From an uncultured Bacteroidales bacterium (lineage in GTDB: Bacteria; Bacteroidota; Bacteroidia; Bacteroidales; UBA932), in assembly GCA_946402945.1 (NCBI GenBank), contig CAMIYB010000003.1, positions 36,807 through 100,806 of the forward strand: 64,000 bases of DNA, given 5' to 3'. Position 1 is the stretch's first letter, and each line of letters begins with the position of its first letter. The notes under the pieces are model-generated. The model was given only the letters and a program-made list of their open reading frames with translations. It was not told where the DNA came from and ran no database searches. A program made the position numbers and the translations under genes. Positions 1 through 64,000 of this stretch are shown one piece after another.

Positions 1-962
1 TTGGCCACTTCCTTCAGGTCGTCGCGAAGTTCGCTCTCACCGGCGGCCGGATCGGCGGAAATCACCTGGGAGAACTTGATGTTCTTGACAGCGTCGATCA
101 TGGTCAAGTCGCCCGTGTAGAGGTCGAGGGTAGCACGGATGGCCTCATCGTCGGCAGCATAGACGATCGGGTCGCCGTTGGCGTCCGTATCGGCGCTCTT
201 GATCTCGATCTTGGAAACGGTGATCTTGGTACCGCCATCCACACCGAAACCGACGGTCGGGTCCACGGTCGGGGTGGTCTTGATGATCACACCGTTGGGG
301 CCGACAACGGCCGGGTCACCATCCTGGGAACCGCCCAACTTGGAGAGGATGTGGCGGAAGATGAACTTGACAGTCGTAGCCTGACGGGTCAGGTTGATGT
401 TGACATCGTCGTCGGGATCGGTGTTGCTGAAGTCAGCACCGTTCTTATAGCCCCACAGCAGGTCCACATTGGGTTTGCCGGAGATGAAGGAATAGTTGAC
501 AATGTTGTGCTTGCTCGTAGCGTCGATGGCAAACCCGGTGATGCCGTAGGTGTTGTCGGCACCGCTGGCCTCAGGGTCGCAATACGGAGCATAGGCGAAG
601 AAACTGACCTTCTGATCTTCCTTGGCCATACCGCTGGTCGGGTTCGGCCAGTACTTGATAGGAGAGTAGGTCCAGGCGTCCGGAGTGGCTTCGTAGGCAA
701 CCTGCTGGTTGTACATGAAGTCATTCGTGGCACCGGCAGCGGAGAAATCGTCCACGCCGCTGTAGGTGGCGAAGACACCGAAACCGATCGCCTTCAGATT
801 GTCCAGGTTCATGTCCTCGAGGGAACCGGCCTTGGTAATGGTACGGCCGGAATAAGCCCCGAAGGAGACTACATCGCGCAGGGCGAGGTCAGAACGCTCG
901 CTCTTGGCGCAGGAGACCAGAGCGACAGCTGCAATGACAGCGAAGAAAAAGGACTTTTTCAT
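1..962 (-). CDS. Fimbrillin-like (Mfa/FimA-type) lipoprotein, 3' end truncated by the window edge
   Basis: Reverse strand from ATG at 962 reads MKKSFFFAVIAAVALVSCAKSERSD...SFGAYSGRTITKAG...GFGVFATYSG...YSPIKYWPN...VSFFAYAPY, paralogous to the next two genes; lipobox-like VSCAK. Confidence 0.85.
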   Translation of the reverse strand, partial: MKKSFFFAVIAAVALVSCAKSERSDLALRDVVSFGAYSGRTITKAGSLEDMNLDNLKAIGFGVFATYSGVDDFSAAGATNDFMYNQQVAYEATPDAWTYSPIKYWPNPTSGMAKEDQKVSFFAYAPYCDPEASGADNTYGITGFAIDATSKHNIVNYSFISGKPNVDLLWGYKNGADFSNTDPDDDVNINLTRQATTVKFIFRHILSKLGGSQDGDPAVVGPNGVIIKTTPTVDPTVGFGVDGGTKITVSKIEIKSADTDANGDPIVYAADDEAIRATLDLYTGDLTMIDAVKNIKFSQVISADPAAGESELRDDLKEVA

Positions 963-1003
963 AATGCTTTTGTAAGTTTGTTGTTTGTGTTAATTTTTTC
1001 CTT

Positions 1004-1034
1004 GGTACCCGGACGGGCGGTCAGGCCCGTCCGG
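1004..1034 (-). repeat. Intercistronic hairpin between fimbrillin paralogs, copy 1
   Basis: CCGGACGGGC (1009-1018) / GCCCGTCCGG (1025-1034), 10-bp perfect stem, not followed by a T tract. Confidence 0.8.
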
Positions 1035-1044
1035 ACAATAAAGA

Positions 1045-2298
1045 TTACTCTTTGTTCTTGGGAAGATAGACCTCCAGCGTGGTGCCGGTCTCCCAGTCGG
1101 CGACCTCTCCGGAGAGGGCCACCTCGGAGATACCAAGGATCATCTTGATGGAGTTCTTCTTGCCGGCGCCGAAGCCGTTGGCGAAGGTAATGTCCTTGCT
1201 GATGATGTTCTCGACACGGCTGAAGCCACCTTCGAGGTTGGCGTCATCGGTCGTCACATAGTAGGTCACCTTCACGTTGACGGTCGTCGAGGTGGTCGTC
1301 GGGATGAGGGTGAAGTACTTGTTCTCAGCCAGAACAGGACCCGCGGTGGCGATAACGCCATCAGGCTGGTTCGCAGCCTTGACCGCACCGGCGTCCTTGA
1401 CGTCGTCATGCAGTTTGGCACCGCTGACCGTCAGGGTCAGGTCGGTCGCCGTAGCATTCGTGACATCCCAGTTCGGAACCTTGGCCGTGGAGTTGTTGAG
1501 GTTGAGGACAGCCTCGTCATACATGCCGGGAACCGTCAGGACAACCTCGGAGATGGTGATCTTCACGTCGTCCTCGGCGGTACCGCCGATAGCGGCGATG
1601 TCGTAGGAAGCGACAGCCTCCAGGTTCAGCTGGGAAAGGGCGTGGTAGAACTTGAAGTTGACCTTGGTGCCGATGGCCGGCTTCTGGAGGTTGAGGTAAG
1701 GAAGGCCTTCGGCCACGGTGTTGGTGCCGCCGGCGACGTTGTTCCAGACAGCGCCGTTGGAGGTACCCCAGACGAGGTCGACGTTCTTGTCGAGGTCATC
1801 GGAGATCGTGTAGGTCAGGGTCGGATCGCCCGTATCGCTGTTGGCGGACATCGCGGTGATACCCTCGGTGCCACCGGCCGCGCTCACGTACGGAGCATAG
1901 GCGAAGAAGGACACGGAATGGGGTGCGGTGCTGACGGCGGCAGGACTCTGGCTGTCGGTACCGGCGTTCGTGGCAATCTGGTTCGGCCAGTACTTGATGG
2001 GAGAGTAAGACCATGCGGAAGAAGCATAGGTAACCTCCTGGTTGTACATGAAGTTCGGCTTCAGACCGCTGGCGTAGGTGCCGGCCGTCTCATACGCGAA
2101 CACGCCGAAACCGGTAGACTGGAGTTTGGTGTTGTCCATCTCTCCGGCTTCACCGGCCTTGGTCTTCGGGACATACACGCTATAGTCGATGGGTGTGAAC
2201 GCATCGCCTATGGTAGTAGCGTAGCGGGGGGACTCAATCTTGGCGCAGGAGGCCAGGATGACGACTGCTGCAGCAGTGAAGATAATTGATTTTTTCAT
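1045..2298 (-). CDS. Fimbrillin family lipoprotein
   Basis: MKKSIIFTAAAVVILASCAKIES; GFGVFAYETAGT, YSPIKYWPNQ, VSFFAYAPYVS, FYHALSQLNL motifs typical of Bacteroidales fimbrillins. Confidence 0.88.
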   Translation of the reverse strand: MKKSIIFTAAAVVILASCAKIESPRYATTIGDAFTPIDYSVYVPKTKAGEAGEMDNTKLQSTGFGVFAYETAGTYASGLKPNFMYNQEVTYASSAWSYSPIKYWPNQIATNAGTDSQSPAAVSTAPHSVSFFAYAPYVSAAGGTEGITAMSANSDTGDPTLTYTISDDLDKNVDLVWGTSNGAVWNNVAGGTNTVAEGLPYLNLQKPAIGTKVNFKFYHALSQLNLEAVASYDIAAIGGTAEDDVKITISEVVLTVPGMYDEAVLNLNNSTAKVPNWDVTNATATDLTLTVSGAKLHDDVKDAGAVKAANQPDGVIATAGPVLAENKYFTLIPTTTSTTVNVKVTYYVTTDDANLEGGFSRVENIISKDITFANGFGAGKKNSIKMILGISEVALSGEVADWETGTTLEVYLPKNKE

Positions 2299-2330
2299 AA
2301 CGCGTTGTGTTTGTTTGTTTGTTTAATTTT

Positions 2331-2360
2331 GGTACCCGGACGGGCGGTCAGGCCCGCCCG
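2331..2360 (-). repeat. Intercistronic hairpin between fimbrillin paralogs, copy 2
   Basis: GGTACCCGGACGGGCGGTCAGGCCCGCCCG, nearly identical to copy 1 at 1004-1034. Confidence 0.8.
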
Positions 2361-2370
2361 AATAAGAATA

Positions 2371-3627
2371 TTAGCTGTTCAGCGGAAGATCGACCTCGGC
2401 AGTACTACCGTCAACCCAAGGAGTAACCTCGGCCTCGAACTTCACCTCGGAGATACCCAGGGTCATCTTGATGCTGTTCTTGGTACCGGCAGCCAGACCA
2501 TCGGAGAAGACGACATCCTTGCTGATGACATTCTTGACACGGCTGAAACCGTCCTTGAGGTCGGCATCGTCGGTGGTCACATAGTAGGTAACCTTCACGT
2601 TGACAGTCGTGGAACCGGTCTTGGGGATGACCATGTAGTACTTGCTGTCGGCAATGACATCGGCAGCGGTCCCGGTGACACCTGCAGGCTGGGAAGCGGC
2701 AGCGACTTTACCACCGTCCTTCAGGGCGGTATTGATGTTGGTACCGTCCACGGTGATGGTCATATCGGAGCCGGCAGCCATGTTCTCCCACAGCGGGGTG
2801 TTGGCCGTCGTGTTGTTGAGGTTGAGGTCGGCCGTCTGGGAAATGCCTTTCACCGTCAGGACCACGCTCTCGATGGTGATCTTCACGCCATTCTGGGCAG
2901 TACCGCCGGCAGCGGCCTGGTTGTAGGCAGCCTGGGCCTGAAGCTTGAGCTGGGCGAGGGCGTGACGGAAATAGAAGTGGATCTTGGTGTTGAGAGCCGG
3001 CTTCTGGAGACCGATGTACGGTTTGCCCGCGGCCAGGGTGATGCTGGTACCCGCAACCGTGGACCAGGTCTGGTTCGCTTCCGGATTCACCACACCCCAC
3101 AGGAGGTCAACCTGCTGGGTAAGGTTGTTGGAAACCGTGAAGGAAACCTTCGGGTCACCGGTCGCGGCGTTGGAAGTCAGTGCGGTGATACCATAGGTCG
3201 CGTCGGTCACAGCGCCCGTGGAGGCAGTAGCGGCCACGCGCGGAGCATAGGCGAAGAAGGAAACCTTGTCTGCCTGCTCGGCGGTTGCGGGCTGGCTGTC
3301 GGTGTCGCCGGCCTGGATCTGGTTCGGCCAGTACTTGACGGGAGCGTAGGTCCAGGAGGAGGTGCTCACGTTGGTGTTGTACATGAAGTTGGGCTCAGCG
3401 AACGCGGCGGTACCCGTGGTCTGGTAGGCGAACACACCGAAACCTGTAGTCTGAAGGGTCGTGGTGGTCATTTCACCGGTAGTGCCGGCCTTGGTCAGGG
3501 CATTGCCGGAGTAGGCAGCGAAGTCGATCGGGGTCTGTTCCGAAACGACAGGCTCGGAAGTCTCAATCTTGGCGCAGGAGGCCAGGACGACGGCTGCAGC
3601 AGCAGCGAGAAGGATGGACTTTTTCAT
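2371..3627 (-). CDS. Fimbrillin family lipoprotein
   Basis: MKKSILLAAAAAVVLASCAKIET; GFGVFAYQTTGT, YAPVKYWPNQ, VSFFAYAPRV, FRHALAQLKL; start taken at the MKKS methionine rather than the upstream MIMKKS. Confidence 0.88.
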   Translation of the reverse strand: MKKSILLAAAAAVVLASCAKIETSEPVVSEQTPIDFAAYSGNALTKAGTTGEMTTTTLQTTGFGVFAYQTTGTAAFAEPNFMYNTNVSTSSWTYAPVKYWPNQIQAGDTDSQPATAEQADKVSFFAYAPRVAATASTGAVTDATYGITALTSNAATGDPKVSFTVSNNLTQQVDLLWGVVNPEANQTWSTVAGTSITLAAGKPYIGLQKPALNTKIHFYFRHALAQLKLQAQAAYNQAAAGGTAQNGVKITIESVVLTVKGISQTADLNLNNTTANTPLWENMAAGSDMTITVDGTNINTALKDGGKVAAASQPAGVTGTAADVIADSKYYMVIPKTGSTTVNVKVTYYVTTDDADLKDGFSRVKNVISKDVVFSDGLAAGTKNSIKMTLGISEVKFEAEVTPWVDGSTAEVDLPLNS

Positions 3628-3664
3628 AATCATTTGGTTTTATTTGTTAATTATATTCGTTTCG

Positions 3665-4783
3665 TTACATCGGTATTTCAATGGTATCTCCTTCTTCCCA
3701 ATCCGACACGGTCGCATCCATACCGCTCGCACGCTGCTCGGGCTTGACGTCCGGCAGGACGATGGCGGGCTCGGCGGCCGAGCCGAAGACCAGGCGGTAC
3801 ATGCCCCGGTAACCCGGGTTCGGATCGAGAATCGTTATCTTGTCACCGACCTGGAAGACATAATCCGCCACGGTCGTGTTATCTACGAGCAGCGCTGAAA
3901 TGTTCAGCGAAGGATCGCGTTCATCGGAAGGTTTCTCACCGTTCGGCAGACCGAAGGTGTTGATGATGCCGTCGACGTGACCGACGCGGCGGCCCGCGTC
4001 GTCCATCGTCAGGGTCCACTGGTTGATGATCTGGATGGCCTCATCGGCGGCGGTCACGTCCTGGGTCAGTTCCCAGGTACGGGCCATACCCGAGGTGGAG
4101 GCACGGACACTCTTGAGGACGTCGGCATTGCCGGCATAGACCGTGACCCACATCTGGGAGACGATGTTCTTCGGATAGACGGGGATACGGATCGTGTAGT
4201 ATTCCACCCTGTCCTTATAGTATTGCATCTCTTCCGCGTCGGACGCCTTGGTATCATTGGCCTGGGCGGCCATCAGGCGCCGCAGGTGCGTATAATAATA
4301 CTGATACTCCTGGCTCATCTCCTCGGTGATCTCGAACTCCTCCGCCACGCCGGCCAGGAGGATCTCCGGATTCTCCACCGGGACCTCGTCCGAACCGCGG
4401 GTCGCCCAGGAGGCCGTCTTCGTCTCATGCAGGGAAGTCGCGGCGTCGTTGAAGGAGTTCATGTTCTCGAAGTCCATCTTCCAGTATTCTTCCGGGCTCT
4501 GGGAAATCATATACATCTTGTAGCGGCCCTTCTCCAGCTGGACCTCGACGGAATCGACGTTCGCCGTGGTCAGCGAGGTGTAGAAGGCGCCGTCACGGAA
4601 GAAGTACAGGGTAATACCCGTAGGCTTTTCGCCCTCAGGATAGGCTTCCACGGACCAGATGCACTTGACGATGACACGGACCGTGCTGCTATAGATCTCC
4701 TCCAGGGGACGACGCTTGCAACTCCCGAATACGGCGACCGCCAGGAGCAGAGCAAAAGCGATATTCCTACCTAACTTCCTCAT
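3665..4783 (-). CDS. DUF5119-like fimbrial-locus lipoprotein
   Basis: MRKLGRNIAFALLLAVAVFGSCKRRPLEEIYSS..., position between platform gene and fimbrillins; 4-nt overlap with upstream gene. Confidence 0.75.
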   Translation of the reverse strand: MRKLGRNIAFALLLAVAVFGSCKRRPLEEIYSSTVRVIVKCIWSVEAYPEGEKPTGITLYFFRDGAFYTSLTTANVDSVEVQLEKGRYKMYMISQSPEEYWKMDFENMNSFNDAATSLHETKTASWATRGSDEVPVENPEILLAGVAEEFEITEEMSQEYQYYYTHLRRLMAAQANDTKASDAEEMQYYKDRVEYYTIRIPVYPKNIVSQMWVTVYAGNADVLKSVRASTSGMARTWELTQDVTAADEAIQIINQWTLTMDDAGRRVGHVDGIINTFGLPNGEKPSDERDPSLNISALLVDNTTVADYVFQVGDKITILDPNPGYRGMYRLVFGSAAEPAIVLPDVKPEQRASGMDATVSDWEEGDTIEIPM

Positions 4784-6978
4784 CTGGCCGTCCTCCCGGA
4801 ATGATCCACCCGCACCTTACGGGTGAAAATATATTTGAACGACAGGCCGACCTTGGTGGGTCCGACCCAACTGAGGCGTCCGTCGTTCTGGTAAATCAGA
4901 TGATTGTCCCCCTGCGTGGCCTCGTAGTAGCGGAAACCGGTACCCATCCAGCCCAGGCCGAGGAAGGCCTCCATCCGCCAGCGCGGGCTGAGTTTCCAGC
5001 CGTAACCGTACAGGAGTGAAATGGCGCCGAACTCTCCCTGATAACCATTGTGGAGAGGTTCGACGTCGTAATAACCGCCGCTCAGTTCCAGACCCAGGAA
5101 ATGCCCGCGGAGAATATCCATCGGGTCTTCCTTGTCCTTGCGGGAGAACCACCAGCGGGCGCCGAGATCCCACTTCAGCATTTCCCAGGCACGAGCGTTG
5201 TCGCGGGTCACCCACCAGGGGAAGGTGTATTCCGCATTGATGCTCCAGTTGTGCCCGATGGGGAAATCGAGGGAGATGTGCGGGGTAATCAAGAGGTCGG
5301 ACACGACGTTGGTACCGGCGGCGAAGATGGGTTTCTTAATATAGAGCGGCGCAACATATTCCGGCTCGGGTTCCTGCGGGACGTCGAGCGGGGCGACGAC
5401 AGCCAGGGTGTCGGTGAGGACAGCCGTGGTGTCGATAATTTCAATTTCATTGTCTCCGTCTTCAATCTCGATATCTTCCGCGACGGGGATCTCCGGAACC
5501 GGGGTGAGGGTGGCCGCCATGCCGGCACGGCGAAGTTGCGGGCAGATATTGTTGTAAACGTAATCCCAACTGGAGAGTTGGCGGAGTTTTTCCTCGCGGG
5601 CCTGTTCGGCCAGGTCGGCGTCGAGGATCTCCCCGAGGACCTCGCGGTCGGCCGCGGACAGATGCCCGTCCGTGGCGATCAGGCTGCGCAGGCCGTCCCA
5701 GTCCTCCCCGGCGTTGACGACTTCAATCTTGCCGGCCAGGGCAGGATAGGCCCGAAGGATGCGGTCACGCAGGGACTCGGCACGACGGAGGGCGAGGGCC
5801 TCGTTGTAAGAAACGGAGCCGTCCGGGGAGGCATAACCCGTAATGGTGATGCGGGAAATCTCCACGGTATCGCGGGCAAGCGCCGTCTCGATGGCCTTGA
5901 TGGCATCGGCATTGGCCTCTTCGTCGAGGTCGGCGCGGCGGATGGCATAACGGACATGCTCATCTTTGCGAGGGGCGGCGGCACCCGCAGTCTGGGTATC
6001 GGTCTGGCCCTCAGCGGGCTGCGTTTCAGCGGCCTGCTGGCCTTCAACGGCCTGCGTCTCAGCGGCCTGCTGGCCTTCGGCGGTTTCTGCGGCAACCTGG
6101 CCCTCGGTCACTTGCTGACCCTCGGCAGTCTGCTGACCCTCGGTCGTTCCAGCGGCAACCTGGCCCTCAGTCACATTCTGACCCTCGGCAGTCTGCTGAC
6201 CCTCGGTCGTTCCAGCGACAACCTGCCCCCCGTTCTGTCCGACGGTGGAAACCGGAACAACGCCCGCCAGCGAATCGGCGTGCGGCTCGGAAACGTGACC
6301 GGTCTGCGCAAGAGCGACCGTATCAGCAGCCGGAGCAAGGAGGGAATCCACTGCAGCAGAAGCAGTTGAATCGACTGTCGCAACAGCATCCGACGCTTCG
6401 GAAGCGGCAGAGGGGAAGCGCAATTCGACAAAACGGAAATGGCGGAACCAGGTCCGGTAGAACTGCCTCCAGGCAGGGAGAGCGGCCAGTTTGCGCTCCT
6501 TGACATCGGGAGCCTGATCGGAATCGATGATGGAGATGAACTTCAGCCGGGACTCGGCGGACAACTGCCCGTCGGAGAGGACCGCGGCGCGGAGATCATC
6601 CCAGGACTCGGCGTTCGGACGGAGCGTCACACGGCCGGAAAGGGAAGGATAGCGGGCGACAAGGTACTTGCGGACCGACTGGGCACGACGCCGGGAAAGC
6701 GCATAGTTGTAGTCGAAATTGCCTTCAGGGGAAGACCAGGCGCTCAGGGAAAGCGTGTCGGGCATGTCAACGGAGAGCAGGCTGTCGATCTGCTTCAGGA
6801 CAAGGTCGTTGCCCATGTACTCCCGGTAGAGAACGGCGTCGTCAAAGGGGAAGAGCAGACGCTGCTTTATATCCTGGGCGCGCGTATAAAAAAAAGAACC
6901 CAAGAACAATACGAGCGAGAGGGCGCCTGCTTTTGCAGTCGCCGCCACGAGGCTGCGAAGTTGATTCTTGCGGTTCAT
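4780..6978 (-). CDS. DUF3575-type outer membrane protein with two OmpA-like modules (fimbrial platform)
   Basis: C-terminal PIFAAGTNVVSDLLITPHISLDFPIGHNWSINAEYTFPWW (DUF3575-like barrel); two copies of an OmpA-like module (..LSAWSSPEGNFDYNYALSRRRAQSVRKYL.. and ..ITGYASPDGSVSYNEALALRRAESLRDRI..). Confidence 0.8.
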   Translation of the reverse strand: MNRKNQLRSLVAATAKAGALSLVLFLGSFFYTRAQDIKQRLLFPFDDAVLYREYMGNDLVLKQIDSLLSVDMPDTLSLSAWSSPEGNFDYNYALSRRRAQSVRKYLVARYPSLSGRVTLRPNAESWDDLRAAVLSDGQLSAESRLKFISIIDSDQAPDVKERKLAALPAWRQFYRTWFRHFRFVELRFPSAASEASDAVATVDSTASAAVDSLLAPAADTVALAQTGHVSEPHADSLAGVVPVSTVGQNGGQVVAGTTEGQQTAEGQNVTEGQVAAGTTEGQQTAEGQQVTEGQVAAETAEGQQAAETQAVEGQQAAETQPAEGQTDTQTAGAAAPRKDEHVRYAIRRADLDEEANADAIKAIETALARDTVEISRITITGYASPDGSVSYNEALALRRAESLRDRILRAYPALAGKIEVVNAGEDWDGLRSLIATDGHLSAADREVLGEILDADLAEQAREEKLRQLSSWDYVYNNICPQLRRAGMAATLTPVPEIPVAEDIEIEDGDNEIEIIDTTAVLTDTLAVVAPLDVPQEPEPEYVAPLYIKKPIFAAGTNVVSDLLITPHISLDFPIGHNWSINAEYTFPWWVTRDNARAWEMLKWDLGARWWFSRKDKEDPMDILRGHFLGLELSGGYYDVEPLHNGYQGEFGAISLLYGYGWKLSPRWRMEAFLGLGWMGTGFRYYEATQGDNHLIYQNDGRLSWVGPTKVGLSFKYIFTRKVRVDHSGRTAR
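5985..6222 (-). repeat. In-frame tandem repeat (about 63 bp, 21 aa units, degenerate at one end) in the linker of the DUF3575 protein
   Basis: VVAGTTEGQQTAEGQNVTEGQ / VAAGTTEGQQTAEGQQVTEGQ / VAAETAEGQQAAETQAVEGQQAAETQPAEGQ. Confidence 0.9.
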
Positions 6979-7317
6979 TTTCTTATGGTTCGTCGGTTCC
7001 GAGTCAAAAAGCGGGCCAAAGCATTTTTTACGAAACCGGCTGCAAAGGTACGGCGAAAAAATTTATCTTCCAAAAATTATTTCATTTATTTGTACAAGAA
7101 ATTTCCAATTCATAAAAAGTTTTTCCGCGTCGGGGGAAGGAGGGGTGCGAAGAGCGGGCAAACACGCGTTACGCCGGTTTTAAGGTATTTAATGAGCACA
7201 GACGGCCTCTACTGTGCACGAAAACGTTTTAATAAAGAATCGCTGTTGTTCCGTCATGCCAGAAAAGTAAGGAGATTTTAAAGATTTTATAAAAAATTAA
7301 TCTTTTTACAAGATATT

Positions 7318-7348
7318 TTTGGAAAAGCGAAAAATAATCGTACCTTTG
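7318..7348 (+). promoter_or_regulatory. Bacteroidales-type promoter (-33 TTTG, -7 TACCTTTG) of the AraC-type regulator
   Basis: TTTG 7318-7321, 19-nt spacer, TACCTTTG 7341-7348; ATG at 7371. Confidence 0.6.
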
Positions 7349-7370
7349 CGGGCAGATAATAACGTGAGCC

Positions 7371-8765
7371 ATGACTGGAACCTTACTCTTGTTTTTACCC
7401 GTCACTGCATGCATTTTCTGCATAGCGCAGCATGTGATGCTGGCGTCACGGACCGAAACCTTCTGGTCTTATACATCCCTGCTGCTGTTCAGCGGAATCT
7501 TCCTGCTGACAAGTTGCCTGTACACCAATCCGGATCCGCAGCCGGACACCCTGATCCTGCTTACCCTCTGCGCGCAGTTTGCGGCACCCTGCATCATCCC
7601 CCTCGGCATCATCTACCTCCGGCAACTGCGCATGGGCCCGGCCATCCGGCATATAGACTATCTGTGGCTGATCTTCCCTATCGCGCTCCTGACAGCCGGT
7701 TCCGTGATTATATCCATTGTCGGCCAGGAGACCGCCGGGACCTTCCTCTGGTTGATATTTCGGGAAGGAGAGGACATCGCCCGCTCCTACAAGGGCGAAG
7801 TACTCTACAAACTATATATATGGAATGTACTCGTGTTCCGGGCTGTCCTGGGCTTCCAGATGCTGGTCCTGCTCATTTCCCTGTTTATTATCGCCCACAA
7901 CGAAAAATTCCTTGTCCGGGACCTCTTCCGCTTCCTTTTCAAAGGAAAACGCATCCGGATCATCGCACTGCAATGCCTCCAGTTCTTTATGTGCATCCTG
8001 GTTTTCGCCCCTCTATTCTTCCAACTGCGCATTTCCCACTCCTCAGGCGGTATTTTCATTTGGATCTTAAGCATTCTGGCAGCCGCCCTGATCTATTTCC
8101 TGAGCTATTTTGCGCTGATGGGCGCCAGACGGACCATCAGCCTGAAAGAAATGAAAGACGCGCTGCGATACAACTTCTATCGGGGGGAAGAAGAAAAGGT
8201 CCTCGAAGGATTTTTCAACAATGTGGTGGAGAACGCCGATAAAGACGCCCTGGTACACCTCCAGGAAAGCCTCGACAAGAAACTCGACAACACTGAGAGG
8301 CATATTCCCCTGGAAGAGGAAGAAAAAACGCTGGGCGCAGAACTGTTAAAAGACAATGAAGCCGAAACGGAAGACGAACACGACCTTCTGCCCCGCTTCC
8401 GTCACATCATGAGGGAAAACAAACTCTTCCTGCAGACCAACCTGACGCTCGGGGACGTGGCGGAAGAGTTGCACAGCAACAAGACCTATATATCGAAACT
8501 GGTCAACAATACCTATAATATGGGATTTCCCGAACTGGTGAACACACTCCGCATCGACTACGCAGAACAATACATTCTCGAGCACAGGGAAGCAAAACAG
8601 GACGAAATTGCCACGGCCTGTGGATTCACCAGTGCATCATCCTTCAACAACATGTTCAAGAAGATGACGGGCATGACCCCGAAAGAGTGGGAAAGACACG
8701 CCACCACACGGGCCTATAGAAAGCACCTGCAGGTTACAAGTTCTAATGTAACAAATTCGAAATAA
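7371..8765 (+). CDS. Membrane-anchored AraC family transcriptional regulator
   Basis: Multiple N-terminal TM segments, then C-terminal LTLGDVAEELHSNKTYISKLVNNTYNMGFPELVNTLRIDYAEQYI...IATACGFTSASSFNNMFKKMTGMTPKEWER (AraC HTH). Confidence 0.85.
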   Translation: MTGTLLLFLPVTACIFCIAQHVMLASRTETFWSYTSLLLFSGIFLLTSCLYTNPDPQPDTLILLTLCAQFAAPCIIPLGIIYLRQLRMGPAIRHIDYLWLIFPIALLTAGSVIISIVGQETAGTFLWLIFREGEDIARSYKGEVLYKLYIWNVLVFRAVLGFQMLVLLISLFIIAHNEKFLVRDLFRFLFKGKRIRIIALQCLQFFMCILVFAPLFFQLRISHSSGGIFIWILSILAAALIYFLSYFALMGARRTISLKEMKDALRYNFYRGEEEKVLEGFFNNVVENADKDALVHLQESLDKKLDNTERHIPLEEEEKTLGAELLKDNEAETEDEHDLLPRFRHIMRENKLFLQTNLTLGDVAEELHSNKTYISKLVNNTYNMGFPELVNTLRIDYAEQYILEHREAKQDEIATACGFTSASSFNNMFKKMTGMTPKEWERHATTRAYRKHLQVTSSNVTNSK

Positions 8766-9863
8766 TCAACGCTGAGCATATTCAGACGGTGATACTCCGA
8801 AGAAAGCACGGAAAGCAGTCGAGAAATACGACTGCGTAGAAAAACCGCACTCGCGGGCAATCACCGCGATATTGGACTCCCCGGAAAGAAGCATCTCGCT
8901 CGCCCGCTTCATCCGTTCCTCCTTCAGCAAAGCAGAGGGCGAAGTATTGGATTCGGCCTTGATCTTACGGGTCAGATGGACACGGGTGATACCCAGTTCC
9001 GCAGCGATCTGCTCAACCCCGAAATCAGGATCCGGATAGTGCTCCCTGATAATACCGACGACACGTTCCAAAAAAGCGGAGGGATCCTCGGGGAGCGTGC
9101 TCACCAGAGGGCGGGGCGCAGCAGGAAGCGCAGGTGACGAAGAAGGACGGGAAAGAGCAGGAGAAGGAGCCGCGGAGGCCTCCCGGGCGGAAGGGACCGG
9201 AGGAGTTGAAGGACTGGAAGAAGGCGGATCCTGGTGCGGGCGGGATACCTTCGAGAAAGATGTCACATCGGTCAGTCTCAAAGTCTCTTCACGGTCGCGA
9301 TTATACGCCCGTTCACGCAAATACAGGAAGAGAGCCAAGCCGCAGAAAAGGAAGAGCAGAGCGGCTAAAAAATAGAGCCATAGGCCTGGACGGGACGGTG
9401 CAACTATCTGATTATCAACCGATGTTACATTTTCAAAAGGTAACAGATTCGAATACTCGACTTCTCGCTCCTTCTCGATCTTCGGCTCCTTGCCCAGTGG
9501 AATAAAGCCCGAAAGCGACGTGTAGGCATATTGATGCCCCCGCACATTTGAGAAACAAACACGCCCGCTGGAATCGGCGGAGATGGACGTAAGCGAATCG
9601 CAATTCAACTGCCCGCCCGATACATTGTAGTCCATGCGCCTGCCATTGCGGCCAATCCGGACAAGCCCGCGAGAGGCCGTAGCAATCCAAAGGGAAGAAT
9701 CTTTGGGATCCTGGACCATGCCGACGACTCCGGCCGGTTCCAATTCGCGAAGAATCCTGTAAACGCCCTGTTCGGGGGAAGGAAGTCCTTCTTCTGCCCG
9801 AAGCCCGAAGGAGAGAAGGCAGGAAAGGAAGAAAAGTCCTCCAATTAGGCGTTTGCGAAGCAT
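8766..9863 (-). CDS. Membrane-anchored AraC family regulator with a mini beta-propeller-like ectodomain
   Basis: N-terminal signal, VVGMVQDPKDSSLWIATASRGLVRIGRNG and LTSISADSSGRVCFSN blade-like repeats, TM (LYFLAALLFLFCGLALFLYL), C-terminal AraC HTH (VHLTRKIKAESNTSPSALLKEERMKRA...IAVIARECGFSTQSYFSTAFRAFFGVSPSEYAQR). Confidence 0.8.
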   Translation of the reverse strand: MLRKRLIGGLFFLSCLLSFGLRAEEGLPSPEQGVYRILRELEPAGVVGMVQDPKDSSLWIATASRGLVRIGRNGRRMDYNVSGGQLNCDSLTSISADSSGRVCFSNVRGHQYAYTSLSGFIPLGKEPKIEKEREVEYSNLLPFENVTSVDNQIVAPSRPGLWLYFLAALLFLFCGLALFLYLRERAYNRDREETLRLTDVTSFSKVSRPHQDPPSSSPSTPPVPSAREASAAPSPALSRPSSSPALPAAPRPLVSTLPEDPSAFLERVVGIIREHYPDPDFGVEQIAAELGITRVHLTRKIKAESNTSPSALLKEERMKRASEMLLSGESNIAVIARECGFSTQSYFSTAFRAFFGVSPSEYAQR

Positions 9864-9927
9864 TTCAGCAAAACAGGGTTAAAAACGATTACAGCGATTT
9901 CAGCGCAAAAATCAAGGCCAGAAGCCC

Positions 9928-11157
9928 TTACAATGCCGTATTTAAGCTGTCAGACGGCTCTTTTCCCGCTTCAGGAGCCGCTTCTCCCGCCCCGGAGGAC
10001 GACCCCGCTGCCTGGGCGGCCTCTCTCGCGGACTTATCGTAGGAGGAAATCTCCGCGCGACGAAGATCCGCCATGTGGCCGGCAATCAGCCGGCGCCAGG
10101 TCTTCCCGTCGGAAAGGAGACGCAACTTTGCCTTCTTCGCCTCGGCTCCGAGCGAGGCATCGTCCAATATCCAGAGAACATCTTCGCGGTCGGGACCGTC
10201 ATAGTCACGGAGAACGGCGGCGCGCAAACCGGTCCAGTCTTCACCGTGGCTCCGGAGAAGGATGCGCTCGGAAGGAACACCCGCGCGCAGGAGGAGATCC
10301 CTTGCGGATTCAGCCCTGCGACGGGACAGACTCTCATTCTGGGAGAACCGGCCTTCCGGCGACGCCCAGGCATCCACGACAAAGACCGTCCCAAGCGAAG
10401 CGGCGTCCGAGGCAAGTTGATCCAGACGGGAGTCGGCCTCGAAAGAGGACTTACCCACCGCTGCCGGAAGGAACAATCCTCCGGAGCGTGACTTCCCTTC
10501 CAGAGCGGCAAGATCAGATGACGAGGCATCACCGGCGGCGGGGACATCCTCTGCCTGGCCGCTGCCGAAGACCAATTGCACATCGGCCTTTCGCAAAAGC
10601 GGGAAATTGCTCTTGTACAGGACATCCCAGGCTTCTCCGACCCAAAGGTCCTTCAGACGCTCCTCGCGATCCGCGCCGCGTGCCGTAACAATAGCCAGGG
10701 CTTCCTCCCTCCAAGGGTGGCTGGAGCGACGCAGATACTGCTCAACGCCCTCCCAGTCTTCGGAGACGACGACGGTCCGGATAAGCGAGTCCGGAAGTTG
10801 CGGATAACGGTCGCGCAACCACGATACCATATTGTCCGCGCGCTCGCGCGCGAGGCGCGCATTGACCGCCTGCGGACCGTCCGGAGAGGACGCGACCCGC
10901 ACCAGGACATACTGCAGCGGGAGCGCAGCGCCCTGCAGCGCGGCATCCAGCCCGTCGATGGCGGCGGCATTGCGACGATAAAGCGAATCGACGGCCTGCT
11001 TCCCGAAACGGAAGTGGAGCGACTGACGGACAATCTTCCGGGCCGGCTCCGCCGACCCGTCCGAAAGCGCTTCGGTGCCCCTGGCGGAAAAGCCTCCGCA
11101 GACGAGTCCGAGCAGGCACGTCAGCAGAAAAGGTAACACGGCGGGAAGGCGTTTCAT
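9928..11157 (-). CDS. OmpA-like tandem-module protein (barrel-less relative of the 4780..6978 protein)
   Basis: MKRLPAVLPFLLTCLLGLV signal; two modules (..VASSPDGPQAVNARLARERADNMVSWL.. and ..DAWASPEGRFSQNESLSRRRAESARDLLL..); the track ORF 9928..12348 is over-extended upstream across the uvrD start. Confidence 0.75.
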   Translation of the reverse strand: MKRLPAVLPFLLTCLLGLVCGGFSARGTEALSDGSAEPARKIVRQSLHFRFGKQAVDSLYRRNAAAIDGLDAALQGAALPLQYVLVRVASSPDGPQAVNARLARERADNMVSWLRDRYPQLPDSLIRTVVVSEDWEGVEQYLRRSSHPWREEALAIVTARGADREERLKDLWVGEAWDVLYKSNFPLLRKADVQLVFGSGQAEDVPAAGDASSSDLAALEGKSRSGGLFLPAAVGKSSFEADSRLDQLASDAASLGTVFVVDAWASPEGRFSQNESLSRRRAESARDLLLRAGVPSERILLRSHGEDWTGLRAAVLRDYDGPDREDVLWILDDASLGAEAKKAKLRLLSDGKTWRRLIAGHMADLRRAEISSYDKSAREAAQAAGSSSGAGEAAPEAGKEPSDSLNTAL

Positions 11158-11286
11158 TTCTAAACAATTGTCCGTATTTGCAAATATCAACATAAATATT
11201 TGAAAATGCAACAAAAACTGCAAAATAGTAGCCCCAGAGGCCCAAAAAGATTTCCACTTCTCAAAACTCTTTGCTAATTTCGCACT

Positions 11287-13761
11287 ATGGAAAAGACGGA
11301 AAGTGCGATCTTGGAAGGGCTCGACCCGCAACAGCGGCTGGCGGTCGAGGCGAAAGACGGTCCGGTGCTCATCGTAGCGGGAGCCGGATCGGGAAAGACA
11401 CGGGTGCTCACCAGCCGCATCGCCTATATCCTGGAACAGGGCGGCGACCCGTCGCGGGTCCTGGCGCTGACCTTCACCAAGAAGGCGGCGACGGAAATGA
11501 AGGAACGCATCGCGCTGATGGTGGGCGAGCGGAGTGCCCGACGCCTGTACATGGGCACCTTCCACGCCATTTTCGTCCGCTTCCTGCGCGAATATGCCGA
11601 GGTCCTTGGCTACCCCGCTTCCTTTACCATCTGGGACACGTCCGACTCGACAAGCGCCATCAAACGCTGCATCAAGACCCTGGGCATCGACGACAAGGTG
11701 TACAAGCCCAAAGATGTGCTCGCGCGGATTTCCAACGCCAAAAACAATCTGGTGACCGTCCCGGCCTACCGGGCCAACGACAAGGCGCTCAGCAGCGACG
11801 CGGCGGCCCGCAAGCCGCGTATCGTCGACATCTACGCCGCCTATCAGGAGATGGCCCGACAGGCGGGCGTGATGGACTTCGACGACATCCTCCTCAACAT
11901 GAACATCCTCCTGCGGGACTGTCCGGAGGCGCTCGAGGCCATCGCCGGCCACTTCGACTACCTGCTGGTGGACGAGTACCAGGATACGAATTTCGCGCAG
12001 TATCTTATCCTGAAGAAACTGGCCCAACGGCACCACAACATCTGCGTAGTCGGGGATGATTCGCAGTCCATCTACGCATTCCGCGGCGCGAAAATCGAAA
12101 ACATCCTCAACTTCCAGAAAGATTATCCCAAAGCCCGGATCTTCCGCCTGGAACAGAATTACCGCAGCACGCAGAACATCGTCAATGCCGCCAACACGCT
12201 GATAGCCAAGAACGAAGGCCGCATCCCGAAGAAGTGTTTCTCCAAGGGGGACGCCGGCGAAAAGATCCGCCTCATCCGCTCGTACACGGAAACGGAAGAA
12301 GCCCTGCTGATCGCCTCGTCCATCATCTCCCGGATGCAGTCGGACCACGCCCAGTACCAGGATTTCGCCATCCTGTACCGGACCAATTCGCAGTCCCGGG
12401 CGCTGGAAGAGGCCCTGCGCAAGCGCAACCTGCCCTATGTCATCTATTCCGGCAACTCCTTCTTCGAACGGGCGGAGGTCAAGGACATGATGGCCTATAT
12501 GAAACTGGTGGCCAATCCCGACGACAGCGAAGCCTTCCGCAGGATCGTCAACAAACCGGCCCGCGGCATCGGCGACACCACTGTGGAGGCGCTCTCAGCG
12601 GCGGCCGCCGCCATGGGCTGCCCGCTCCTGGAGGCATCGACCCGGGACGGGCTCGAGCAGTACGGACTCCGGACGGGAGCCATCGCCAAACTCCGGGCCT
12701 TTGCACAGATGATTCTGCCGCTCCACCGCCGGATGGCTTCGACGGATGCCTGGGAACTGGCGACAAGCCTCTCCAACGCCTGCGGTCTGCACCAGTCCTT
12801 CAAGGAAGACAACTCCGTCGAGGGGCAGTCCCGCGCGGGCAATATCGAAGAACTCATCAACAGCGTCCGGTCCTTCGTTGAGAGCCGCCACGCCGCCCTT
12901 GTCGAGGATATGGTGGCCGAGGGGACCCTCTCGGACATGTCGGAAGTGGACGAGGCCTCGCTGCCCGTCGTGACGCTCGGGGAATTCCTCGAGGACATCT
13001 CCCTGCTGAGCAACATCGACATGACGGACGACGGCGAAGACGCCGCCAACAAAATCGCCCTGATGACGGTCCATACGGCCAAGGGACTGGAGTTTCCTTA
13101 TGTCTATGTGGCCGGAATGGAGGAAAACCTCTTCCCTTCCGGCGGCATGCTCGCCGGCCCCGCCGATATCGAAGAGGAACGGCGGCTGTTCTATGTGGCG
13201 CTGACCCGGGCAAAAAAGGCTGTGGACCTGACTTTCGCCTCCACACGCATGCGCAACGGCCGGCACGAATCCAATGCGCCGAGCCGTTTCCTGCGGGAAA
13301 TCGATCCGAAATACCTCGCCAACCCGCTCCGTGCAGACCAGGACGAGGAAGACAGCGGCTTCTCCGGCTTCGGGCGGAACTTCGGCAGCCGGCCCGCCGC
13401 TTATCCCTCCTTCGGAAGCCGGCCCGGCGGTTCCCCCCTCCAGGGCCGCTTCCCGCATGCCGCTTCGGCTCGCACCGCCGGCACGATGCCTGCTTCCGGC
13501 CGTCCTGCCGCACCCCCGACCGGCCCCGCGGTGCGGCTTCCCCGCCCCTCCGGCGCTCCCGTCCGCACGCCCGATCCGGATTTCATTCCCATCTCCGTCC
13601 TCGACCTCAAGGAGGGCCAGCGCATCGAGCACAACCGCTTCGGCTACGGCGACATCCTGGAACTCTCCGGCCCGCCCACCGACCGCAAAGCCCGTATCCG
13701 CTTCGACGACTACGGAGAAAAAATCCTTCTCCTCAAATACGCCAAACTGCGTCTGGCATAA
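11287..13761 (+). CDS. pcrA: ATP-dependent DNA helicase UvrD/PcrA
   Basis: LDPQQRLAVEAKDGPVLIVAGAGSGKTRVLTSRIAYI; VDEYQDTNFAQY; GDDSQSIYAFRGA; LEQNYRST; MTVHTAKGLEFPYV; VALTRAKK. Confidence 0.95.
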   Translation: MEKTESAILEGLDPQQRLAVEAKDGPVLIVAGAGSGKTRVLTSRIAYILEQGGDPSRVLALTFTKKAATEMKERIALMVGERSARRLYMGTFHAIFVRFLREYAEVLGYPASFTIWDTSDSTSAIKRCIKTLGIDDKVYKPKDVLARISNAKNNLVTVPAYRANDKALSSDAAARKPRIVDIYAAYQEMARQAGVMDFDDILLNMNILLRDCPEALEAIAGHFDYLLVDEYQDTNFAQYLILKKLAQRHHNICVVGDDSQSIYAFRGAKIENILNFQKDYPKARIFRLEQNYRSTQNIVNAANTLIAKNEGRIPKKCFSKGDAGEKIRLIRSYTETEEALLIASSIISRMQSDHAQYQDFAILYRTNSQSRALEEALRKRNLPYVIYSGNSFFERAEVKDMMAYMKLVANPDDSEAFRRIVNKPARGIGDTTVEALSAAAAAMGCPLLEASTRDGLEQYGLRTGAIAKLRAFAQMILPLHRRMASTDAWELATSLSNACGLHQSFKEDNSVEGQSRAGNIEELINSVRSFVESRHAALVEDMVAEGTLSDMSEVDEASLPVVTLGEFLEDISLLSNIDMTDDGEDAANKIALMTVHTAKGLEFPYVYVAGMEENLFPSGGMLAGPADIEEERRLFYVALTRAKKAVDLTFASTRMRNGRHESNAPSRFLREIDPKYLANPLRADQDEEDSGFSGFGRNFGSRPAAYPSFGSRPGGSPLQGRFPHAASARTAGTMPASGRPAAPPTGPAVRLPRPSGAPVRTPDPDFIPISVLDLKEGQRIEHNRFGYGDILELSGPPTDRKARIRFDDYGEKILLLKYAKLRLA

Positions 13762-13799
13762 CGGAAAAGAGACCGACTCGGGTGAGCCGGTCTCTCCGT
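13761..13799. terminator. Bidirectional hairpin terminator between convergent genes
   Basis: ACGGA..GAGACCG..CGGTCTC..TCCGT inverted repeat between the stops of pcrA (+) and the 13818 CDS (-). Confidence 0.65.
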
Positions 13800-13817
13800 A
13801 ATACGACAGGCAAACGC

Positions 13818-15875
13818 CTATTTCTCTACCAGGGCATTCGCATCCTCCGAGTAGGCGGCAACCTGCGAAACATCTTCGTAGTTGCCCACGTTGTGCACAT
13901 AGACCTTGGCACCCTTCTTCCAGGCGGAGACGATGTTGTTATAGACCTGCTGGCCGGAGCCGGGCGTACCGTTGGCCTTAACCTCGGAGTCGATGTGGAT
14001 TTCGGCGTTGTCGGCGAAAGTGATATTCTTCACATTGCCGCTGCCGAGCCAGTGATTGAAATCGACGTTGTATGTTCCGCCCGCCGTATAGGTTCGGGTC
14101 AGGTCGGCATACTCGAGGTTGGCGAGGTCCTGTACCCAGTCGGCGAAGCGGGCCAGGTGCATGTCGAAATACTTCAGTTTGTCGCAACCGGGCCAGCGGC
14201 CGCCGCGCATGTTCGGGCCGAGGACGACTTTCTCCAGGGAAGCACAACTATCCATATACAACTGGACATAAGCCGTCCAGTCATGGACGTCGAGTTCCTT
14301 GATGTTTGGACACCACCAGGCAATCACCACGTCAAATTCTCCGTCCGTGGCGCTGCGACGGGTACCGAGGTTCTTGAAAACCTGGATGCCTTCGAAGGTC
14401 GCGGCACTCGTCCAGTCGATCTCGATGGCACGCCATGAATCGGCAAGAGCTGTTTCCCGGTAGAAGGTTGCGGCCTTGTCCGGGTCGATGGTCCCGTCGG
14501 TACGGACCATCTCGGCGATGCTCGGGTTCTTGGTCTTGAGGGTCTCGATCAGGCTCGGATCGGCAAAGATGCCCTTCATCCAGTCCTTATCGGGCTCCGG
14601 ATCGGTGCCCGGGTCCGGATCGGTATGCGCCTGCTCACCTTCGGGAGCTTCGTTGCGTTCCGTGTTCGGGTCGTCGATGCGGAACTTGTTGGCGGGGATG
14701 CCGTTCTCGTCGACGTTACCTTCGGCGAGGGCGTCCGGGTCATCGGCATAGGCGGGAACAGTCCCGAGTTTCTGCTCGATGTTGACGCAGGAATAGACCT
14801 CGATCGTGGCTCCGCGCTTCCAGCCCTCATAGACGTTCTTCCAAGGCTGGGCGGCATGGTCATAGAGGAAACCGGCGTCGATCTTCACCTTGGCGTTATC
14901 GCCCAGCGGGAAGGTGCTCTCAGGTCCGAGAACAACATATTCACCCGTCATTTCGCGGCGGATATCCAGATCCACGATCGCCGTGGTCGGATCGGAGAAG
15001 GACAGTTTCCTCAGCAACTTGGCCCGGCTGGCGTCAATCTTCTTGACGGCAGGGCACTGGGCGCCGGAAACGATTCCCACCATCGGACCGACAATCACAT
15101 TCTCCAACTTTGCATTGAAGTCGCAGATGACGTTGAGATTCTTGACCGCGCTCTTGGACAGGTCGAGGGTGTGGAGTTCCGGGCAGAGCCAGATGGCCAG
15201 CAGCGGATTGCCTTCGCCGACCCCTTCCAGGCCCGGGAAAAGTTCAAGGCCTTCCGTGGTCTCGGTCCAACTTACCGCCAGGTCGAGCGTATTCTGGCCG
15301 CCGTTATCGGTGGAGCCGCCATGCTTGATCTTGGCGGCCCCGGCCACATCCAGCATCTCCAGGTCGTCGAACAGCGGCTCGATATTGGGGTTGCGTTCCA
15401 TCAGGGCGTGACGGAAGCCCCAGTCGTCAATCCAGCCTTCCGCGACGGTCGGCTTGGTGAAATTGACCTCGCCGGAGATAATGACCGGCTTGTCGCCGTA
15501 TTCTTCATTCTTGATGCCGATACGGGCAGGAACACCCACGTAGGGCGCGCTCGGGATGACGCCGAACTTGATCTGGCGGCCGGACACCGTGACGGCGACC
15601 TTGACCGTTTCGAATATTTCGTCTCCCTCTTCCTGCCAGACCACGGCAACGGAGTCGAGACCGGAGCGGAATCCGTCACCCTCGATGATGACGGCGTCGT
15701 GGACACCCGCTTTGAAGGTACCGGTAATCTTTTCCTTCACCGTGAAGGGATAGACGATTTCTTCCGTTCCTCCATTATCAGGATCGGTATTCGGTTTAGG
15801 TTCCTGTTTGCAACTGATTGCAGCCATGGCGCCGAAAGCAGCCAGGGCCAACATTACAAAACGAAATTTCTTCAT
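13818..15875 (-). CDS. Surface lipoprotein with two tandem LRR/BspA-like modules
   Basis: MKKFRFVMLALAAFGAMAAISCKQEPKPNTD lipobox; repeated modules around LAIWLCPELHTLDLSKSAV...AKLENVIVGPMVG and IAWWCPNIKELDVHDWTA...ASLEKVVLGPNMRG. Confidence 0.65.
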   Translation of the reverse strand: MKKFRFVMLALAAFGAMAAISCKQEPKPNTDPDNGGTEEIVYPFTVKEKITGTFKAGVHDAVIIEGDGFRSGLDSVAVVWQEEGDEIFETVKVAVTVSGRQIKFGVIPSAPYVGVPARIGIKNEEYGDKPVIISGEVNFTKPTVAEGWIDDWGFRHALMERNPNIEPLFDDLEMLDVAGAAKIKHGGSTDNGGQNTLDLAVSWTETTEGLELFPGLEGVGEGNPLLAIWLCPELHTLDLSKSAVKNLNVICDFNAKLENVIVGPMVGIVSGAQCPAVKKIDASRAKLLRKLSFSDPTTAIVDLDIRREMTGEYVVLGPESTFPLGDNAKVKIDAGFLYDHAAQPWKNVYEGWKRGATIEVYSCVNIEQKLGTVPAYADDPDALAEGNVDENGIPANKFRIDDPNTERNEAPEGEQAHTDPDPGTDPEPDKDWMKGIFADPSLIETLKTKNPSIAEMVRTDGTIDPDKAATFYRETALADSWRAIEIDWTSAATFEGIQVFKNLGTRRSATDGEFDVVIAWWCPNIKELDVHDWTAYVQLYMDSCASLEKVVLGPNMRGGRWPGCDKLKYFDMHLARFADWVQDLANLEYADLTRTYTAGGTYNVDFNHWLGSGNVKNITFADNAEIHIDSEVKANGTPGSGQQVYNNIVSAWKKGAKVYVHNVGNYEDVSQVAAYSEDANALVEK

Positions 15876-15957
15876 GGCGCATTAATTTTATGACAGGGCG
15901 AAGTTAGAAAAAATAATTAGTAATCCAAGGAAAAATTATAAAAATTTTTAAAAATCA

Positions 15958-15989
15958 TTTGGCCGACTCCTTATTTCTTTCTATCTTCG
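15958..15989 (+). promoter_or_regulatory. Probable susC promoter
   Basis: TTTG 15958-15961, about 20-nt spacer, TATCTTCG 15982-15989; ATG at 16012. Confidence 0.45.
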
Positions 15990-16011
15990 TACCATAAAAT
16001 TGAAAAACAAC

Positions 16012-19000
16012 ATGGTATCTTACCGCAGAATCCTCCTATCGGTCCTCCTGGCTGCCGCAACTCTCATGGCCGCCGCACAGGACCGGGGCGTCAAGGGAAC
16101 GGTCCGGGATACGCAGGGCAACCCGCTTCCCGGCGCCATGGTCCAGGTAAAAGGCACGGCCGTCCACGTCCTGACGGACTCCAAAGGCAGTTTCTCCATG
16201 GACCGCGTTCCCACGTCCGCCGTTCTGGAAATCTCTTTCCTGGGCATGATGACCCAGGAGATCCGCGCCGCCGGACGCACGCTCGACATCACCCTTAAGG
16301 AAGACACTGAACTGCTCGGCGAATCGGTGGTGGTGGGCTACGGCTCCCAGCGCAAGGGTCTGGTCACCGGTTCTGTCGCCAGCGTAAAAAACGAGAAACT
16401 CACCGGCGCACCGGTCGGCAACGTCTCCAACCTCCTGGGCGGCCAGTTGCCGGGCATCCTCTCCAAGCAGACGGGAGGCCAGCCGGGCGACGACTCCGCC
16501 ACGCTGAGCATCCGCGGTTTCGGCAATCCGCTGATCATCGTGGACGGCGTGGAATCCTCCCTGAGCATGCTGGACCCCTGGCAGATCGAGTCGGTGTCCG
16601 TGCTCAAGGACGGCTCCGCCTCCATCTACGGAGCACGCGCGGGTAACGGCGTCATCCTCGTCACCACCAAGCGCGGCTCCGTGCAGAAACCGACCATCAA
16701 CCTCAACGCATCCTTCACCCTGCAGGGTTCCACCCGCATCAACCAGCCACAGAATTCCGGCCAGCGGGCTCAACTCCAGCGCGACCTCCATTTCAACCAG
16801 GGACGCGACGAGGCTTCCGCCCCCTACACGGCCGACCAGGTGGCGAAGTATTTTGCCGGAAACGATCCCAACTACCTCAATACGGACTGGTTCGCCCAAA
16901 CCATCCGCAATTTTGCCCCGCAGCAGAACCACAACGTGAGCATTTCCGGCGGTACGGAACGGCTCCGCTACTACGGTTTCTTCGGGGTCAATACGCAGGA
17001 GACCATTATCCGCAAAGACGGCGGCAACTACACCCGTTACAACTTCCAGGTGGCCGTCGATGCACGCATCCTCGACAACCTGACCCTCAACGTGGATGTG
17101 AATTCGGTGTGGGAGAACCGCTATTTTTCCTATCTGGGCCTCTTCGGGGGCAGTAATTTCTGGAGCCAGCTCTACGCTTCCGACACGAAACTCCCCTACC
17201 AACTGCCCAATCCGGAGTATCTGGCCTACGGCGGCATCGGATACGGCAACATCGTGGCGGCCGGCAGTACGGAATTAAATGGGTACACGCGCACGCGAAG
17301 CAACAACACCCGTCTGTCCGCCACTCTCCGCTACGACGTCATGGCCCTGCCCGGACTGAGCCTCAAGGCCTTCGTAAGCGACCAGGAGACCAACGGCAAG
17401 CAGAAAGAATTCCGCCGCCAACTGGCCTTCTACCGCTACAGTCCCTTCACGAAAATCTATTCGCTGGACCGTATGGGCCAGGATCCGACCCAACTCTCCG
17501 AGAACAGTTCATGGAGCCGTACCTTCACCCAGCAGTATTCCATCAATTACGAAAACCTTTTCGCCGATGCGCACCGGGTCATGGCCATGGTCCTGTTCGA
17601 AGGCATCACCTACCAGAGCGACTGGCTGCAGGGCAGCCGTCCGGGATTCATCAGTTATGCCATCGAGCAACTGTCCGCCGGTGACCCCGCCGACTCCTTC
17701 GCCAACGGCGGCGCCAGCGAGATGGGCCGCGCCAGTTGGATCGGCCGCCTGAACTATTCTTTCAAGGACCGCTACCTGATCGAGACCATCCTCCGCGCCG
17801 ATGCTTCGGCGAAATTCCCGAAGGAGAGCCGCTGGGGCTTCTTCCCGAGCGTATCCCTCGGCTGGGTTATCACCCAGGAGGATTTCCTGCGCAACTCCCG
17901 GGTGGTGGACAACCTCAAACTGCGCCTCAGTTACGGCGCATCCGGCAACGACAGCGTCTCGAACTTCGCCTACCTGTCGGGATACGGCATGGACGGACAG
18001 TATAAACTGGAAGAAACCACCTACCAGGGCCTCTACGTGACCGGTCTGGCCAACCCGACCCTGACCTGGGAGAAAATGTCCATCTACAATGTCGGCCTCG
18101 ACTTCGGCCTCTGGAGCCGCAAACTCTACGGTAGCATCGACGCCTTCTACCGCCAGCGGACCGGCATCCCCGGCCAGCGGCGCAATTCCCTCCCTTCGAC
18201 CTTCGGCGCAGACCTGCCCGTGGAGAATCTCAACGCCATCGACACGCGTGGCTTCGAACTCCTGATCGGCACGCACCTCCGGGCGGGAGACGCGACCATC
18301 GACCTGAGCGGCAACCTGACCTGGGCCCGTTCCAAATGGTTGTTCTTCGACGAACCGGACTACGAAGACCCTGACCAGGACCGCCTCAACCGCCGGACCG
18401 GCCAGTGGACCGACCGGACACTCGGCTACAAATCCGACGGACTCTTCGCATCCTTCGAGGACATCGTCGCCCTTCCCTACAACTATGAAGCCCTCGGAGA
18501 GAATACCAAGAAGGCCCTCCGCCCCGGCGATATCATCTACAAGGACCTCAACGGCGACGGCGTCGTGAACTGGCGCGACCAGGACGATATCGGCAGCGGC
18601 TCGATGCCGAAATGGGTCTTCGGTATCAACGCCTCCTTCTTCTGGAAGGGCCTGGATGCCAATCTCCTGTTCCAGGGCGCTTTCGGCTACTCGGTCAACG
18701 TGGACTTGAGCAGCGTTCCGACCGCCTTCTCCTACGACCACCGCTGGACGCTGGAAAACAATGACACGAGGGCGCTGGTTCCCCGCTACGGCGGCTCCTC
18801 GACCAACGGCCTCGCGTCCGACTACCGCATCCACAACGCGGCCTACATCCGCCTGAAGGACGCATCCGTCGGCTACACGCTCCCGCAACGCTGGACCCGA
18901 AAGATCCACCTGGACCGCGTCCGCTTCTATATCGCAGGCACCAACCTCTTCACCCTTAGCACCTTGTCGAAGTACGGCGTGGATCCGGAGGTCCCCGACG

Positions 19001-19089
19001 GAAACGGTCCGTCGGGCGAAAGGATCAGCCTGGTCTATTACTATCCGCAACAGCGGACCATCAGTTTCGGCCTCAACCTTACATTCTGA
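16012..19089 (+). CDS. SusC/RagA family TonB-linked outer membrane protein
   Basis: VKGTVRDTQGNPLPGAMVQVKGT (CarboxypepD_reg-like), VVVGYGSQRKGLVTGSVASV plug, SIYGARAGNGVILVTTKRG, barrel C-terminus; ATG at 16012 preferred to TTG 16000. Confidence 0.95.
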   Translation: MVSYRRILLSVLLAAATLMAAAQDRGVKGTVRDTQGNPLPGAMVQVKGTAVHVLTDSKGSFSMDRVPTSAVLEISFLGMMTQEIRAAGRTLDITLKEDTELLGESVVVGYGSQRKGLVTGSVASVKNEKLTGAPVGNVSNLLGGQLPGILSKQTGGQPGDDSATLSIRGFGNPLIIVDGVESSLSMLDPWQIESVSVLKDGSASIYGARAGNGVILVTTKRGSVQKPTINLNASFTLQGSTRINQPQNSGQRAQLQRDLHFNQGRDEASAPYTADQVAKYFAGNDPNYLNTDWFAQTIRNFAPQQNHNVSISGGTERLRYYGFFGVNTQETIIRKDGGNYTRYNFQVAVDARILDNLTLNVDVNSVWENRYFSYLGLFGGSNFWSQLYASDTKLPYQLPNPEYLAYGGIGYGNIVAAGSTELNGYTRTRSNNTRLSATLRYDVMALPGLSLKAFVSDQETNGKQKEFRRQLAFYRYSPFTKIYSLDRMGQDPTQLSENSSWSRTFTQQYSINYENLFADAHRVMAMVLFEGITYQSDWLQGSRPGFISYAIEQLSAGDPADSFANGGASEMGRASWIGRLNYSFKDRYLIETILRADASAKFPKESRWGFFPSVSLGWVITQEDFLRNSRVVDNLKLRLSYGASGNDSVSNFAYLSGYGMDGQYKLEETTYQGLYVTGLANPTLTWEKMSIYNVGLDFGLWSRKLYGSIDAFYRQRTGIPGQRRNSLPSTFGADLPVENLNAIDTRGFELLIGTHLRAGDATIDLSGNLTWARSKWLFFDEPDYEDPDQDRLNRRTGQWTDRTLGYKSDGLFASFEDIVALPYNYEALGENTKKALRPGDIIYKDLNGDGVVNWRDQDDIGSGSMPKWVFGINASFFWKGLDANLLFQGAFGYSVNVDLSSVPTAFSYDHRWTLENNDTRALVPRYGGSSTNGLASDYRIHNAAYIRLKDASVGYTLPQRWTRKIHLDRVRFYIAGTNLFTLSTLSKYGVDPEVPDGNGPSGERISLVYYYPQQRTISFGLNLTF

Positions 19090-19095
19090 CACGCC

Positions 19096-21024
19096 ATGGA
19101 CAAGAAAAGATATCTCCTTTGCCTTGCGGTGGCCGCGCTGACGGCCGCCTCCTGCGAGAAAATCCTGGACAAGAGCCCGCTTGACACCTACACGGACAAA
19201 CAGGTGATGAGCGACCCCAACCTGCTGGACGCCTTCATCGCCACGCAGTATCTCTATACGCCCGTCCTGTGCGGAGATGCAACGACGCTGATGAATTCCT
19301 GGCAGGGAACGGGCAGCCCGCTCAACAAGGACGCCCGTTCCTCCGACTCGAACTATTTCATGGACAACAGTACACAGTTCTTCGGCCCGACGCTGACCCT
19401 CGACGTGTCGGACGAGACGCGTTACATGGCGGACAAACGCGCCGGCGGCATCTATTCCTTCAAATTCTTCGGCATCACCCCGAACGGCGGCATGCTGGAA
19501 TACTGGGAGAATGCCTACTACACCCTGCGCAACCTCAACCGGATTCTCGCCGAACTCCCGAAGTCGCCGCTGGCCGCCGATCTGGTAACCCTGCGTACGG
19601 GCGAGGCACGCTTCCTGCGCGCTTTCATCTATTTCTCCATGGTCAAGCGCTACGGCGGCGTCCCGCTGCTGACGCAGGTCCCCGAACTGGATTCTCCCAA
19701 GGAACTGCTCTACCCCGCACGCAACACCGAGCAGGAAATCTATGATTTCATCATCTCGGAGATGGACCTGGCGAAGGTGGAACTGGAGAAGTCGCCGGGC
19801 TACAGCCGCGCCAGCAAGTGGGCGGCCCTGTGCCTCCAGGCCCGCGCGGCCCTCTATGCAGGCAGTATCGCCAAATACGGCACCGTCCAGCTGGACGGCC
19901 TGCTGGGCATCCCGGCCGACCAGGCGGACCACTATTTCCAGATTTGCTACGACGCCTGCAAGGAAATCAAGGAAAAGGGACCCTTCTCCCTGTACCGGGG
20001 CAATCCTGACAAGGTCCAGAATTTCAAGGACATCTTCCTGGTGGAGCAGAACTGCGAGGTCATCATGGCCAAGGTCCACGAAGGAAAGGGTTTCAACGCC
20101 GGCGGCCGTACGACCTGGTCCTGGGACACCATCGAGGCGCCCGAACCGCAGGTCTGGGGCACGGGCAACATGAACGCGCCCTACCTGGAGATGGCCGAGG
20201 AGTTTGAGATGCTGGACGGCACGCCCGGCACGCTGGACCGCGACCTGGTCGCCTCCAAACCCTGGTCGATGGAAGAACTCTGGGGCGGACGCGACCCGCG
20301 TTTCTACGCCTCGATCTGGACCAACGGAACAGCGTGGCGTGACGCGGTTTCCTACACCTTCGGCGCCGAGTACAACAAGGGCAAGATGACCAAGCAGGGC
20401 AGCGGCATCATCGACATGCACTGGGGTATCAAGCCGATGAGCGGCGAAACGCTCTACCAGGCCGACCTGTCCTATCAGGGCATGCCGGCCGTGGGCAAGC
20501 AGATTGACCACCACGCCCGCTCCGGTCTCCAGAACCCGGGATTCGGCATCATGAAGTATGTCGATCCGAGTGCAGACAACATGGTCTGGCTGGCGGAATC
20601 CCGCACGGACTATATCATTTTCCGCTATGCGGAGGTACTGCTGAACATGGCGGAAGCCTCCTTCGAACTCGGCATCGGCGACGCGGAGGGACTCATCGAC
20701 GAAATCCGCGACCGCGCGGGCATGGGGCCGGTCAAGGCGCTGACCCTGGACGCGATCAAGCACGAGCGCAAGGTCGAACTCGCTTTCGAGAACCACCGTT
20801 ACTGGGACCTGCGGCGCTGGAGAGACGCCGAGACGGCGCTGACCCGCAGTTTCACGGGCATCCGCTATGTCTTCGACTGGGCTTCCCAGAAGTTTCTCAT
20901 CGAGTTCCTCCCGAACATCGACGGACAGAACCAGCCGACCTTCCCTGCCCGCTGCTACTACTTCCCGATTACCCTGGCCCGCAGAAGCGCCAACACAAAT
21001 CTGGTAGAAAACCCCGGCTATTAA
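19096..21024 (+). CDS. SusD/RagB family nutrient-binding outer membrane lipoprotein
   Basis: AALTAASCEKILDKSPLDTYTD; FLRAFIYFSMVKRYGGVPLLTQV; IKHERKVELAFENHRYWDLRRW. Confidence 0.93.
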   Translation: MDKKRYLLCLAVAALTAASCEKILDKSPLDTYTDKQVMSDPNLLDAFIATQYLYTPVLCGDATTLMNSWQGTGSPLNKDARSSDSNYFMDNSTQFFGPTLTLDVSDETRYMADKRAGGIYSFKFFGITPNGGMLEYWENAYYTLRNLNRILAELPKSPLAADLVTLRTGEARFLRAFIYFSMVKRYGGVPLLTQVPELDSPKELLYPARNTEQEIYDFIISEMDLAKVELEKSPGYSRASKWAALCLQARAALYAGSIAKYGTVQLDGLLGIPADQADHYFQICYDACKEIKEKGPFSLYRGNPDKVQNFKDIFLVEQNCEVIMAKVHEGKGFNAGGRTTWSWDTIEAPEPQVWGTGNMNAPYLEMAEEFEMLDGTPGTLDRDLVASKPWSMEELWGGRDPRFYASIWTNGTAWRDAVSYTFGAEYNKGKMTKQGSGIIDMHWGIKPMSGETLYQADLSYQGMPAVGKQIDHHARSGLQNPGFGIMKYVDPSADNMVWLAESRTDYIIFRYAEVLLNMAEASFELGIGDAEGLIDEIRDRAGMGPVKALTLDAIKHERKVELAFENHRYWDLRRWRDAETALTRSFTGIRYVFDWASQKFLIEFLPNIDGQNQPTFPARCYYFPITLARRSANTNLVENPGY

Positions 21025-21036
21025 CAAGTTATCTTT

Positions 21037-22185
21037 ATGAAAATCCTCAAAAAAGGCCTGCTGTGGCTGTCGACGGCAATGCTCCTGCTGGCGGCCTGCA
21101 GCGACGGAAAGGGCAAGGAAAACGGCGGAAAACCGCCCGTCCGGCATGAGTGGAGCGACAAGCAGGACATGATCGAGTCCATCTACAAGATTGCGGACGA
21201 GTTCGGCCTCAAGGTCATCGCAGATCTCAACCTGAAGGGCGGCGGCCTCTACCCGGACAATCCCGAATACCTCGCCGCCCTGACCGGCGTTTATACCGAG
21301 GCCTTTTTCCAGGCCTTCGGCCACCACGAATCCTTCTGGGGCTGGTACATCGACAACGAGATCAATCCCCTCCTGGAATCCAACACCGAGGAGTCGCTGT
21401 TCTGGCGGAAACTCTGGAAGGGGCTCACGGACAAATGCCACAGTCTGGCGCCGGAGAGCAAGGTGACCATCTCGCCCTTTTTCATCCTCGACAAGGGCGG
21501 AAAACGGGGCGTGTGGCCCTACTATGAGCCCGCGGATTACGCCGCCTGGTGGGAAAAGACCCTCGCGGAAACCGGCATCGACGTACTGATGCTCCAGGAT
21601 TCCGGTGCCGAACACCTGTCCATTTTCACGCTGGACGACCGCGAACCTTTCTTCAAGGCCGTTTCCGAAGCCTGCGCGAAGGCCGGCGCCGAGTTCTGGG
21701 TCAACATCGAAAGCGCACAGGTCTTCTGCAAGGACTGGGACGAGGCGGTGAACATGGAACGGACCAAGACAAAGGACTGGCGCTATACCGGTACGGACTG
21801 GCTCCGGGAGAAGATGGAACTCGCGGCCAAATACGCCACCAACCTCATCAACTGGGGCTATTACCCAGCCATGAATCCGCTGGAGAAGACCAGCGGCCTG
21901 ACACCCTCCGACATGGATGGCATCCCCGCCAACCAGGCCCTGGCCAATGCCGCTTACAGCGAATACAAGGCCTATTTCGAAGGGCTTTCCACGGAGATTC
22001 CGGCCGGAATGAAATGCATTCCCAAACTCAACGGAACGCTGTGGTGGCTGGTACCCAACGCGAAGGGCCTGTCCACCGGGGAACTTTACAATGCCCTGCG
22101 CCGGGAAATCCGCGGCCAGCGCAATGCCGGCATGGAGTATATCTGGATTGTCAACGCTTACGGTTCTTTCTCTGTTAAAAAATGA
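21037..22185 (+). CDS. DUF4434-like (glycosidase-like TIM barrel) lipoprotein, paralog 1
   Basis: MLLLAACSDGKG lipobox; GWYIDNEINPLLESN; VTISPFFILD; GIDVLMLQDSGAEH; FWVNIESAQVF. Confidence 0.75.
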   Translation: MKILKKGLLWLSTAMLLLAACSDGKGKENGGKPPVRHEWSDKQDMIESIYKIADEFGLKVIADLNLKGGGLYPDNPEYLAALTGVYTEAFFQAFGHHESFWGWYIDNEINPLLESNTEESLFWRKLWKGLTDKCHSLAPESKVTISPFFILDKGGKRGVWPYYEPADYAAWWEKTLAETGIDVLMLQDSGAEHLSIFTLDDREPFFKAVSEACAKAGAEFWVNIESAQVFCKDWDEAVNMERTKTKDWRYTGTDWLREKMELAAKYATNLINWGYYPAMNPLEKTSGLTPSDMDGIPANQALANAAYSEYKAYFEGLSTEIPAGMKCIPKLNGTLWWLVPNAKGLSTGELYNALRREIRGQRNAGMEYIWIVNAYGSFSVKK

Positions 22186-23279
22186 AACATTCACCGCTTT
22201 TTTTCCTGGCCGCCCTGGCGGCAGCCGCCGTCTCATGCGGAACGAAAAACCTTTCCGGTGAGGAGATCATCCGGACCTTTTTCTCCCATGCCGACGACCT
22301 CGGCATGAAAGTGATCGTAGAGACCAGCGTCACCGGCGGCGGGCTCTACGAAGAAGGGGCCGACCTGGAAGCGCTGATCAGCCGCCAGCAGGACTGGATG
22401 CGGCGCCTCCACGGCCGTTATGGACTCCATCCGTCTTTCGCCGGCTGGTACTATGGCAATGAAATCAATCCCGTGGACACCCTTGACGTGGCCAAGAGCC
22501 TGTTCTGGCGGACCCTCTGGGGTGCTTCCTCCGTAACGGCCAGGGAGCTGGACCCGGAGGACGTGACCACCATCTCCCCCTTCTTCATCCTCGATACGGA
22601 GGAGTGGCGCGGATTCCGCTATTTCCAGCCCGAGGAATACCGCGTCTGGTGGGCTGAGAGCCTCCGTGCGGGCGGCATCGACATCCTGATGCTGCAGGAT
22701 TCCGGGGCGGAACACCAGGCCTTCTTCACCCTGGAGCAGCGGCGTCCCTTCATGCAGGCTTTCGCCGATGCCTGCCGGGAAGCCGGGTCGGAGTTCTGGG
22801 TCAATGTCGAAACCGGACAGGTCCGGGCCAAGGACTGGCCGGACGCCGTCGCCATGGAAAAGGAAAGGCGGAGGGCCTGGGAGTTCACCCCCATCGATTT
22901 CCTCGCCCGGAAACTGGCCCTGGCTGCCGAATACGCGACCGGGACCATCAACTGGGGCTATTACCCGCTGATGACCCCCACAGACGGGGTGACGGTCAGC
23001 CTGAAGGATATCGACGGGCAGAAAGCCATCGACCTTTCCACCCGAAAAGAGAATTACGAGGCCTACCGGGCTTATGTGGCGACGGTTCCCGCCGAGCCGG
23101 CTCCGGGGCAACTGACCCGTCCTGTCCTGGGCGGGACCCTCTGGTGGCTGCCGCAGGGCATTGACTCACTGCCCCGCAAGGCGGCCGTCCGCGCCCTCTG
23201 CGAGGAACTGGATGCACTCCACGCAGTAGGCATCGACCTGGTCATCCTGGGCGCCCTGCCCCAATATTTCGGAGAATGA
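22182..23279 (+). CDS. DUF4434-like lipoprotein, paralog 2
   Basis: AAAAVSCGTKN lipobox; GWYYGNEINPVDT; TTISPFFILD; GIDILMLQDSGAEHQ; FWVNVETGQVR; ATGA overlap with the preceding gene. Confidence 0.75.
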   Translation: MKHSPLFFLAALAAAAVSCGTKNLSGEEIIRTFFSHADDLGMKVIVETSVTGGGLYEEGADLEALISRQQDWMRRLHGRYGLHPSFAGWYYGNEINPVDTLDVAKSLFWRTLWGASSVTARELDPEDVTTISPFFILDTEEWRGFRYFQPEEYRVWWAESLRAGGIDILMLQDSGAEHQAFFTLEQRRPFMQAFADACREAGSEFWVNVETGQVRAKDWPDAVAMEKERRRAWEFTPIDFLARKLALAAEYATGTINWGYYPLMTPTDGVTVSLKDIDGQKAIDLSTRKENYEAYRAYVATVPAEPAPGQLTRPVLGGTLWWLPQGIDSLPRKAAVRALCEELDALHAVGIDLVILGALPQYFGE

Positions 23280-25864
23280 TACGTGCACTGGTCCTGTCGC
23301 TGCTGGTCCTTCTGGGGAGTCGGGGCGTAGAAAATCTCCGCTGCGAATATCTGGAGAATCCCCTGGGCATCGACGCTCCGCAGCCACGTTTCACCTGGAC
23401 CCTCCGGGACGGACGGCACGATGTACGGCAGGAGAGCCTGCGGCTGGTGGTGGCGAGCGATCCGAAACTGAAAAAAATCATCTGGGATAGCGGAGAGGTG
23501 GAAAGTCCGCAGATGCGGGCCGTCTATCAGGGGCCGCAGCTGACGCCCCGCACCCGTTATTGGTGGAGCGTGGAAGTCCGCGGCAACCGCGGGCGCTACC
23601 GCCGTCCCCGGCCCGCTTCTTTCGAAACGGGGAAAGGCGGCGAGCCCTGGCTGGGCCGATGGATCGGCGACGGCCGGGATACCACATGCCTCCCTGTCCC
23701 CTATTTCCGCAAATCCTTCCATCTGAAGCAGAAACCCGTCCAGGCGAGACTTTACATCGCCACGCGCGGCCTCTCCGAGGTCCGCATCAACGGGGCTCCG
23801 GCCTCGGACCGTCGCCTCTCCCCCGCTTTCACCCGTTTCGACCGCCGTTGCCTCTACACGACAGACGACGTGACGACCCTGCTCCAAGCAGGCGACAACG
23901 CCATCGGCGTGATTCTGGGCGGCGGCTGGTACAATTTCCAGTCGCGGGCTGTCTGGGAGTTCGAGCGCGCCGTCTGGCGGGCACGGCCCTCATTCTGCCT
24001 GGAACTGCATCTGCGCTATGCGGACGGCACGGAAGAAGTGGTGGCAAGCGGCCCCGACTGGAAGACATCCGAGGGGGAAATCCGTTTCGCGAGCATTTAC
24101 ACGGGCGAGCACACGGACCTGCGCCTGCGGCAGGAGGGCTGGGCCGGTTCCGGCTTCGACGACAGCCTCTGGACGGCCGTGTCCGAGGCCGGGGCCCCGG
24201 ACTGTCCGCTTGTCGCAGAGGCCATGCCCCCTATCCGCGTGCTGGATGAATTCGCCCCCACGGACCTGCGGCAACTGGACGACACGACCTGGATCTACCG
24301 TTTCCCGGAGAATATGGCCGGGGTGACGAGGCTCAGCATCCGCGGCGAGGCCGGCACCCGGCTGCGTCTCCGCCACGGGGAGGCTCTCCGGGAAGACGGC
24401 CACGTGGACCAGTCCACCATCGACATTTACTCCAATCCGATGGGCGGACGCGACCCCTTCCAGACGGATATCTACACCCTTTCCGGCGGGGAAGACTGCG
24501 TGCAGCCGCTTTTCGGCTACAAAGGCTTCCAATACGTGGAAGTGACCGCAGACCGTCCCATCCGGCTCGGAAAAAGCAACCTGACGGCCCTCAGGATGGG
24601 TTCGGACGTAAAATCCCTGGCGGATCTGCGCTCCCCGGACGATCGGCTGGTCCGGCTCTGGAAGGCGACCCGGCGTTCCTATCAGTCCAATCTGTTCGGC
24701 TACCCGACCGATTGTCCGCAACGAGAGAAAAACGGATGGACGGCCGACGCCCATATCCCCATCGATATGGCCCTGCAGAATTTCGACGGCATCTGCATCT
24801 ACGAAAAATGGATGGCCGACCACCGCGACGCCCAATGGCCCGACGGCACCCTGCCCGCCATCATCCCCACCTCGACCTGGGGTTATACATGGGGCAACGG
24901 CGTGGACTGGACGAGTTCGCTGATCATCATCCCCTGGCACATCTGGCTGCACTACGGCGACAAAAGGATCCTGGAGGACAACTATGCGGCCATGCAGCGG
25001 CTGATGGAGCATTTCGCCGGCAAGGCGGAAGGTTTCCTGACCCGCGACGGACTGGGCGACTGGAATCCTTACCTGAGCGTTGCGGACGCCAGGATGGTCA
25101 TTTCGCTCTATTGGTGGCAGGACGCACGGCTGATGGAGCGGATCGCACGGCTGACCGGACATGAGGAGGATGCGCCCGGCTACGGCGCCCTGGCGGACTC
25201 GATCGCCTGCGCCGTGAACCGGACCTATCTCCGGGACGATGTGTACGCTTCCGGCTGCCAGACCGAACTGAGCGCCCCGCTCTGCTTCGGAATCGTCCCG
25301 CAGGAGCGGCGGCAGGCCGTGGCGGACCGGCTTGCGGAACGGGTGGAAGCCGACGGCGGCCATCTGGACGTGGGGCTGCACGGCTCCCGGACCCTGCTCT
25401 ACGGCCTGAGCGAGAACGGCTACACCGACCTGGCCTACCGTCTGGTCACCCGGCGGGAATACCCGTCCTGGGGCTGGTGGGAGGAGGATGAAAATGCCAC
25501 GACCTTCTATGAGAGCTGGCGCATCGATACGCCCACGGTGTCCCGCAACCACATCATGTTCGGCGCCGTAAGCGCCTGGATGGTAGAGACTTTCGGCGGC
25601 ATCAGCCGTTCGGACGACCGAAGCCTGCGGATTTGTCCCTCCCTCCCGGACGGGCTCCCGGACTTCTCCGTCCGGATGGATACGCCTGAAGGCCGCGTCG
25701 CCTCCGCCTGGCGCCGCCGCGGAGACTCCGTTCGCTGGGAAATCGAGATCCCGGCCGGCTCACAGGCCCTCGTCTGCCCGCCTGAGGGCTACCGCTGCAG
25801 CCGCCTGGGAGAAGGCCGGCTGCTCGGGTCGGGGCACTACCGTTTCCGCCTGGAGGGCAAATGA
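23276..25864 (+). CDS. GH78-type alpha-L-rhamnosidase
   Basis: NLRCEYLENPLGIDAPQPRFTWTL; YGYPTDCPQREKNGWTADAH-type motif (LFGYPTDCPQREKNGWTADAHI); ATTFYESW; ATGA overlap with the preceding gene. Confidence 0.92.
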   Translation: MIRALVLSLLVLLGSRGVENLRCEYLENPLGIDAPQPRFTWTLRDGRHDVRQESLRLVVASDPKLKKIIWDSGEVESPQMRAVYQGPQLTPRTRYWWSVEVRGNRGRYRRPRPASFETGKGGEPWLGRWIGDGRDTTCLPVPYFRKSFHLKQKPVQARLYIATRGLSEVRINGAPASDRRLSPAFTRFDRRCLYTTDDVTTLLQAGDNAIGVILGGGWYNFQSRAVWEFERAVWRARPSFCLELHLRYADGTEEVVASGPDWKTSEGEIRFASIYTGEHTDLRLRQEGWAGSGFDDSLWTAVSEAGAPDCPLVAEAMPPIRVLDEFAPTDLRQLDDTTWIYRFPENMAGVTRLSIRGEAGTRLRLRHGEALREDGHVDQSTIDIYSNPMGGRDPFQTDIYTLSGGEDCVQPLFGYKGFQYVEVTADRPIRLGKSNLTALRMGSDVKSLADLRSPDDRLVRLWKATRRSYQSNLFGYPTDCPQREKNGWTADAHIPIDMALQNFDGICIYEKWMADHRDAQWPDGTLPAIIPTSTWGYTWGNGVDWTSSLIIIPWHIWLHYGDKRILEDNYAAMQRLMEHFAGKAEGFLTRDGLGDWNPYLSVADARMVISLYWWQDARLMERIARLTGHEEDAPGYGALADSIACAVNRTYLRDDVYASGCQTELSAPLCFGIVPQERRQAVADRLAERVEADGGHLDVGLHGSRTLLYGLSENGYTDLAYRLVTRREYPSWGWWEEDENATTFYESWRIDTPTVSRNHIMFGAVSAWMVETFGGISRSDDRSLRICPSLPDGLPDFSVRMDTPEGRVASAWRRRGDSVRWEIEIPAGSQALVCPPEGYRCSRLGEGRLLGSGHYRFRLEGK

Positions 25865-25919
25865 TACACGCGCGGGCGGAAAGGATATAAAATCCTTTCG
25901 ATTCCGACAAAAAATGAGT

Positions 25920-25948
25920 AACTTCGCGCCGCGTTTGTGCGCGAAGTT
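25920..25948 (+). promoter_or_regulatory. Leader hairpin overlapping a possible -7 box upstream of nqrA
   Basis: AACTTCGCGC (25920-25929) / GCGCGAAGTT (25939-25948), 10-bp perfect stem; TAACTTCG spans its left edge. Confidence 0.5.
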
Positions 25949-25964
25949 TATTTTTATTCATAAT

Positions 25965-27323
25965 ATGTCAAACAACATCCATCTTAGACGTGGGCTGGAC
26001 ATTCCCCTTGCGGGAGCGGCGGCCCTGAAGACCTGTGGGGTCATCACGCCTGGGACCATCGCCCTCAAGCCCGAGGATTTCAAGGGGATCGTACCCCGGC
26101 TGCTCGTGCGCGAGGGGGACAAGGTCCTGGCCGGTTCCCCTGTCCTGTGCGACAAGCAGCGTCCCGAGATCCTCATCACCGCGCCGGTAAGCGGCACGGT
26201 GGAGGCCGTCGTCCGTGGCGAAAAGCGCAAACTGCTGGAAGTGCGTATTGCGCCTGACGCCGCCCGGGAAGCCGTCGATTTCGGCGCCCGCGAGGCCTCC
26301 GGACTCTCCGGAGACGAGGTACGCGACCTGCTTCTGCGCAGCGGTCTGTGGGTTTCACTCGTCCAGCGTCCCTACGGCATCGTCGCCGACCCTGCCGTCA
26401 CCCCTAAAGCCATTTTCATTTCCGCCTTCAACACGGCGCCCCTGGCGGCCAATCCCGAGTATGTGCTCGGCGATCAGGCCGAGGACATCCAGGCCGGTGT
26501 CGACGCCCTGGGCAAACTGACCCGCGGCGGCGTCCACCTCAGCCTGAACGAGGCCAACTACGAAGGCACCCCCTTCCACCGCATCGAGAACGTCATCCAG
26601 CACGTCTTCAGCGGGAAACACCCGGCCGGCAACGTCGGCGTCCAGATCAGCCACATCGCCCCGATCCGGAAAGGCGAGACGGTCTGGACCGTGTCCCTGC
26701 TGCTGACGGCCGCCATCGGCCGCCTCTTCCGCACCGGCAAGGTGGACCTCTCCCGCAAAGTGGCGGTCACCGGCCCCGTGGCCAAAGACCCCGCCTATGT
26801 CGATGCCCTCCCCGGCATCGCCATGCGCGACCTCTCGGCTTTCTGCGACAGCACCGCCGGCGATGTCCGCTTCATCAGCGGCGACGCGCTCACCGGCACC
26901 AACGTGGGTGCCGAGGGCTTCCTGGGCTGGTTCGACAACCAGGTGACCCTCCTCCACGAAGGAACGGAGCGCGAAGTGCTCGGATGGGCCAAGCCCTTCC
27001 GCTTCGGCAAGTTCTCCGCCACCCGTACCTATCTGCCGAACGCCCTCCCCGGCAAGCGCTATGCCCTCGACACCAATACTAACGGCGGCGTCCGCGCCTT
27101 CGTCGTGTCCGACGTCTACGGCAAGGTGCTGCCGATGGACATCTTCCCCGTCTATCTGACCAAGGCCTGCCTGGCCGGCGACATCGACAAGATGGAGAAG
27201 TTCGGCATCTACGAAGTCCTGCCCGAAGACCTGGCCCTCTGCGAATACGTAGACCCGTCCAAGAACGAGATCCAGGCCATCATCCAGCAGGGTATCGACC
27301 TGATGATCAAGGAAATGGCATAA
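25965..27323 (+). CDS. nqrA: Na+-translocating NADH:quinone reductase subunit A
   Basis: MSNNIHLRRGLDIPLAGAA...; operon context nqrABCDEF; start at 25965 preferred to 25914. Confidence 0.93.
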   Translation: MSNNIHLRRGLDIPLAGAAALKTCGVITPGTIALKPEDFKGIVPRLLVREGDKVLAGSPVLCDKQRPEILITAPVSGTVEAVVRGEKRKLLEVRIAPDAAREAVDFGAREASGLSGDEVRDLLLRSGLWVSLVQRPYGIVADPAVTPKAIFISAFNTAPLAANPEYVLGDQAEDIQAGVDALGKLTRGGVHLSLNEANYEGTPFHRIENVIQHVFSGKHPAGNVGVQISHIAPIRKGETVWTVSLLLTAAIGRLFRTGKVDLSRKVAVTGPVAKDPAYVDALPGIAMRDLSAFCDSTAGDVRFISGDALTGTNVGAEGFLGWFDNQVTLLHEGTEREVLGWAKPFRFGKFSATRTYLPNALPGKRYALDTNTNGGVRAFVVSDVYGKVLPMDIFPVYLTKACLAGDIDKMEKFGIYEVLPEDLALCEYVDPSKNEIQAIIQQGIDLMIKEMA

Positions 27324-27335
27324 ATCGAAACGACC

Positions 27336-28484
27336 ATGGAAGACAACAAGACAACGCAGCCCGGCCTCTTCGAGAAAGGGGGTAAACTGGGCTTCCTCCA
27401 CTCAACTGTGGACGCTTTCGACACCTTCCTCCGCGTGCCTGCGACCGTGTCCCGCAAGGGTTCGCACATCCGCGACATCGTGGACATCAAGCGTGTGATG
27501 ATCATCGTGGTGATCGCCCTCATCCCCGCCGCCCTCTTCGGCATGTGGAATGTCGGCTATCAGCACAACCTGGCCGTCGGTGACACCGTGACAGGGTTCT
27601 GGGGGACTTTCTGGTATGGTTTCCTGAAGGTTCTCCCGCTCTATATCGTCTCCTACGTGGTGGGTCTCGGCATCGAGTTCACCTCCGCCCAGATCAAGGG
27701 CGAGGAAGTCAACGAGGGTTACCTCGTTTCGGGCTTCCTCATCCCGCTCATCGTTCCGGTGGACGTTCCCCTCTGGATGCTCGCCCTGGCCACCGCCTTC
27801 GCCGTGCTCTTCGGCAAGGAGGTCTTCGGCGGCACCGGCATGAACTTCCTCAACCCGGCCCTCCTGGCCCGCGCCTTCCTGTTCTTCTCCTATCCGAGCA
27901 AGATGTCCGGCAGCGAGGTCTGGATCGCCCTGCGCAAGGGTGAGACCTTCGTGGACGGCGTCACCGGCGCCACCCCGCTCGCCCACATGTCCGAGGGCAT
28001 CGCCGGCATCCAGGGAGCCGGTTATGACTGGTGGAGCCTCTTTGCAGGTACCGTTCCCGGCAGCGTGGGCGAGACCAGCATCATCGCCATCCTCCTGGGC
28101 GCCTGCCTGCTCATCGCCACCGGCGTGGCCAGCTGGAAGATCATGTGCTCTTCCGTACTGGGCGCCCTCTGCGTGGGCTGGCTGGGTACGGCCTTCGGCG
28201 TCACCGACGTCCCGGCCTGGTATCAGCTCCTGCTCGGCGGCTTCGCCTTCGGTACCGTCTTCATGGCGACCGACCCGGTGACCTCCGCCCAGACCGAATG
28301 CGGCAAATGGATCTACGGCTTCCTCGTGGGTGCCCTGTGCATCACGGTGCGCCTCTTCAACCCGGGCTATGCCGAGGGTATGATGCTGGCCATCCTGCTG
28401 ATGAACACCTTCGCCCCGCTGATCGACCACTGCGTGGTGAGCGCCTCCATCGCCCGCCGCGCCAAGAAACTCAGAACCGTCTAA
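27336..28484 (+). CDS. nqrB: Na+-translocating NADH:quinone reductase subunit B
   Basis: VTGATPLAHMSEG (FMN site), multiple TM segments, operon order. Confidence 0.94.
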   Translation: MEDNKTTQPGLFEKGGKLGFLHSTVDAFDTFLRVPATVSRKGSHIRDIVDIKRVMIIVVIALIPAALFGMWNVGYQHNLAVGDTVTGFWGTFWYGFLKVLPLYIVSYVVGLGIEFTSAQIKGEEVNEGYLVSGFLIPLIVPVDVPLWMLALATAFAVLFGKEVFGGTGMNFLNPALLARAFLFFSYPSKMSGSEVWIALRKGETFVDGVTGATPLAHMSEGIAGIQGAGYDWWSLFAGTVPGSVGETSIIAILLGACLLIATGVASWKIMCSSVLGALCVGWLGTAFGVTDVPAWYQLLLGGFAFGTVFMATDPVTSAQTECGKWIYGFLVGALCITVRLFNPGYAEGMMLAILLMNTFAPLIDHCVVSASIARRAKKLRTV

Positions 28485-28496
28485 AGGATACGCGCT

Positions 28497-29429
28497 ATGA
28501 ATACGAACAGCAATCTGTACACAGTTATCTACACGACCGTCATCGTGGTGGTCGTGGCCGCGGTCCTTGCGATTGTTTCCCAATCCCTCAAGGGCAGGCA
28601 GGAAGCCAATGAGAAGGCCGACACCATCTCCCAGATGCTGACGGCCGCCGGTTTCGGCACCAAGGCCGAGTTCCAGGCCATGGGCAACGCCGCCGTCCTG
28701 GACAAGTATGCCGAGGAAATCGACAAGGCCTTCGTGGTGGACGTGGACGGCCAGAAGGTCGCCGACCTCCCGCTGGACCAGGTCTATTCCCCGTCCCAGC
28801 TCAAGAAACAGAACTACAACCTCAAGGGCGCTGACACCCCGCAACTGCCCGTCTTCGTTTTCAAGAACGGCATCACGGTCGTTCCCGTTTACGGAGCCGG
28901 CCTTTGGGGCCCGGTCTGGGGCTACATCGCCTTCGAACCGGCCTCCAACACCATCAAGGGCGCTTACTTCGACCATGAGTCCGAGACCGCCGGCCTCGGC
29001 GCCAAGATCAAGGACGATCCCGCCTTCCAGGCCTCCTTCTCCGGCGAGAAGGTCCTCTTCGACCAGGACGACCCCTTCGACATCGTCAAGGGCGGCGCTC
29101 CCCGTGACGCGGAGGACAAGAGCCTAATCGACAACAAGATCGACGCCATCACCGGCGCCACGATGACCTCCCAGGGTCTGGAGCGGGCCATCGAGACCTG
29201 GCTCGGCGCCTATGCCAAGTACTTCCTCGGAGCCGCCCCTGAAAGCTGCGCCCCCCAGGGCGAGGCATGCTGCTGCTCCGGCTGCGAGAAGGACTGCTGC
29301 GCCACCTGCCCCTGCGAGAAGTGCTGCACGTCCGAGGACTGCACCCTGTCCTGCGGCGAAAACTGCTGCTCCACCCAGTGCGGCTGCTGCGCCGAGGGCT
29401 GCTGTGAAACCAAAACCGTGGAGGAATAA
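28497..29429 (+). CDS. nqrC: Na+-translocating NADH:quinone reductase subunit C with a Cys-rich C-terminal extension
   Basis: GAGLWGPVWGYIAFEP; DAITGATMTSQGLERAI (covalent FMN SGAT/TGAT-type site); unusual tail ESCAPQGEACCCSGCEKDCCATCPCEKCCTSEDCTLSCGENCCSTQCGCCAEGCCETKTVEE. Confidence 0.94.
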   Translation: MNTNSNLYTVIYTTVIVVVVAAVLAIVSQSLKGRQEANEKADTISQMLTAAGFGTKAEFQAMGNAAVLDKYAEEIDKAFVVDVDGQKVADLPLDQVYSPSQLKKQNYNLKGADTPQLPVFVFKNGITVVPVYGAGLWGPVWGYIAFEPASNTIKGAYFDHESETAGLGAKIKDDPAFQASFSGEKVLFDQDDPFDIVKGGAPRDAEDKSLIDNKIDAITGATMTSQGLERAIETWLGAYAKYFLGAAPESCAPQGEACCCSGCEKDCCATCPCEKCCTSEDCTLSCGENCCSTQCGCCAEGCCETKTVEE

Positions 29430-29432
29430 GCC

Positions 29433-30047
29433 ATGGATGCAAAACTGAAAGAAACTATCCTGAACCCGATTTTCAAGGGTAATCCGATCACCGTCCTGGT
29501 GCTCGGTATCTGTTCCTCCCTCGCGGTGACCGTCACCCTGAAGGGCGCGCTCGTCATGGCGCTCTCCGTCATCGTGGTGACCGGTATTTCCAGCCTCATC
29601 CTGTCGCTGCTGCGCAACACCATCCCCGGTCGCGTGCGCATCATCGTCCAGTTGGTGGTCGTGGCCATGATGGTGATCCTGGTCGATCAGATCCTCAAGT
29701 CTTTCGAGGCTACCTATGCCATCGACAAGCAACTGAGCGTCTATATCGGTCTGATCATCACCAACTGTATCGTCATGGGCCGCATCGAGGCCTTCGCCCT
29801 GGGCAACAAACCCTGGCCGAGTTTCCTCGACGGCGTGGCCAACGGTGCCGGCTACGGCATGATCCTGCTTATCGTGGCCTTCTTCCGCGAACTGCTCGGA
29901 AGCGGCACGCTCTTCGGCGTGGACGTTCTGGGCTGGCTCGGCTATGTGCCCAACAACCTCGTCATCCTGCCGCCCTTCGCCCTCATCCTCCTGGGATGCA
30001 TCGTATGGGTGCAGCGCGCGATTCAGAAAGACCTTCAGGAAAAATAA
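29433..30047 (+). CDS. nqrD: Na+-translocating NADH:quinone reductase subunit D
   Basis: TNCIVMGRIEAFALGNKPWPSFLDGVANGAGYG; operon order. Confidence 0.94.
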   Translation: MDAKLKETILNPIFKGNPITVLVLGICSSLAVTVTLKGALVMALSVIVVTGISSLILSLLRNTIPGRVRIIVQLVVVAMMVILVDQILKSFEATYAIDKQLSVYIGLIITNCIVMGRIEAFALGNKPWPSFLDGVANGAGYGMILLIVAFFRELLGSGTLFGVDVLGWLGYVPNNLVILPPFALILLGCIVWVQRAIQKDLQEK

Positions 30048-30059
30048 TCTCGACGCCTT

Positions 30060-30656
30060 ATGGAATATCTTAGCTTATTCGTAAAGTCCATCTTCGTGGA
30101 CAATATGATCTTCGCATACTTCCTGGGAATGTGCTCATTCCTGGCGGTATCGAAGAATGTGAAGACGGCTGCAGGCCTGGGTCTCGCCGTTATCTTCGTC
30201 TTGTTGGTCACCCTTCCGATCAACTATCTCCTCAACACCTATGTGCTGGCCCCCGACGCCCTGATCGAAGGGGTGGACCTGAGTTTCCTCAGTTTCATCG
30301 TCTTCATCGCGGTCATCGCCGCCATCGTGCAGGTCGTGGAGATGGTCGTGGAGAAATTCTCCCCGGAACTGTACTCCTCCCTCGGTATCTTCCTGCCGCT
30401 GATCGCGGTGAACTGCGCCATCCTGGGCGGTTCCCTGTTCATGCAGCAGAAGGACTTCCTGAACATCGGTGAAGCCGTCGTGTACTCCCTCGGCTCGGGT
30501 ATCGGCTGGTTCCTCGCCATCGTCTCCCTCGCGGCCATCCGCGAGAAGATGGCGTACTCGAACGTCCCGCCGGCCCTCAAGGGTCTCGGCATCACCTTCA
30601 TCACCGTCGGTCTGATGGGCATCGCCTTCATGACCTTCATGGGTATTTCACTGTAA
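30060..30656 (+). CDS. nqrE: Na+-translocating NADH:quinone reductase subunit E
   Basis: [44 protein letters not shown]. Confidence 0.94.
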
Positions 30657-30670
30657 AGGAGGAAAGCGCT

Positions 30671-31942
30671 ATGGGAAATACATTGATTTCTGCCATCCTC
30701 GTGATGCTCGTCGTGACGGTCCTGCTGGCCATCCTGCTGGTCTGGATCAAGAACGCCCTCATGCCCTCCGGCTCCGTCAAGGTGTCCATCAACAACGGTT
30801 CCAAGGAACTGGAAGTCACCCCCGGCGGTGACCTGATGCACACCCTCGCGGACCACGGCATCTTCCTCCCCTCCGCCTGCGGCGGCAAGGCCAACTGCGG
30901 CCAGTGCAAAGTCCGCGTGGTGGAAGGCGGCGGCGAGATCCTCCCTACGGAAAAAGGTTTCTTCTCCCGCAAGGAGATCAAGGCCGGCTGGCGTCTGGGC
31001 TGCCAGGTCAAGATCAAGGACAATGTCAAAATCGCCGTTCCCGAGTCCGCCCTCAGCGTGAAGAAACTCGAGTGCGAGGTCATCTCCAACAAGAACGTAG
31101 CTACCTTCATCAAGGAATTCACCGTGCGTCTGCCCGAAGGCGAGCACATCGAGTTCAAGTCCGGCGAGTACATCCAGATCGACATTCCGGAGTACGACGT
31201 CGATTTCGCCGACATGGACGTGGATCCGGAATACCGCGGCGACTGGGAGAAATACGGTTTCTTCGGCCTCAAGTACAAGAATACCGTCCCGACCATCCGC
31301 GCCTACTCCATGGCTTCCTATCCTGCCGAGCGGAACGTCATCAAACTCAACGTCCGTATCGCCACCCCGCCTTTCGACCGCAGCCAGCCGCGCGGCGTCT
31401 TCAAGATGCTGCCGGTGCCTCCCGGCATCGCCTCGACCTATGTCTTCTCCCGCAAGCCGGGTGACAAGGTGATGATTTCCGGTCCTTACGGCGAGTTCCT
31501 CCTCCCGGAGAACGACCCGGACAGCCAGGAATACATCTTCGTCGGCGGCGGCGCCGGCATGGCCCCGCTCCGCAGCCACATCATGCATCTGTTCAAGACC
31601 CTGCACACCAAGAAGGAGGTCCACTTCTTCTACGGCGCCCGCTCCCTGGTCGAGGCCTTCTACCTCGAAGACTTCGCCGAAATCGAGAGCGAGTACCCGA
31701 ACTTCCACTTCCACCTGGCCCTCGACCGTCCGGATCCGGCCGCCGATGCCGCCGGTGTGAAGTACACCGCAGGTTTTGTCCACAATGTCATGAACGAGAC
31801 CTATCTCAAGGATCACGAGGCCCCCGAGGACATCAAGTACTTCATGTGCGGTCCGCCCATGATGGTCGCCTCGGTCAACGCCCTGCTCGACAGTCTCGGC
31901 GTCGCCCCCGAGAGCGTGCTCTACGACAACTTCGGAGGCTAG
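30671..31942 (+). CDS. nqrF: Na+-translocating NADH:quinone reductase subunit F
   Basis: PSACGGKANCGQCKVRV 2Fe-2S site; FAD/NAD domains; YFMCGPPMM. Confidence 0.95.
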   Translation: MGNTLISAILVMLVVTVLLAILLVWIKNALMPSGSVKVSINNGSKELEVTPGGDLMHTLADHGIFLPSACGGKANCGQCKVRVVEGGGEILPTEKGFFSRKEIKAGWRLGCQVKIKDNVKIAVPESALSVKKLECEVISNKNVATFIKEFTVRLPEGEHIEFKSGEYIQIDIPEYDVDFADMDVDPEYRGDWEKYGFFGLKYKNTVPTIRAYSMASYPAERNVIKLNVRIATPPFDRSQPRGVFKMLPVPPGIASTYVFSRKPGDKVMISGPYGEFLLPENDPDSQEYIFVGGGAGMAPLRSHIMHLFKTLHTKKEVHFFYGARSLVEAFYLEDFAEIESEYPNFHFHLALDRPDPAADAAGVKYTAGFVHNVMNETYLKDHEAPEDIKYFMCGPPMMVASVNALLDSLGVAPESVLYDNFGG

Positions 31943-31958
31943 TCTTCCCTCAGGTCAG

Positions 31959-31996
31959 AAAAAATCCGGTCGCTGGAAAAACGACCGGATTTTTTT
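31959..31996 (+). terminator. Intrinsic terminator of the nqr operon
   Basis: AAAATCCGGTCG (31961-31972) / CGACCGGATTTT (31982-31993) followed by T run. Confidence 0.88.
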
Positions 31997-32145
31997 GTAC
32001 GGAACGGATTCGTACATTTTTTTGACAGTCTGTTTTCGGGACAGTCCGCCCGCGCTATCTTTGCGCCATGACACGAAAAGGACATCATCATGGGCTGTGC
32101 GCGGGCCGGGGTTTTTCTACCCTATACAAGTTCGCTGCCTCTATC

Positions 32146-33123
32146 ATGAACAAACTGTCGCGCTCTGCGATCATCATCTTGCTCCCGGCCTGCACCGCCC
32201 CCTTTTCCGGAGACGATCCGGTCAGGCTCCGCTGCGAGGCGGCCCAAGGGCTGCCCCTGCGGAGCCTCGACGTGTTCTTTTTCAACGACGACCCGCTCCG
32301 CCGCCTGGATGCCTACCAGCGTTTCGAAAACGCCGGTCCGGTCCAGACGGGAGCCTCGCGCAGCGGAGCCAAGATCGTCGTCGCCCTGGCCAACGCTTCC
32401 GCTGACCGCTACACCTGGGCAGAAATCAATTCCTACGAAAGACTCATGGAGACCCTGGCCGATTTTTCCCGGGAAGACCCGGCCATGCCGGTCATGAGCG
32501 GTGAGGCCCGGGTCGGTCCCGGGAGCGACCGCAGTTGTACTCTGACGCTGCGTCCCCTGCTGGCGGAAGTGGAAGTGGCAAGCCTGAGCTGCGATTTCCA
32601 TGGCCGGCCCTACGAAGGGGCCGTCCTGGAAGACGTCCGCCTGTACCTGACCAATATCGGCGGCCTCTGTCCCGCCTTCTGCGGGGAGGAGGTCGCCCCG
32701 GGCGGCATCCTAAACGCCGGGGCGCTGAAGCCCGGCGATATGGCCGGACTCGCCCATGCGGAGATGGTTCTCTCCGAACTCGACGGCCCCGTCGGGGTAT
32801 CCGTCAGGCATCTGGGTCGCAGCCTCTTCTGCTACCCGAACACGGTAGCGCAGGAAGGCCTGGGAACGCCCTTTACGCGCCTGGTCATCGAAGGGAAACT
32901 GGAGGGCCGCACCTATTATTATCCGCTCAACGTGGGTCGGGGAGCCCTCGCCGCGCCGGATGCGCCGCCCGGCCTGGTACGGGGCGGCCACTACCGCTAT
33001 GATATCACCATCACCCGCCGGGGCAGCACCGACCCGGATGCGGCCATGGAGACGGGCGCCGTGGAAGTCCGCCTGCTGACGGATGACTGGCAGGACGGCG
33101 GCGGAGCCACAATCCGATACTGA
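32146..33123 (+). CDS. Fimbrial (Mfa2/FimB-like anchor-type) lipoprotein
   Basis: MNKLSRSAIIILLPACTAPFSG lipobox; SLDVFFFNDDPLRRLDAYQRFE; IVVALANAS; a TATCTTTG -7 box at 32056-32063 makes the upstream ATG at 32068 unlikely. Confidence 0.6.
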   Translation: MNKLSRSAIIILLPACTAPFSGDDPVRLRCEAAQGLPLRSLDVFFFNDDPLRRLDAYQRFENAGPVQTGASRSGAKIVVALANASADRYTWAEINSYERLMETLADFSREDPAMPVMSGEARVGPGSDRSCTLTLRPLLAEVEVASLSCDFHGRPYEGAVLEDVRLYLTNIGGLCPAFCGEEVAPGGILNAGALKPGDMAGLAHAEMVLSELDGPVGVSVRHLGRSLFCYPNTVAQEGLGTPFTRLVIEGKLEGRTYYYPLNVGRGALAAPDAPPGLVRGGHYRYDITITRRGSTDPDAAMETGAVEVRLLTDDWQDGGGATIRY

Positions 33124-33125
33124 AC

Positions 33126-34328
33126 ATGCGAAAGACCGGTCTCATCCTGGCATTTCTGCTGACGGCCTGCCGGGCCGCCGTTCCGGTCCCGGTCGGAACG
33201 CTGCGGGCGGTGCTGGTGTTCGACGATCCCCTGACCCGCTCGGCCGATCCGCCGGAAGACAGGGTGGAGGATGTCAATGTGCTCCTGTTCAACGAAGAAG
33301 GGCTGCTGGAGACCCGGCAGTATCTGAGCGGCACGGCCGTCAGCGACGGTTCCTTCCCGCTTACCCTCCCCCTGACCCTGCGCAGCCACATCCTGACGGC
33401 GGTCAATTTTGGCTATCCCCTGGATGAAATCCGCAGTTGGGAGGAAGCGAAGAACTACCGCTTCCGCCTGACTTATCCCGACGAATACAGCCGCGGAATG
33501 CCCTCCTGCGGCATTCTGGAAAACTACATTCCCGGCGACCGCCGGGAAGTCCGCATCCCGATGCGCCGCCTGATGGCCCGGATCGACCTCTGTCTGGACC
33601 GGCGCGGGCTCGACGAGGACGTGAGCCTCCACGTCCGAAGCGTGGAAGTGGGCAACTGTCCGCGTTCCGCAGCCCTCGCCGGGCCGAGCGGCGCCCTCAG
33701 CAAGGAAGACCTTTTCCAGCACGGTTTCTTCAAATCCTATGGCCAGGTGGACGGCCTCAACCGGGACGTCTCGCCCGGCGTCAGCGAAACGGTGAGCCTG
33801 TATCTGCTGGAAAACGAGGACCCGGACCCTTCGCTCCGATCCTTTGTCGAGGTCAAGTGCGAATACCGCAGCCCCACGCAGGTCACCCGGCCGGACGAAT
33901 ACCTGGTGTACCGTTTCTTTCTCAATATGGAAGATGCCGCCCCGGGCGTGGTACGCAACCGCCGCTACCGGGTGACGGTACGGCCGGAAGGCGACGGCCT
34001 GTCCGGAGATGGCTGGGCGGTGGACAAGAGCGGCCTGACCACCTTCGGCCCCGGCCGTATCACCCTCCACCCGGCTGACCAGATTACCGCCCGGGTGGGT
34101 GAGCAGATCCATATCTGGGCGGACCTGGAGCCGCCCGATGCCCCTTTCGACGTGGGCCTCGAAGAGTTGGAAGAGGACCATTCGCGCGGGCTGTACGACT
34201 ACACGATCGACCCCGACGGCCACGGCGTCACCCTCCTGCTGAAAGCGCCCGGCACCGGTATCGTCTATTTCCAGGCCGGCTGGCCCGTCACCGACTACGC
34301 CGGCGCCCTGATCGTCATAAACGAATAA
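33126..34328 (+). CDS. DUF4906-like fimbrial lipoprotein
   Basis: MRKTGLILAFLLTACRAAV lipobox; VEDVNVLLFNEEGLLETRQYL; HILTAVNFGYPL; VRIPMRRLMARIDLCLDRR; paralogous layout to the preceding gene. Confidence 0.65.
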   Translation: MRKTGLILAFLLTACRAAVPVPVGTLRAVLVFDDPLTRSADPPEDRVEDVNVLLFNEEGLLETRQYLSGTAVSDGSFPLTLPLTLRSHILTAVNFGYPLDEIRSWEEAKNYRFRLTYPDEYSRGMPSCGILENYIPGDRREVRIPMRRLMARIDLCLDRRGLDEDVSLHVRSVEVGNCPRSAALAGPSGALSKEDLFQHGFFKSYGQVDGLNRDVSPGVSETVSLYLLENEDPDPSLRSFVEVKCEYRSPTQVTRPDEYLVYRFFLNMEDAAPGVVRNRRYRVTVRPEGDGLSGDGWAVDKSGLTTFGPGRITLHPADQITARVGEQIHIWADLEPPDAPFDVGLEELEEDHSRGLYDYTIDPDGHGVTLLLKAPGTGIVYFQAGWPVTDYAGALIVINE

Positions 34329-34334
34329 TCCATA

Positions 34335-34364
34335 TTGCCGATTGCGGATTTTTTGCTAACTTGC
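34335..34364 (+). promoter_or_regulatory. Possible promoter placing the hairpin element in the 5' leader of the following gene
   Basis: TTG 34335-34337, 19-nt spacer, TAACTTGC 34357-34364 (imperfect TAnnTTTG). Confidence 0.35.
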
Positions 34365-34377
34365 ACTGCGTATTATA

Positions 34378-34496
34378 GTCAGATAGCCTGCCGGTGAAAA
34401 CCTGTGCCCACCCTCGGGCGCATTAGAGGGAGGGGCCCAAGCTTGCTTGGGAGGGACGTAGCGAAGCGGAGGGTTTTCACCGGCAGGCCATCTGAC
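34378..34496. repeat. 119-nt structured element: long outer inverted repeat enclosing smaller hairpins
   Basis: GTCAGATAGCCTGCCGGTGAAAACC (34378-34402) pairs with GGTTTTCACCGGCAGGCCATCTGAC (34472-34496), 24/25 positions; inner CCCAAG-CTTG-CTTGGG (34436-34451) and GCCC-N6-GGGC. Confidence 0.85.
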
Positions 34497-34513
34497 GAGA
34501 AAAATGATCTACA

Positions 34514-36316
34514 ATGCAAGCAATCATTTTGGCTGCCGGGATGGGCAAACGCCTCGGTGAACTGACGCGCGACAACACCAAATGCATGCTGGAAGTGGGC
34601 GGCGTACGGCTTATCGACCGGACGCTCGAAATCCTCCACGCGCAGGGTGTCTCCCGCGTCATCCTGGTAGTCGGCTATCAGGGGCAGCATGTCCGGGACT
34701 ATCTCGGCGACAACTACAAAGGCACCCCGCTCCTGTACGTCGACAATCCCGACTACTCCACGACCAATAACATCTACTCCCTGTTCCTGACCCGCGACCG
34801 CCTGGTCGAAGAGGATACCCTCCTGCTCGAGTCCGACCTCGTCTTCACGCCCGACGTACTCCGCCGCCTGATGGAGGACCCCTTCCCCAACATCGCCCTC
34901 GTGGACAAATACGAAAGCTGGATGGACGGAACGGTCGTCACCCTCGATGCCAACAGCCGCATCACGCGCTTCATCGACAAGGAGGGCTTCCGCTACGACG
35001 AGATCAAAGACTACTACAAGACCGTCAATATCTACAAGTTCAGCAAGGAATTCCTCGCCCGCTACTACGTTCCCTTCCTGGAAGCCTATTGCCGTTCCCT
35101 GGGCGGCACGGCCTATTACGAACAGGTCCTGCGCATCCTGCTCCATCTGCATGAGATGCCGCTCAAGGCCCTGCCCCTTTCGGGCGAAACCTGGTACGAG
35201 ATCGACGACATCCAGGACCTGGACATCGCCCGCGGCATGTTCGCACCCACCCGCGAGGAGCATTACCAGTCGATTTCCTCGCGCTACGGCGGCTACTGGC
35301 GCTATCCCCAGCTGCTCGATTTCTGCTACCTGGTCAATCCCTGGTTCCCCTCTCCGCGCATGGTCGACGAGATGAAGGCCAGTTTCGAGACCCTGCTCCG
35401 CGAATATCCTTCCGGCATGCGGGTCAACGCCCTGCTGGCCGCCAAGAATTTCGGGGTGCATGAGGACCACATCCTCGTCGGAAACGGGGCCGCCGAACTC
35501 ATCAAGGCCCTGATGGAAGGCGAGTCCGGCCGCGTCGGTTTCGTCCTCCCCACCTTCGAAGAATACCCCAACCGCCTGCCGGCGGAGCAGCGGGTTCCCT
35601 ACACCCCGGCCGCGGAAGATTTCTCCTACACGGCCCGCGATCTGATGGCTTTCTTCGCCGACAAAGCCATCGACACCCTGCTGCTGGTCAATCCCGACAA
35701 CCCTTCGGGCAACTTTCTCCCGCGGGAAGAACTGCTCTCCCTCGTGGAATGGACGCGGGAACAGGGGCTCCGCCTGATTGTGGACGAGTCCTTCGCCGAT
35801 TTCGCCGACGCGCCCGTGACCCTGCTGGACGAGGCCCTGCTGACGGCCAATCCGCATCTGACCGTCGTCAAGAGCATCAGCAAAGCCTACGGGGTTCCCG
35901 GCCTGCGGCTGGGCGTGGCGGCGAGCGGAGACAGCGCCCGCATCGCCCGTCTCAAACGTGACGTCGCCATCTGGAACATCAACTCCTTCGGCGAGTTCTA
36001 CATGCAGATCTACGAAAAATACCACCCGGAATTCCTGCAGTCCTGCGCCCGCTTCCGGGAGGAGCGCAGCCGTTTCCGGGCCGCCCTGGAAGAGATCCCC
36101 TTCCTGAGGGTGTATCCGAGCCAGGCGAACTTCTTCCTCTGCCGGGTGACCGGGCGTTTCTCCGCCCATGAACTGACGCTCCGCCTGCTGGACCACGGCA
36201 TCCTCATCAAGGATTGCAGCCGGAAGCAGGCCTTCCGGGGCGGGGACTATATCCGCCTGGCCGTCCGCTGCCAGGCCGATAACGAGCGCCTCGTCGCCGT
36301 GCTCAAATCGCTCTGA
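34514..36316 (+). CDS. Fusion protein: LicC/PntC-like NTP transferase (N-term) plus PLP-dependent class I/II aminotransferase (C-term)
   Basis: MQAIILAAGMGKRLGELTRDNTKCMLEVGGVRLIDRTLE; LLLESDLVF; WYEIDDIQDL; then LVGNGAAELIKALM, LLVNPDNPSGNFL, VVKSISKAYGVPGLRLG. Confidence 0.88.
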   Translation: MQAIILAAGMGKRLGELTRDNTKCMLEVGGVRLIDRTLEILHAQGVSRVILVVGYQGQHVRDYLGDNYKGTPLLYVDNPDYSTTNNIYSLFLTRDRLVEEDTLLLESDLVFTPDVLRRLMEDPFPNIALVDKYESWMDGTVVTLDANSRITRFIDKEGFRYDEIKDYYKTVNIYKFSKEFLARYYVPFLEAYCRSLGGTAYYEQVLRILLHLHEMPLKALPLSGETWYEIDDIQDLDIARGMFAPTREEHYQSISSRYGGYWRYPQLLDFCYLVNPWFPSPRMVDEMKASFETLLREYPSGMRVNALLAAKNFGVHEDHILVGNGAAELIKALMEGESGRVGFVLPTFEEYPNRLPAEQRVPYTPAAEDFSYTARDLMAFFADKAIDTLLLVNPDNPSGNFLPREELLSLVEWTREQGLRLIVDESFADFADAPVTLLDEALLTANPHLTVVKSISKAYGVPGLRLGVAASGDSARIARLKRDVAIWNINSFGEFYMQIYEKYHPEFLQSCARFREERSRFRAALEEIPFLRVYPSQANFFLCRVTGRFSAHELTLRLLDHGILIKDCSRKQAFRGGDYIRLAVRCQADNERLVAVLKSL

Positions 36317-36318
36317 AC

Positions 36319-37314
36319 ATGCGGATCTGTATCATCGGAGGAGGGGCCCAGGGCCATGTCTGCGCCGCCGTGCTCGGCGCGGATCCGCGCTGGGAGGTGA
36401 GTCTTCTGACGGGCCATCCCGCCGCCTGGCAGCGGGAGATCACGGCCATCGATCCCGACGGCAAATGCATCGTCGGCCACCTCGCGGCCATCTCCGACCG
36501 GGCGGAAGCGGTCGTTCCGGGGCAGGACCTCCTCCTGCTTTGCCTGCCCGGTTTCCTGATCGGAGACACGCTCCGGCGCATCGCCCCGCTCCTGGGCCGG
36601 GCCGCCGTGGGCAGCGTGGTCTCCAGCACCGGCTTCTTCTTCGAAGCCCGGCGCATCCTCCCGGCCGGAACGCCGCTTTTCGGCTTCCAGCGGGTTCCCT
36701 TCATCTCCCGGGTACAGGAATACGGCCGTAGCGTCCGCCTGCTGGGCTACAAGGACAACCTGGCCGTCGCCACCGAAAACGTCCCGGACCCGGCGGCCCT
36801 GGCCGAGGCCCTCGGAGAAGGCCTCCGCACCCCCGTCCGGCTGCTGGACAACGTCTGGCAGGCCGCCCTGACCAACAGCAACCCTATCCTCCACACCGGC
36901 CGCCTCTATACCCTGTTCCGCGGGCGGGAAACGGCGGTATTCGACCATCTGCCGCTCTTCTACAAGGAATGGACGGACGAGGCGTCGGAGGTATTGCTGG
37001 CGATGGACAGGGAGTTCTTCGCGCTGCTCGGTGCGCTACGGGTGGAAGGCATCCCGAGCCTGCTGGACTATTACGACTGCACGGACGCGCCCTCACTGAC
37101 ACGGAAGATCTCCTCCATTCCGGCCTTCCAGGCCATTTCGGCCCCCATGAAAACCGTTCCGGGCGGATGGTCGGCCGACTTCGGCAGCCGCTATTTCACG
37201 GAAGATTTCCCCTACGGCCTCCGCTTCCTGCGCGACCTGTGCCGGACGCACGGGATCCCGGCGCCCACGATAGAGCGGGTATTCGATTGGGGAATGGCGC
37301 AACTCGGGCGCTGA
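36319..37314 (+). CDS. NAD/NADP octopine/nopaline (opine) dehydrogenase family protein
   Basis: MRICIIGGGAQGHVCAAVLG Rossmann motif; VVSSTGFFFEARRIL; LTNSNPILHTGRLYTLF (opine dehydrogenase-like N..P..H pattern). Confidence 0.65.
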   Translation: MRICIIGGGAQGHVCAAVLGADPRWEVSLLTGHPAAWQREITAIDPDGKCIVGHLAAISDRAEAVVPGQDLLLLCLPGFLIGDTLRRIAPLLGRAAVGSVVSSTGFFFEARRILPAGTPLFGFQRVPFISRVQEYGRSVRLLGYKDNLAVATENVPDPAALAEALGEGLRTPVRLLDNVWQAALTNSNPILHTGRLYTLFRGRETAVFDHLPLFYKEWTDEASEVLLAMDREFFALLGALRVEGIPSLLDYYDCTDAPSLTRKISSIPAFQAISAPMKTVPGGWSADFGSRYFTEDFPYGLRFLRDLCRTHGIPAPTIERVFDWGMAQLGR

Positions 37315-37320
37315 GCGGAA

Positions 37321-38226
37321 CTATTCCGACATCTCCTTCAGCCGGGCGATACAAGTCCGGAGCGAATCCATCCAATACGGAATTTCGACTCGGAACGTCT
37401 CCTTGAAACGGGTCTTGTCCAGCACGGAATAGGCCGGCCGGCGGACTTTGGAGGGGTACTCCGCGCTGTGGCAGGGCAGAATCCGGCAGTCCCTGTGACC
37501 GGCCATGTCTGCGATAACCCGGGCGAAATCGTACCAACTGCACACACCTTCGTTGCTATAGTGGTAGATCCCGCAGACATCCGCTCCGTCCCCGGGCGCA
37601 CGACGGAGAGCCAGGACAATCGCCCTTGCCAGATCTCCGGCATAGGTGGGCGTACCCGCCTGGTCGAAAACCACCCGCAGGACAGGACGCTCGGCCGTCA
37701 GGCGCAGCATCGTCCGGACGAAATTGCGGCCATATTCGCTGTAGAGCCAGGCGGTACGGAAGATGATATGGCGGACGCCGCTGCGCAGCACCGCCTCTTC
37801 CCCGTGCAGTTTGGTCAGGCCGTAAACGCCCGTCGGGGTGCTTCGGCGATCTTCCCCGCAAGGCGTATTGTAGGGGTCTCCGCCAAAGACATAATCCGTG
37901 GAAATGTGGACCAGGAGCCCCCCGCGGTCCCGCATGACCCGGGCGAGTCCCGCGACGGCCGTCGCATTGAGCCGCTCGGCCAGTTCCGGATGGTCTTCTG
38001 CACCGTCCACGTCGGTATAGGCGGCGCAGTTGACGATCGCTTCCACCCCTTCCGCCTCGGCCAGGGCGCGTACCGCCGCCTCGTCGGTCATATCGAGCAG
38101 GACGGTCGGGGCGTCGGGATCCAGGACGATGTCGGTAAAAACGGCCTCCATGCCGGGTTCCTCCCGCAGCACATCCCGCAGGGACCGGCCCAACTGGCCG
38201 CAGGCGCCCGTCACCATTATCTTCAT
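37321..38226 (-). CDS. rfbD: dTDP-4-dehydrorhamnose reductase
   Basis: MKIMVTGACGQLGRSLRDVL; NCAAYTDVDGAEDHPELAERLNATAVAGLARV; HISTDYVFGGD; YGLTKLHGEEAV. Confidence 0.94.
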   Translation of the reverse strand: MKIMVTGACGQLGRSLRDVLREEPGMEAVFTDIVLDPDAPTVLLDMTDEAAVRALAEAEGVEAIVNCAAYTDVDGAEDHPELAERLNATAVAGLARVMRDRGGLLVHISTDYVFGGDPYNTPCGEDRRSTPTGVYGLTKLHGEEAVLRSGVRHIIFRTAWLYSEYGRNFVRTMLRLTAERPVLRVVFDQAGTPTYAGDLARAIVLALRRAPGDGADVCGIYHYSNEGVCSWYDFARVIADMAGHRDCRILPCHSAEYPSKVRRPAYSVLDKTRFKETFRVEIPYWMDSLRTCIARLKEMSE

Positions 38227-38801
38227 AGCGCGTAGTAATCTACCTGATAATCAAAGAGTTCCACTGCATCGCACAGACGGGGATGCGCCTTGTCTTTCTC
38301 GGAAAGAATGATGGCTTCCCGGGGAAGTCGCCAGTCGATTGCCAGCGCCGGATCGTCCCAGGCGACGGCCCCTTCCGAAGCGGGAGCATAGGGATTGTCA
38401 CACTTGTACTGGAACAGTGCCTCCTCGCTGAGCACGGCGAAGCCATGGGCAAAGCCCCGCGGGATGAACATCTGCCGGTGGTTGTCGGCGGAAAGTTCCA
38501 CGGCCACATGCTGCCCGAAAGTCGGGGAACCCCGACGGATATCCACCGCCACATCCAGCACACAGCCCTGCACGACGCGGACCAGCTTACTCTGGGCATC
38601 CTTTCCCTTTTGGAAATGCAGCCCCCGCAGGACGCCGTAACAACTCCGGCTCTCGTTGTCCTGGACAAAGCGCAGCGGACGGACCGCCGCATCGAAATCG
38701 CGCTGCGACCAGGACTCCAGAAAATAGCCCCGGGAGTCCCCGAAGACGCGGGGTTCCACAATCACGACGCCGGGAAGCGCGGTAGGAATTACAGTCATCA
38801 T
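38223..38801 (-). CDS. rfbC: dTDP-4-dehydrorhamnose 3,5-epimerase
   Basis: VVIVEPRVFGDSRGYFLESW; VQDNESRSCYGVLRGLHFQKG; QMFIPRGFAHGFAVLS. Confidence 0.94.
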   Translation of the reverse strand: MMTVIPTALPGVVIVEPRVFGDSRGYFLESWSQRDFDAAVRPLRFVQDNESRSCYGVLRGLHFQKGKDAQSKLVRVVQGCVLDVAVDIRRGSPTFGQHVAVELSADNHRQMFIPRGFAHGFAVLSEEALFQYKCDNPYAPASEGAVAWDDPALAIDWRLPREAIILSEKDKAHPRLCDAVELFDYQVDYYAL

Positions 38802-38804
38802 CTC

Positions 38805-39713
38805 CTATTCGTCCAAACCGTCAAAGCCGTTCTTTTCATACTCGTCCGCCATGCGCAGCAGATAGGCGCCGTACTGGTTCTTGGCCATCGGACGGGCCAC
38901 TTCGCGCAGATGGTCGGGCGTAATCCAGCCCTTGTGCAGGGCGATGCCTTCCAGACAGGCCACTTTGAGGCCCTGACGTTTCTCGATGGTCTCGATGTAG
39001 GCCGTCGCCTCGGAAAGGGAATCGTGCGTCCCCGTGTCGAGCCAGGCGAAACCCCGGCCCAGCGTCTGGACCTGCAGGGATCCTTCCCGGAGGAAGACCT
39101 GGTTGACGGTGGTGATTTCCAGTTCACCCCGTGCGGAGGGCTTGATGTGCTTGGCTACGTCCACGACCCGGTTGGGATAGAAATACAGACCGACGACGGC
39201 GTAGTTGCTCTTGGGATGTGCGGGCTTCTCCTCGATGCTGAGGCAGCGGCCTTCCCGGTCGAATTCCGCCACGCCGTAGCGCTCCGGATCCCGTACCCAG
39301 TAACCGAAAACCGTGGCCCGCGACTGCTCTTCCGCCCGCGAGACGGCCTCGCGCAACAGCTGGCTGAAGCCGGCGCCATGGAAGATATTGTCGCCCAGCA
39401 CCAGGCACGCGCAGTCGTCCCCGATGAATTCCTCGCCGATCAGGAAAGCCTGCGCCAGTCCGTCCGGAGAAGGCTGCTCCGCATAGGAGAAGCGGACGCC
39501 GAAATCGGAACCGTCGCCGAGCAGGCGACGGAAACCGGGCAGATCCTGCGGGGTGGAGATAATCAGGATATCACGGATCCCGGCCTGCATCAGGACGGAG
39601 ACCGGATAATAGACCATCGGCTTGTCGTAGATGGGCAGCAATTGCTTGCTCACGCCTTTGGTGATGGGGTAAAGCCGGGTGCCGGAGCCGCCGGCCAGAA
39701 CAATTCCTTTCAT
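38805..39713 (-). CDS. rfbA: Glucose-1-phosphate thymidylyltransferase
   Basis: [52 protein letters not shown]; start at 39713 preferred to 39746. Confidence 0.94.
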
Positions 39714-39796
39714 ACTCCAAAGGTAGAAATTTTTTTCCAATAGCAAAAATTCCTATATTTGAGAGAATTTTCCCGTCAGGGGCTGTCCCACGAATC

Positions 39797-41722
39797 ATGC
39801 ATAGCAGAAACTTTCTCATTATCGCACTGGATGCGGACCTGTCCGCGCCCGGCATCGTTTTCAAGACACTGATCCGTTCCATGTCCGCATCCTGCCGGAT
39901 TACACTCCTATCCGAGAAAACGGACCCGGACCTGCTGAACGGAAACATCCGGAACATAGCCCTCAGCAACGGCATACACGGCTGGAGGCGGGCCGAGAAG
40001 AAATGGAAGCGGATCGGCTACAACCCCCAGGATGAACGCTGGGCCCGGCGGACCTTCCGGAAGGAGAAAGAGGCCATCTTCCAGGAACGCTACGACGCCA
40101 TCATCACTTTCGTCGCCAACGGGTATTATTCCGCCCTGAACCTGGGAAAAATCCTGAAGGAGCACATCCGGTGCCCCTGGGTGATCTACAGCGTGGACGG
40201 AATGCCTTCTCCCCTTCCCTGGCTGAACGGGGACACGCTCCTTCACGGGAACATCTCCGCCCGCCTGCGCCTTCTGTGCGCGGATGCGGACCTCTTCTTG
40301 ATGCCCCACCCCCAGATGATCGACTACCAGAAGAGCGTCATCCCCGACTTCAAGGGACAGTGGGACTATCTGTACGGGCCCTATCGCGACATCCCGGAGG
40401 ATTTCCGCCTCCAGCCCCACGAGGGATTTAACATCCTCTATGCCGGCAGCCTGTATGGCCTGCGCAGGATCGACGGCCTGGTGGAAGCCTTCCGCGCCTT
40501 CCACGCCGAACGGCCCGACGCCCGCCTGATCTTTGTCGGAGACGTCTGGAAACGGTACAAGGCCCTCTGCCAGGAGGATGTCCAGGCCGGGACCATCCTC
40601 TTCAAGGACGCAACAGAGCGGATTGGAGATTATTACGCCCAGGCCGACTGCCTGGTGGATATCGCGGCCGATATTCCGGACGACGTCTTCCTCTCGAGCA
40701 AGGTGGTCTGCTATCTTCCCTACCGGATTCCCATCATCGCCATCTCCGGAGACAATTCCCCGGTATCCCGCATTATGGGAGGGGTCGGCTCCATCCTGCA
40801 ATGCCACAACCGCGCCGACGAGATCCTTCCCGCGCTGCGTGCCGTGCAGGGGACCTTTGACTACGCAGACCGCAACACCCTGCTCGAGCAGTTCGGTCCG
40901 GACTATCTGTGCCGGCGCTTCCTCGCCCAACTGGACGGACAGATCGGGAAACGGCAGCCCCTCATCGTCAGCCTGACCACATGGAAAGCCCGTTTCGCCA
41001 ATATCCCGACCGTGTTGGACAGCATCTTCGCCCAGACTCTTCCGCCCGACAAGGTGGTCATCAACCTCGCCGAAGACGAAATTCTCCCGGAAGAACTGCG
41101 CTCCTACCTGGACGCCCACGGGGTCGAGGTCTTCCGCCTCCCGGACACAAAGGTCTATAAGAAATTGATCCCCACGCTGAAACGCTATCCCGACGCCTGC
41201 GTCGTAAGCATCGATGACGACTGGATTTACCCGCCCGAAATGCTGGAAGACTTCATGCGCGTCCACCAGCAGCATCCCGACAGCCCCATCAGCGGCAACC
41301 GGATCCGGGCCTTCCACCTGAACGCCCATTGCGGCTGTGCCAGCCTGACGGAACGGCGCTATTTCGGCGACTATCTCGACTGGGTCGATGACGAGGTGAT
41401 GCGCAACTGTCCCAGCGACGACATCGTTTACACTTATCTCGCCCGCAGAAACGGCTACGGATACATCCGGACCCGGGGGCTGTATTTCGACAATATGACG
41501 CCCTACAACCCTTCGGAGCCCTATTCCGTCATGGACGGGACCCCCGTCCAGCGGAGTTGGGAATACCTGACCGGCCGCTTCGGCCCGGTCGCCGAAGCCT
41601 CCTGGCGCGATGCCCTGCGGAAAATATCCTCTTTCCTGTTCGAACTCAACCGCGACCAGTACAACAGAAAGTACCTGCGGCTGCTCGGCATCACGATCTT
41701 CCTTGAAAAAAAGCGCATATGA
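39797..41722 (+). CDS. Double-domain glycosyltransferase (GT4-like N-terminus, GT-A-like C-terminus)
   Basis: N-term GFNILYAGSLYGLRRIDGLVEAFRAFHAERPDARLIFVGD; C-term PLIVSLTTWKARFANIPTVLDSIFAQTLPPDKVVINL...VVSIDDDWIYPPEML. Confidence 0.75.
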   Translation: MHSRNFLIIALDADLSAPGIVFKTLIRSMSASCRITLLSEKTDPDLLNGNIRNIALSNGIHGWRRAEKKWKRIGYNPQDERWARRTFRKEKEAIFQERYDAIITFVANGYYSALNLGKILKEHIRCPWVIYSVDGMPSPLPWLNGDTLLHGNISARLRLLCADADLFLMPHPQMIDYQKSVIPDFKGQWDYLYGPYRDIPEDFRLQPHEGFNILYAGSLYGLRRIDGLVEAFRAFHAERPDARLIFVGDVWKRYKALCQEDVQAGTILFKDATERIGDYYAQADCLVDIAADIPDDVFLSSKVVCYLPYRIPIIAISGDNSPVSRIMGGVGSILQCHNRADEILPALRAVQGTFDYADRNTLLEQFGPDYLCRRFLAQLDGQIGKRQPLIVSLTTWKARFANIPTVLDSIFAQTLPPDKVVINLAEDEILPEELRSYLDAHGVEVFRLPDTKVYKKLIPTLKRYPDACVVSIDDDWIYPPEMLEDFMRVHQQHPDSPISGNRIRAFHLNAHCGCASLTERRYFGDYLDWVDDEVMRNCPSDDIVYTYLARRNGYGYIRTRGLYFDNMTPYNPSEPYSVMDGTPVQRSWEYLTGRFGPVAEASWRDALRKISSFLFELNRDQYNRKYLRLLGITIFLEKKRI

Positions 41723-43338
41723 CCGTTTCCGTCATCGTCCCCATCTACGGCGTCCAGGCCTGGATTGAACGCTGTGCCCGCTCCCTGCTGAACCAGTCCG
41801 TCTGGCAGGAAATCGAGTATATTTTCGTCAATGACGGCACCCCCGACGCTTCGATGGAAGTCCTCGCGGCCGTGCTGAAGGACTATCCCGGACGCCAGGT
41901 CACCCTCATCGGGCAGGAGAACGCCGGGCTTCCGCAGGCCCGCCTGGCCGGACTGCGCCGCGCCCGGGGAGAATACATCCTCCACGTGGACTCGGACGAC
42001 TGGGTGGAAGAGAACATGGTCGAGAAGATGCTGGAGGCCGCCCGCGCCCATCCGGAAGCCGACATGGTCTTCTGCCAGGCCTACAAGGAATTCGGCGGAA
42101 ACCGCCGGCGCCTCGTGGAGGACAAGCCCTGGGGAGACTGCCGGACCTTCGCACGGGAAATGTTCCGCTTCCGCGCACACGGTTACCTGTGGAACAAACT
42201 GATCAAGCGGAGCCTGTACCGCGAAGATCTCTTCTACCCTACCATCGGGATGCACGAAGACATGGTGCTGCTCGCCCAGCTGCTTGCCGGCGGCGGCGCC
42301 TGCGTCCGGGTTCCGGAGCCGCTCTACCACTACCGCCAGGACAATGCGGCGGCCCTGTCGCGCCAAAAGAAAGAGAAGCGGGATGTGGACTCGGCCCGTA
42401 ACTTCCTGCAATTGATTTCTTTCCTGCAGGAGAAGGGAGAAACGGAACCGCTCGGCAAGGCGCTGCCCGACGTACTGCTCCGCTGCGGCTGGATCGCCTG
42501 CCGCCTGGCCCCGTCCCTGCCGGAAGAATACCCCGTGCTGCGGCGCGGGCTGCTGCTTCTGCGCGCATGCGAATTCCGCAGCCCCAAACAGCTTTCCCGC
42601 CTGTGCCGGGTGAAAAAATGGATCAGAAACGCTTCCTTCCACTGCGACCGGATCCTCTGCTGCATTTTCAATTACAACGAGAACGAAAAATCCATCGCCT
42701 GGAGCGAGCGCCTTTCCCCCTGTTTTGACACAGTCATCCTCGACAGCGGCAGCCGGCCGCCCTGTCAGCATCCGACAGCCGTCCACCTGGACAATATCTA
42801 CTACTCGGGACTGATGAACGAGGCCTACCGCCGCGCACGGGAGGGGAGATACCCCTGGGTCATGATCCTGACCTCGGACCTGGGGATCCGGGACCGGCAT
42901 GTGCCGCGCCTCCGCCGGACGATGGAGCGGATTTCCCTTGCCTGCAACGTCGGACTCTATCAGCCGGCCAACGGCATCTTTTCCCGCTCCCACTCCAAAA
43001 GCAAGGCCCGGCTGTGGGGCGGAATCCGGCGCACCAACTTCCAGGAAGGCTGGTTCCACCTGGTTCCCACGGAACTGCTGGGACGGATTTGTCCGATCGA
43101 TACCGGCGTCAACCGCCTGGGCTGGGGCCTGGACATGGCCCTGAGTTTCTTCGCCAACCGCGAGGGACGCCTCATCCTGGTCGATTCCTCCGTTCGCGTC
43201 CACCATCCCAGCGGAAGCGGATACAATCAGGACGAAGCCGACAGGCAGATGAAAGCGTGGTTCAAGACCATCCCGGGATTCCAGGACCCCTTCCATATGG
43301 AGAAGGCCCGGGGACCCGTCCGATATCCGAAACTATAG
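41719..43338 (+). CDS. Double-domain GT2-type glycosyltransferase
   Basis: N-term MTVSVIVPIYGVQAWIERCARSLLNQS...IFVNDGTPDAS...LHVDSDDWVEENM; C-term second GT-A-like domain (CCIFNYNENEKSIAWSERLSPCFDTVILDSGS...MALSFFANREGRLILVDSSVRVHHPSGSGY); ATGA overlap with upstream gene. Confidence 0.78.
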   Translation: MTVSVIVPIYGVQAWIERCARSLLNQSVWQEIEYIFVNDGTPDASMEVLAAVLKDYPGRQVTLIGQENAGLPQARLAGLRRARGEYILHVDSDDWVEENMVEKMLEAARAHPEADMVFCQAYKEFGGNRRRLVEDKPWGDCRTFAREMFRFRAHGYLWNKLIKRSLYREDLFYPTIGMHEDMVLLAQLLAGGGACVRVPEPLYHYRQDNAAALSRQKKEKRDVDSARNFLQLISFLQEKGETEPLGKALPDVLLRCGWIACRLAPSLPEEYPVLRRGLLLLRACEFRSPKQLSRLCRVKKWIRNASFHCDRILCCIFNYNENEKSIAWSERLSPCFDTVILDSGSRPPCQHPTAVHLDNIYYSGLMNEAYRRAREGRYPWVMILTSDLGIRDRHVPRLRRTMERISLACNVGLYQPANGIFSRSHSKSKARLWGGIRRTNFQEGWFHLVPTELLGRICPIDTGVNRLGWGLDMALSFFANREGRLILVDSSVRVHHPSGSGYNQDEADRQMKAWFKTIPGFQDPFHMEKARGPVRYPKL

Positions 43339-44157
43339 ATACGCCCGTTTCAGGGCGGGATACTCCCGGAAAAGACTCCGGTCGTAGCGAAGCGCGTTCC
43401 AGAAGCATTTGCGCAGCAGAGCCCGCTCCACCGCCGCCACCTCGGGGCCGCCGTGGGTGTAGAGTTCCAGCATGTTGCGGGCCGACTGGAGCCGCCTGCG
43501 CGAACGTCCCATCCGGGTCGAGGCCTGCGGATTGTCCCGGCGGTAATGGACGAGCGGCACGCTGAGTTGTTCAATCGTAGCGGCCCGCCAGATCAACTGG
43601 GTGGAGAAGACGATGTCCTCATGCATCGTCAGGCGGGGGACGAAAATCCCCTCATACAGTTCCCGGCGCGCCATTTTGCTCCAGACATAGCCATAGGCGG
43701 CATCCCGGTACAGGCGGCGCATCCAGCGGACCTTGTTCGAGGGGTCGTAACGGCGTTCGTGGTCCAACTTGCTGTGGTGGGCGTATTCTTTCCAGAAATC
43801 ATAGTAAATCAGATCCGCACCGCTCTCCAGAGCCTTATCCTTCAGGATTTTCAGTGCGCCCTCCTCCATCCAGTCGTCCGAATCCAGATGGACGATATAC
43901 GCCCCTTCCGATACGGCCAGACCGGCCATCCGGGCCCGCGGAAGCCCGGCATTAGCCTGCTCGACGATTTTCACGCGGGCCTCGAGATAAAGGGCGGCGA
44001 CATCGCGCAACACATCCATCGAGCCGTCGGGCGTTCCGTCGTTGACAAAGATAAATTCGACCTCGGGGCAGGCCTGGGAGAGCAGCGATTCGGCACAGCG
44101 GCCGATATAGCGCTCCACCCCATAGATGGGGACGATGACGGAAATCAGCGGGTTCAT
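43333..44157 (-). CDS. Glycosyltransferase family 2
   Basis: MNPLISVIVPIYGVERYIGRCAESLLSQ...FVNDGTPDGSMDVL...HLDSDDWMEEGAL. Confidence 0.88.
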   Translation of the reverse strand: MNPLISVIVPIYGVERYIGRCAESLLSQACPEVEFIFVNDGTPDGSMDVLRDVAALYLEARVKIVEQANAGLPRARMAGLAVSEGAYIVHLDSDDWMEEGALKILKDKALESGADLIYYDFWKEYAHHSKLDHERRYDPSNKVRWMRRLYRDAAYGYVWSKMARRELYEGIFVPRLTMHEDIVFSTQLIWRAATIEQLSVPLVHYRRDNPQASTRMGRSRRRLQSARNMLELYTHGGPEVAAVERALLRKCFWNALRYDRSLFREYPALKRAYL

Positions 44158-44990
44158 ACGATATCTTGGAAACGTTCGGGAATGCGGACAACGATACGGG
44201 CCTCGAACATGGCCGGCTTGTTCCAGGCATAGGGCGGGCGGACGAGGGTCTGGCAGACGCGGGCCAGGCGGGTCCAGCGGTCGAAATCCAGGGCCTTTTT
44301 CGCCGTCACCAGGCGGATGGTGCGGGCGCGTTTGTGCATGTGCTTCTCCCAGCCCTGCGCCAGACGGTCCTTGTCTTTGAAGCGGTCTTCGATGCGGCGC
44401 AGGTCGAAATAGCCGAAGTGGAACAGGTACAAATCCTTGGCAATATGGAAGTTATGTCCTTTTATGCGGTGGAAGCCGCTGCCCCAGACGAGCGGACGGG
44501 CCAGGATGGACGCCTTGGTGTAGCGGGTTCCGATCTGGGCGTAGCGGCGCTGCTGCAGGAAGGGACGGTCCGGCGTGATGTCGGCTTCCTCTCCCAGTTT
44601 CTGGCCGAAATCCAGGCCGAGGGCCGAAGCGGAGTCGCGGATGGGGAGCCCGTCCAGATAGGCCGGAAGGCTCTTCCCCAGGCGGGGGTCCACGACGATG
44701 AACTCGTCGGCATCGGTCCCGATGACCAGGTCATAGCCCTCCGCGAAACGTTCCGCCGCCCGCTCCGAAAGGAAGCGAAGGCGAAGGCGGTCATGCTCCA
44801 CGACCGTGGTGCCGAGTTTCTCCACTTTCTCGGCATGGATCCCCGCGCAGAAGGCGGGAATCTCCTGGTCCATACCGTCGAACCAGACATAGAGATGGTC
44901 CGGACCCAGTTGCCCGCCGTAATACTCCACCCACTTGCGCAGGTAGAAATCGTCGTTGCGGACCATGGTCAGGGCGGCTATCTTTTTCAT
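44154..44990 (-). CDS. Glycosyltransferase family 2/92-like protein
   Basis: MKKIAALTMVRNDDFYLRKWVEYYGGQLGPDHLYVWFDGMD; LVIGTDADEFIVVDP; RIKGHNFHIAKDLYLFHFGYFD. Confidence 0.75.
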   Translation of the reverse strand: MKKIAALTMVRNDDFYLRKWVEYYGGQLGPDHLYVWFDGMDQEIPAFCAGIHAEKVEKLGTTVVEHDRLRLRFLSERAAERFAEGYDLVIGTDADEFIVVDPRLGKSLPAYLDGLPIRDSASALGLDFGQKLGEEADITPDRPFLQQRRYAQIGTRYTKASILARPLVWGSGFHRIKGHNFHIAKDLYLFHFGYFDLRRIEDRFKDKDRLAQGWEKHMHKRARTIRLVTAKKALDFDRWTRLARVCQTLVRPPYAWNKPAMFEARIVVRIPERFQDIV

Positions 44991-47815
44991 AGGGCGCGTA
45001 AATATTCGGCTGTAAAGGAGTTCGGGACCTTCAGAAGGTCTTCCGGGGTACCGGCGAAGACCACTTCCCCGCCCCGGTCGCCCGCATCCGGTCCCAGGTC
45101 GATGACCCAGTCGGCCGCACGGATCACATCGAGGTTGTGCTCCACGACCACGATGGAATGGCCCTGGGCCAGCAGGACGTCGAAGGCCTTGAGGAGTTTC
45201 TCCACATCGTAGAAATGCAGGCCTGTCGTCGGTTCATCGAAGAGGAAGAGGATGCGGCCCTTGGCCCCCGTCATCCCCAGGAAACAGGCCAGTTTGATAC
45301 GCTGGCTCTCGCCGCCGGAAAGGGTGCTGCTGCTCTGTCCCAGGCCGATGTAGGACAGGCCCACATCCACCAGCGGCTGCAGTTTGCCGGCGATGGCACG
45401 GGCCTCGGGCTCGGGCTGGCTTCCGAAGAAATCGATGGCCTCCGCCACGCTCATTCCCAGGATGTCGTCGATGTTCTTGCCCCGGTAGCGGACTTCCAGG
45501 ATATCGCTCTTGAAGCGTTTGCCGCCGCAGGCCTCGCAGACCATGGTCACGTCGGCCATGAACTGCATCCCGATGCGCACGACCCCTTCTCCCTGGCATT
45601 CGGAACAGCGGCCGCCTTCCTGGTTGAAAGAGAAGAAGGAAGGCGTGTATCCGGCCATGCGGGCATAGGGCTGCGCGGAAAGGAGTTTGCGGATGTCGTC
45701 ATAGACCTTCAGATAGGTCACGGCGTTGGAGCGGCTGCTGCGGCCGATGGGATTCTGGTCCACGTATTCCACCTGGGCGATGCGGTCCAGATTGCCCGAC
45801 AGGCCGCGGTGGAGGCCCGGAAGAGGGCCGGCCTCGTTGATGCGGCGGTAGAGGGCGGGATAGAGGATGTCGCCCACGAGGGAGGATTTGCCGCTGCCGG
45901 AAACGCCCGTCACCACAGTCAGCACCCCCAGCGGGAATTTGACGTCGATATCCTTGAGATTGTGCTCCATGGCCCCTTCCACGGTAATGGAATAGTTCCA
46001 CGCCCGCTTTTCGCGACGGAGCCGGGGCCGGGCCCCGCTCAGATATTGCAGCGTGAGGGAACGGGACAACTGTTCCGGGGAGGGAACTTCGGGCACGATG
46101 CCCTGGAATACTACTTCGCCGCCGGCCGTCCCGGCCTTCGGTCCCAGGTCGATGAGCTGGTCCGCGGCCCGGATGATCTCCTCGTCGTGCTCCACCACGA
46201 TGACGGTATTGCCGATGTCACGCAGTTTTTTCAGCACGGCGATCAGCCGGTCGGTGTCGCGCGGATGCAGGCCGATGGAGGGTTCGTCGAGGATGTACAT
46301 GGACCCGACGAGGGAACTCCCCAAGGCCGTAACCAGGTTGATGCGCTGGCTTTCGCCGCCCGACAGGGTGTTGGAGGATCGGCTGAGGGTCAGATAGCCC
46401 AGGCCGACGTCCCGGATGTAGCCCAGGCGCGTCTTCACCTCCTGGATGGCCTTGCCCGCCACGCCGGCTTCATAGTCCGTCAGGGTCAGGGTGTCGAAGA
46501 AGGCAAGGAGTTCCTCCACGGTCATTTCGAGCAGATCGTGGATGGTCTTCCCGCCCACTTTGACGTACAGGGCATCCTCCCGCAGGCGGCTGCCCTTGCA
46601 GGCATGGCACACCGTACGGCCGGAAAAACGGCTGAGCATGTATTTGTACTGGACCTTGTAGCGGTTGGCCTCGACCCATTCGAAGAATTCGTGCAGGCCG
46701 AAGAAGGTGGTTTCGTCCTCGTCCTTGCCGCGGGCGTTCCAGATCCGTTCGCGGACCCCGGCGGACAGTTCGCACCAGGGCGTGAAGATCGGAATGCCCT
46801 GGGCCTCCGCCGCCTTGACGAGGCGGTCCTTGAACCAGCCCATCTTGTCGCCGCGCCAGCAGGCGATGGCTCCGTCGTAGATGGTCTTGGTCTTGTCGGG
46901 GATGACCAGGTCTTCGCTGATACCGATGATCTTGCCCAGTCCGCCGCACACGGGGCAGGCTCCCAGCGGACTGTTGAAACTGAACATGTATTCGTCCGGC
47001 TGGCGGAAACACATGCCGTCGGCCTCGAAACGCTTGCTGAAGGTCCGCAGTTGCGGCTCCCGCGCAGCGTCCTCCGGCCACTCCTTCCGCACCAGGAGGA
47101 TGCCGTCGCCGATGGAGAAGCAGTTCTCCACTGAGGAATGGAGGCGGGAGAGCAGATCCGCATCCGGCTCCGGGACGATCCGCACGCGGTCCACCAGCAG
47201 ATAGAGGTCGTCGGGGTAGGACGCATCCTCCGAATGCTGCATCACCTCTTCAAGACGGAGGATGGCCGTCCCGTCCCAGAAACGGGAATAGCCCTGCTCG
47301 CCGAGCGAGAGCATCAGTTCCACCTTGTCCTGCCGTTCCTTCCAGCGGATGTCGGCGAGCAGATACACGGCGGAGGGGGCGTCGGAAAGGACATAGTCCA
47401 GCACGTCCGCGGCCGTATGGCATTTGACTTCGGCCCCGCTGACGGGCGAATAGGTCCGGCCGATGCGGGCGAAAAGGAGACGGAGGTAGTCGTAGATTTC
47501 CGTCGTGGTGGCGACCGTCGAACGGGGGTTGCGCGTGGCGACCTTCTGTTCGATGGCGACGGCCGGCGGGATGCCCTCGATACGCTCCACATCGGGTTTG
47601 CTCATGCGGCCGAGGAACTGCCGCGCGTAGGATGAGAGGCTTTCGGCGAAACGCCGCTGTCCCTCTGCGAAGAGGGTGTCGAAGGCCAGCGAGGACTTGC
47701 CGCTGCCGGAGATCCCGGTAATCACGACGAACTTCCCGCGGGGAATCTCCACGGTGACGTCCTTCAGGTTGTTGACCCTGGCCTTCCGGACCACAATATT
47801 ACCTTGCTGCGGCAT
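44987..47815 (-). CDS. uvrA: Excinuclease ABC subunit A
   Basis: GKFVVITGISGSGKSSLAFDTLFAEGQRRFAESLSSYARQFL; CPVCGGLG zinc motif; TLSGGESQRINLV; TLSGGESQRIKLA; two Walker A motifs. Confidence 0.96.
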   Translation of the reverse strand: MPQQGNIVVRKARVNNLKDVTVEIPRGKFVVITGISGSGKSSLAFDTLFAEGQRRFAESLSSYARQFLGRMSKPDVERIEGIPPAVAIEQKVATRNPRSTVATTTEIYDYLRLLFARIGRTYSPVSGAEVKCHTAADVLDYVLSDAPSAVYLLADIRWKERQDKVELMLSLGEQGYSRFWDGTAILRLEEVMQHSEDASYPDDLYLLVDRVRIVPEPDADLLSRLHSSVENCFSIGDGILLVRKEWPEDAAREPQLRTFSKRFEADGMCFRQPDEYMFSFNSPLGACPVCGGLGKIIGISEDLVIPDKTKTIYDGAIACWRGDKMGWFKDRLVKAAEAQGIPIFTPWCELSAGVRERIWNARGKDEDETTFFGLHEFFEWVEANRYKVQYKYMLSRFSGRTVCHACKGSRLREDALYVKVGGKTIHDLLEMTVEELLAFFDTLTLTDYEAGVAGKAIQEVKTRLGYIRDVGLGYLTLSRSSNTLSGGESQRINLVTALGSSLVGSMYILDEPSIGLHPRDTDRLIAVLKKLRDIGNTVIVVEHDEEIIRAADQLIDLGPKAGTAGGEVVFQGIVPEVPSPEQLSRSLTLQYLSGARPRLRREKRAWNYSITVEGAMEHNLKDIDVKFPLGVLTVVTGVSGSGKSSLVGDILYPALYRRINEAGPLPGLHRGLSGNLDRIAQVEYVDQNPIGRSSRSNAVTYLKVYDDIRKLLSAQPYARMAGYTPSFFSFNQEGGRCSECQGEGVVRIGMQFMADVTMVCEACGGKRFKSDILEVRYRGKNIDDILGMSVAEAIDFFGSQPEPEARAIAGKLQPLVDVGLSYIGLGQSSSTLSGGESQRIKLACFLGMTGAKGRILFLFDEPTTGLHFYDVEKLLKAFDVLLAQGHSIVVVEHNLDVIRAADWVIDLGPDAGDRGGEVVFAGTPEDLLKVPNSFTAEYLRAL

Positions 47816-47857
47816 GGGAATACAAAGTTAATGATTTTTCTCCGACTGGGCAAATGC

Positions 47858-47938
47858 GCCATTTTGTCATACGTAACTGCCACAGTGTCAGTATTTTATG
47901 CCATTTTGACACAGCTTTGTCACTGGCCCGGCAATTGC
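47858..47938 (+). promoter_or_regulatory. Putative sigma-54 promoter (-24/-12) with upstream dyads, in front of hsp20
   Basis: TGGCCCGGCAATTGC 47924-47938 (GG-N10-GC); direct repeat GCCATTTTG(T/A)CA at 47858 and 47900; dyads ACTGCCACAGTGTCAGT 47876-47892 and TGACA-N6-TGTCA 47907-47922. Confidence 0.5.
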
Positions 47939-48029
47939 CTTATTCCCAGTCGTCCGCCAGTCGGACACGGCACACGGGGCGCCGGAAGTCCCGGGAACAA
48001 GACTTAATAAATAATAGGAGATAAACATT

Positions 48030-48452
48030 ATGACACCCGCAAGACGTAACAACTGGATTCCCGACATCTTCAACGATTTCTTCGACAACAACTGGATGGA
48101 AAGGACCAACACCACGGCACCGGCCATCAACGTGATCGAGACCGAGAAGGCCTATGAGATGCAGGTAGCAGCCCCGGGCATGACCCGCGACGACTTCAAC
48201 GTCACCCTCGACAAGGACGGCGACCTGGTCATCAAGATGGAAAAGAAAGGCCAGGAGGAAAAGAAGGAAAACGGCCACTACCTCCGTCGCGAATTCTCCT
48301 TCGCAAAGTTCCAGCAGACCATGCTTCTGCCTGACGACGCGGTCCGCGAAAACATTTCCGCCAAGATGGAAAACGGCGTGCTGACCGTCAACATCCCCAA
48401 GGAAGACCGCATCAAGGAAGAAAACCGCAACCGGATGATCGAGATCCAATAA
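48030..48452 (+). CDS. Small heat shock protein, Hsp20/alpha-crystallin family
   Basis: WIPDIFNDFFDNNWM; VIETEKAYEMQVAAPGMTRDDFNVTLDKDGDLVIKMEKK; ENGVLTVNIPK. Confidence 0.95.
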   Translation: MTPARRNNWIPDIFNDFFDNNWMERTNTTAPAINVIETEKAYEMQVAAPGMTRDDFNVTLDKDGDLVIKMEKKGQEEKKENGHYLRREFSFAKFQQTMLLPDDAVRENISAKMENGVLTVNIPKEDRIKEENRNRMIEIQ

Positions 48453-48520
48453 TCCTCCCGATATGCAGAAGCGGGCCGCCCGGCATGGGTGGCCCGCTTC
48501 TGCATATCGGGAGGATTATT
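48448..48520. terminator. Bidirectional terminator: 30-bp perfect inverted repeat containing both stop codons
   Basis: AATAATCCTCCCGATATGCAGAAGCGGGCC (48448-48477) / GGCCCGCTTCTGCATATCGGGAGGATTATT (48491-48520). Confidence 0.85.
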
Positions 48521-50720
48521 CCGCTTCAGGCGCCTGGGCAGGGGCCTCTTCGGCGACTTCCGGCTCGGCCGGGGCTTCTTCCACCGCTTCCACTTCGGGC
48601 TCGCTCTTATGGAAAGGCAGACCGATGCAGGCGAGACGGTCGGTAAAGAAGAGGAAGCCGCAGCAAAGCAGGATGGCGGCGACCAGGCAGATCCAGAAGG
48701 TCCTCCAGCACGCTTTCTTCCGGGCCTCGGGATCCACTATGCGAAGTTTCGGGAACTTCGCCAGGGAGGTGAGGGTCTTGCCGAACTTCACGCTCACGAG
48801 GGAGGCGGCGTTGATGGCCCAGCCGTTGGCATTGAGCACCGGGCCGAGGTCGCGGCGGCGCAGTTTGCGCCAGGCGATGAACATCGAAGGACCGGAAATC
48901 AGCAGCATCACCACGGCGATGATCAGGAGTACCTGCCACCAGGTGATGCCCTTCAGGGCGGCGATCACGCCGGCGAGGGCGGCACCGACGAGGCCGATGG
49001 CCATGCCGATGGCGGCGAAAATGCCGGCGAACTTGGCTATGTCGAAGGGCACGGCCGGGGCTTTGCCGTCCGCGGCGGTGCCGGTGGCGGCCGTCAGTCC
49101 GGCCATCGATTTCTCATTCTTCTCGGCGGCTTTCTTGTCGATGCGGTCGCTGATCATCCGGGCTACCTTCTTGTAAGGCGTCCAGAAGGCCTGGCGCACG
49201 GAAATCGGATTCTCCACGATGCCGGTGACGACAGCCGTGTAGTCGTTGCCTTCGCGGTCGTAGAAGACGGCGTTCTTGCCGGGACGGAGACCATCGACGT
49301 CACCTGCGGTCACGACGGCCGCGATGTTCATGGATTTGCCGAGTTTCTCGGAAGTGCAGGCGCAGTAGAGGATGTACATGCCGCTGAGCGAGGCGATCTC
49401 CGGGGACGGGCCGGCCACACGGACGCAAAGGTCGGTGGACCGCTGATCGATATAGAGCCGGCCGGCCTGGAAAATGGCCTTGTGATCCTTGTCGTAGAAA
49501 TCGGCCAGGACCACGTAGTTGTTGAGGAAACGGTAGAAATGCTTGCTCAGGCGGAGCAGTTTGTCCACTTCCTCGATGGAGAGGGCCTCGGCTTCCAGGG
49601 CCTTGTCCTGCTCGACGAGTTCGAGCAGGGCCGCCTTCTTGTCGTCGGCGAGGATGGCCTTGACGGCATCCAGTCCGAGGCCTTCGACCTCCGCGCCCTT
49701 CTTGGCGGCGCACCAGGCGGTGTACGGGGCGAATTTCCCGAGCACCCCCGCCCATTCGGCCTCGGTGAGGGATTCCTTGCCTTCCGGCAGGACGAGGGCG
49801 ACCATGGCATCGACGGCGCCCTTCCAGGCCGGATTGATGCCTTCCTTGAGCGGCAGCACGCCCTCGGCGGAGGGCTTGGCCAGCGGCTCGAGACCGATCT
49901 GGTCGGCGGCCAGGGCGAGATTGCCTTCGATCCCGCCGATTTTCTCCACCGACACGTCCACGGCGCCGGCCGTCTCCGCATCGAAGGAGATGAGTTTGCA
50001 GCGCATGAAGAAGTCGGCGATCTTGTCCTTGAGGGCCTCGCAGGCGGCGAAGGCGTCGGACGTCTTGTCGCCGAAGGGGAACACCTCCGCGGTGCCGGCT
50101 TCCTTCCAGGCGGCGTAGTCGGCGGCCGCCGTGTAGAAGGCCTCGATGTGGTCGGCGGTGATGCCGGGCTCCCCGCTGCGGTCGGTGGCGCTGGCCACGC
50201 CGGCGATCTGGCCGATAAGGGCCTTGAGCGCCTCGTCGTCGGTGCTGAGAGCCGTGATGATGCCGTCGCCGTTCAGCGGCGTGCCGGCGAAGATCTTCGT
50301 GTTGTCGGCCGTGTCCGCCAGGGTGATTTCCTCCTTTTCGAGGCCGAGATTGGCGAGAATCTGCCGGGCCGAGGCAAGCAGGCGGGCGCCGTCGGGATTC
50401 CCGGTGTTGAAGTCGGAGAAGGCGAGGCCGTCGGGCTCCTTGAGGAGGATTTCCGGATCGGCGAGGATGCCGGTGAGCCACTGCGCCGTGGCGATGACTT
50501 CGTCAACACGGATCTTGCCGTCAGCGTCGCGGTCGATCAGGCCGAGGGTCTTTTCGTCGAACTCCAGCCCCGTCACCGGGCAACTGAGCACAGTCCACAT
50601 CTTGCGGTCCAGTTCGCCCAGATGGGCGATGTCCTTTCCCGAACGGATGTCCACGCGGACGCTCCCACCCACGGACTTGAACTTCCACGGGTAGGTGTTC
50701 TGTTTCTTTTTCTTTTTCAT
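48516..50720 (-). CDS. Hypothetical membrane-anchored protein with EF-hand-like motif
   Basis: LGLIDRDADGKIRVDEVIA (DxDxDGxIxxxE); three C-terminal hydrophobic segments; E/P/A-rich tail; no family recognised. Confidence 0.75.
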   Translation of the reverse strand: MKKKKKQNTYPWKFKSVGGSVRVDIRSGKDIAHLGELDRKMWTVLSCPVTGLEFDEKTLGLIDRDADGKIRVDEVIATAQWLTGILADPEILLKEPDGLAFSDFNTGNPDGARLLASARQILANLGLEKEEITLADTADNTKIFAGTPLNGDGIITALSTDDEALKALIGQIAGVASATDRSGEPGITADHIEAFYTAAADYAAWKEAGTAEVFPFGDKTSDAFAACEALKDKIADFFMRCKLISFDAETAGAVDVSVEKIGGIEGNLALAADQIGLEPLAKPSAEGVLPLKEGINPAWKGAVDAMVALVLPEGKESLTEAEWAGVLGKFAPYTAWCAAKKGAEVEGLGLDAVKAILADDKKAALLELVEQDKALEAEALSIEEVDKLLRLSKHFYRFLNNYVVLADFYDKDHKAIFQAGRLYIDQRSTDLCVRVAGPSPEIASLSGMYILYCACTSEKLGKSMNIAAVVTAGDVDGLRPGKNAVFYDREGNDYTAVVTGIVENPISVRQAFWTPYKKVARMISDRIDKKAAEKNEKSMAGLTAATGTAADGKAPAVPFDIAKFAGIFAAIGMAIGLVGAALAGVIAALKGITWWQVLLIIAVVMLLISGPSMFIAWRKLRRRDLGPVLNANGWAINAASLVSVKFGKTLTSLAKFPKLRIVDPEARKKACWRTFWICLVAAILLCCGFLFFTDRLACIGLPFHKSEPEVEAVEEAPAEPEVAEEAPAQAPEAE

Positions 50721-50805
50721 ATAAGGGGTATTTGATTTCGCAGTTTACAAATATAAAAAAAGCCCCCGGTAAAATCAAGCCATGGGACGAAAAATCCGGA
50801 AAGTG

Positions 50806-50836
50806 TTTGCGCATTCCGGAAAAATGCGTATCTTTG
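50806..50836 (+). promoter_or_regulatory. tRNA promoter (-33 TTTG, -7 TATCTTTG)
   Basis: TTTG 50806-50809, 19-nt spacer, TATCTTTG 50829-50836, tRNA begins 50849. Confidence 0.65.
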
Positions 50837-50848
50837 CGGTCCACAATT

Positions 50849-50921
50849 CTGGATGTAGCGCAGTTGGTAGCGCACCTGGTTAGGGACCAGGAGGTCGCTG
50901 GTTCAAGTCCAGTCATCCAGA
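50849..50921 (+). tRNA. tRNA-Pro, anticodon read as AGG, no encoded CCA
   Basis: CTGGATG..CATCCAG acceptor stem, CCTGG-TTAGGGA-CCAGG anticodon arm (AGG at 50882-50884), CTGG-TTCAAGT-CCAG T arm; C1-G72, A73. Confidence 0.9.
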
Positions 50922-50924
50922 CGC

Positions 50925-50958
50925 AGGCGGGCCGCCCGGTATGGGGCGGCCCGCTTTT
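50925..50958 (+). terminator. Intrinsic terminator of tRNA-Pro
   Basis: GCGGGCCGCCC (50927-50937) / GGGCGGCCCGC (50944-50954) followed by TTTT. Confidence 0.85.
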
Positions 50959-50984
50959 GCGTTATTTGGTCCGAGGAAAAGGGA

Positions 50985-51686
50985 CTAGAGGGCGGAGGCG
51001 TTTTCGTCGAGACGGTCCTGGATCTGCTCGCGGCGGTCGTCAACCTTGTCGGCGGCCTTGTTGGCGGCCTCCACGGCGGCGGCAGCGGCGGCATCCGCCT
51101 CTGCCTGCTTCTTCTCGGCCTCAAGTTGCTTCTGGCTATCCCTCAGGTCCTTCTTGGCCTGCTGGGCATCCTTCTTGGCCTGCTGGGCGTCCTTCTTGCT
51201 TTCCTTGATGACCTTCTGGTTCTCCTTGATGGCCTTCTGCTCTTCCTTGATGTATTTCTCGCGCTGCTTGACGAGGGACTCGTCGCTCTTGAGCTGGCCT
51301 TCCATCAGTTTGATCTCGTCTTTCAACGCCTTGAGATCCTCCTTGTCGGCCTTGTCCAGGCGACCGTCCAGTTTGAAGGATTTCTCCTGGAGTTTCAGGG
51401 CATCCTTCTTGAGTTTGATGGCATCTTTCTGCTGCTTGAGGGAGGTCTTCAGGGTCTTGATTTCCTGCTTGTTCTTGTCGATGGTGCGCTTGCTCTTCTC
51501 GATGGCGCCCTGGGCGTCGCGGACGGTCTGGTTGGTCCGGCGGGCCTGCTCGTTGCTGATGCGGGTGGCCTTTGCCACGGCGTCGCGGTTGGCCTGGACG
51601 GCGTCTTCGGTCGTGTTCTGCGCGAAGGCGAAACCGGAAGCGGCCAGGGTGGCGAGAGCAAGGGTAAGAATGTGTTTGGCTTTCAT
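50985..51686 (-). CDS. Secreted lysine-rich coiled-coil protein of unknown function
   Basis: MKAKHILTLALATLAASGFAFAQ signal peptide; long charged helix with KKDAQQAKKDAQQAKKD repeats. Confidence 0.8.
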   Translation of the reverse strand: MKAKHILTLALATLAASGFAFAQNTTEDAVQANRDAVAKATRISNEQARRTNQTVRDAQGAIEKSKRTIDKNKQEIKTLKTSLKQQKDAIKLKKDALKLQEKSFKLDGRLDKADKEDLKALKDEIKLMEGQLKSDESLVKQREKYIKEEQKAIKENQKVIKESKKDAQQAKKDAQQAKKDLRDSQKQLEAEKKQAEADAAAAAAVEAANKAADKVDDRREQIQDRLDENASAL

Positions 51687-51802
51687 ATGGCGTTAATTTT
51701 ATTTGGTTTCCGGCGTTAAAGTTACAATAATTATGCGAAAATCGCAAAACGCCGGCCGAATTCACCACACCGGGGTGCAACTGGCCACAGGTCCGGCTGA
51801 CG

Positions 51803-51834
51803 TTTGCGAATCTGCCGCTTTTTCAATATCTTTG
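51803..51834 (+). promoter_or_regulatory. Promoter of the AMP-ligase gene
   Basis: TTTG 51803-51806, 20-nt spacer, TATCTTTG 51827-51834. Confidence 0.55.
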
Positions 51835-51900
51835 CACCGACGTTGCTGTGCGACAGCGCAAAAGCGTCGCCTGTATTAGACAAAACCAAAACCCAAAACT

Positions 51901-53391
51901 ATGTCCAATTATTTCTATGACATGCTCCCGGCCGATGAACTGGCCCGTCTGCCTTACATCCCCACCGTCGGAGAATTTGTCCAGTGGATCGAGAAACAGT
52001 ATGCGGATTCCCCCGCCCTCTCGGACCTGACCCAAACCATTACTTACAAGGAATTCTGCGATCGCATTGCCCGCCGTCGCGCCGTCATCGAAGGCCTGGG
52101 CCTGCCCAAGGGCGCCCACATCGCCATCTTCGACCGCAACAGCCAGGATGCCATCGAACTGTTCTACGCCGTGATGTCCGCCGGTTACGTGGCCATGGTC
52201 TTCCCGGCCGCCCTGCCGGAAATGGCCGTCATCGGCTCCTGCATGAAATTCGACATCCAGGCCATCTTCGTCCGTGACGAGTTCATGCCCCTGACCCAGA
52301 AACTCCAGGGCGTGAAGGTCCTCCCCGCCGGCAGCATCGCCGAGCAGAAGGCTCCCGTGGCCGCCATCGATCCGGACAGCCCCGCCGCCATCTTCTTCAC
52401 CGGCGGCACCACCGGTTCCCCGAAGGGCGCCGTCCTGACGCACCGCGCCTATATGCGCGGCTGCTACAACTCCATCTTCAAGCCGGGCAAGGTGATCGGC
52501 GTCCACCGCTACATCGCCATTCTCCCGCTGAGCCACGTCTTCGGCAGCATCGCCGGCCTGAGCGGCTGCTTCTACACCGGCAACCTGATGCACACCTGCG
52601 AAGACATGAAGGCGACCATCGGCAAACTGCCCGTCATCAAGCCGACCCTCCTGGTTATCGTCCCGGGTATCTGCGACATCCTCGCCGGCCTGTGCAAGAT
52701 GTACGGCCCGCAGTTCCTCGGCGGCCAGCTCCGCATGATCATCTCCGGCGCCGCCAACGTCCCGCCGCGCCTGGTGGACATCTTCACCAAACTCGGCGTG
52801 GAGTTCTGCTTCGGCTACGGCCTCACCGAGACCGCCAACCTGACCTCCGCCAACGCGGACGCCATCACCCATCCGACCTCCATCGGCAAGATCTATCCCG
52901 GCCAGGAGGCCAAGATCGTGGACGGCGAACTCTGGGTCAAGGGTGACAACCTCTTCTCCGGCTACTACAAGGATCCCGTCCGCACCGCCGAGGCCCTGAC
53001 GCCCGACGGCTGGCTGCGCACCGGCGACCTCTGCCGCTTTGACGAAGACGGCTTCCTCTACATCACCGGCCGCATCAAGAACCTCATTATCCTCGCCAAC
53101 GGTGAGAATGTGAGCCCCGAGAGCCTTGAGGAGCCCTTCTACGCCGATCCTTGCGTCCGCGACGCCATGGTCAAGGAAGACGAGGTGAACGGCGCGCCCT
53201 GCATCGCCATCGAGATCCTCCCCTTCATGCCCGCCTTCGACGGCAAGGAGTTCTCCGAGATCCAGGCCTACATGAACGCCCTGGTGGACAAGGTCAACGC
53301 GACCCTTCCCTCCACCCATCGTATCACCAAGGTTACCGTGCGCACGGAAGACTTCAAGCGCACCGGCAGCATGAAAGTCGCCCGCGTATGA
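51901..53391 (+). CDS. AMP-dependent synthetase/ligase (acyl-CoA synthetase or acyl-ACP ligase-like)
   Basis: AAIFFTGGTTGSPKGAVLTH; FGYGLTETANL; GWLRTGDLCRFDEDGFLYITGRIKNLIILANGENVSPE. Confidence 0.92.
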   Translation: MSNYFYDMLPADELARLPYIPTVGEFVQWIEKQYADSPALSDLTQTITYKEFCDRIARRRAVIEGLGLPKGAHIAIFDRNSQDAIELFYAVMSAGYVAMVFPAALPEMAVIGSCMKFDIQAIFVRDEFMPLTQKLQGVKVLPAGSIAEQKAPVAAIDPDSPAAIFFTGGTTGSPKGAVLTHRAYMRGCYNSIFKPGKVIGVHRYIAILPLSHVFGSIAGLSGCFYTGNLMHTCEDMKATIGKLPVIKPTLLVIVPGICDILAGLCKMYGPQFLGGQLRMIISGAANVPPRLVDIFTKLGVEFCFGYGLTETANLTSANADAITHPTSIGKIYPGQEAKIVDGELWVKGDNLFSGYYKDPVRTAEALTPDGWLRTGDLCRFDEDGFLYITGRIKNLIILANGENVSPESLEEPFYADPCVRDAMVKEDEVNGAPCIAIEILPFMPAFDGKEFSEIQAYMNALVDKVNATLPSTHRITKVTVRTEDFKRTGSMKVARV

Positions 53392-53633
53392 TGAGCCGCG
53401 AAGAAGTGTTCGAGAGCCTCAAGGAGGTCCTCCACATTATCCGCCCCAATACCGAGCTGAGCACGATCACCTTCGACACCGAACTGGTCCGTGACCTGGG
53501 TATCGATTCTCTTTCGATGATGCTGCTCTCGCTGGCGGTAGAAGAGAAATTCAAGTTCCGCTTCCCGGACGGGCAGGCTCCGTTCCGCACGGCCGGTGAA
53601 GTCTGCGATTTCGTTCTAAAAGCGATTTCCTAA
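53388..53633 (+). CDS. Acyl carrier protein
   Basis: ELVRDLGIDSLSMMLLSLAVEEKFKF (4'-phosphopantetheine site DSLS); ATGATG start overlaps the ligase stop. Confidence 0.92.
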   Translation: MMSREEVFESLKEVLHIIRPNTELSTITFDTELVRDLGIDSLSMMLLSLAVEEKFKFRFPDGQAPFRTAGEVCDFVLKAIS

Positions 53634-53647
53634 GGATTGAAATCTTT

Positions 53648-53688
53648 AACAGGCGGCGGCCCCGGCAAACGGGACCGCCGCTGTTTTA
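53648..53688. terminator. Hairpin terminator between convergent genes
   Basis: AACAGGCGGCGGCCCCG-GCAAA-CGGGACCGCCGCTGTTTT (one mismatch). Confidence 0.75.
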
Positions 53689-54624
53689 TTATTGGTAGCG
53701 CTTCCCGGGGAAGAATTTGGGAACGCTCTGGCAGTAGCGGGGATATTCCGGATATTTGGAAGCGCTGATTTCCTCGGCAAAGGCGCTGCTGCCCAGGAAG
53801 AGGACGATCAGAAGGAGCGCTCCGATGATGCTCCAGTTCACGATTCCGATGCCTCCGCCGACAGTAAAGAGGTAGAAGCAGCACCAGATGGCCTGCTCGG
53901 CGAAATAGTTGGGATGGCGGCTGCGGCCCCAGAGGCCCACGGTATTGAAGCCCTTGTTGTAGGGGGCGGGCAGGTCTTCCAACTTTTTCCCCTCGCCCAG
54001 CATCTTCCATTTGGTCGTCTGGAATTTCCACTGCTGCTCGTCGGCGACGGTCTCATAGATGATGAAGCCCAGGGTAAGGACGGCCGCTACGGCGTCCATC
54101 CAGCCGAAGGGGGTCTGCACGCCCATCAGCACCAGGGCCGGGAAAGTAGTCATCAGCACCAGCACATTCTGGTAGATGGAGATGAAAAAGAGATTGAACA
54201 GCAGCCATTTCCAGTGGGGCTGGAACTCTTTCCGGGCGCGGAGCACCTTCCAGCGGTAATCTTCCTCCCCTTCCCAGAATTTGAGTTTATAGGCGCCTTT
54301 CCGGGCGAAGTTGAAGGTCAGGCGGGCTCCCCAGAGCGTGGCCAGGCAGGCCATCACCACAAGGCGGGTGTCCAGTCCGCCCTTGACGGCGATAATCCAG
54401 GTGTACACGATCGGGAGCAGGCTCCAGAGCTTGTCCATCTGGCTGTTGTTGGAGGTAGCCTCCCCCACGACAAAGCAGAAGAGAGCGCTGCAGGCGGTCA
54501 CGATGCAGAGGGTTTTCAGCGCATCCAACTGGGACGCATCCAGTGCGGGACCGACGAAAATATACAGCAAGGGACAGGCGATAAGGGAGACGGCCAGAAG
54601 GCCCCCGACGAGTTTAACGTTCAT
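53689..54624 (-). CDS. DUF1295 family membrane protein (steroid 5-alpha reductase-like fold)
   Basis: DKLWSLLPIVYTWIIAV; LVVMACLATLWGARLTFNFARKG; GLWGRSRHPNYFAEQAIWCCFYLF. Confidence 0.88.
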   Translation of the reverse strand: MNVKLVGGLLAVSLIACPLLYIFVGPALDASQLDALKTLCIVTACSALFCFVVGEATSNNSQMDKLWSLLPIVYTWIIAVKGGLDTRLVVMACLATLWGARLTFNFARKGAYKLKFWEGEEDYRWKVLRARKEFQPHWKWLLFNLFFISIYQNVLVLMTTFPALVLMGVQTPFGWMDAVAAVLTLGFIIYETVADEQQWKFQTTKWKMLGEGKKLEDLPAPYNKGFNTVGLWGRSRHPNYFAEQAIWCCFYLFTVGGGIGIVNWSIIGALLLIVLFLGSSAFAEEISASKYPEYPRYCQSVPKFFPGKRYQ

Positions 54625-54769
54625 GGTTTCAAAGGTTTAGTACAATTTTCGCCCGCAAAGATACAACTATTTTTCAGAAATGCTGATGAAAAAACGAAGG
54701 GGCGCTGCTGCGTGTCGCGATTTTTTCCTAACTTTGTAAGGATGGAATATCTCCCTTAAACCATAAGAT

Positions 54770-56719
54770 ATGGTCCTGACTGTATTCAAACTCCTCGGCT
54801 GCATCGCCCTGCTCATGTACGGCATGAAGGTGATGAGCGAAGCCCTCCAGAAGATGGCGGGTCCCGGCCTCCGGCACATCCTGGGGGCGATGACGACCAA
54901 CCGTTTCACCGGTGTCCTGACCGGTATGCTGGTCTGCGTGGCGGTCCAGTCCTCCGCGGCGACCACGGTGATGACGGTATCCTTCGTCAACGCCGCCCTC
55001 CTGACCCTGTCCCAGGCCATTTCCGTCATCATGGGCGCCAACATCGGCACGACCCTGTCCGCCTGGATCATGTCCGCCGGCTTCTCTTTCAACATCGCCA
55101 GCATGGTATGGCCGGTGTTCCTGGTCGCCGTCGTGCTGATCCAGTTCCCGAAGCACCGCTACCTGGGAGACTTCCTTTTCGGTCTGTCCTTCATGTTCTT
55201 CGCGCTCGGGACGCTGAACGCCACCGGCCGGGAGATGGATCTGGCCCACAACGAGGGCGTGGTGAATTTCTTCGCCTCCTTCGATTCGGGGAGTTATCTG
55301 ACCATCCTGCTGTTTATCCTCATCGGCGGTCTGCTCACCTGTATCGCCCAGTCTTCCGCCGCGCTGATGGCCATCACCATGGTCCTCTGTACCAGCGGCG
55401 TACTGACGATCTACCAGGGCATCGCGCTGGTGATGGGCGAAAACATCGGCACCACCGTCACGGCGAACATCGCAGCCCTGTCGGCCAATACGCAGGCGCG
55501 GCGGGCGGCCCTGGCGCACCTGGTCTTCAACGTATTCGGCGTCCTCTGGGTGCTGGCCATCTTCTATCCCTTCGTGAATGCGGCATGCCGCCTGGTGGAC
55601 GTGGACCCGCACGCCTCCGAACAGAGTCCGGCCCGGCTCTCCTTTGTCCTGGCCACTTTCCATACCATGTTCAACCTCACCAACACCGCCATCCTGATCT
55701 GGTTCATCCCGCAGATGGAGAAACTGGTGAGCAAGATCATCCCGCAGAAGGCCGGAGACGAGGGCTTCAAACTCAAATACATCCAGAGCGGTATCATGAA
55801 GACGCCGGAACTCTCCGTGTTCCAGGCCCAGAAGGAGACGGAACTCTTCGCCGAGCGGATGCGCCTGATGTTTGCGGAAGTGCGTGAGCTCTACACCATT
55901 ACGGATGCAGATGCCTTTACCAAGAAGGCAGCGCGCGTCAAGGAAATGGAGGAGATGAGCGACCGGCTCGAAAGCGAGATCGGCAGTTACCTGGCCCAGG
56001 TCGGCAACGCCCACTTGAGCGACGACACCAAACGGAAGGTCCGCTGCCTGCTCCGTGAGGTCAGCGAACTGGAGAGTATCGGCGACAGCCTCTACAACCT
56101 CTCCCGCACCATGGAGCGCAAACTCAGGGAGAAAGCGTCCTTCACGCCGGAGCAGGAAGCCGGTGTCCAGGAGATGTTCACCCTGCTGGAGAAAGCGATG
56201 GAGAACATGGAGCTGGTCCTCAAGGGCGAAGGCGAGCACGAGGTGTCGCAGGATCTGGAAGACCGGATCGACACGCTCCGCGACACCCTTCGGAGCAAGA
56301 ACGCCGAGTATGTGGACGAGGGCGTGTACAGTTTTGTCGTCGGCACCATTTTCGTCGACCTGGTCCGCGAGTGCGAGAAATGCGGCGACTACGTGATCAA
56401 TGTCGTCGAAGCCAAGATGGGCAAACGCGACAACGAACAGGAGACCGGCGCCCTGCAGATCGACCTCGGCAAGAAGACGGCGAGCGTGGGCGGCGTGGCC
56501 CTGGACCTGAGCAAGAGCGAGTTCGAACTGCTGAACCTGCTGTCCTCCAATCCGGGCCGCCTCTTCTCCTACAGCGAGTTGCTGGATCTCGTATGGCCCA
56601 AAGACCCTGCGGCGGGTGACCACACCGTCGATGTCACGGTCCGGCACCTCCGCACCAAACTGGGCTCAGAGGCGGAACACCTCTACACCAAGTCCGGCTA
56701 CGGCTATTACTACGAGTAG
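54770..56719 (+). CDS. Na/Pi symporter fused to PhoU-like helical domain and C-terminal OmpR/PhoB-type winged-helix DNA-binding domain
   Basis: NptA-like SSAATTVMTVSFVNAALL / GANIGTTLSAW / QSSAALMAITMVL / GENIGTTVTANIAA; PhoU-like region about aa 350-550; aa 558-649 LQIDLGKKTASVGGVALDLSKSEFELLNLLSSNPGRLFSYSELLDLVWPKD..HTVDVTVRHLRTKLG..LYTKSGYGYYYE. Confidence 0.92.
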   Translation: MVLTVFKLLGCIALLMYGMKVMSEALQKMAGPGLRHILGAMTTNRFTGVLTGMLVCVAVQSSAATTVMTVSFVNAALLTLSQAISVIMGANIGTTLSAWIMSAGFSFNIASMVWPVFLVAVVLIQFPKHRYLGDFLFGLSFMFFALGTLNATGREMDLAHNEGVVNFFASFDSGSYLTILLFILIGGLLTCIAQSSAALMAITMVLCTSGVLTIYQGIALVMGENIGTTVTANIAALSANTQARRAALAHLVFNVFGVLWVLAIFYPFVNAACRLVDVDPHASEQSPARLSFVLATFHTMFNLTNTAILIWFIPQMEKLVSKIIPQKAGDEGFKLKYIQSGIMKTPELSVFQAQKETELFAERMRLMFAEVRELYTITDADAFTKKAARVKEMEEMSDRLESEIGSYLAQVGNAHLSDDTKRKVRCLLREVSELESIGDSLYNLSRTMERKLREKASFTPEQEAGVQEMFTLLEKAMENMELVLKGEGEHEVSQDLEDRIDTLRDTLRSKNAEYVDEGVYSFVVGTIFVDLVRECEKCGDYVINVVEAKMGKRDNEQETGALQIDLGKKTASVGGVALDLSKSEFELLNLLSSNPGRLFSYSELLDLVWPKDPAAGDHTVDVTVRHLRTKLGSEAEHLYTKSGYGYYYE

Positions 56720-56754
56720 GAATCCGGCGCGTCGAAAGACAGGCGTCAACCCGG

Positions 56755-57534
56755 TCAGAGTTTCTTTGCGAGCATAGATCCGATCGCGGCGACGGCTATG
56801 GCTTCGGACGTGAGGATGAGTTCGAGCGGAACCATTCCGACCGACTTCTGGAGCAGGACGGCACTTGCATCGACCAGCGCATGGAGGGCGATGGCCGCAG
56901 GGAACAGCCAAAGGTACTTACCCCCTTTGCGAACGGCTACCCAGACCATCATGGACAGGCCCAGGTGTATGACAAGTGCGGAGAGACGCTCCCAAAGACC
57001 GAGCAGCGCGGTCCCGGCGCCCATCGTCTGCAACTGGTCCAATTGTGCCTGCAACTGCCCGGCTGATTCCTCCGGGACCTGGGAAAAGAGGAGAGCCGTC
57101 TGCCCGGAATTGATCAAGGCCGATATCACCAGGTTCCCGATCATCGTGATGCCGAAGACAAGGAGCATCTCCGCGCCCCCGTGCCCGATTCCGTAAGCGA
57201 CGCCGGGGAGAGCCTGGGAGGGTTCCTTTTTCATCAGGAATTTCATGGAAAGGAAGCGGCCGCTTTCTTCGAAGACTCCGGCGGCCAGACCGCCATAAAT
57301 CGCATACCGGAGCGGATGGTCGAGGATGGATGCGCCATAGGGCCCTTTCAGGACTAGTTGGTGAAGAATGCTTTCCAGGACCAGCGCGAAAAGGATGAAT
57401 GTCCCGGCTCCGATCAAAATGGCGGACAATTCCGTCCGATGCTTACGCAGCAGATAAACGGACAGGCAGACGGGAACTGCAATGCCCAGAAAGGCATTGA
57501 CAGCCATCATCACAAGTGAACCTACAGGGACCAT
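56755..57534 (-). CDS. YhfC family intramembrane protease
   Basis: GGLAAGVFEESGRFLSMKFLMKK; VAYGIGHGGAEMLLV; multiple TM segments. Confidence 0.8.
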   Translation of the reverse strand: MVPVGSLVMMAVNAFLGIAVPVCLSVYLLRKHRTELSAILIGAGTFILFALVLESILHQLVLKGPYGASILDHPLRYAIYGGLAAGVFEESGRFLSMKFLMKKEPSQALPGVAYGIGHGGAEMLLVFGITMIGNLVISALINSGQTALLFSQVPEESAGQLQAQLDQLQTMGAGTALLGLWERLSALVIHLGLSMMVWVAVRKGGKYLWLFPAAIALHALVDASAVLLQKSVGMVPLELILTSEAIAVAAIGSMLAKKL

Positions 57535-57713
57535 ATCGAATTATCCTTTATATTAATACCTCGCACCGGATTCTGTCATCGCGTTCCGTCAGTTATCCCG
57601 ACATGTACTCCGGCACAAAGATACTGCATATTCCGACATGAACAAATAGAGAGGAGGATGGTTTCCTTTTTTATCTTCCGCCCGTCCCGATGAACAAGAC
57701 CGCTTGCCGGGTA

Positions 57714-57743
57714 TTGACACACTGGGAATTTTGAGTATATTTG
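57714..57743 (+). promoter_or_regulatory. Promoter of the 57766 lipoprotein cluster
   Basis: TTG 57714-57716, 19-nt spacer, TATATTTG 57736-57743, ATG at 57766. Confidence 0.6.
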
Positions 57744-57765
57744 CATATTCCAAAACCGTTGTATT

Positions 57766-59433
57766 ATGCTTTCCTCCCCTGTTTCCTCTATCAAACGGTT
57801 CCTGGCGGCCCTTCTGCTCCTGTGCGGAGTAGCCTGCGGCAAGAATGGCAGACCTACGGAAGGAGTAGTCTTTCCGGATTCCCCCGAAGCGGGCGATGTC
57901 CAGGCGAAACTCGTCCTGTCATTTTCCGAGTATTCTGAATACGATCCACTCGGTCTCGCCCCCCTCGGTGTGGAAGGACTCCGCATCATCCCTTACGGGG
58001 GAACCTCGCAGGGCGAGGTTATTTCCCTTCCTTCCACCACCTCGGCCGGTGAAAACGGGGTGACCGCTTATGACGATGTCAACCTTCCTGTCGGGACGTC
58101 CTCAGCCCTTGTTTACGCAAAAACCATCGACAAGGACACGCCGGTATCAAGCATGGCGGACAAATTCAAATACGGCATACTCGATGTCACCGGTCTGGGC
58201 GGAACGCCTTCGCCGGAAGGTATCCGGTTCTCGCCGGTCCCTGTATATACCGGGGGATTGGGGAAAGGGGATCAACTGATTGCCATTCTGAATGCACTCG
58301 CCGACGTGACACCCGAGTCGGCCCTGTCCGACGGCACAAAACCGCACTTCAAAGAAGTAACAGAGGATCAGAGCGCTACCATTAATGCACTGTGGAATTC
58401 TTTCAAGAAAATACCGATCGCTTCTTCATTATACGTCGGATGGACTTTGAAAGAACTTTATCAGAACCTCGATGGCTTAGCAACTGATGCTGCCCATGCT
58501 ACGGTGCCGGATGGTTATAGTATGGCAGTCGCCATCCGGACATTACTTGACAATTACATGGATGTAGCAATGGTGTCTGGCGTAACCGTAAGTTGTACTC
58601 TTAAGTCTGAGTATCACGAATTCCCCGGCGAAGTCCATCTCCCGGACGGGGCTGTCGGGATTGTGTACAATCCTTCTTCCGGGCGGTTCGAAGCCAAACC
58701 TGTGGTGGATTATGTATTCCCCGCCGACCGGCAGTACTTTGCCGACAGCCCGCTGCGCGAAACACGGGATGCGATTCCTTCCGGTTTTGCAGACGAGCCC
58801 TGGGATGACATTCTAAACGCATTCTCCCCCGGAGCGGTGACGCGTTCATCGGTCGCCGTGGCAGTGGAGAAACCCGTCCGCCCGGCTATAGCCGGATTGG
58901 CAGTTCAGGTGGATGGACTGGACGAACGGGTACGATACTATGATTTCGCCCAAAACGAGGTGGATGTCACGAATGGTTTTCAAGCCACAAGTATCCTGGC
59001 CGGTGGCCAGAAAACGGTGTCCGGGAATTTTAAACCCGTAGGGACGAAGGAATATACCACCTATAACGCTTTTTATGCCGGTACTACCGCAGCATCTGCC
59101 ACGGTCAAACGTAACCAGCCCCTTGCGAAGCCCTGGACGGTCAACCTGCTGCCCTCCGACCGCTCTTCCATCCATTTCGCGCTGGAGTTTATCAATAATT
59201 GCCCTGATTTTGTCGGGGCGGATGGTCAGATCATTCCCAACGGGGCCGTTTTCTATATTCCGGGGACCCTGAAGTCACCCGACGGCAGCCCGCTGCTCAC
59301 CATCGGCGCTCAAATATCGGTGTCAGCGACATTCATTCCGGAAACCACGCTCGCTCACGCGACGCTGGAAGTCCCCGACCTCAACACGACGCAGGATTAC
59401 GACGGCTGCTTTGCGATATCGCTATCCCTGTGA
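57766..59433 (+). CDS. Hypothetical lipoprotein, possibly fimbrial/cell-surface
   Basis: AALLLLCGVACGKNG lipobox; no family recognised. Confidence 0.7.
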   Translation: MLSSPVSSIKRFLAALLLLCGVACGKNGRPTEGVVFPDSPEAGDVQAKLVLSFSEYSEYDPLGLAPLGVEGLRIIPYGGTSQGEVISLPSTTSAGENGVTAYDDVNLPVGTSSALVYAKTIDKDTPVSSMADKFKYGILDVTGLGGTPSPEGIRFSPVPVYTGGLGKGDQLIAILNALADVTPESALSDGTKPHFKEVTEDQSATINALWNSFKKIPIASSLYVGWTLKELYQNLDGLATDAAHATVPDGYSMAVAIRTLLDNYMDVAMVSGVTVSCTLKSEYHEFPGEVHLPDGAVGIVYNPSSGRFEAKPVVDYVFPADRQYFADSPLRETRDAIPSGFADEPWDDILNAFSPGAVTRSSVAVAVEKPVRPAIAGLAVQVDGLDERVRYYDFAQNEVDVTNGFQATSILAGGQKTVSGNFKPVGTKEYTTYNAFYAGTTAASATVKRNQPLAKPWTVNLLPSDRSSIHFALEFINNCPDFVGADGQIIPNGAVFYIPGTLKSPDGSPLLTIGAQISVSATFIPETTLAHATLEVPDLNTTQDYDGCFAISLSL

Positions 59434-59594
59434 GCGGCCCGCCAAGTTGGCAAGTCCACCCTTACCGAAGCTCTGTTTTCCGTCTCCCTTCTTTCGCCAG
59501 GAACCTCCGCAACGCCATCATCGGTAACTTCATGGCAATGCAAATATACTTAAAAATGCCTCTATTTGTGAAGATGTTCAAAGACTGTATCATA

Positions 59595-59795
59595 ATGAAT
59601 AAAATGCTTTATGGCCTGATGGCCGGTCTTATGGTCCTCGCCTCCGGATGTGACGGCGTCAAGGATGGTCCCGAAAACAATGGAAACAACAACGGCGGCA
59701 ATGGCGGCGGCGAAAAGGCCGAAATAACGGTAGATGAGGAATCTGCGGCCCTGTTCGCCTTCCCTTACGTAATGGTCAATAACAATCCCCGCTGA
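59595..59795 (+). CDS. Small lipoprotein with Asn/Gly-rich linker
   Basis: MNKMLYGLMAGLMVLASGCDGVKDGPENNGNNNGGNGGGEKAEITVDEESAALFAFPYVMVNNNPR; start at 59595 gives a proper lipoprotein signal. Confidence 0.6.
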   Translation: MNKMLYGLMAGLMVLASGCDGVKDGPENNGNNNGGNGGGEKAEITVDEESAALFAFPYVMVNNNPR

Positions 59796-59806
59796 TTTTA
59801 TACGCT

Positions 59807-60256
59807 ATGAAACGAACTTTATTCCTTCTCGCCGCTGCGCTTCTGGGCATAAGCGCCCTCGCACAGCCGACCCTCAAGGAAATCACCATCACGGCGACAC
59901 GCAACTCCGACTATTACGGAGAAGTACGCCTGACCGCTATCCTTTCCTGTAAGGATGACGGCAAGATCGGCCAGATCCAGACCCGAATTTACAACCGCTT
60001 TCAGGAGCCCGGCCGTACAGTGAACCGCCTCATTGCGGAAAGCATCAATTACGAGCGCTTTGTAGATGGGGCAGAGATCCTTCAGACCTTCAAGATCAAC
60101 AGTATTCCCGACGAGGATTCACCCTTCGTAGCCGAGACCATCATCAAGTCTAAAGACGGTACTCAGAGCGTGATTGAAACCCCCTTCAGTTTCGGCACGA
60201 GAACTGAAATCAAAGACGTCAACGGCCCCGTTCCCGAGCAAACCCAAGCAAAATAG
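59807..60256 (+). CDS. Hypothetical secreted protein
   Basis: MKRTLFLLAAALLGISALAQPTLKEITITATRNSDYYGEVRL signal peptide. Confidence 0.7.
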   Translation: MKRTLFLLAAALLGISALAQPTLKEITITATRNSDYYGEVRLTAILSCKDDGKIGQIQTRIYNRFQEPGRTVNRLIAESINYERFVDGAEILQTFKINSIPDEDSPFVAETIIKSKDGTQSVIETPFSFGTRTEIKDVNGPVPEQTQAK

Positions 60257-60261
60257 CAGCT

Positions 60262-61467
60262 ATGAATAAAGCTTTTTTAAGCCCCTTCCGCTTCAGTAAG
60301 ATGGCGGCGCTGGTCCTGTGTTCCGCTTGCATAATTGCCAGCTGCGGCGACAAGAATGATCCGGACAACAAGCCCGGAGTTGTCAACTTGTCTGCTGCAG
60401 GAACGGCAAACTGTTACATCGTACCGGCTGCGGGGACATATTCCTTCAAGATGACACAGGGGAATGGTCCCCAGCTTAGCGGAGTGGCATCCGCTGAAGT
60501 CCTTTGGGAGAGTTTCGGCGACAAAACAGTGCCCGAGGTCGGGAGCATCATCAAGAGCGTGTCTGTTGACGGTGACGCCATCCGTTTTGAGACGCCCGAA
60601 GAGCTGAAAAACGGCAACGCCCTGATTGCGGCCAAAAACGAGTACGGGACTATCCTCTGGTCCTGGCATATCTGGGTCTGCAAAGATTATGATCCCGTGG
60701 CCACGGCCCATGTGTACAATAACAACGCCGGGACCATGATGGACCGCAACCTTGGCGCCACTTCCACGACTCAGAATGCCGTGCAGTCCCTGGGTCTGAT
60801 GTATCAATGGGGCCGCAAAGACCCATTCCTGGGTCCTGGGGCTGTCAGTTATGCCTCCGCAAGCGAACAGGCTCCTGCCGCCTCAACCATTGTCTGGCCA
60901 GACGCTGTCCTTAACATTGCCGGAGAGAGTGGAGCAAAGTGCGGGACCATAGAGTTTTCCATCAATTATCCTACGACCTTCATCCTGCACGAGTGGTACA
61001 AGGATAAAGCGACTACCATTTACGACTGGTGCCTGAATATGGATGTCACCCGCTGGCTCTATGTCAAAACTAAGTATGATCCCTGTCCGGCTGGCTGGCA
61101 GGTCCCGAAAGGGGGAGAAGAAGGCGTCTGGTATGTGGCTTACGGGGACAAACAAGGATATGCTCCGACATTGGAACACTATGTAAGAGGTTTGGATTTC
61201 TCCAATATCTTTGGCGGGAAGGACAACTGGTATCCTGCGACAGGCTGTATCAGCGGCAGCAACAACAACGGAAACACCTTTGAAGTTGTAGGAGAATCCG
61301 GCTATCTGTGGTCCTGTACCTGGGAAAACGGAACCCGTGACGACAGGCACGGCGGACGCTTTTTTTACTATAATCGTACAGACGGATACTTCAAGGCTGT
61401 CGATATAGGTTTTGAAAGCCTTGCGAACGCTAACGGTCTGCCCGTCCGTTGCGTAAAGACGGAATAG
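60262..61467 (+). CDS. FISUMP-domain lipoprotein (Fibrobacter succinogenes major paralogous domain)
   Basis: CSACIIASCGDKND lipobox; MDRNLGATSTTQNAVQSLGLMYQWGRKDPF; PCPAGWQVPKGGE; YLWSCTWEN; GLPVRCVK. Confidence 0.75.
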   Translation: MNKAFLSPFRFSKMAALVLCSACIIASCGDKNDPDNKPGVVNLSAAGTANCYIVPAAGTYSFKMTQGNGPQLSGVASAEVLWESFGDKTVPEVGSIIKSVSVDGDAIRFETPEELKNGNALIAAKNEYGTILWSWHIWVCKDYDPVATAHVYNNNAGTMMDRNLGATSTTQNAVQSLGLMYQWGRKDPFLGPGAVSYASASEQAPAASTIVWPDAVLNIAGESGAKCGTIEFSINYPTTFILHEWYKDKATTIYDWCLNMDVTRWLYVKTKYDPCPAGWQVPKGGEEGVWYVAYGDKQGYAPTLEHYVRGLDFSNIFGGKDNWYPATGCISGSNNNGNTFEVVGESGYLWSCTWENGTRDDRHGGRFFYYNRTDGYFKAVDIGFESLANANGLPVRCVKTE

Positions 61468-61620
61468 CTAGCGCAGCAAATCCTCGAGGGTGATGCTGCC
61501 GGAGGTCTTCTCGTCGCGGTATTTGACAATGACCGGGCAGTAGAGATGGACCCCGCTGTTGTCTCCCGCGTGGGAGAAGAAAATAACGATAGATTGTAAA
61601 AGCATAGTGATGAGTCTCAT
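61468..61620 (-). pseudogene. 3'-terminal remnant resembling DapD (tetrahydrodipicolinate N-succinyltransferase)
   Basis: QSIVIFFSHAGDNSGVHLYCPVIVKYRDEKTSGSITLEDLLR* resembles the DapD C-terminus; no upstream domain present. Confidence 0.6.
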
Positions 61621-61637
61621 ATTGCGAAGATAATCAA

Positions 61638-61826
61638 TTAATCCCAAAGTTCGTAATCGCCCATCCAGGCCTTGATCTGCTCATAGGACATGTTGAAATA
61701 GCGTTTCTCCTTGTTCAGGGCTGCAATCTGCTTCATCTCATCGTCGGAAAGCGTAAAGCTGAAGGATTCGATGTTCTCCTGGATATGGGCCGGATTGGAA
61801 GAGCCGGGGACTGGATTGACAGTTAT
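61638..61826 (-). pseudogene. 3'-terminal remnant of an aldo/keto reductase
   Basis: ITVNPVPGSSNPAHIQENIESFSFTLSDDEMKQIAALNKEKRYFNMSYEQIKAWMGDYELWD*. Confidence 0.8.
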
Positions 61827-61982
61827 GCCGCTCACGAACTCCAGAAACTCCTGTCTGACCAGCGTCTCACGCTCACCGACATCGTGGACGCTATGCATTT
61901 CTCCTCCCAGCCTGCCCTCACGCGATATATGAAGCGGGTAATGAACACAACCCCCAGCGAATATCGCAAGAACTCATTATAA
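61826..61982 (+). pseudogene. 3'-terminal remnant of an AraC family regulator
   Basis: HELQKLLSDQRLTLTDIVDAMHFSSQPALTRYMKRVMNTTPSEYRKNSL* matches an AraC second HTH; N-terminal part absent. Confidence 0.8.
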
Positions 61983-61985
61983 TAG

Positions 61986-62011
61986 AAAAGCCAGTCGACT
62001 GACTGGCTTTT
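61986..62011. terminator. Intrinsic terminator (AraC remnant)
   Basis: AAAAGCCAGTC-GACT-GACTGGCTTTT, 11-bp stem. Confidence 0.85.
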
Positions 62012-62082
62012 GCTGAGTAGACTACGGTGAAAAATTATCGAACCTTATGGAGGACCTGAAGAAGGTGGAAGAGTTTATTAAT

Positions 62083-62150
62083 AGTAGTAAGAAAAACCAC
62101 TAAAAAGTAGTAAGAAAATTTGAAAAAGTAGGGAGAAAACTATATATTTG
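62083..62150 (+). promoter_or_regulatory. fic promoter with three operator-like direct repeats
   Basis: AGTAGTAAGAAAA at 62083 and 62106, AGTAGGGAGAAAA at 62127 (23 and 21 bp apart); -33 TTTG 62119-62122, -7 TATATTTG 62143-62150. Confidence 0.65.
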
Positions 62151-62170
62151 TAGCGAAAAATGTTATTACT

Positions 62171-63172
62171 ATGACCAAGAAGGATCAGGTGATGGCTCTA
62201 ATTGAGCAATATAAACAATTGGGTATTGACTCCCAGATAGACTATGAGAAGTTCTATCTGTACTCGATCATTACACATTCTACCGCTATCGAAGGGTCGA
62301 CGGTTACGGAAATTGAAAACCAGCTTCTCTTCGATGAGGGAATTACCGCAAAGGGGAAACCCCTTATGGAGCAGATGATGAATCTGGATTTGAAGCGGGC
62401 TTATGAAGAGAGCATTCGCCTTGCCAAGAGCCATACGGACATTACTGTTGACATTCTGAAGTCCCTGTCCCATTTGGTAATGCAGAATACGGGGTCAACC
62501 TACAAGACGGCACTCGGCGACTTCTCCTCGGCAAATGGCGACCTCCGGATGGTCAATGTCACTGCCGGAGTCGGAGGACGATCCTATCTGAGTTACCAGA
62601 AGGTCCCCGCCAAGTTGCTGGAGTTCTGTGACTGGCTCAATACCCAACGCAGACGTCCAATGTCCCCGACAGAGCGATATGACCTGAGTTTCGAGGCCCA
62701 TTATCGCCTGGTGACCATCCATCCCTGGGTCGATGGAAACGGACGTATGGCACGCCTTCTTATGAACCACCTCCAATTCGAATTCGGCCTGATTCCAGCC
62801 AAGGTACTCAAGGAAGACAAAGGGGATTATATCAATTCGCTCATCGAAACCCGGGAGGCGGATGAGATCTCCGTTTTCCTGGAATTCATGACGGGCGAAA
62901 TGATAAAGACACTGTCCGCAGACATCGAAGCATTCCTTAAGTCGATGGAGGAAAGTGGGGAGATAATTCGGCCGATAGGAGAGAAAAAGCAAAATAGTAG
63001 GGAGAAAATCCTCCAACTGCTCAAAGATCATCCCAACTATTCGGCCCGGAAACTCGCCGAGATAATTGGAATCACCCCCAAAGCCATCGAAAAGCACCTC
63101 GCCAAACTGAAATCCGATGGTCTCATCAAAAGAGAAGGCCCTGACAAAGGCGGCTCTTGGATAGTTTTATGA
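62171..63172 (+). CDS. Fic family protein with C-terminal winged helix
   Basis: HPWVDGNGRMARLLMNHLQ Fic motif; HSTAIEGS inhibitory-helix-like motif; wHTH EKILQLLKDHPNYSARKLAEIIGITPKAIEKHLAKLKSDGLIKREG. Confidence 0.92.
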   Translation: MTKKDQVMALIEQYKQLGIDSQIDYEKFYLYSIITHSTAIEGSTVTEIENQLLFDEGITAKGKPLMEQMMNLDLKRAYEESIRLAKSHTDITVDILKSLSHLVMQNTGSTYKTALGDFSSANGDLRMVNVTAGVGGRSYLSYQKVPAKLLEFCDWLNTQRRRPMSPTERYDLSFEAHYRLVTIHPWVDGNGRMARLLMNHLQFEFGLIPAKVLKEDKGDYINSLIETREADEISVFLEFMTGEMIKTLSADIEAFLKSMEESGEIIRPIGEKKQNSREKILQLLKDHPNYSARKLAEIIGITPKAIEKHLAKLKSDGLIKREGPDKGGSWIVL

Positions 63173-63194
63173 CCTCGTTTAAAGAATATAAACA

Positions 63195-63818
63195 ATGAAT
63201 ACTCGACATGTCATATCTCTTTTCCTATGCTTGATGTCGTTCTGTGTCGCTTGCCGCGAACGTAACCACTGGCCTCCTGAGACAAGTGGACCTAACCTTC
63301 CTGTCCGCTACTGTGATATCCAGAAGGGCGACAAGGACAAAACGGTCATCGGCTACGCTCTGGTAGACACATCGGCCGTAAACTGGCTTGTGAATATTTG
63401 GCTAGAAGGGGCATCTGTGTTCTCGCCTGAATTATCGGATATACGAAAGACAGAACGAATACTGCAGAAAGAGTATTCTTCCATTCTGTCGAAGCATGGA
63501 TGGGATAAGCAAGGTCATCTATATGAGGAGGGAGGCCTGAGGAACTACGCTCGACAATATGTTTTCATGAAAAGCCCAGAAGGCAGAAAGTATGTATATG
63601 TAAATTTCATTCTTTTAAGATTGGCTGATTTGGAAGATAAGGAACCTCCTTATTATGATCCTGATGATTTGGGCTTTCTCCCGCCCCCGCCACCAGTTCG
63701 AGATGCACTTAGCCGCTACTGGCTTGTTGTTCATGATGGCGGTGATGGTTATTGGAGAGTTATGGTAGACCTTGATGATGAAGTTATTCTCAATTGTTAT
63801 GTGAATGGACTCGCATAA
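63195..63818 (+). CDS. Hypothetical lipoprotein
   Basis: MNTRHVISLFLCLMSFCVACRERNHW lipobox; no family recognised. Confidence 0.65.
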   Translation: MNTRHVISLFLCLMSFCVACRERNHWPPETSGPNLPVRYCDIQKGDKDKTVIGYALVDTSAVNWLVNIWLEGASVFSPELSDIRKTERILQKEYSSILSKHGWDKQGHLYEEGGLRNYARQYVFMKSPEGRKYVYVNFILLRLADLEDKEPPYYDPDDLGFLPPPPPVRDALSRYWLVVHDGGDGYWRVMVDLDDEVILNCYVNGLA

Positions 63819-63886
63819 CGATATCCAGAGGCCAATAGGCCCTGGTGTGAGGTAACGTGGGTGCCGTTCAGTCGGAGCGGAGAAGC

Positions 63887-63916
63887 AAAAAAGTCAGCGA
63901 TGAAGCTGACTTTTTT
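63887..63916 (-). terminator. Terminator of the initiator tRNA gene
   Basis: AAAAAGTCAGC / GCTGACTTTTT inverted repeat just 3' of the minus-strand tRNA. Confidence 0.75.
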
Positions 63917-63921
63917 GTTAG

Positions 63922-63994
<73 letters not shown>

Positions 63995-64000
63995 ATGTTT

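Follow-up and report, generated by a model that had tools for sequence, protein, structure and literature searches.

Complete nqr operon with an extended NqrC subunit

The window, i.e., the whole analyzed stretch of 64,000 nucleotides from an uncultured Bacteroidales bacterium, encodes a complete Na+-NQR operon, in which all six nqrA-F subunits score above an equivalog cut-off. The following features were assigned to this operon:

25914..27323, + strand: nqrA (NF003761, 530.8 bits, above cut-off)
27336..28484, + strand: nqrB (TIGR01937, 436.8 bits, above cut-off)
28497..29429, + strand: nqrC, Na+-NQR subunit C with C-terminal Cys-rich tail, 310 aa (TIGR01938, Pfam FMN_bind)
28497..29240, + strand: NqrC core, 248 aa, one N-terminal transmembrane helix and periplasmic FMN domain (alignment to PDB NqrC chains 3lwx and 7xk3; confident AlphaFold2 core)
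29160..29162, + strand: codon of Thr222, the predicted FMN-attachment threonine in ITGAT, equivalent to Vibrio Thr225 (alignment to 7xk3)
29241..29426, + strand: NqrC tail, 62 aa with 20 Cys, predicted periplasmic (20/20 Cys invariant across five species)
29433..30047, + strand: nqrD (TIGR01939, 267.1 bits, above cut-off)
30060..30656, + strand: nqrE (TIGR01940, 309 bits, above cut-off)
30671..31942, + strand: nqrF (TIGR01941, 562.2 bits, above cut-off)

The window NqrC scores 157.7 bits against the NCBIfam nqrC equivalog TIGR01938 (cut-off 144) and also matches Pfam FMN_bind. It contains an (S/T)GAT-type FMN-attachment motif, ITGAT, whose Thr222, aligned to 7xk3, corresponds to Thr225, the FMN threonine of Vibrio NqrC (PMC10739449). 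Judged by its sequence, the core is an ordinary NqrC, and none of its 248 residues is a cysteine. Enzymes of the ApbE family attach FMN to proteins such as NqrC, and an ApbE flavin transferase was found in the genome of the window as well as in four other genomes with the tail described below. Each of these four showed a single ApbE; the window genome (G000) has a second, more divergent ApbE-like gene on contig C4 (29676-30374) in addition to its copy on contig C14. The nqr operon has no metal-resistance gene next to it, and an Rfam search around it matched no RNA regulator.

Known NqrC proteins (TIGR01938; 3lwx and the Vibrio structures) share the core sequence, the transmembrane anchor, the FMN motif, and the operon place with the window protein; however, they end soon after the FMN domain, whereas the window NqrC continues in frame at 29241-29426 with 62 residues that include exactly 20 cysteines. 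The stop codon follows at 29427-29429 and, after three bases, nqrD begins at 29433. The tail had been described in a sequence-only reading of this DNA, and the open reading frame (28497-29429), the TIGR01938 match, and the operon context bear that description out. Nine neighboring genes have a Cys content of 1.47%, at which the binomial probability of at least 20 Cys in 62 residues is approximately 1e-21. In a Cys-density survey of a 400-kb genome sample and the window, the next most Cys-rich 60-residue stretch among the ~720 longest open reading frames of the window genome and G215 holds 8-9 Cys, the top of these stretches being from an iron-sulfur-type protein. The tail has no Phe, Trp, or Tyr and contains adjacent CC pairs and one CCC run; the CC pairs are only slightly more frequent than composition predicts, and spacings of 4 and 5 between Cys are recurrent. 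The AlphaFold2 model is confident for the core and predicts a disordered tail (pLDDT of about 38-64 in tail models). The likeness to metallothioneins that the same reading had noted holds for the length of 62 aa, the 20 Cys, the CC and CxC pairs, the lack of aromatic residues, and the predicted disorder of the apo form.

Conservation and distribution of the 20-Cys tail

The same 20-Cys tail was found in four further species (L105/G088, L033/G215, L050/G316, and L054/G060), and the other carriers were sampled from sheep, water buffalo, and yak forestomach. The sequence-only reading had proposed an alignment with related NqrC proteins, and had named absence of the tail from all close relatives, an assembly frameshift, and rapid drift of the Cys positions as outcomes that would speak against a genuine module. 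In the five species the tail is conserved with all of its Cys, as 20/20 Cys columns are invariant vs. 14/42 of the others (Fisher P 1.8e-7). Differences at four-fold-degenerate sites, summed over ten pairs, amount to 44/105 (42%) in the tail and 445/963 (46%) in the core, so that the 20 Cys have stayed in register at a core-like synonymous divergence. Since this divergence is similar in both parts, the tail is about as old as the divergence of the cores, with its Cys under purifying selection. The genome that contains the window is metagenome-assembled, fragmented into 96 contigs and 70.6% complete, which could be taken to favor an assembly or frameshift artefact; however, the contigs of four other species' assemblies encode the tail at codon-level divergence, each ending at the nqrC stop, and this refutes an artefact. 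A recent horizontal transfer of the tail was also considered and is unsupported, because the four-fold-site divergence is alike in tail and core.

Of 400 genomes of the genus searched with the profile, only 5 contain the 20-Cys tail, and in a sample of 150 genomes the family's other 25 genera yielded no tail of this type. Close sisters can be wholly unlike: where L004 carries the 20-Cys tail, L101 ends in an acidic tail without Cys. On the best tree the five carriers are split, with four changes, at least three of them forced by the starred branches; one clade of the five carriers is unrejected by the AU test (p 0.19). From these sequences, both an old loss in the sister lineages and exchange may be compatible with the observed distribution. 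Another candidate, a free-standing or mobile module, was rejected, since confident matches of the 20-Cys profile in 400 genomes and of the 13-Cys profile (see the following section) in 300 genomes were located only at NqrC ends. Two of three weak extra matches were inspected (L110 and L112), and these lie inside other genes in a different frame; the search of the tail profile against plasmids gave no match.

Diversity of Cys-rich tails in NqrC

The analyzed set of 155 distinct NqrC sequences, nearly all from one genus and mostly from rumen Bacteroidales, comprises 87 tails without Cys, six with one, and 62 with two to twenty. To the last group belong the 20-Cys type and a 13-Cys CxC type of unrelated sequence, along with many short tails of the CC or Cys/His kind, such as the Cys/His-rich HEGCEGQHEGC in L141. 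The 13-Cys type follows the pattern CxC..CPC..CxCDCHC..CxCPxCxC..C, with 13/13 Cys kept in seven NqrC; among its carriers is L142, whose core is only 57% identical to the window core. The 20-Cys and 13-Cys types align no better than their composition predicts. The best maximum-likelihood tree of the NqrC cores requires at least 26 changes between tails with at least two Cys and tails with fewer. Outside the genus, nearly all of ~48 NqrC ends, taken from further genera and families within the order, are without a Cys tail. L215 (G611), from a different family, carries a 13-Cys tail and L218 (G509), of the same genus as L215, a 4-Cys tail, neither of which is related by sequence to the tails of the window genus. 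The Cys-rich state has thus arisen at least twice and probably many times.

Several tails carry traces of their own history. The NqrC tails of L032 (CCGGSSSQETM) and L046 (DSTCxKAxC) are formed by tandem Cys repeats, which suggests growth of the tail sequence via repeat expansion. In L029 and L067 (~2192) and in L093 (~3239), the in-frame sequence TTTCGAGCGAAGTCGAGAAATC (VISSEVEKS), which we take to be a repeat scattered across Bacteroidales genomes, lies within the NqrC tails of close relatives; a chromosomal repeat seems to have inserted into the sequence that encodes the tail. In L045, the nqrC stop is missing and, from 1184, the Cys-rich tail runs in frame into NqrD (475-aa fusion), which is either a real fusion or a sequence error.

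The tails with at least two Cys have further features in common. His occurs in 35/62 of them vs. 9/87 Cys-free tails, and makes up 4.6% vs. 0.8% of residues. His accompanies Cys in ~7 phylogenetically independent pairs and runs against it in 0 (median sign-test P 0.016); the greater length of the Cys tails favors this pair count, but not the per-residue enrichment. Aromatic residues are nearly absent from tails with Cys. The 13-Cys type shows a strong enrichment of CxC, and the other tails show one of CC. The Cys counts of the 62 tails are odd in 28 cases and even in 34, and so high a frequency of odd counts speaks against strict disulfide pairing. No VKOR was found in seven genomes searched, and no DsbB in the five 20-Cys-tail genomes, two of which are <75% complete. 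As these usual membrane partners of periplasmic disulfide formation are perhaps missing, the Cys may stay reduced.

These data bear on the possibility that the NqrC end is a permissive disordered terminus tolerating any hydrophilic tail, with Cys-rich sequences arising by drift or short repeat expansion without function. The extreme turnover and length variation of the tails would fit this explanation, as would the tandem repeats in L032 and L046 and the repeat insertion in L029/L067/L093. It is opposed by the two long types, which retain 20/20 and 13/13 Cys although their synonymous sites have diverged strongly, and by an enrichment that is specific to Cys and His and recurs on many branches, and we regard it as quite unlikely. 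Functionless drift is disfavored for the 20-Cys and 13-Cys types and may be possible for the shortest 2-Cys tails.

Predicted location and function of the tail

In solved Na+-NQR complexes, the hydrophilic domain of NqrC is periplasmic, with a single transmembrane helix as anchor, and swings between NqrB and NqrD/E during turnover (PMC10643135). By homology to these complexes, the 20-Cys tail, which begins 27 residues after the FMN threonine Thr222, is predicted to sit on the periplasmic face, near the FMN; the sequence-only reading had left the membrane side undecided, and on this point it is corrected. Its suggestion that the tail might bind Fe-S or deliver iron is weakened. An Fe-S or other electron-relay tail, accepting electrons from the NqrC FMN or supplying iron to the NqrD/E cluster, would make sense of many Cys close to a flavin; however, Fe-S assembly takes place in the cytosol, i.e., on the wrong side for a periplasmic tail, and the ferredoxin motif CxxCxxCxxxC is absent from the 20-Cys tail, which also matches no 2[4Fe-4S] family. 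Moreover, NQR clusters have their own ligands, the NqrD/E cluster being already bound by four Cys (PMC10739449), and a role of this kind is very improbable.

The main rival to metal binding is a disulfide or thiol-redox module, either a mini-domain knotted by disulfides or a thiol/disulfide buffer, which would exchange electrons with the nearby NqrC FMN or protect the complex against oxidants. The periplasmic location predicted by homology, the even Cys number of the 20-Cys type, the strict Cys positions, and the start of the tail only 27 residues past the FMN threonine are all in its favor. However, 28/62 tails have odd Cys counts and His is co-enriched, simple disulfide folds would not easily accommodate the CC pairs and the CCC run, and no confident fold is predicted for the tail; VKOR and DsbB were not found in the carriers either, although two of the genomes are <75% complete and other oxidases are possible. 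On balance, we consider such a module unlikely, yet a serious contender.

Metal-thiolate binding is the simplest reading of the conserved Cys, the co-enriched His, the odd Cys counts, the disorder, and the interchangeable unrelated sequences. Apo-metallothioneins are disordered, and the NqrC tail would likewise be unfolded without metal and would wrap around several ions of a soft metal, Zn(II) or Cu(I). Mammalian metallothionein uses its 20 Cys to form Zn(II) and Cu(I) clusters (PMC9846682). By analogy with these 20-Cys proteins, each tail could hold ~7 divalent ions. The tail would thus act as a tethered Zn/Cu buffer or trap on the outer face of the Na+ pump, which might protect the cofactors and ion sites exposed there against thiophilic metals, keep metal for the periplasm, or both; the selected trait would be a dense set of soft-metal ligands at the NqrC end rather than a particular fold. 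Metal binding itself, the identity of the metal, and the shielding or buffering role of the tail are points that we infer only. Several observations count against the metal reading: only a minority of the genus has the tail, so that NQR function does not require it, metal-resistance gene neighbors are lacking at the operon, and a metallothionein outside the cytoplasm could become oxidized. Taken together, we give about an even chance to the proposal that the tail is a putative metal binder, i.e., a metallothionein-like metal-thiolate module on the periplasmic end of an otherwise normal NqrC. The broader proposal, that one gut Bacteroidales genus and at least one other family have repeatedly placed unrelated metal-thiolate tails at this end of NqrC, is tentative and falls somewhat short of an even chance.

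Comparison with known Cys-rich proteins

The tail matches no metallothionein family in Pfam, NCBIfam, or PDB. Animal metallothioneins, with human MT2 as the yardstick, resemble it in the length of ~60 aa, 20 Cys, CC and CxC pairs, lack of aromatics, and disorder without metal; however, there is no similarity past composition, as 11.5% of shuffles align equally well with human MT2, and the NqrC tail, a predicted metal binder, is fused to a membrane-anchored periplasmic domain. The bacterial metallothioneins SmtA and BmtA are small free cytosolic proteins with fewer Cys and with aromatic residues. They are comparable to the NqrC tail as Cys-rich bacterial segments, and His joins Cys in many related NqrC tails, but no sequence similarity is present, the alignment with SmtA again being no better than shuffles. 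Other bacterial proteins, SlyD being an example, have metal-binding Cys/His-rich tails that stand behind a folded domain and are species-variable, as are the NqrC tails, but these are cytosolic and not part of respiratory complexes. The NqrC tail therefore lies outside the catalogued metallothionein families and, if metal-binding, would be metallothionein-like in design. A literature search for NqrC together with 'cysteine-rich' found no paper within its coverage, outside which lay most subscription journals and all bioRxiv preprints.

Biological implications

Na+-NQR is a central energy converter in gut Bacteroidetes and many other bacteria, and its NqrC subunit bears a periplasmic flavin domain. 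We know of no earlier metal-buffering module built into a respiratory complex, and the NqrC tail would be the first if the proposal is true. The novelty, if the tail binds metal, would be a respiratory complex equipped with a metallothionein-like module, at a site where tails are repeatedly replaced. Such a module would tie energy conservation to the metal chemistry of the rumen (Zn/Cu feeding, sulfide). Repeated placement of unrelated metal-thiolate tails at the NqrC end, if true, would point to a metal-linked function, or a vulnerability to metal, that has gone unrecognized on the outer face of the Na+ pump. With its many unrelated Cys-rich tails, this one site is further a natural experiment on the birth of metal-binding domains from short disordered tails.
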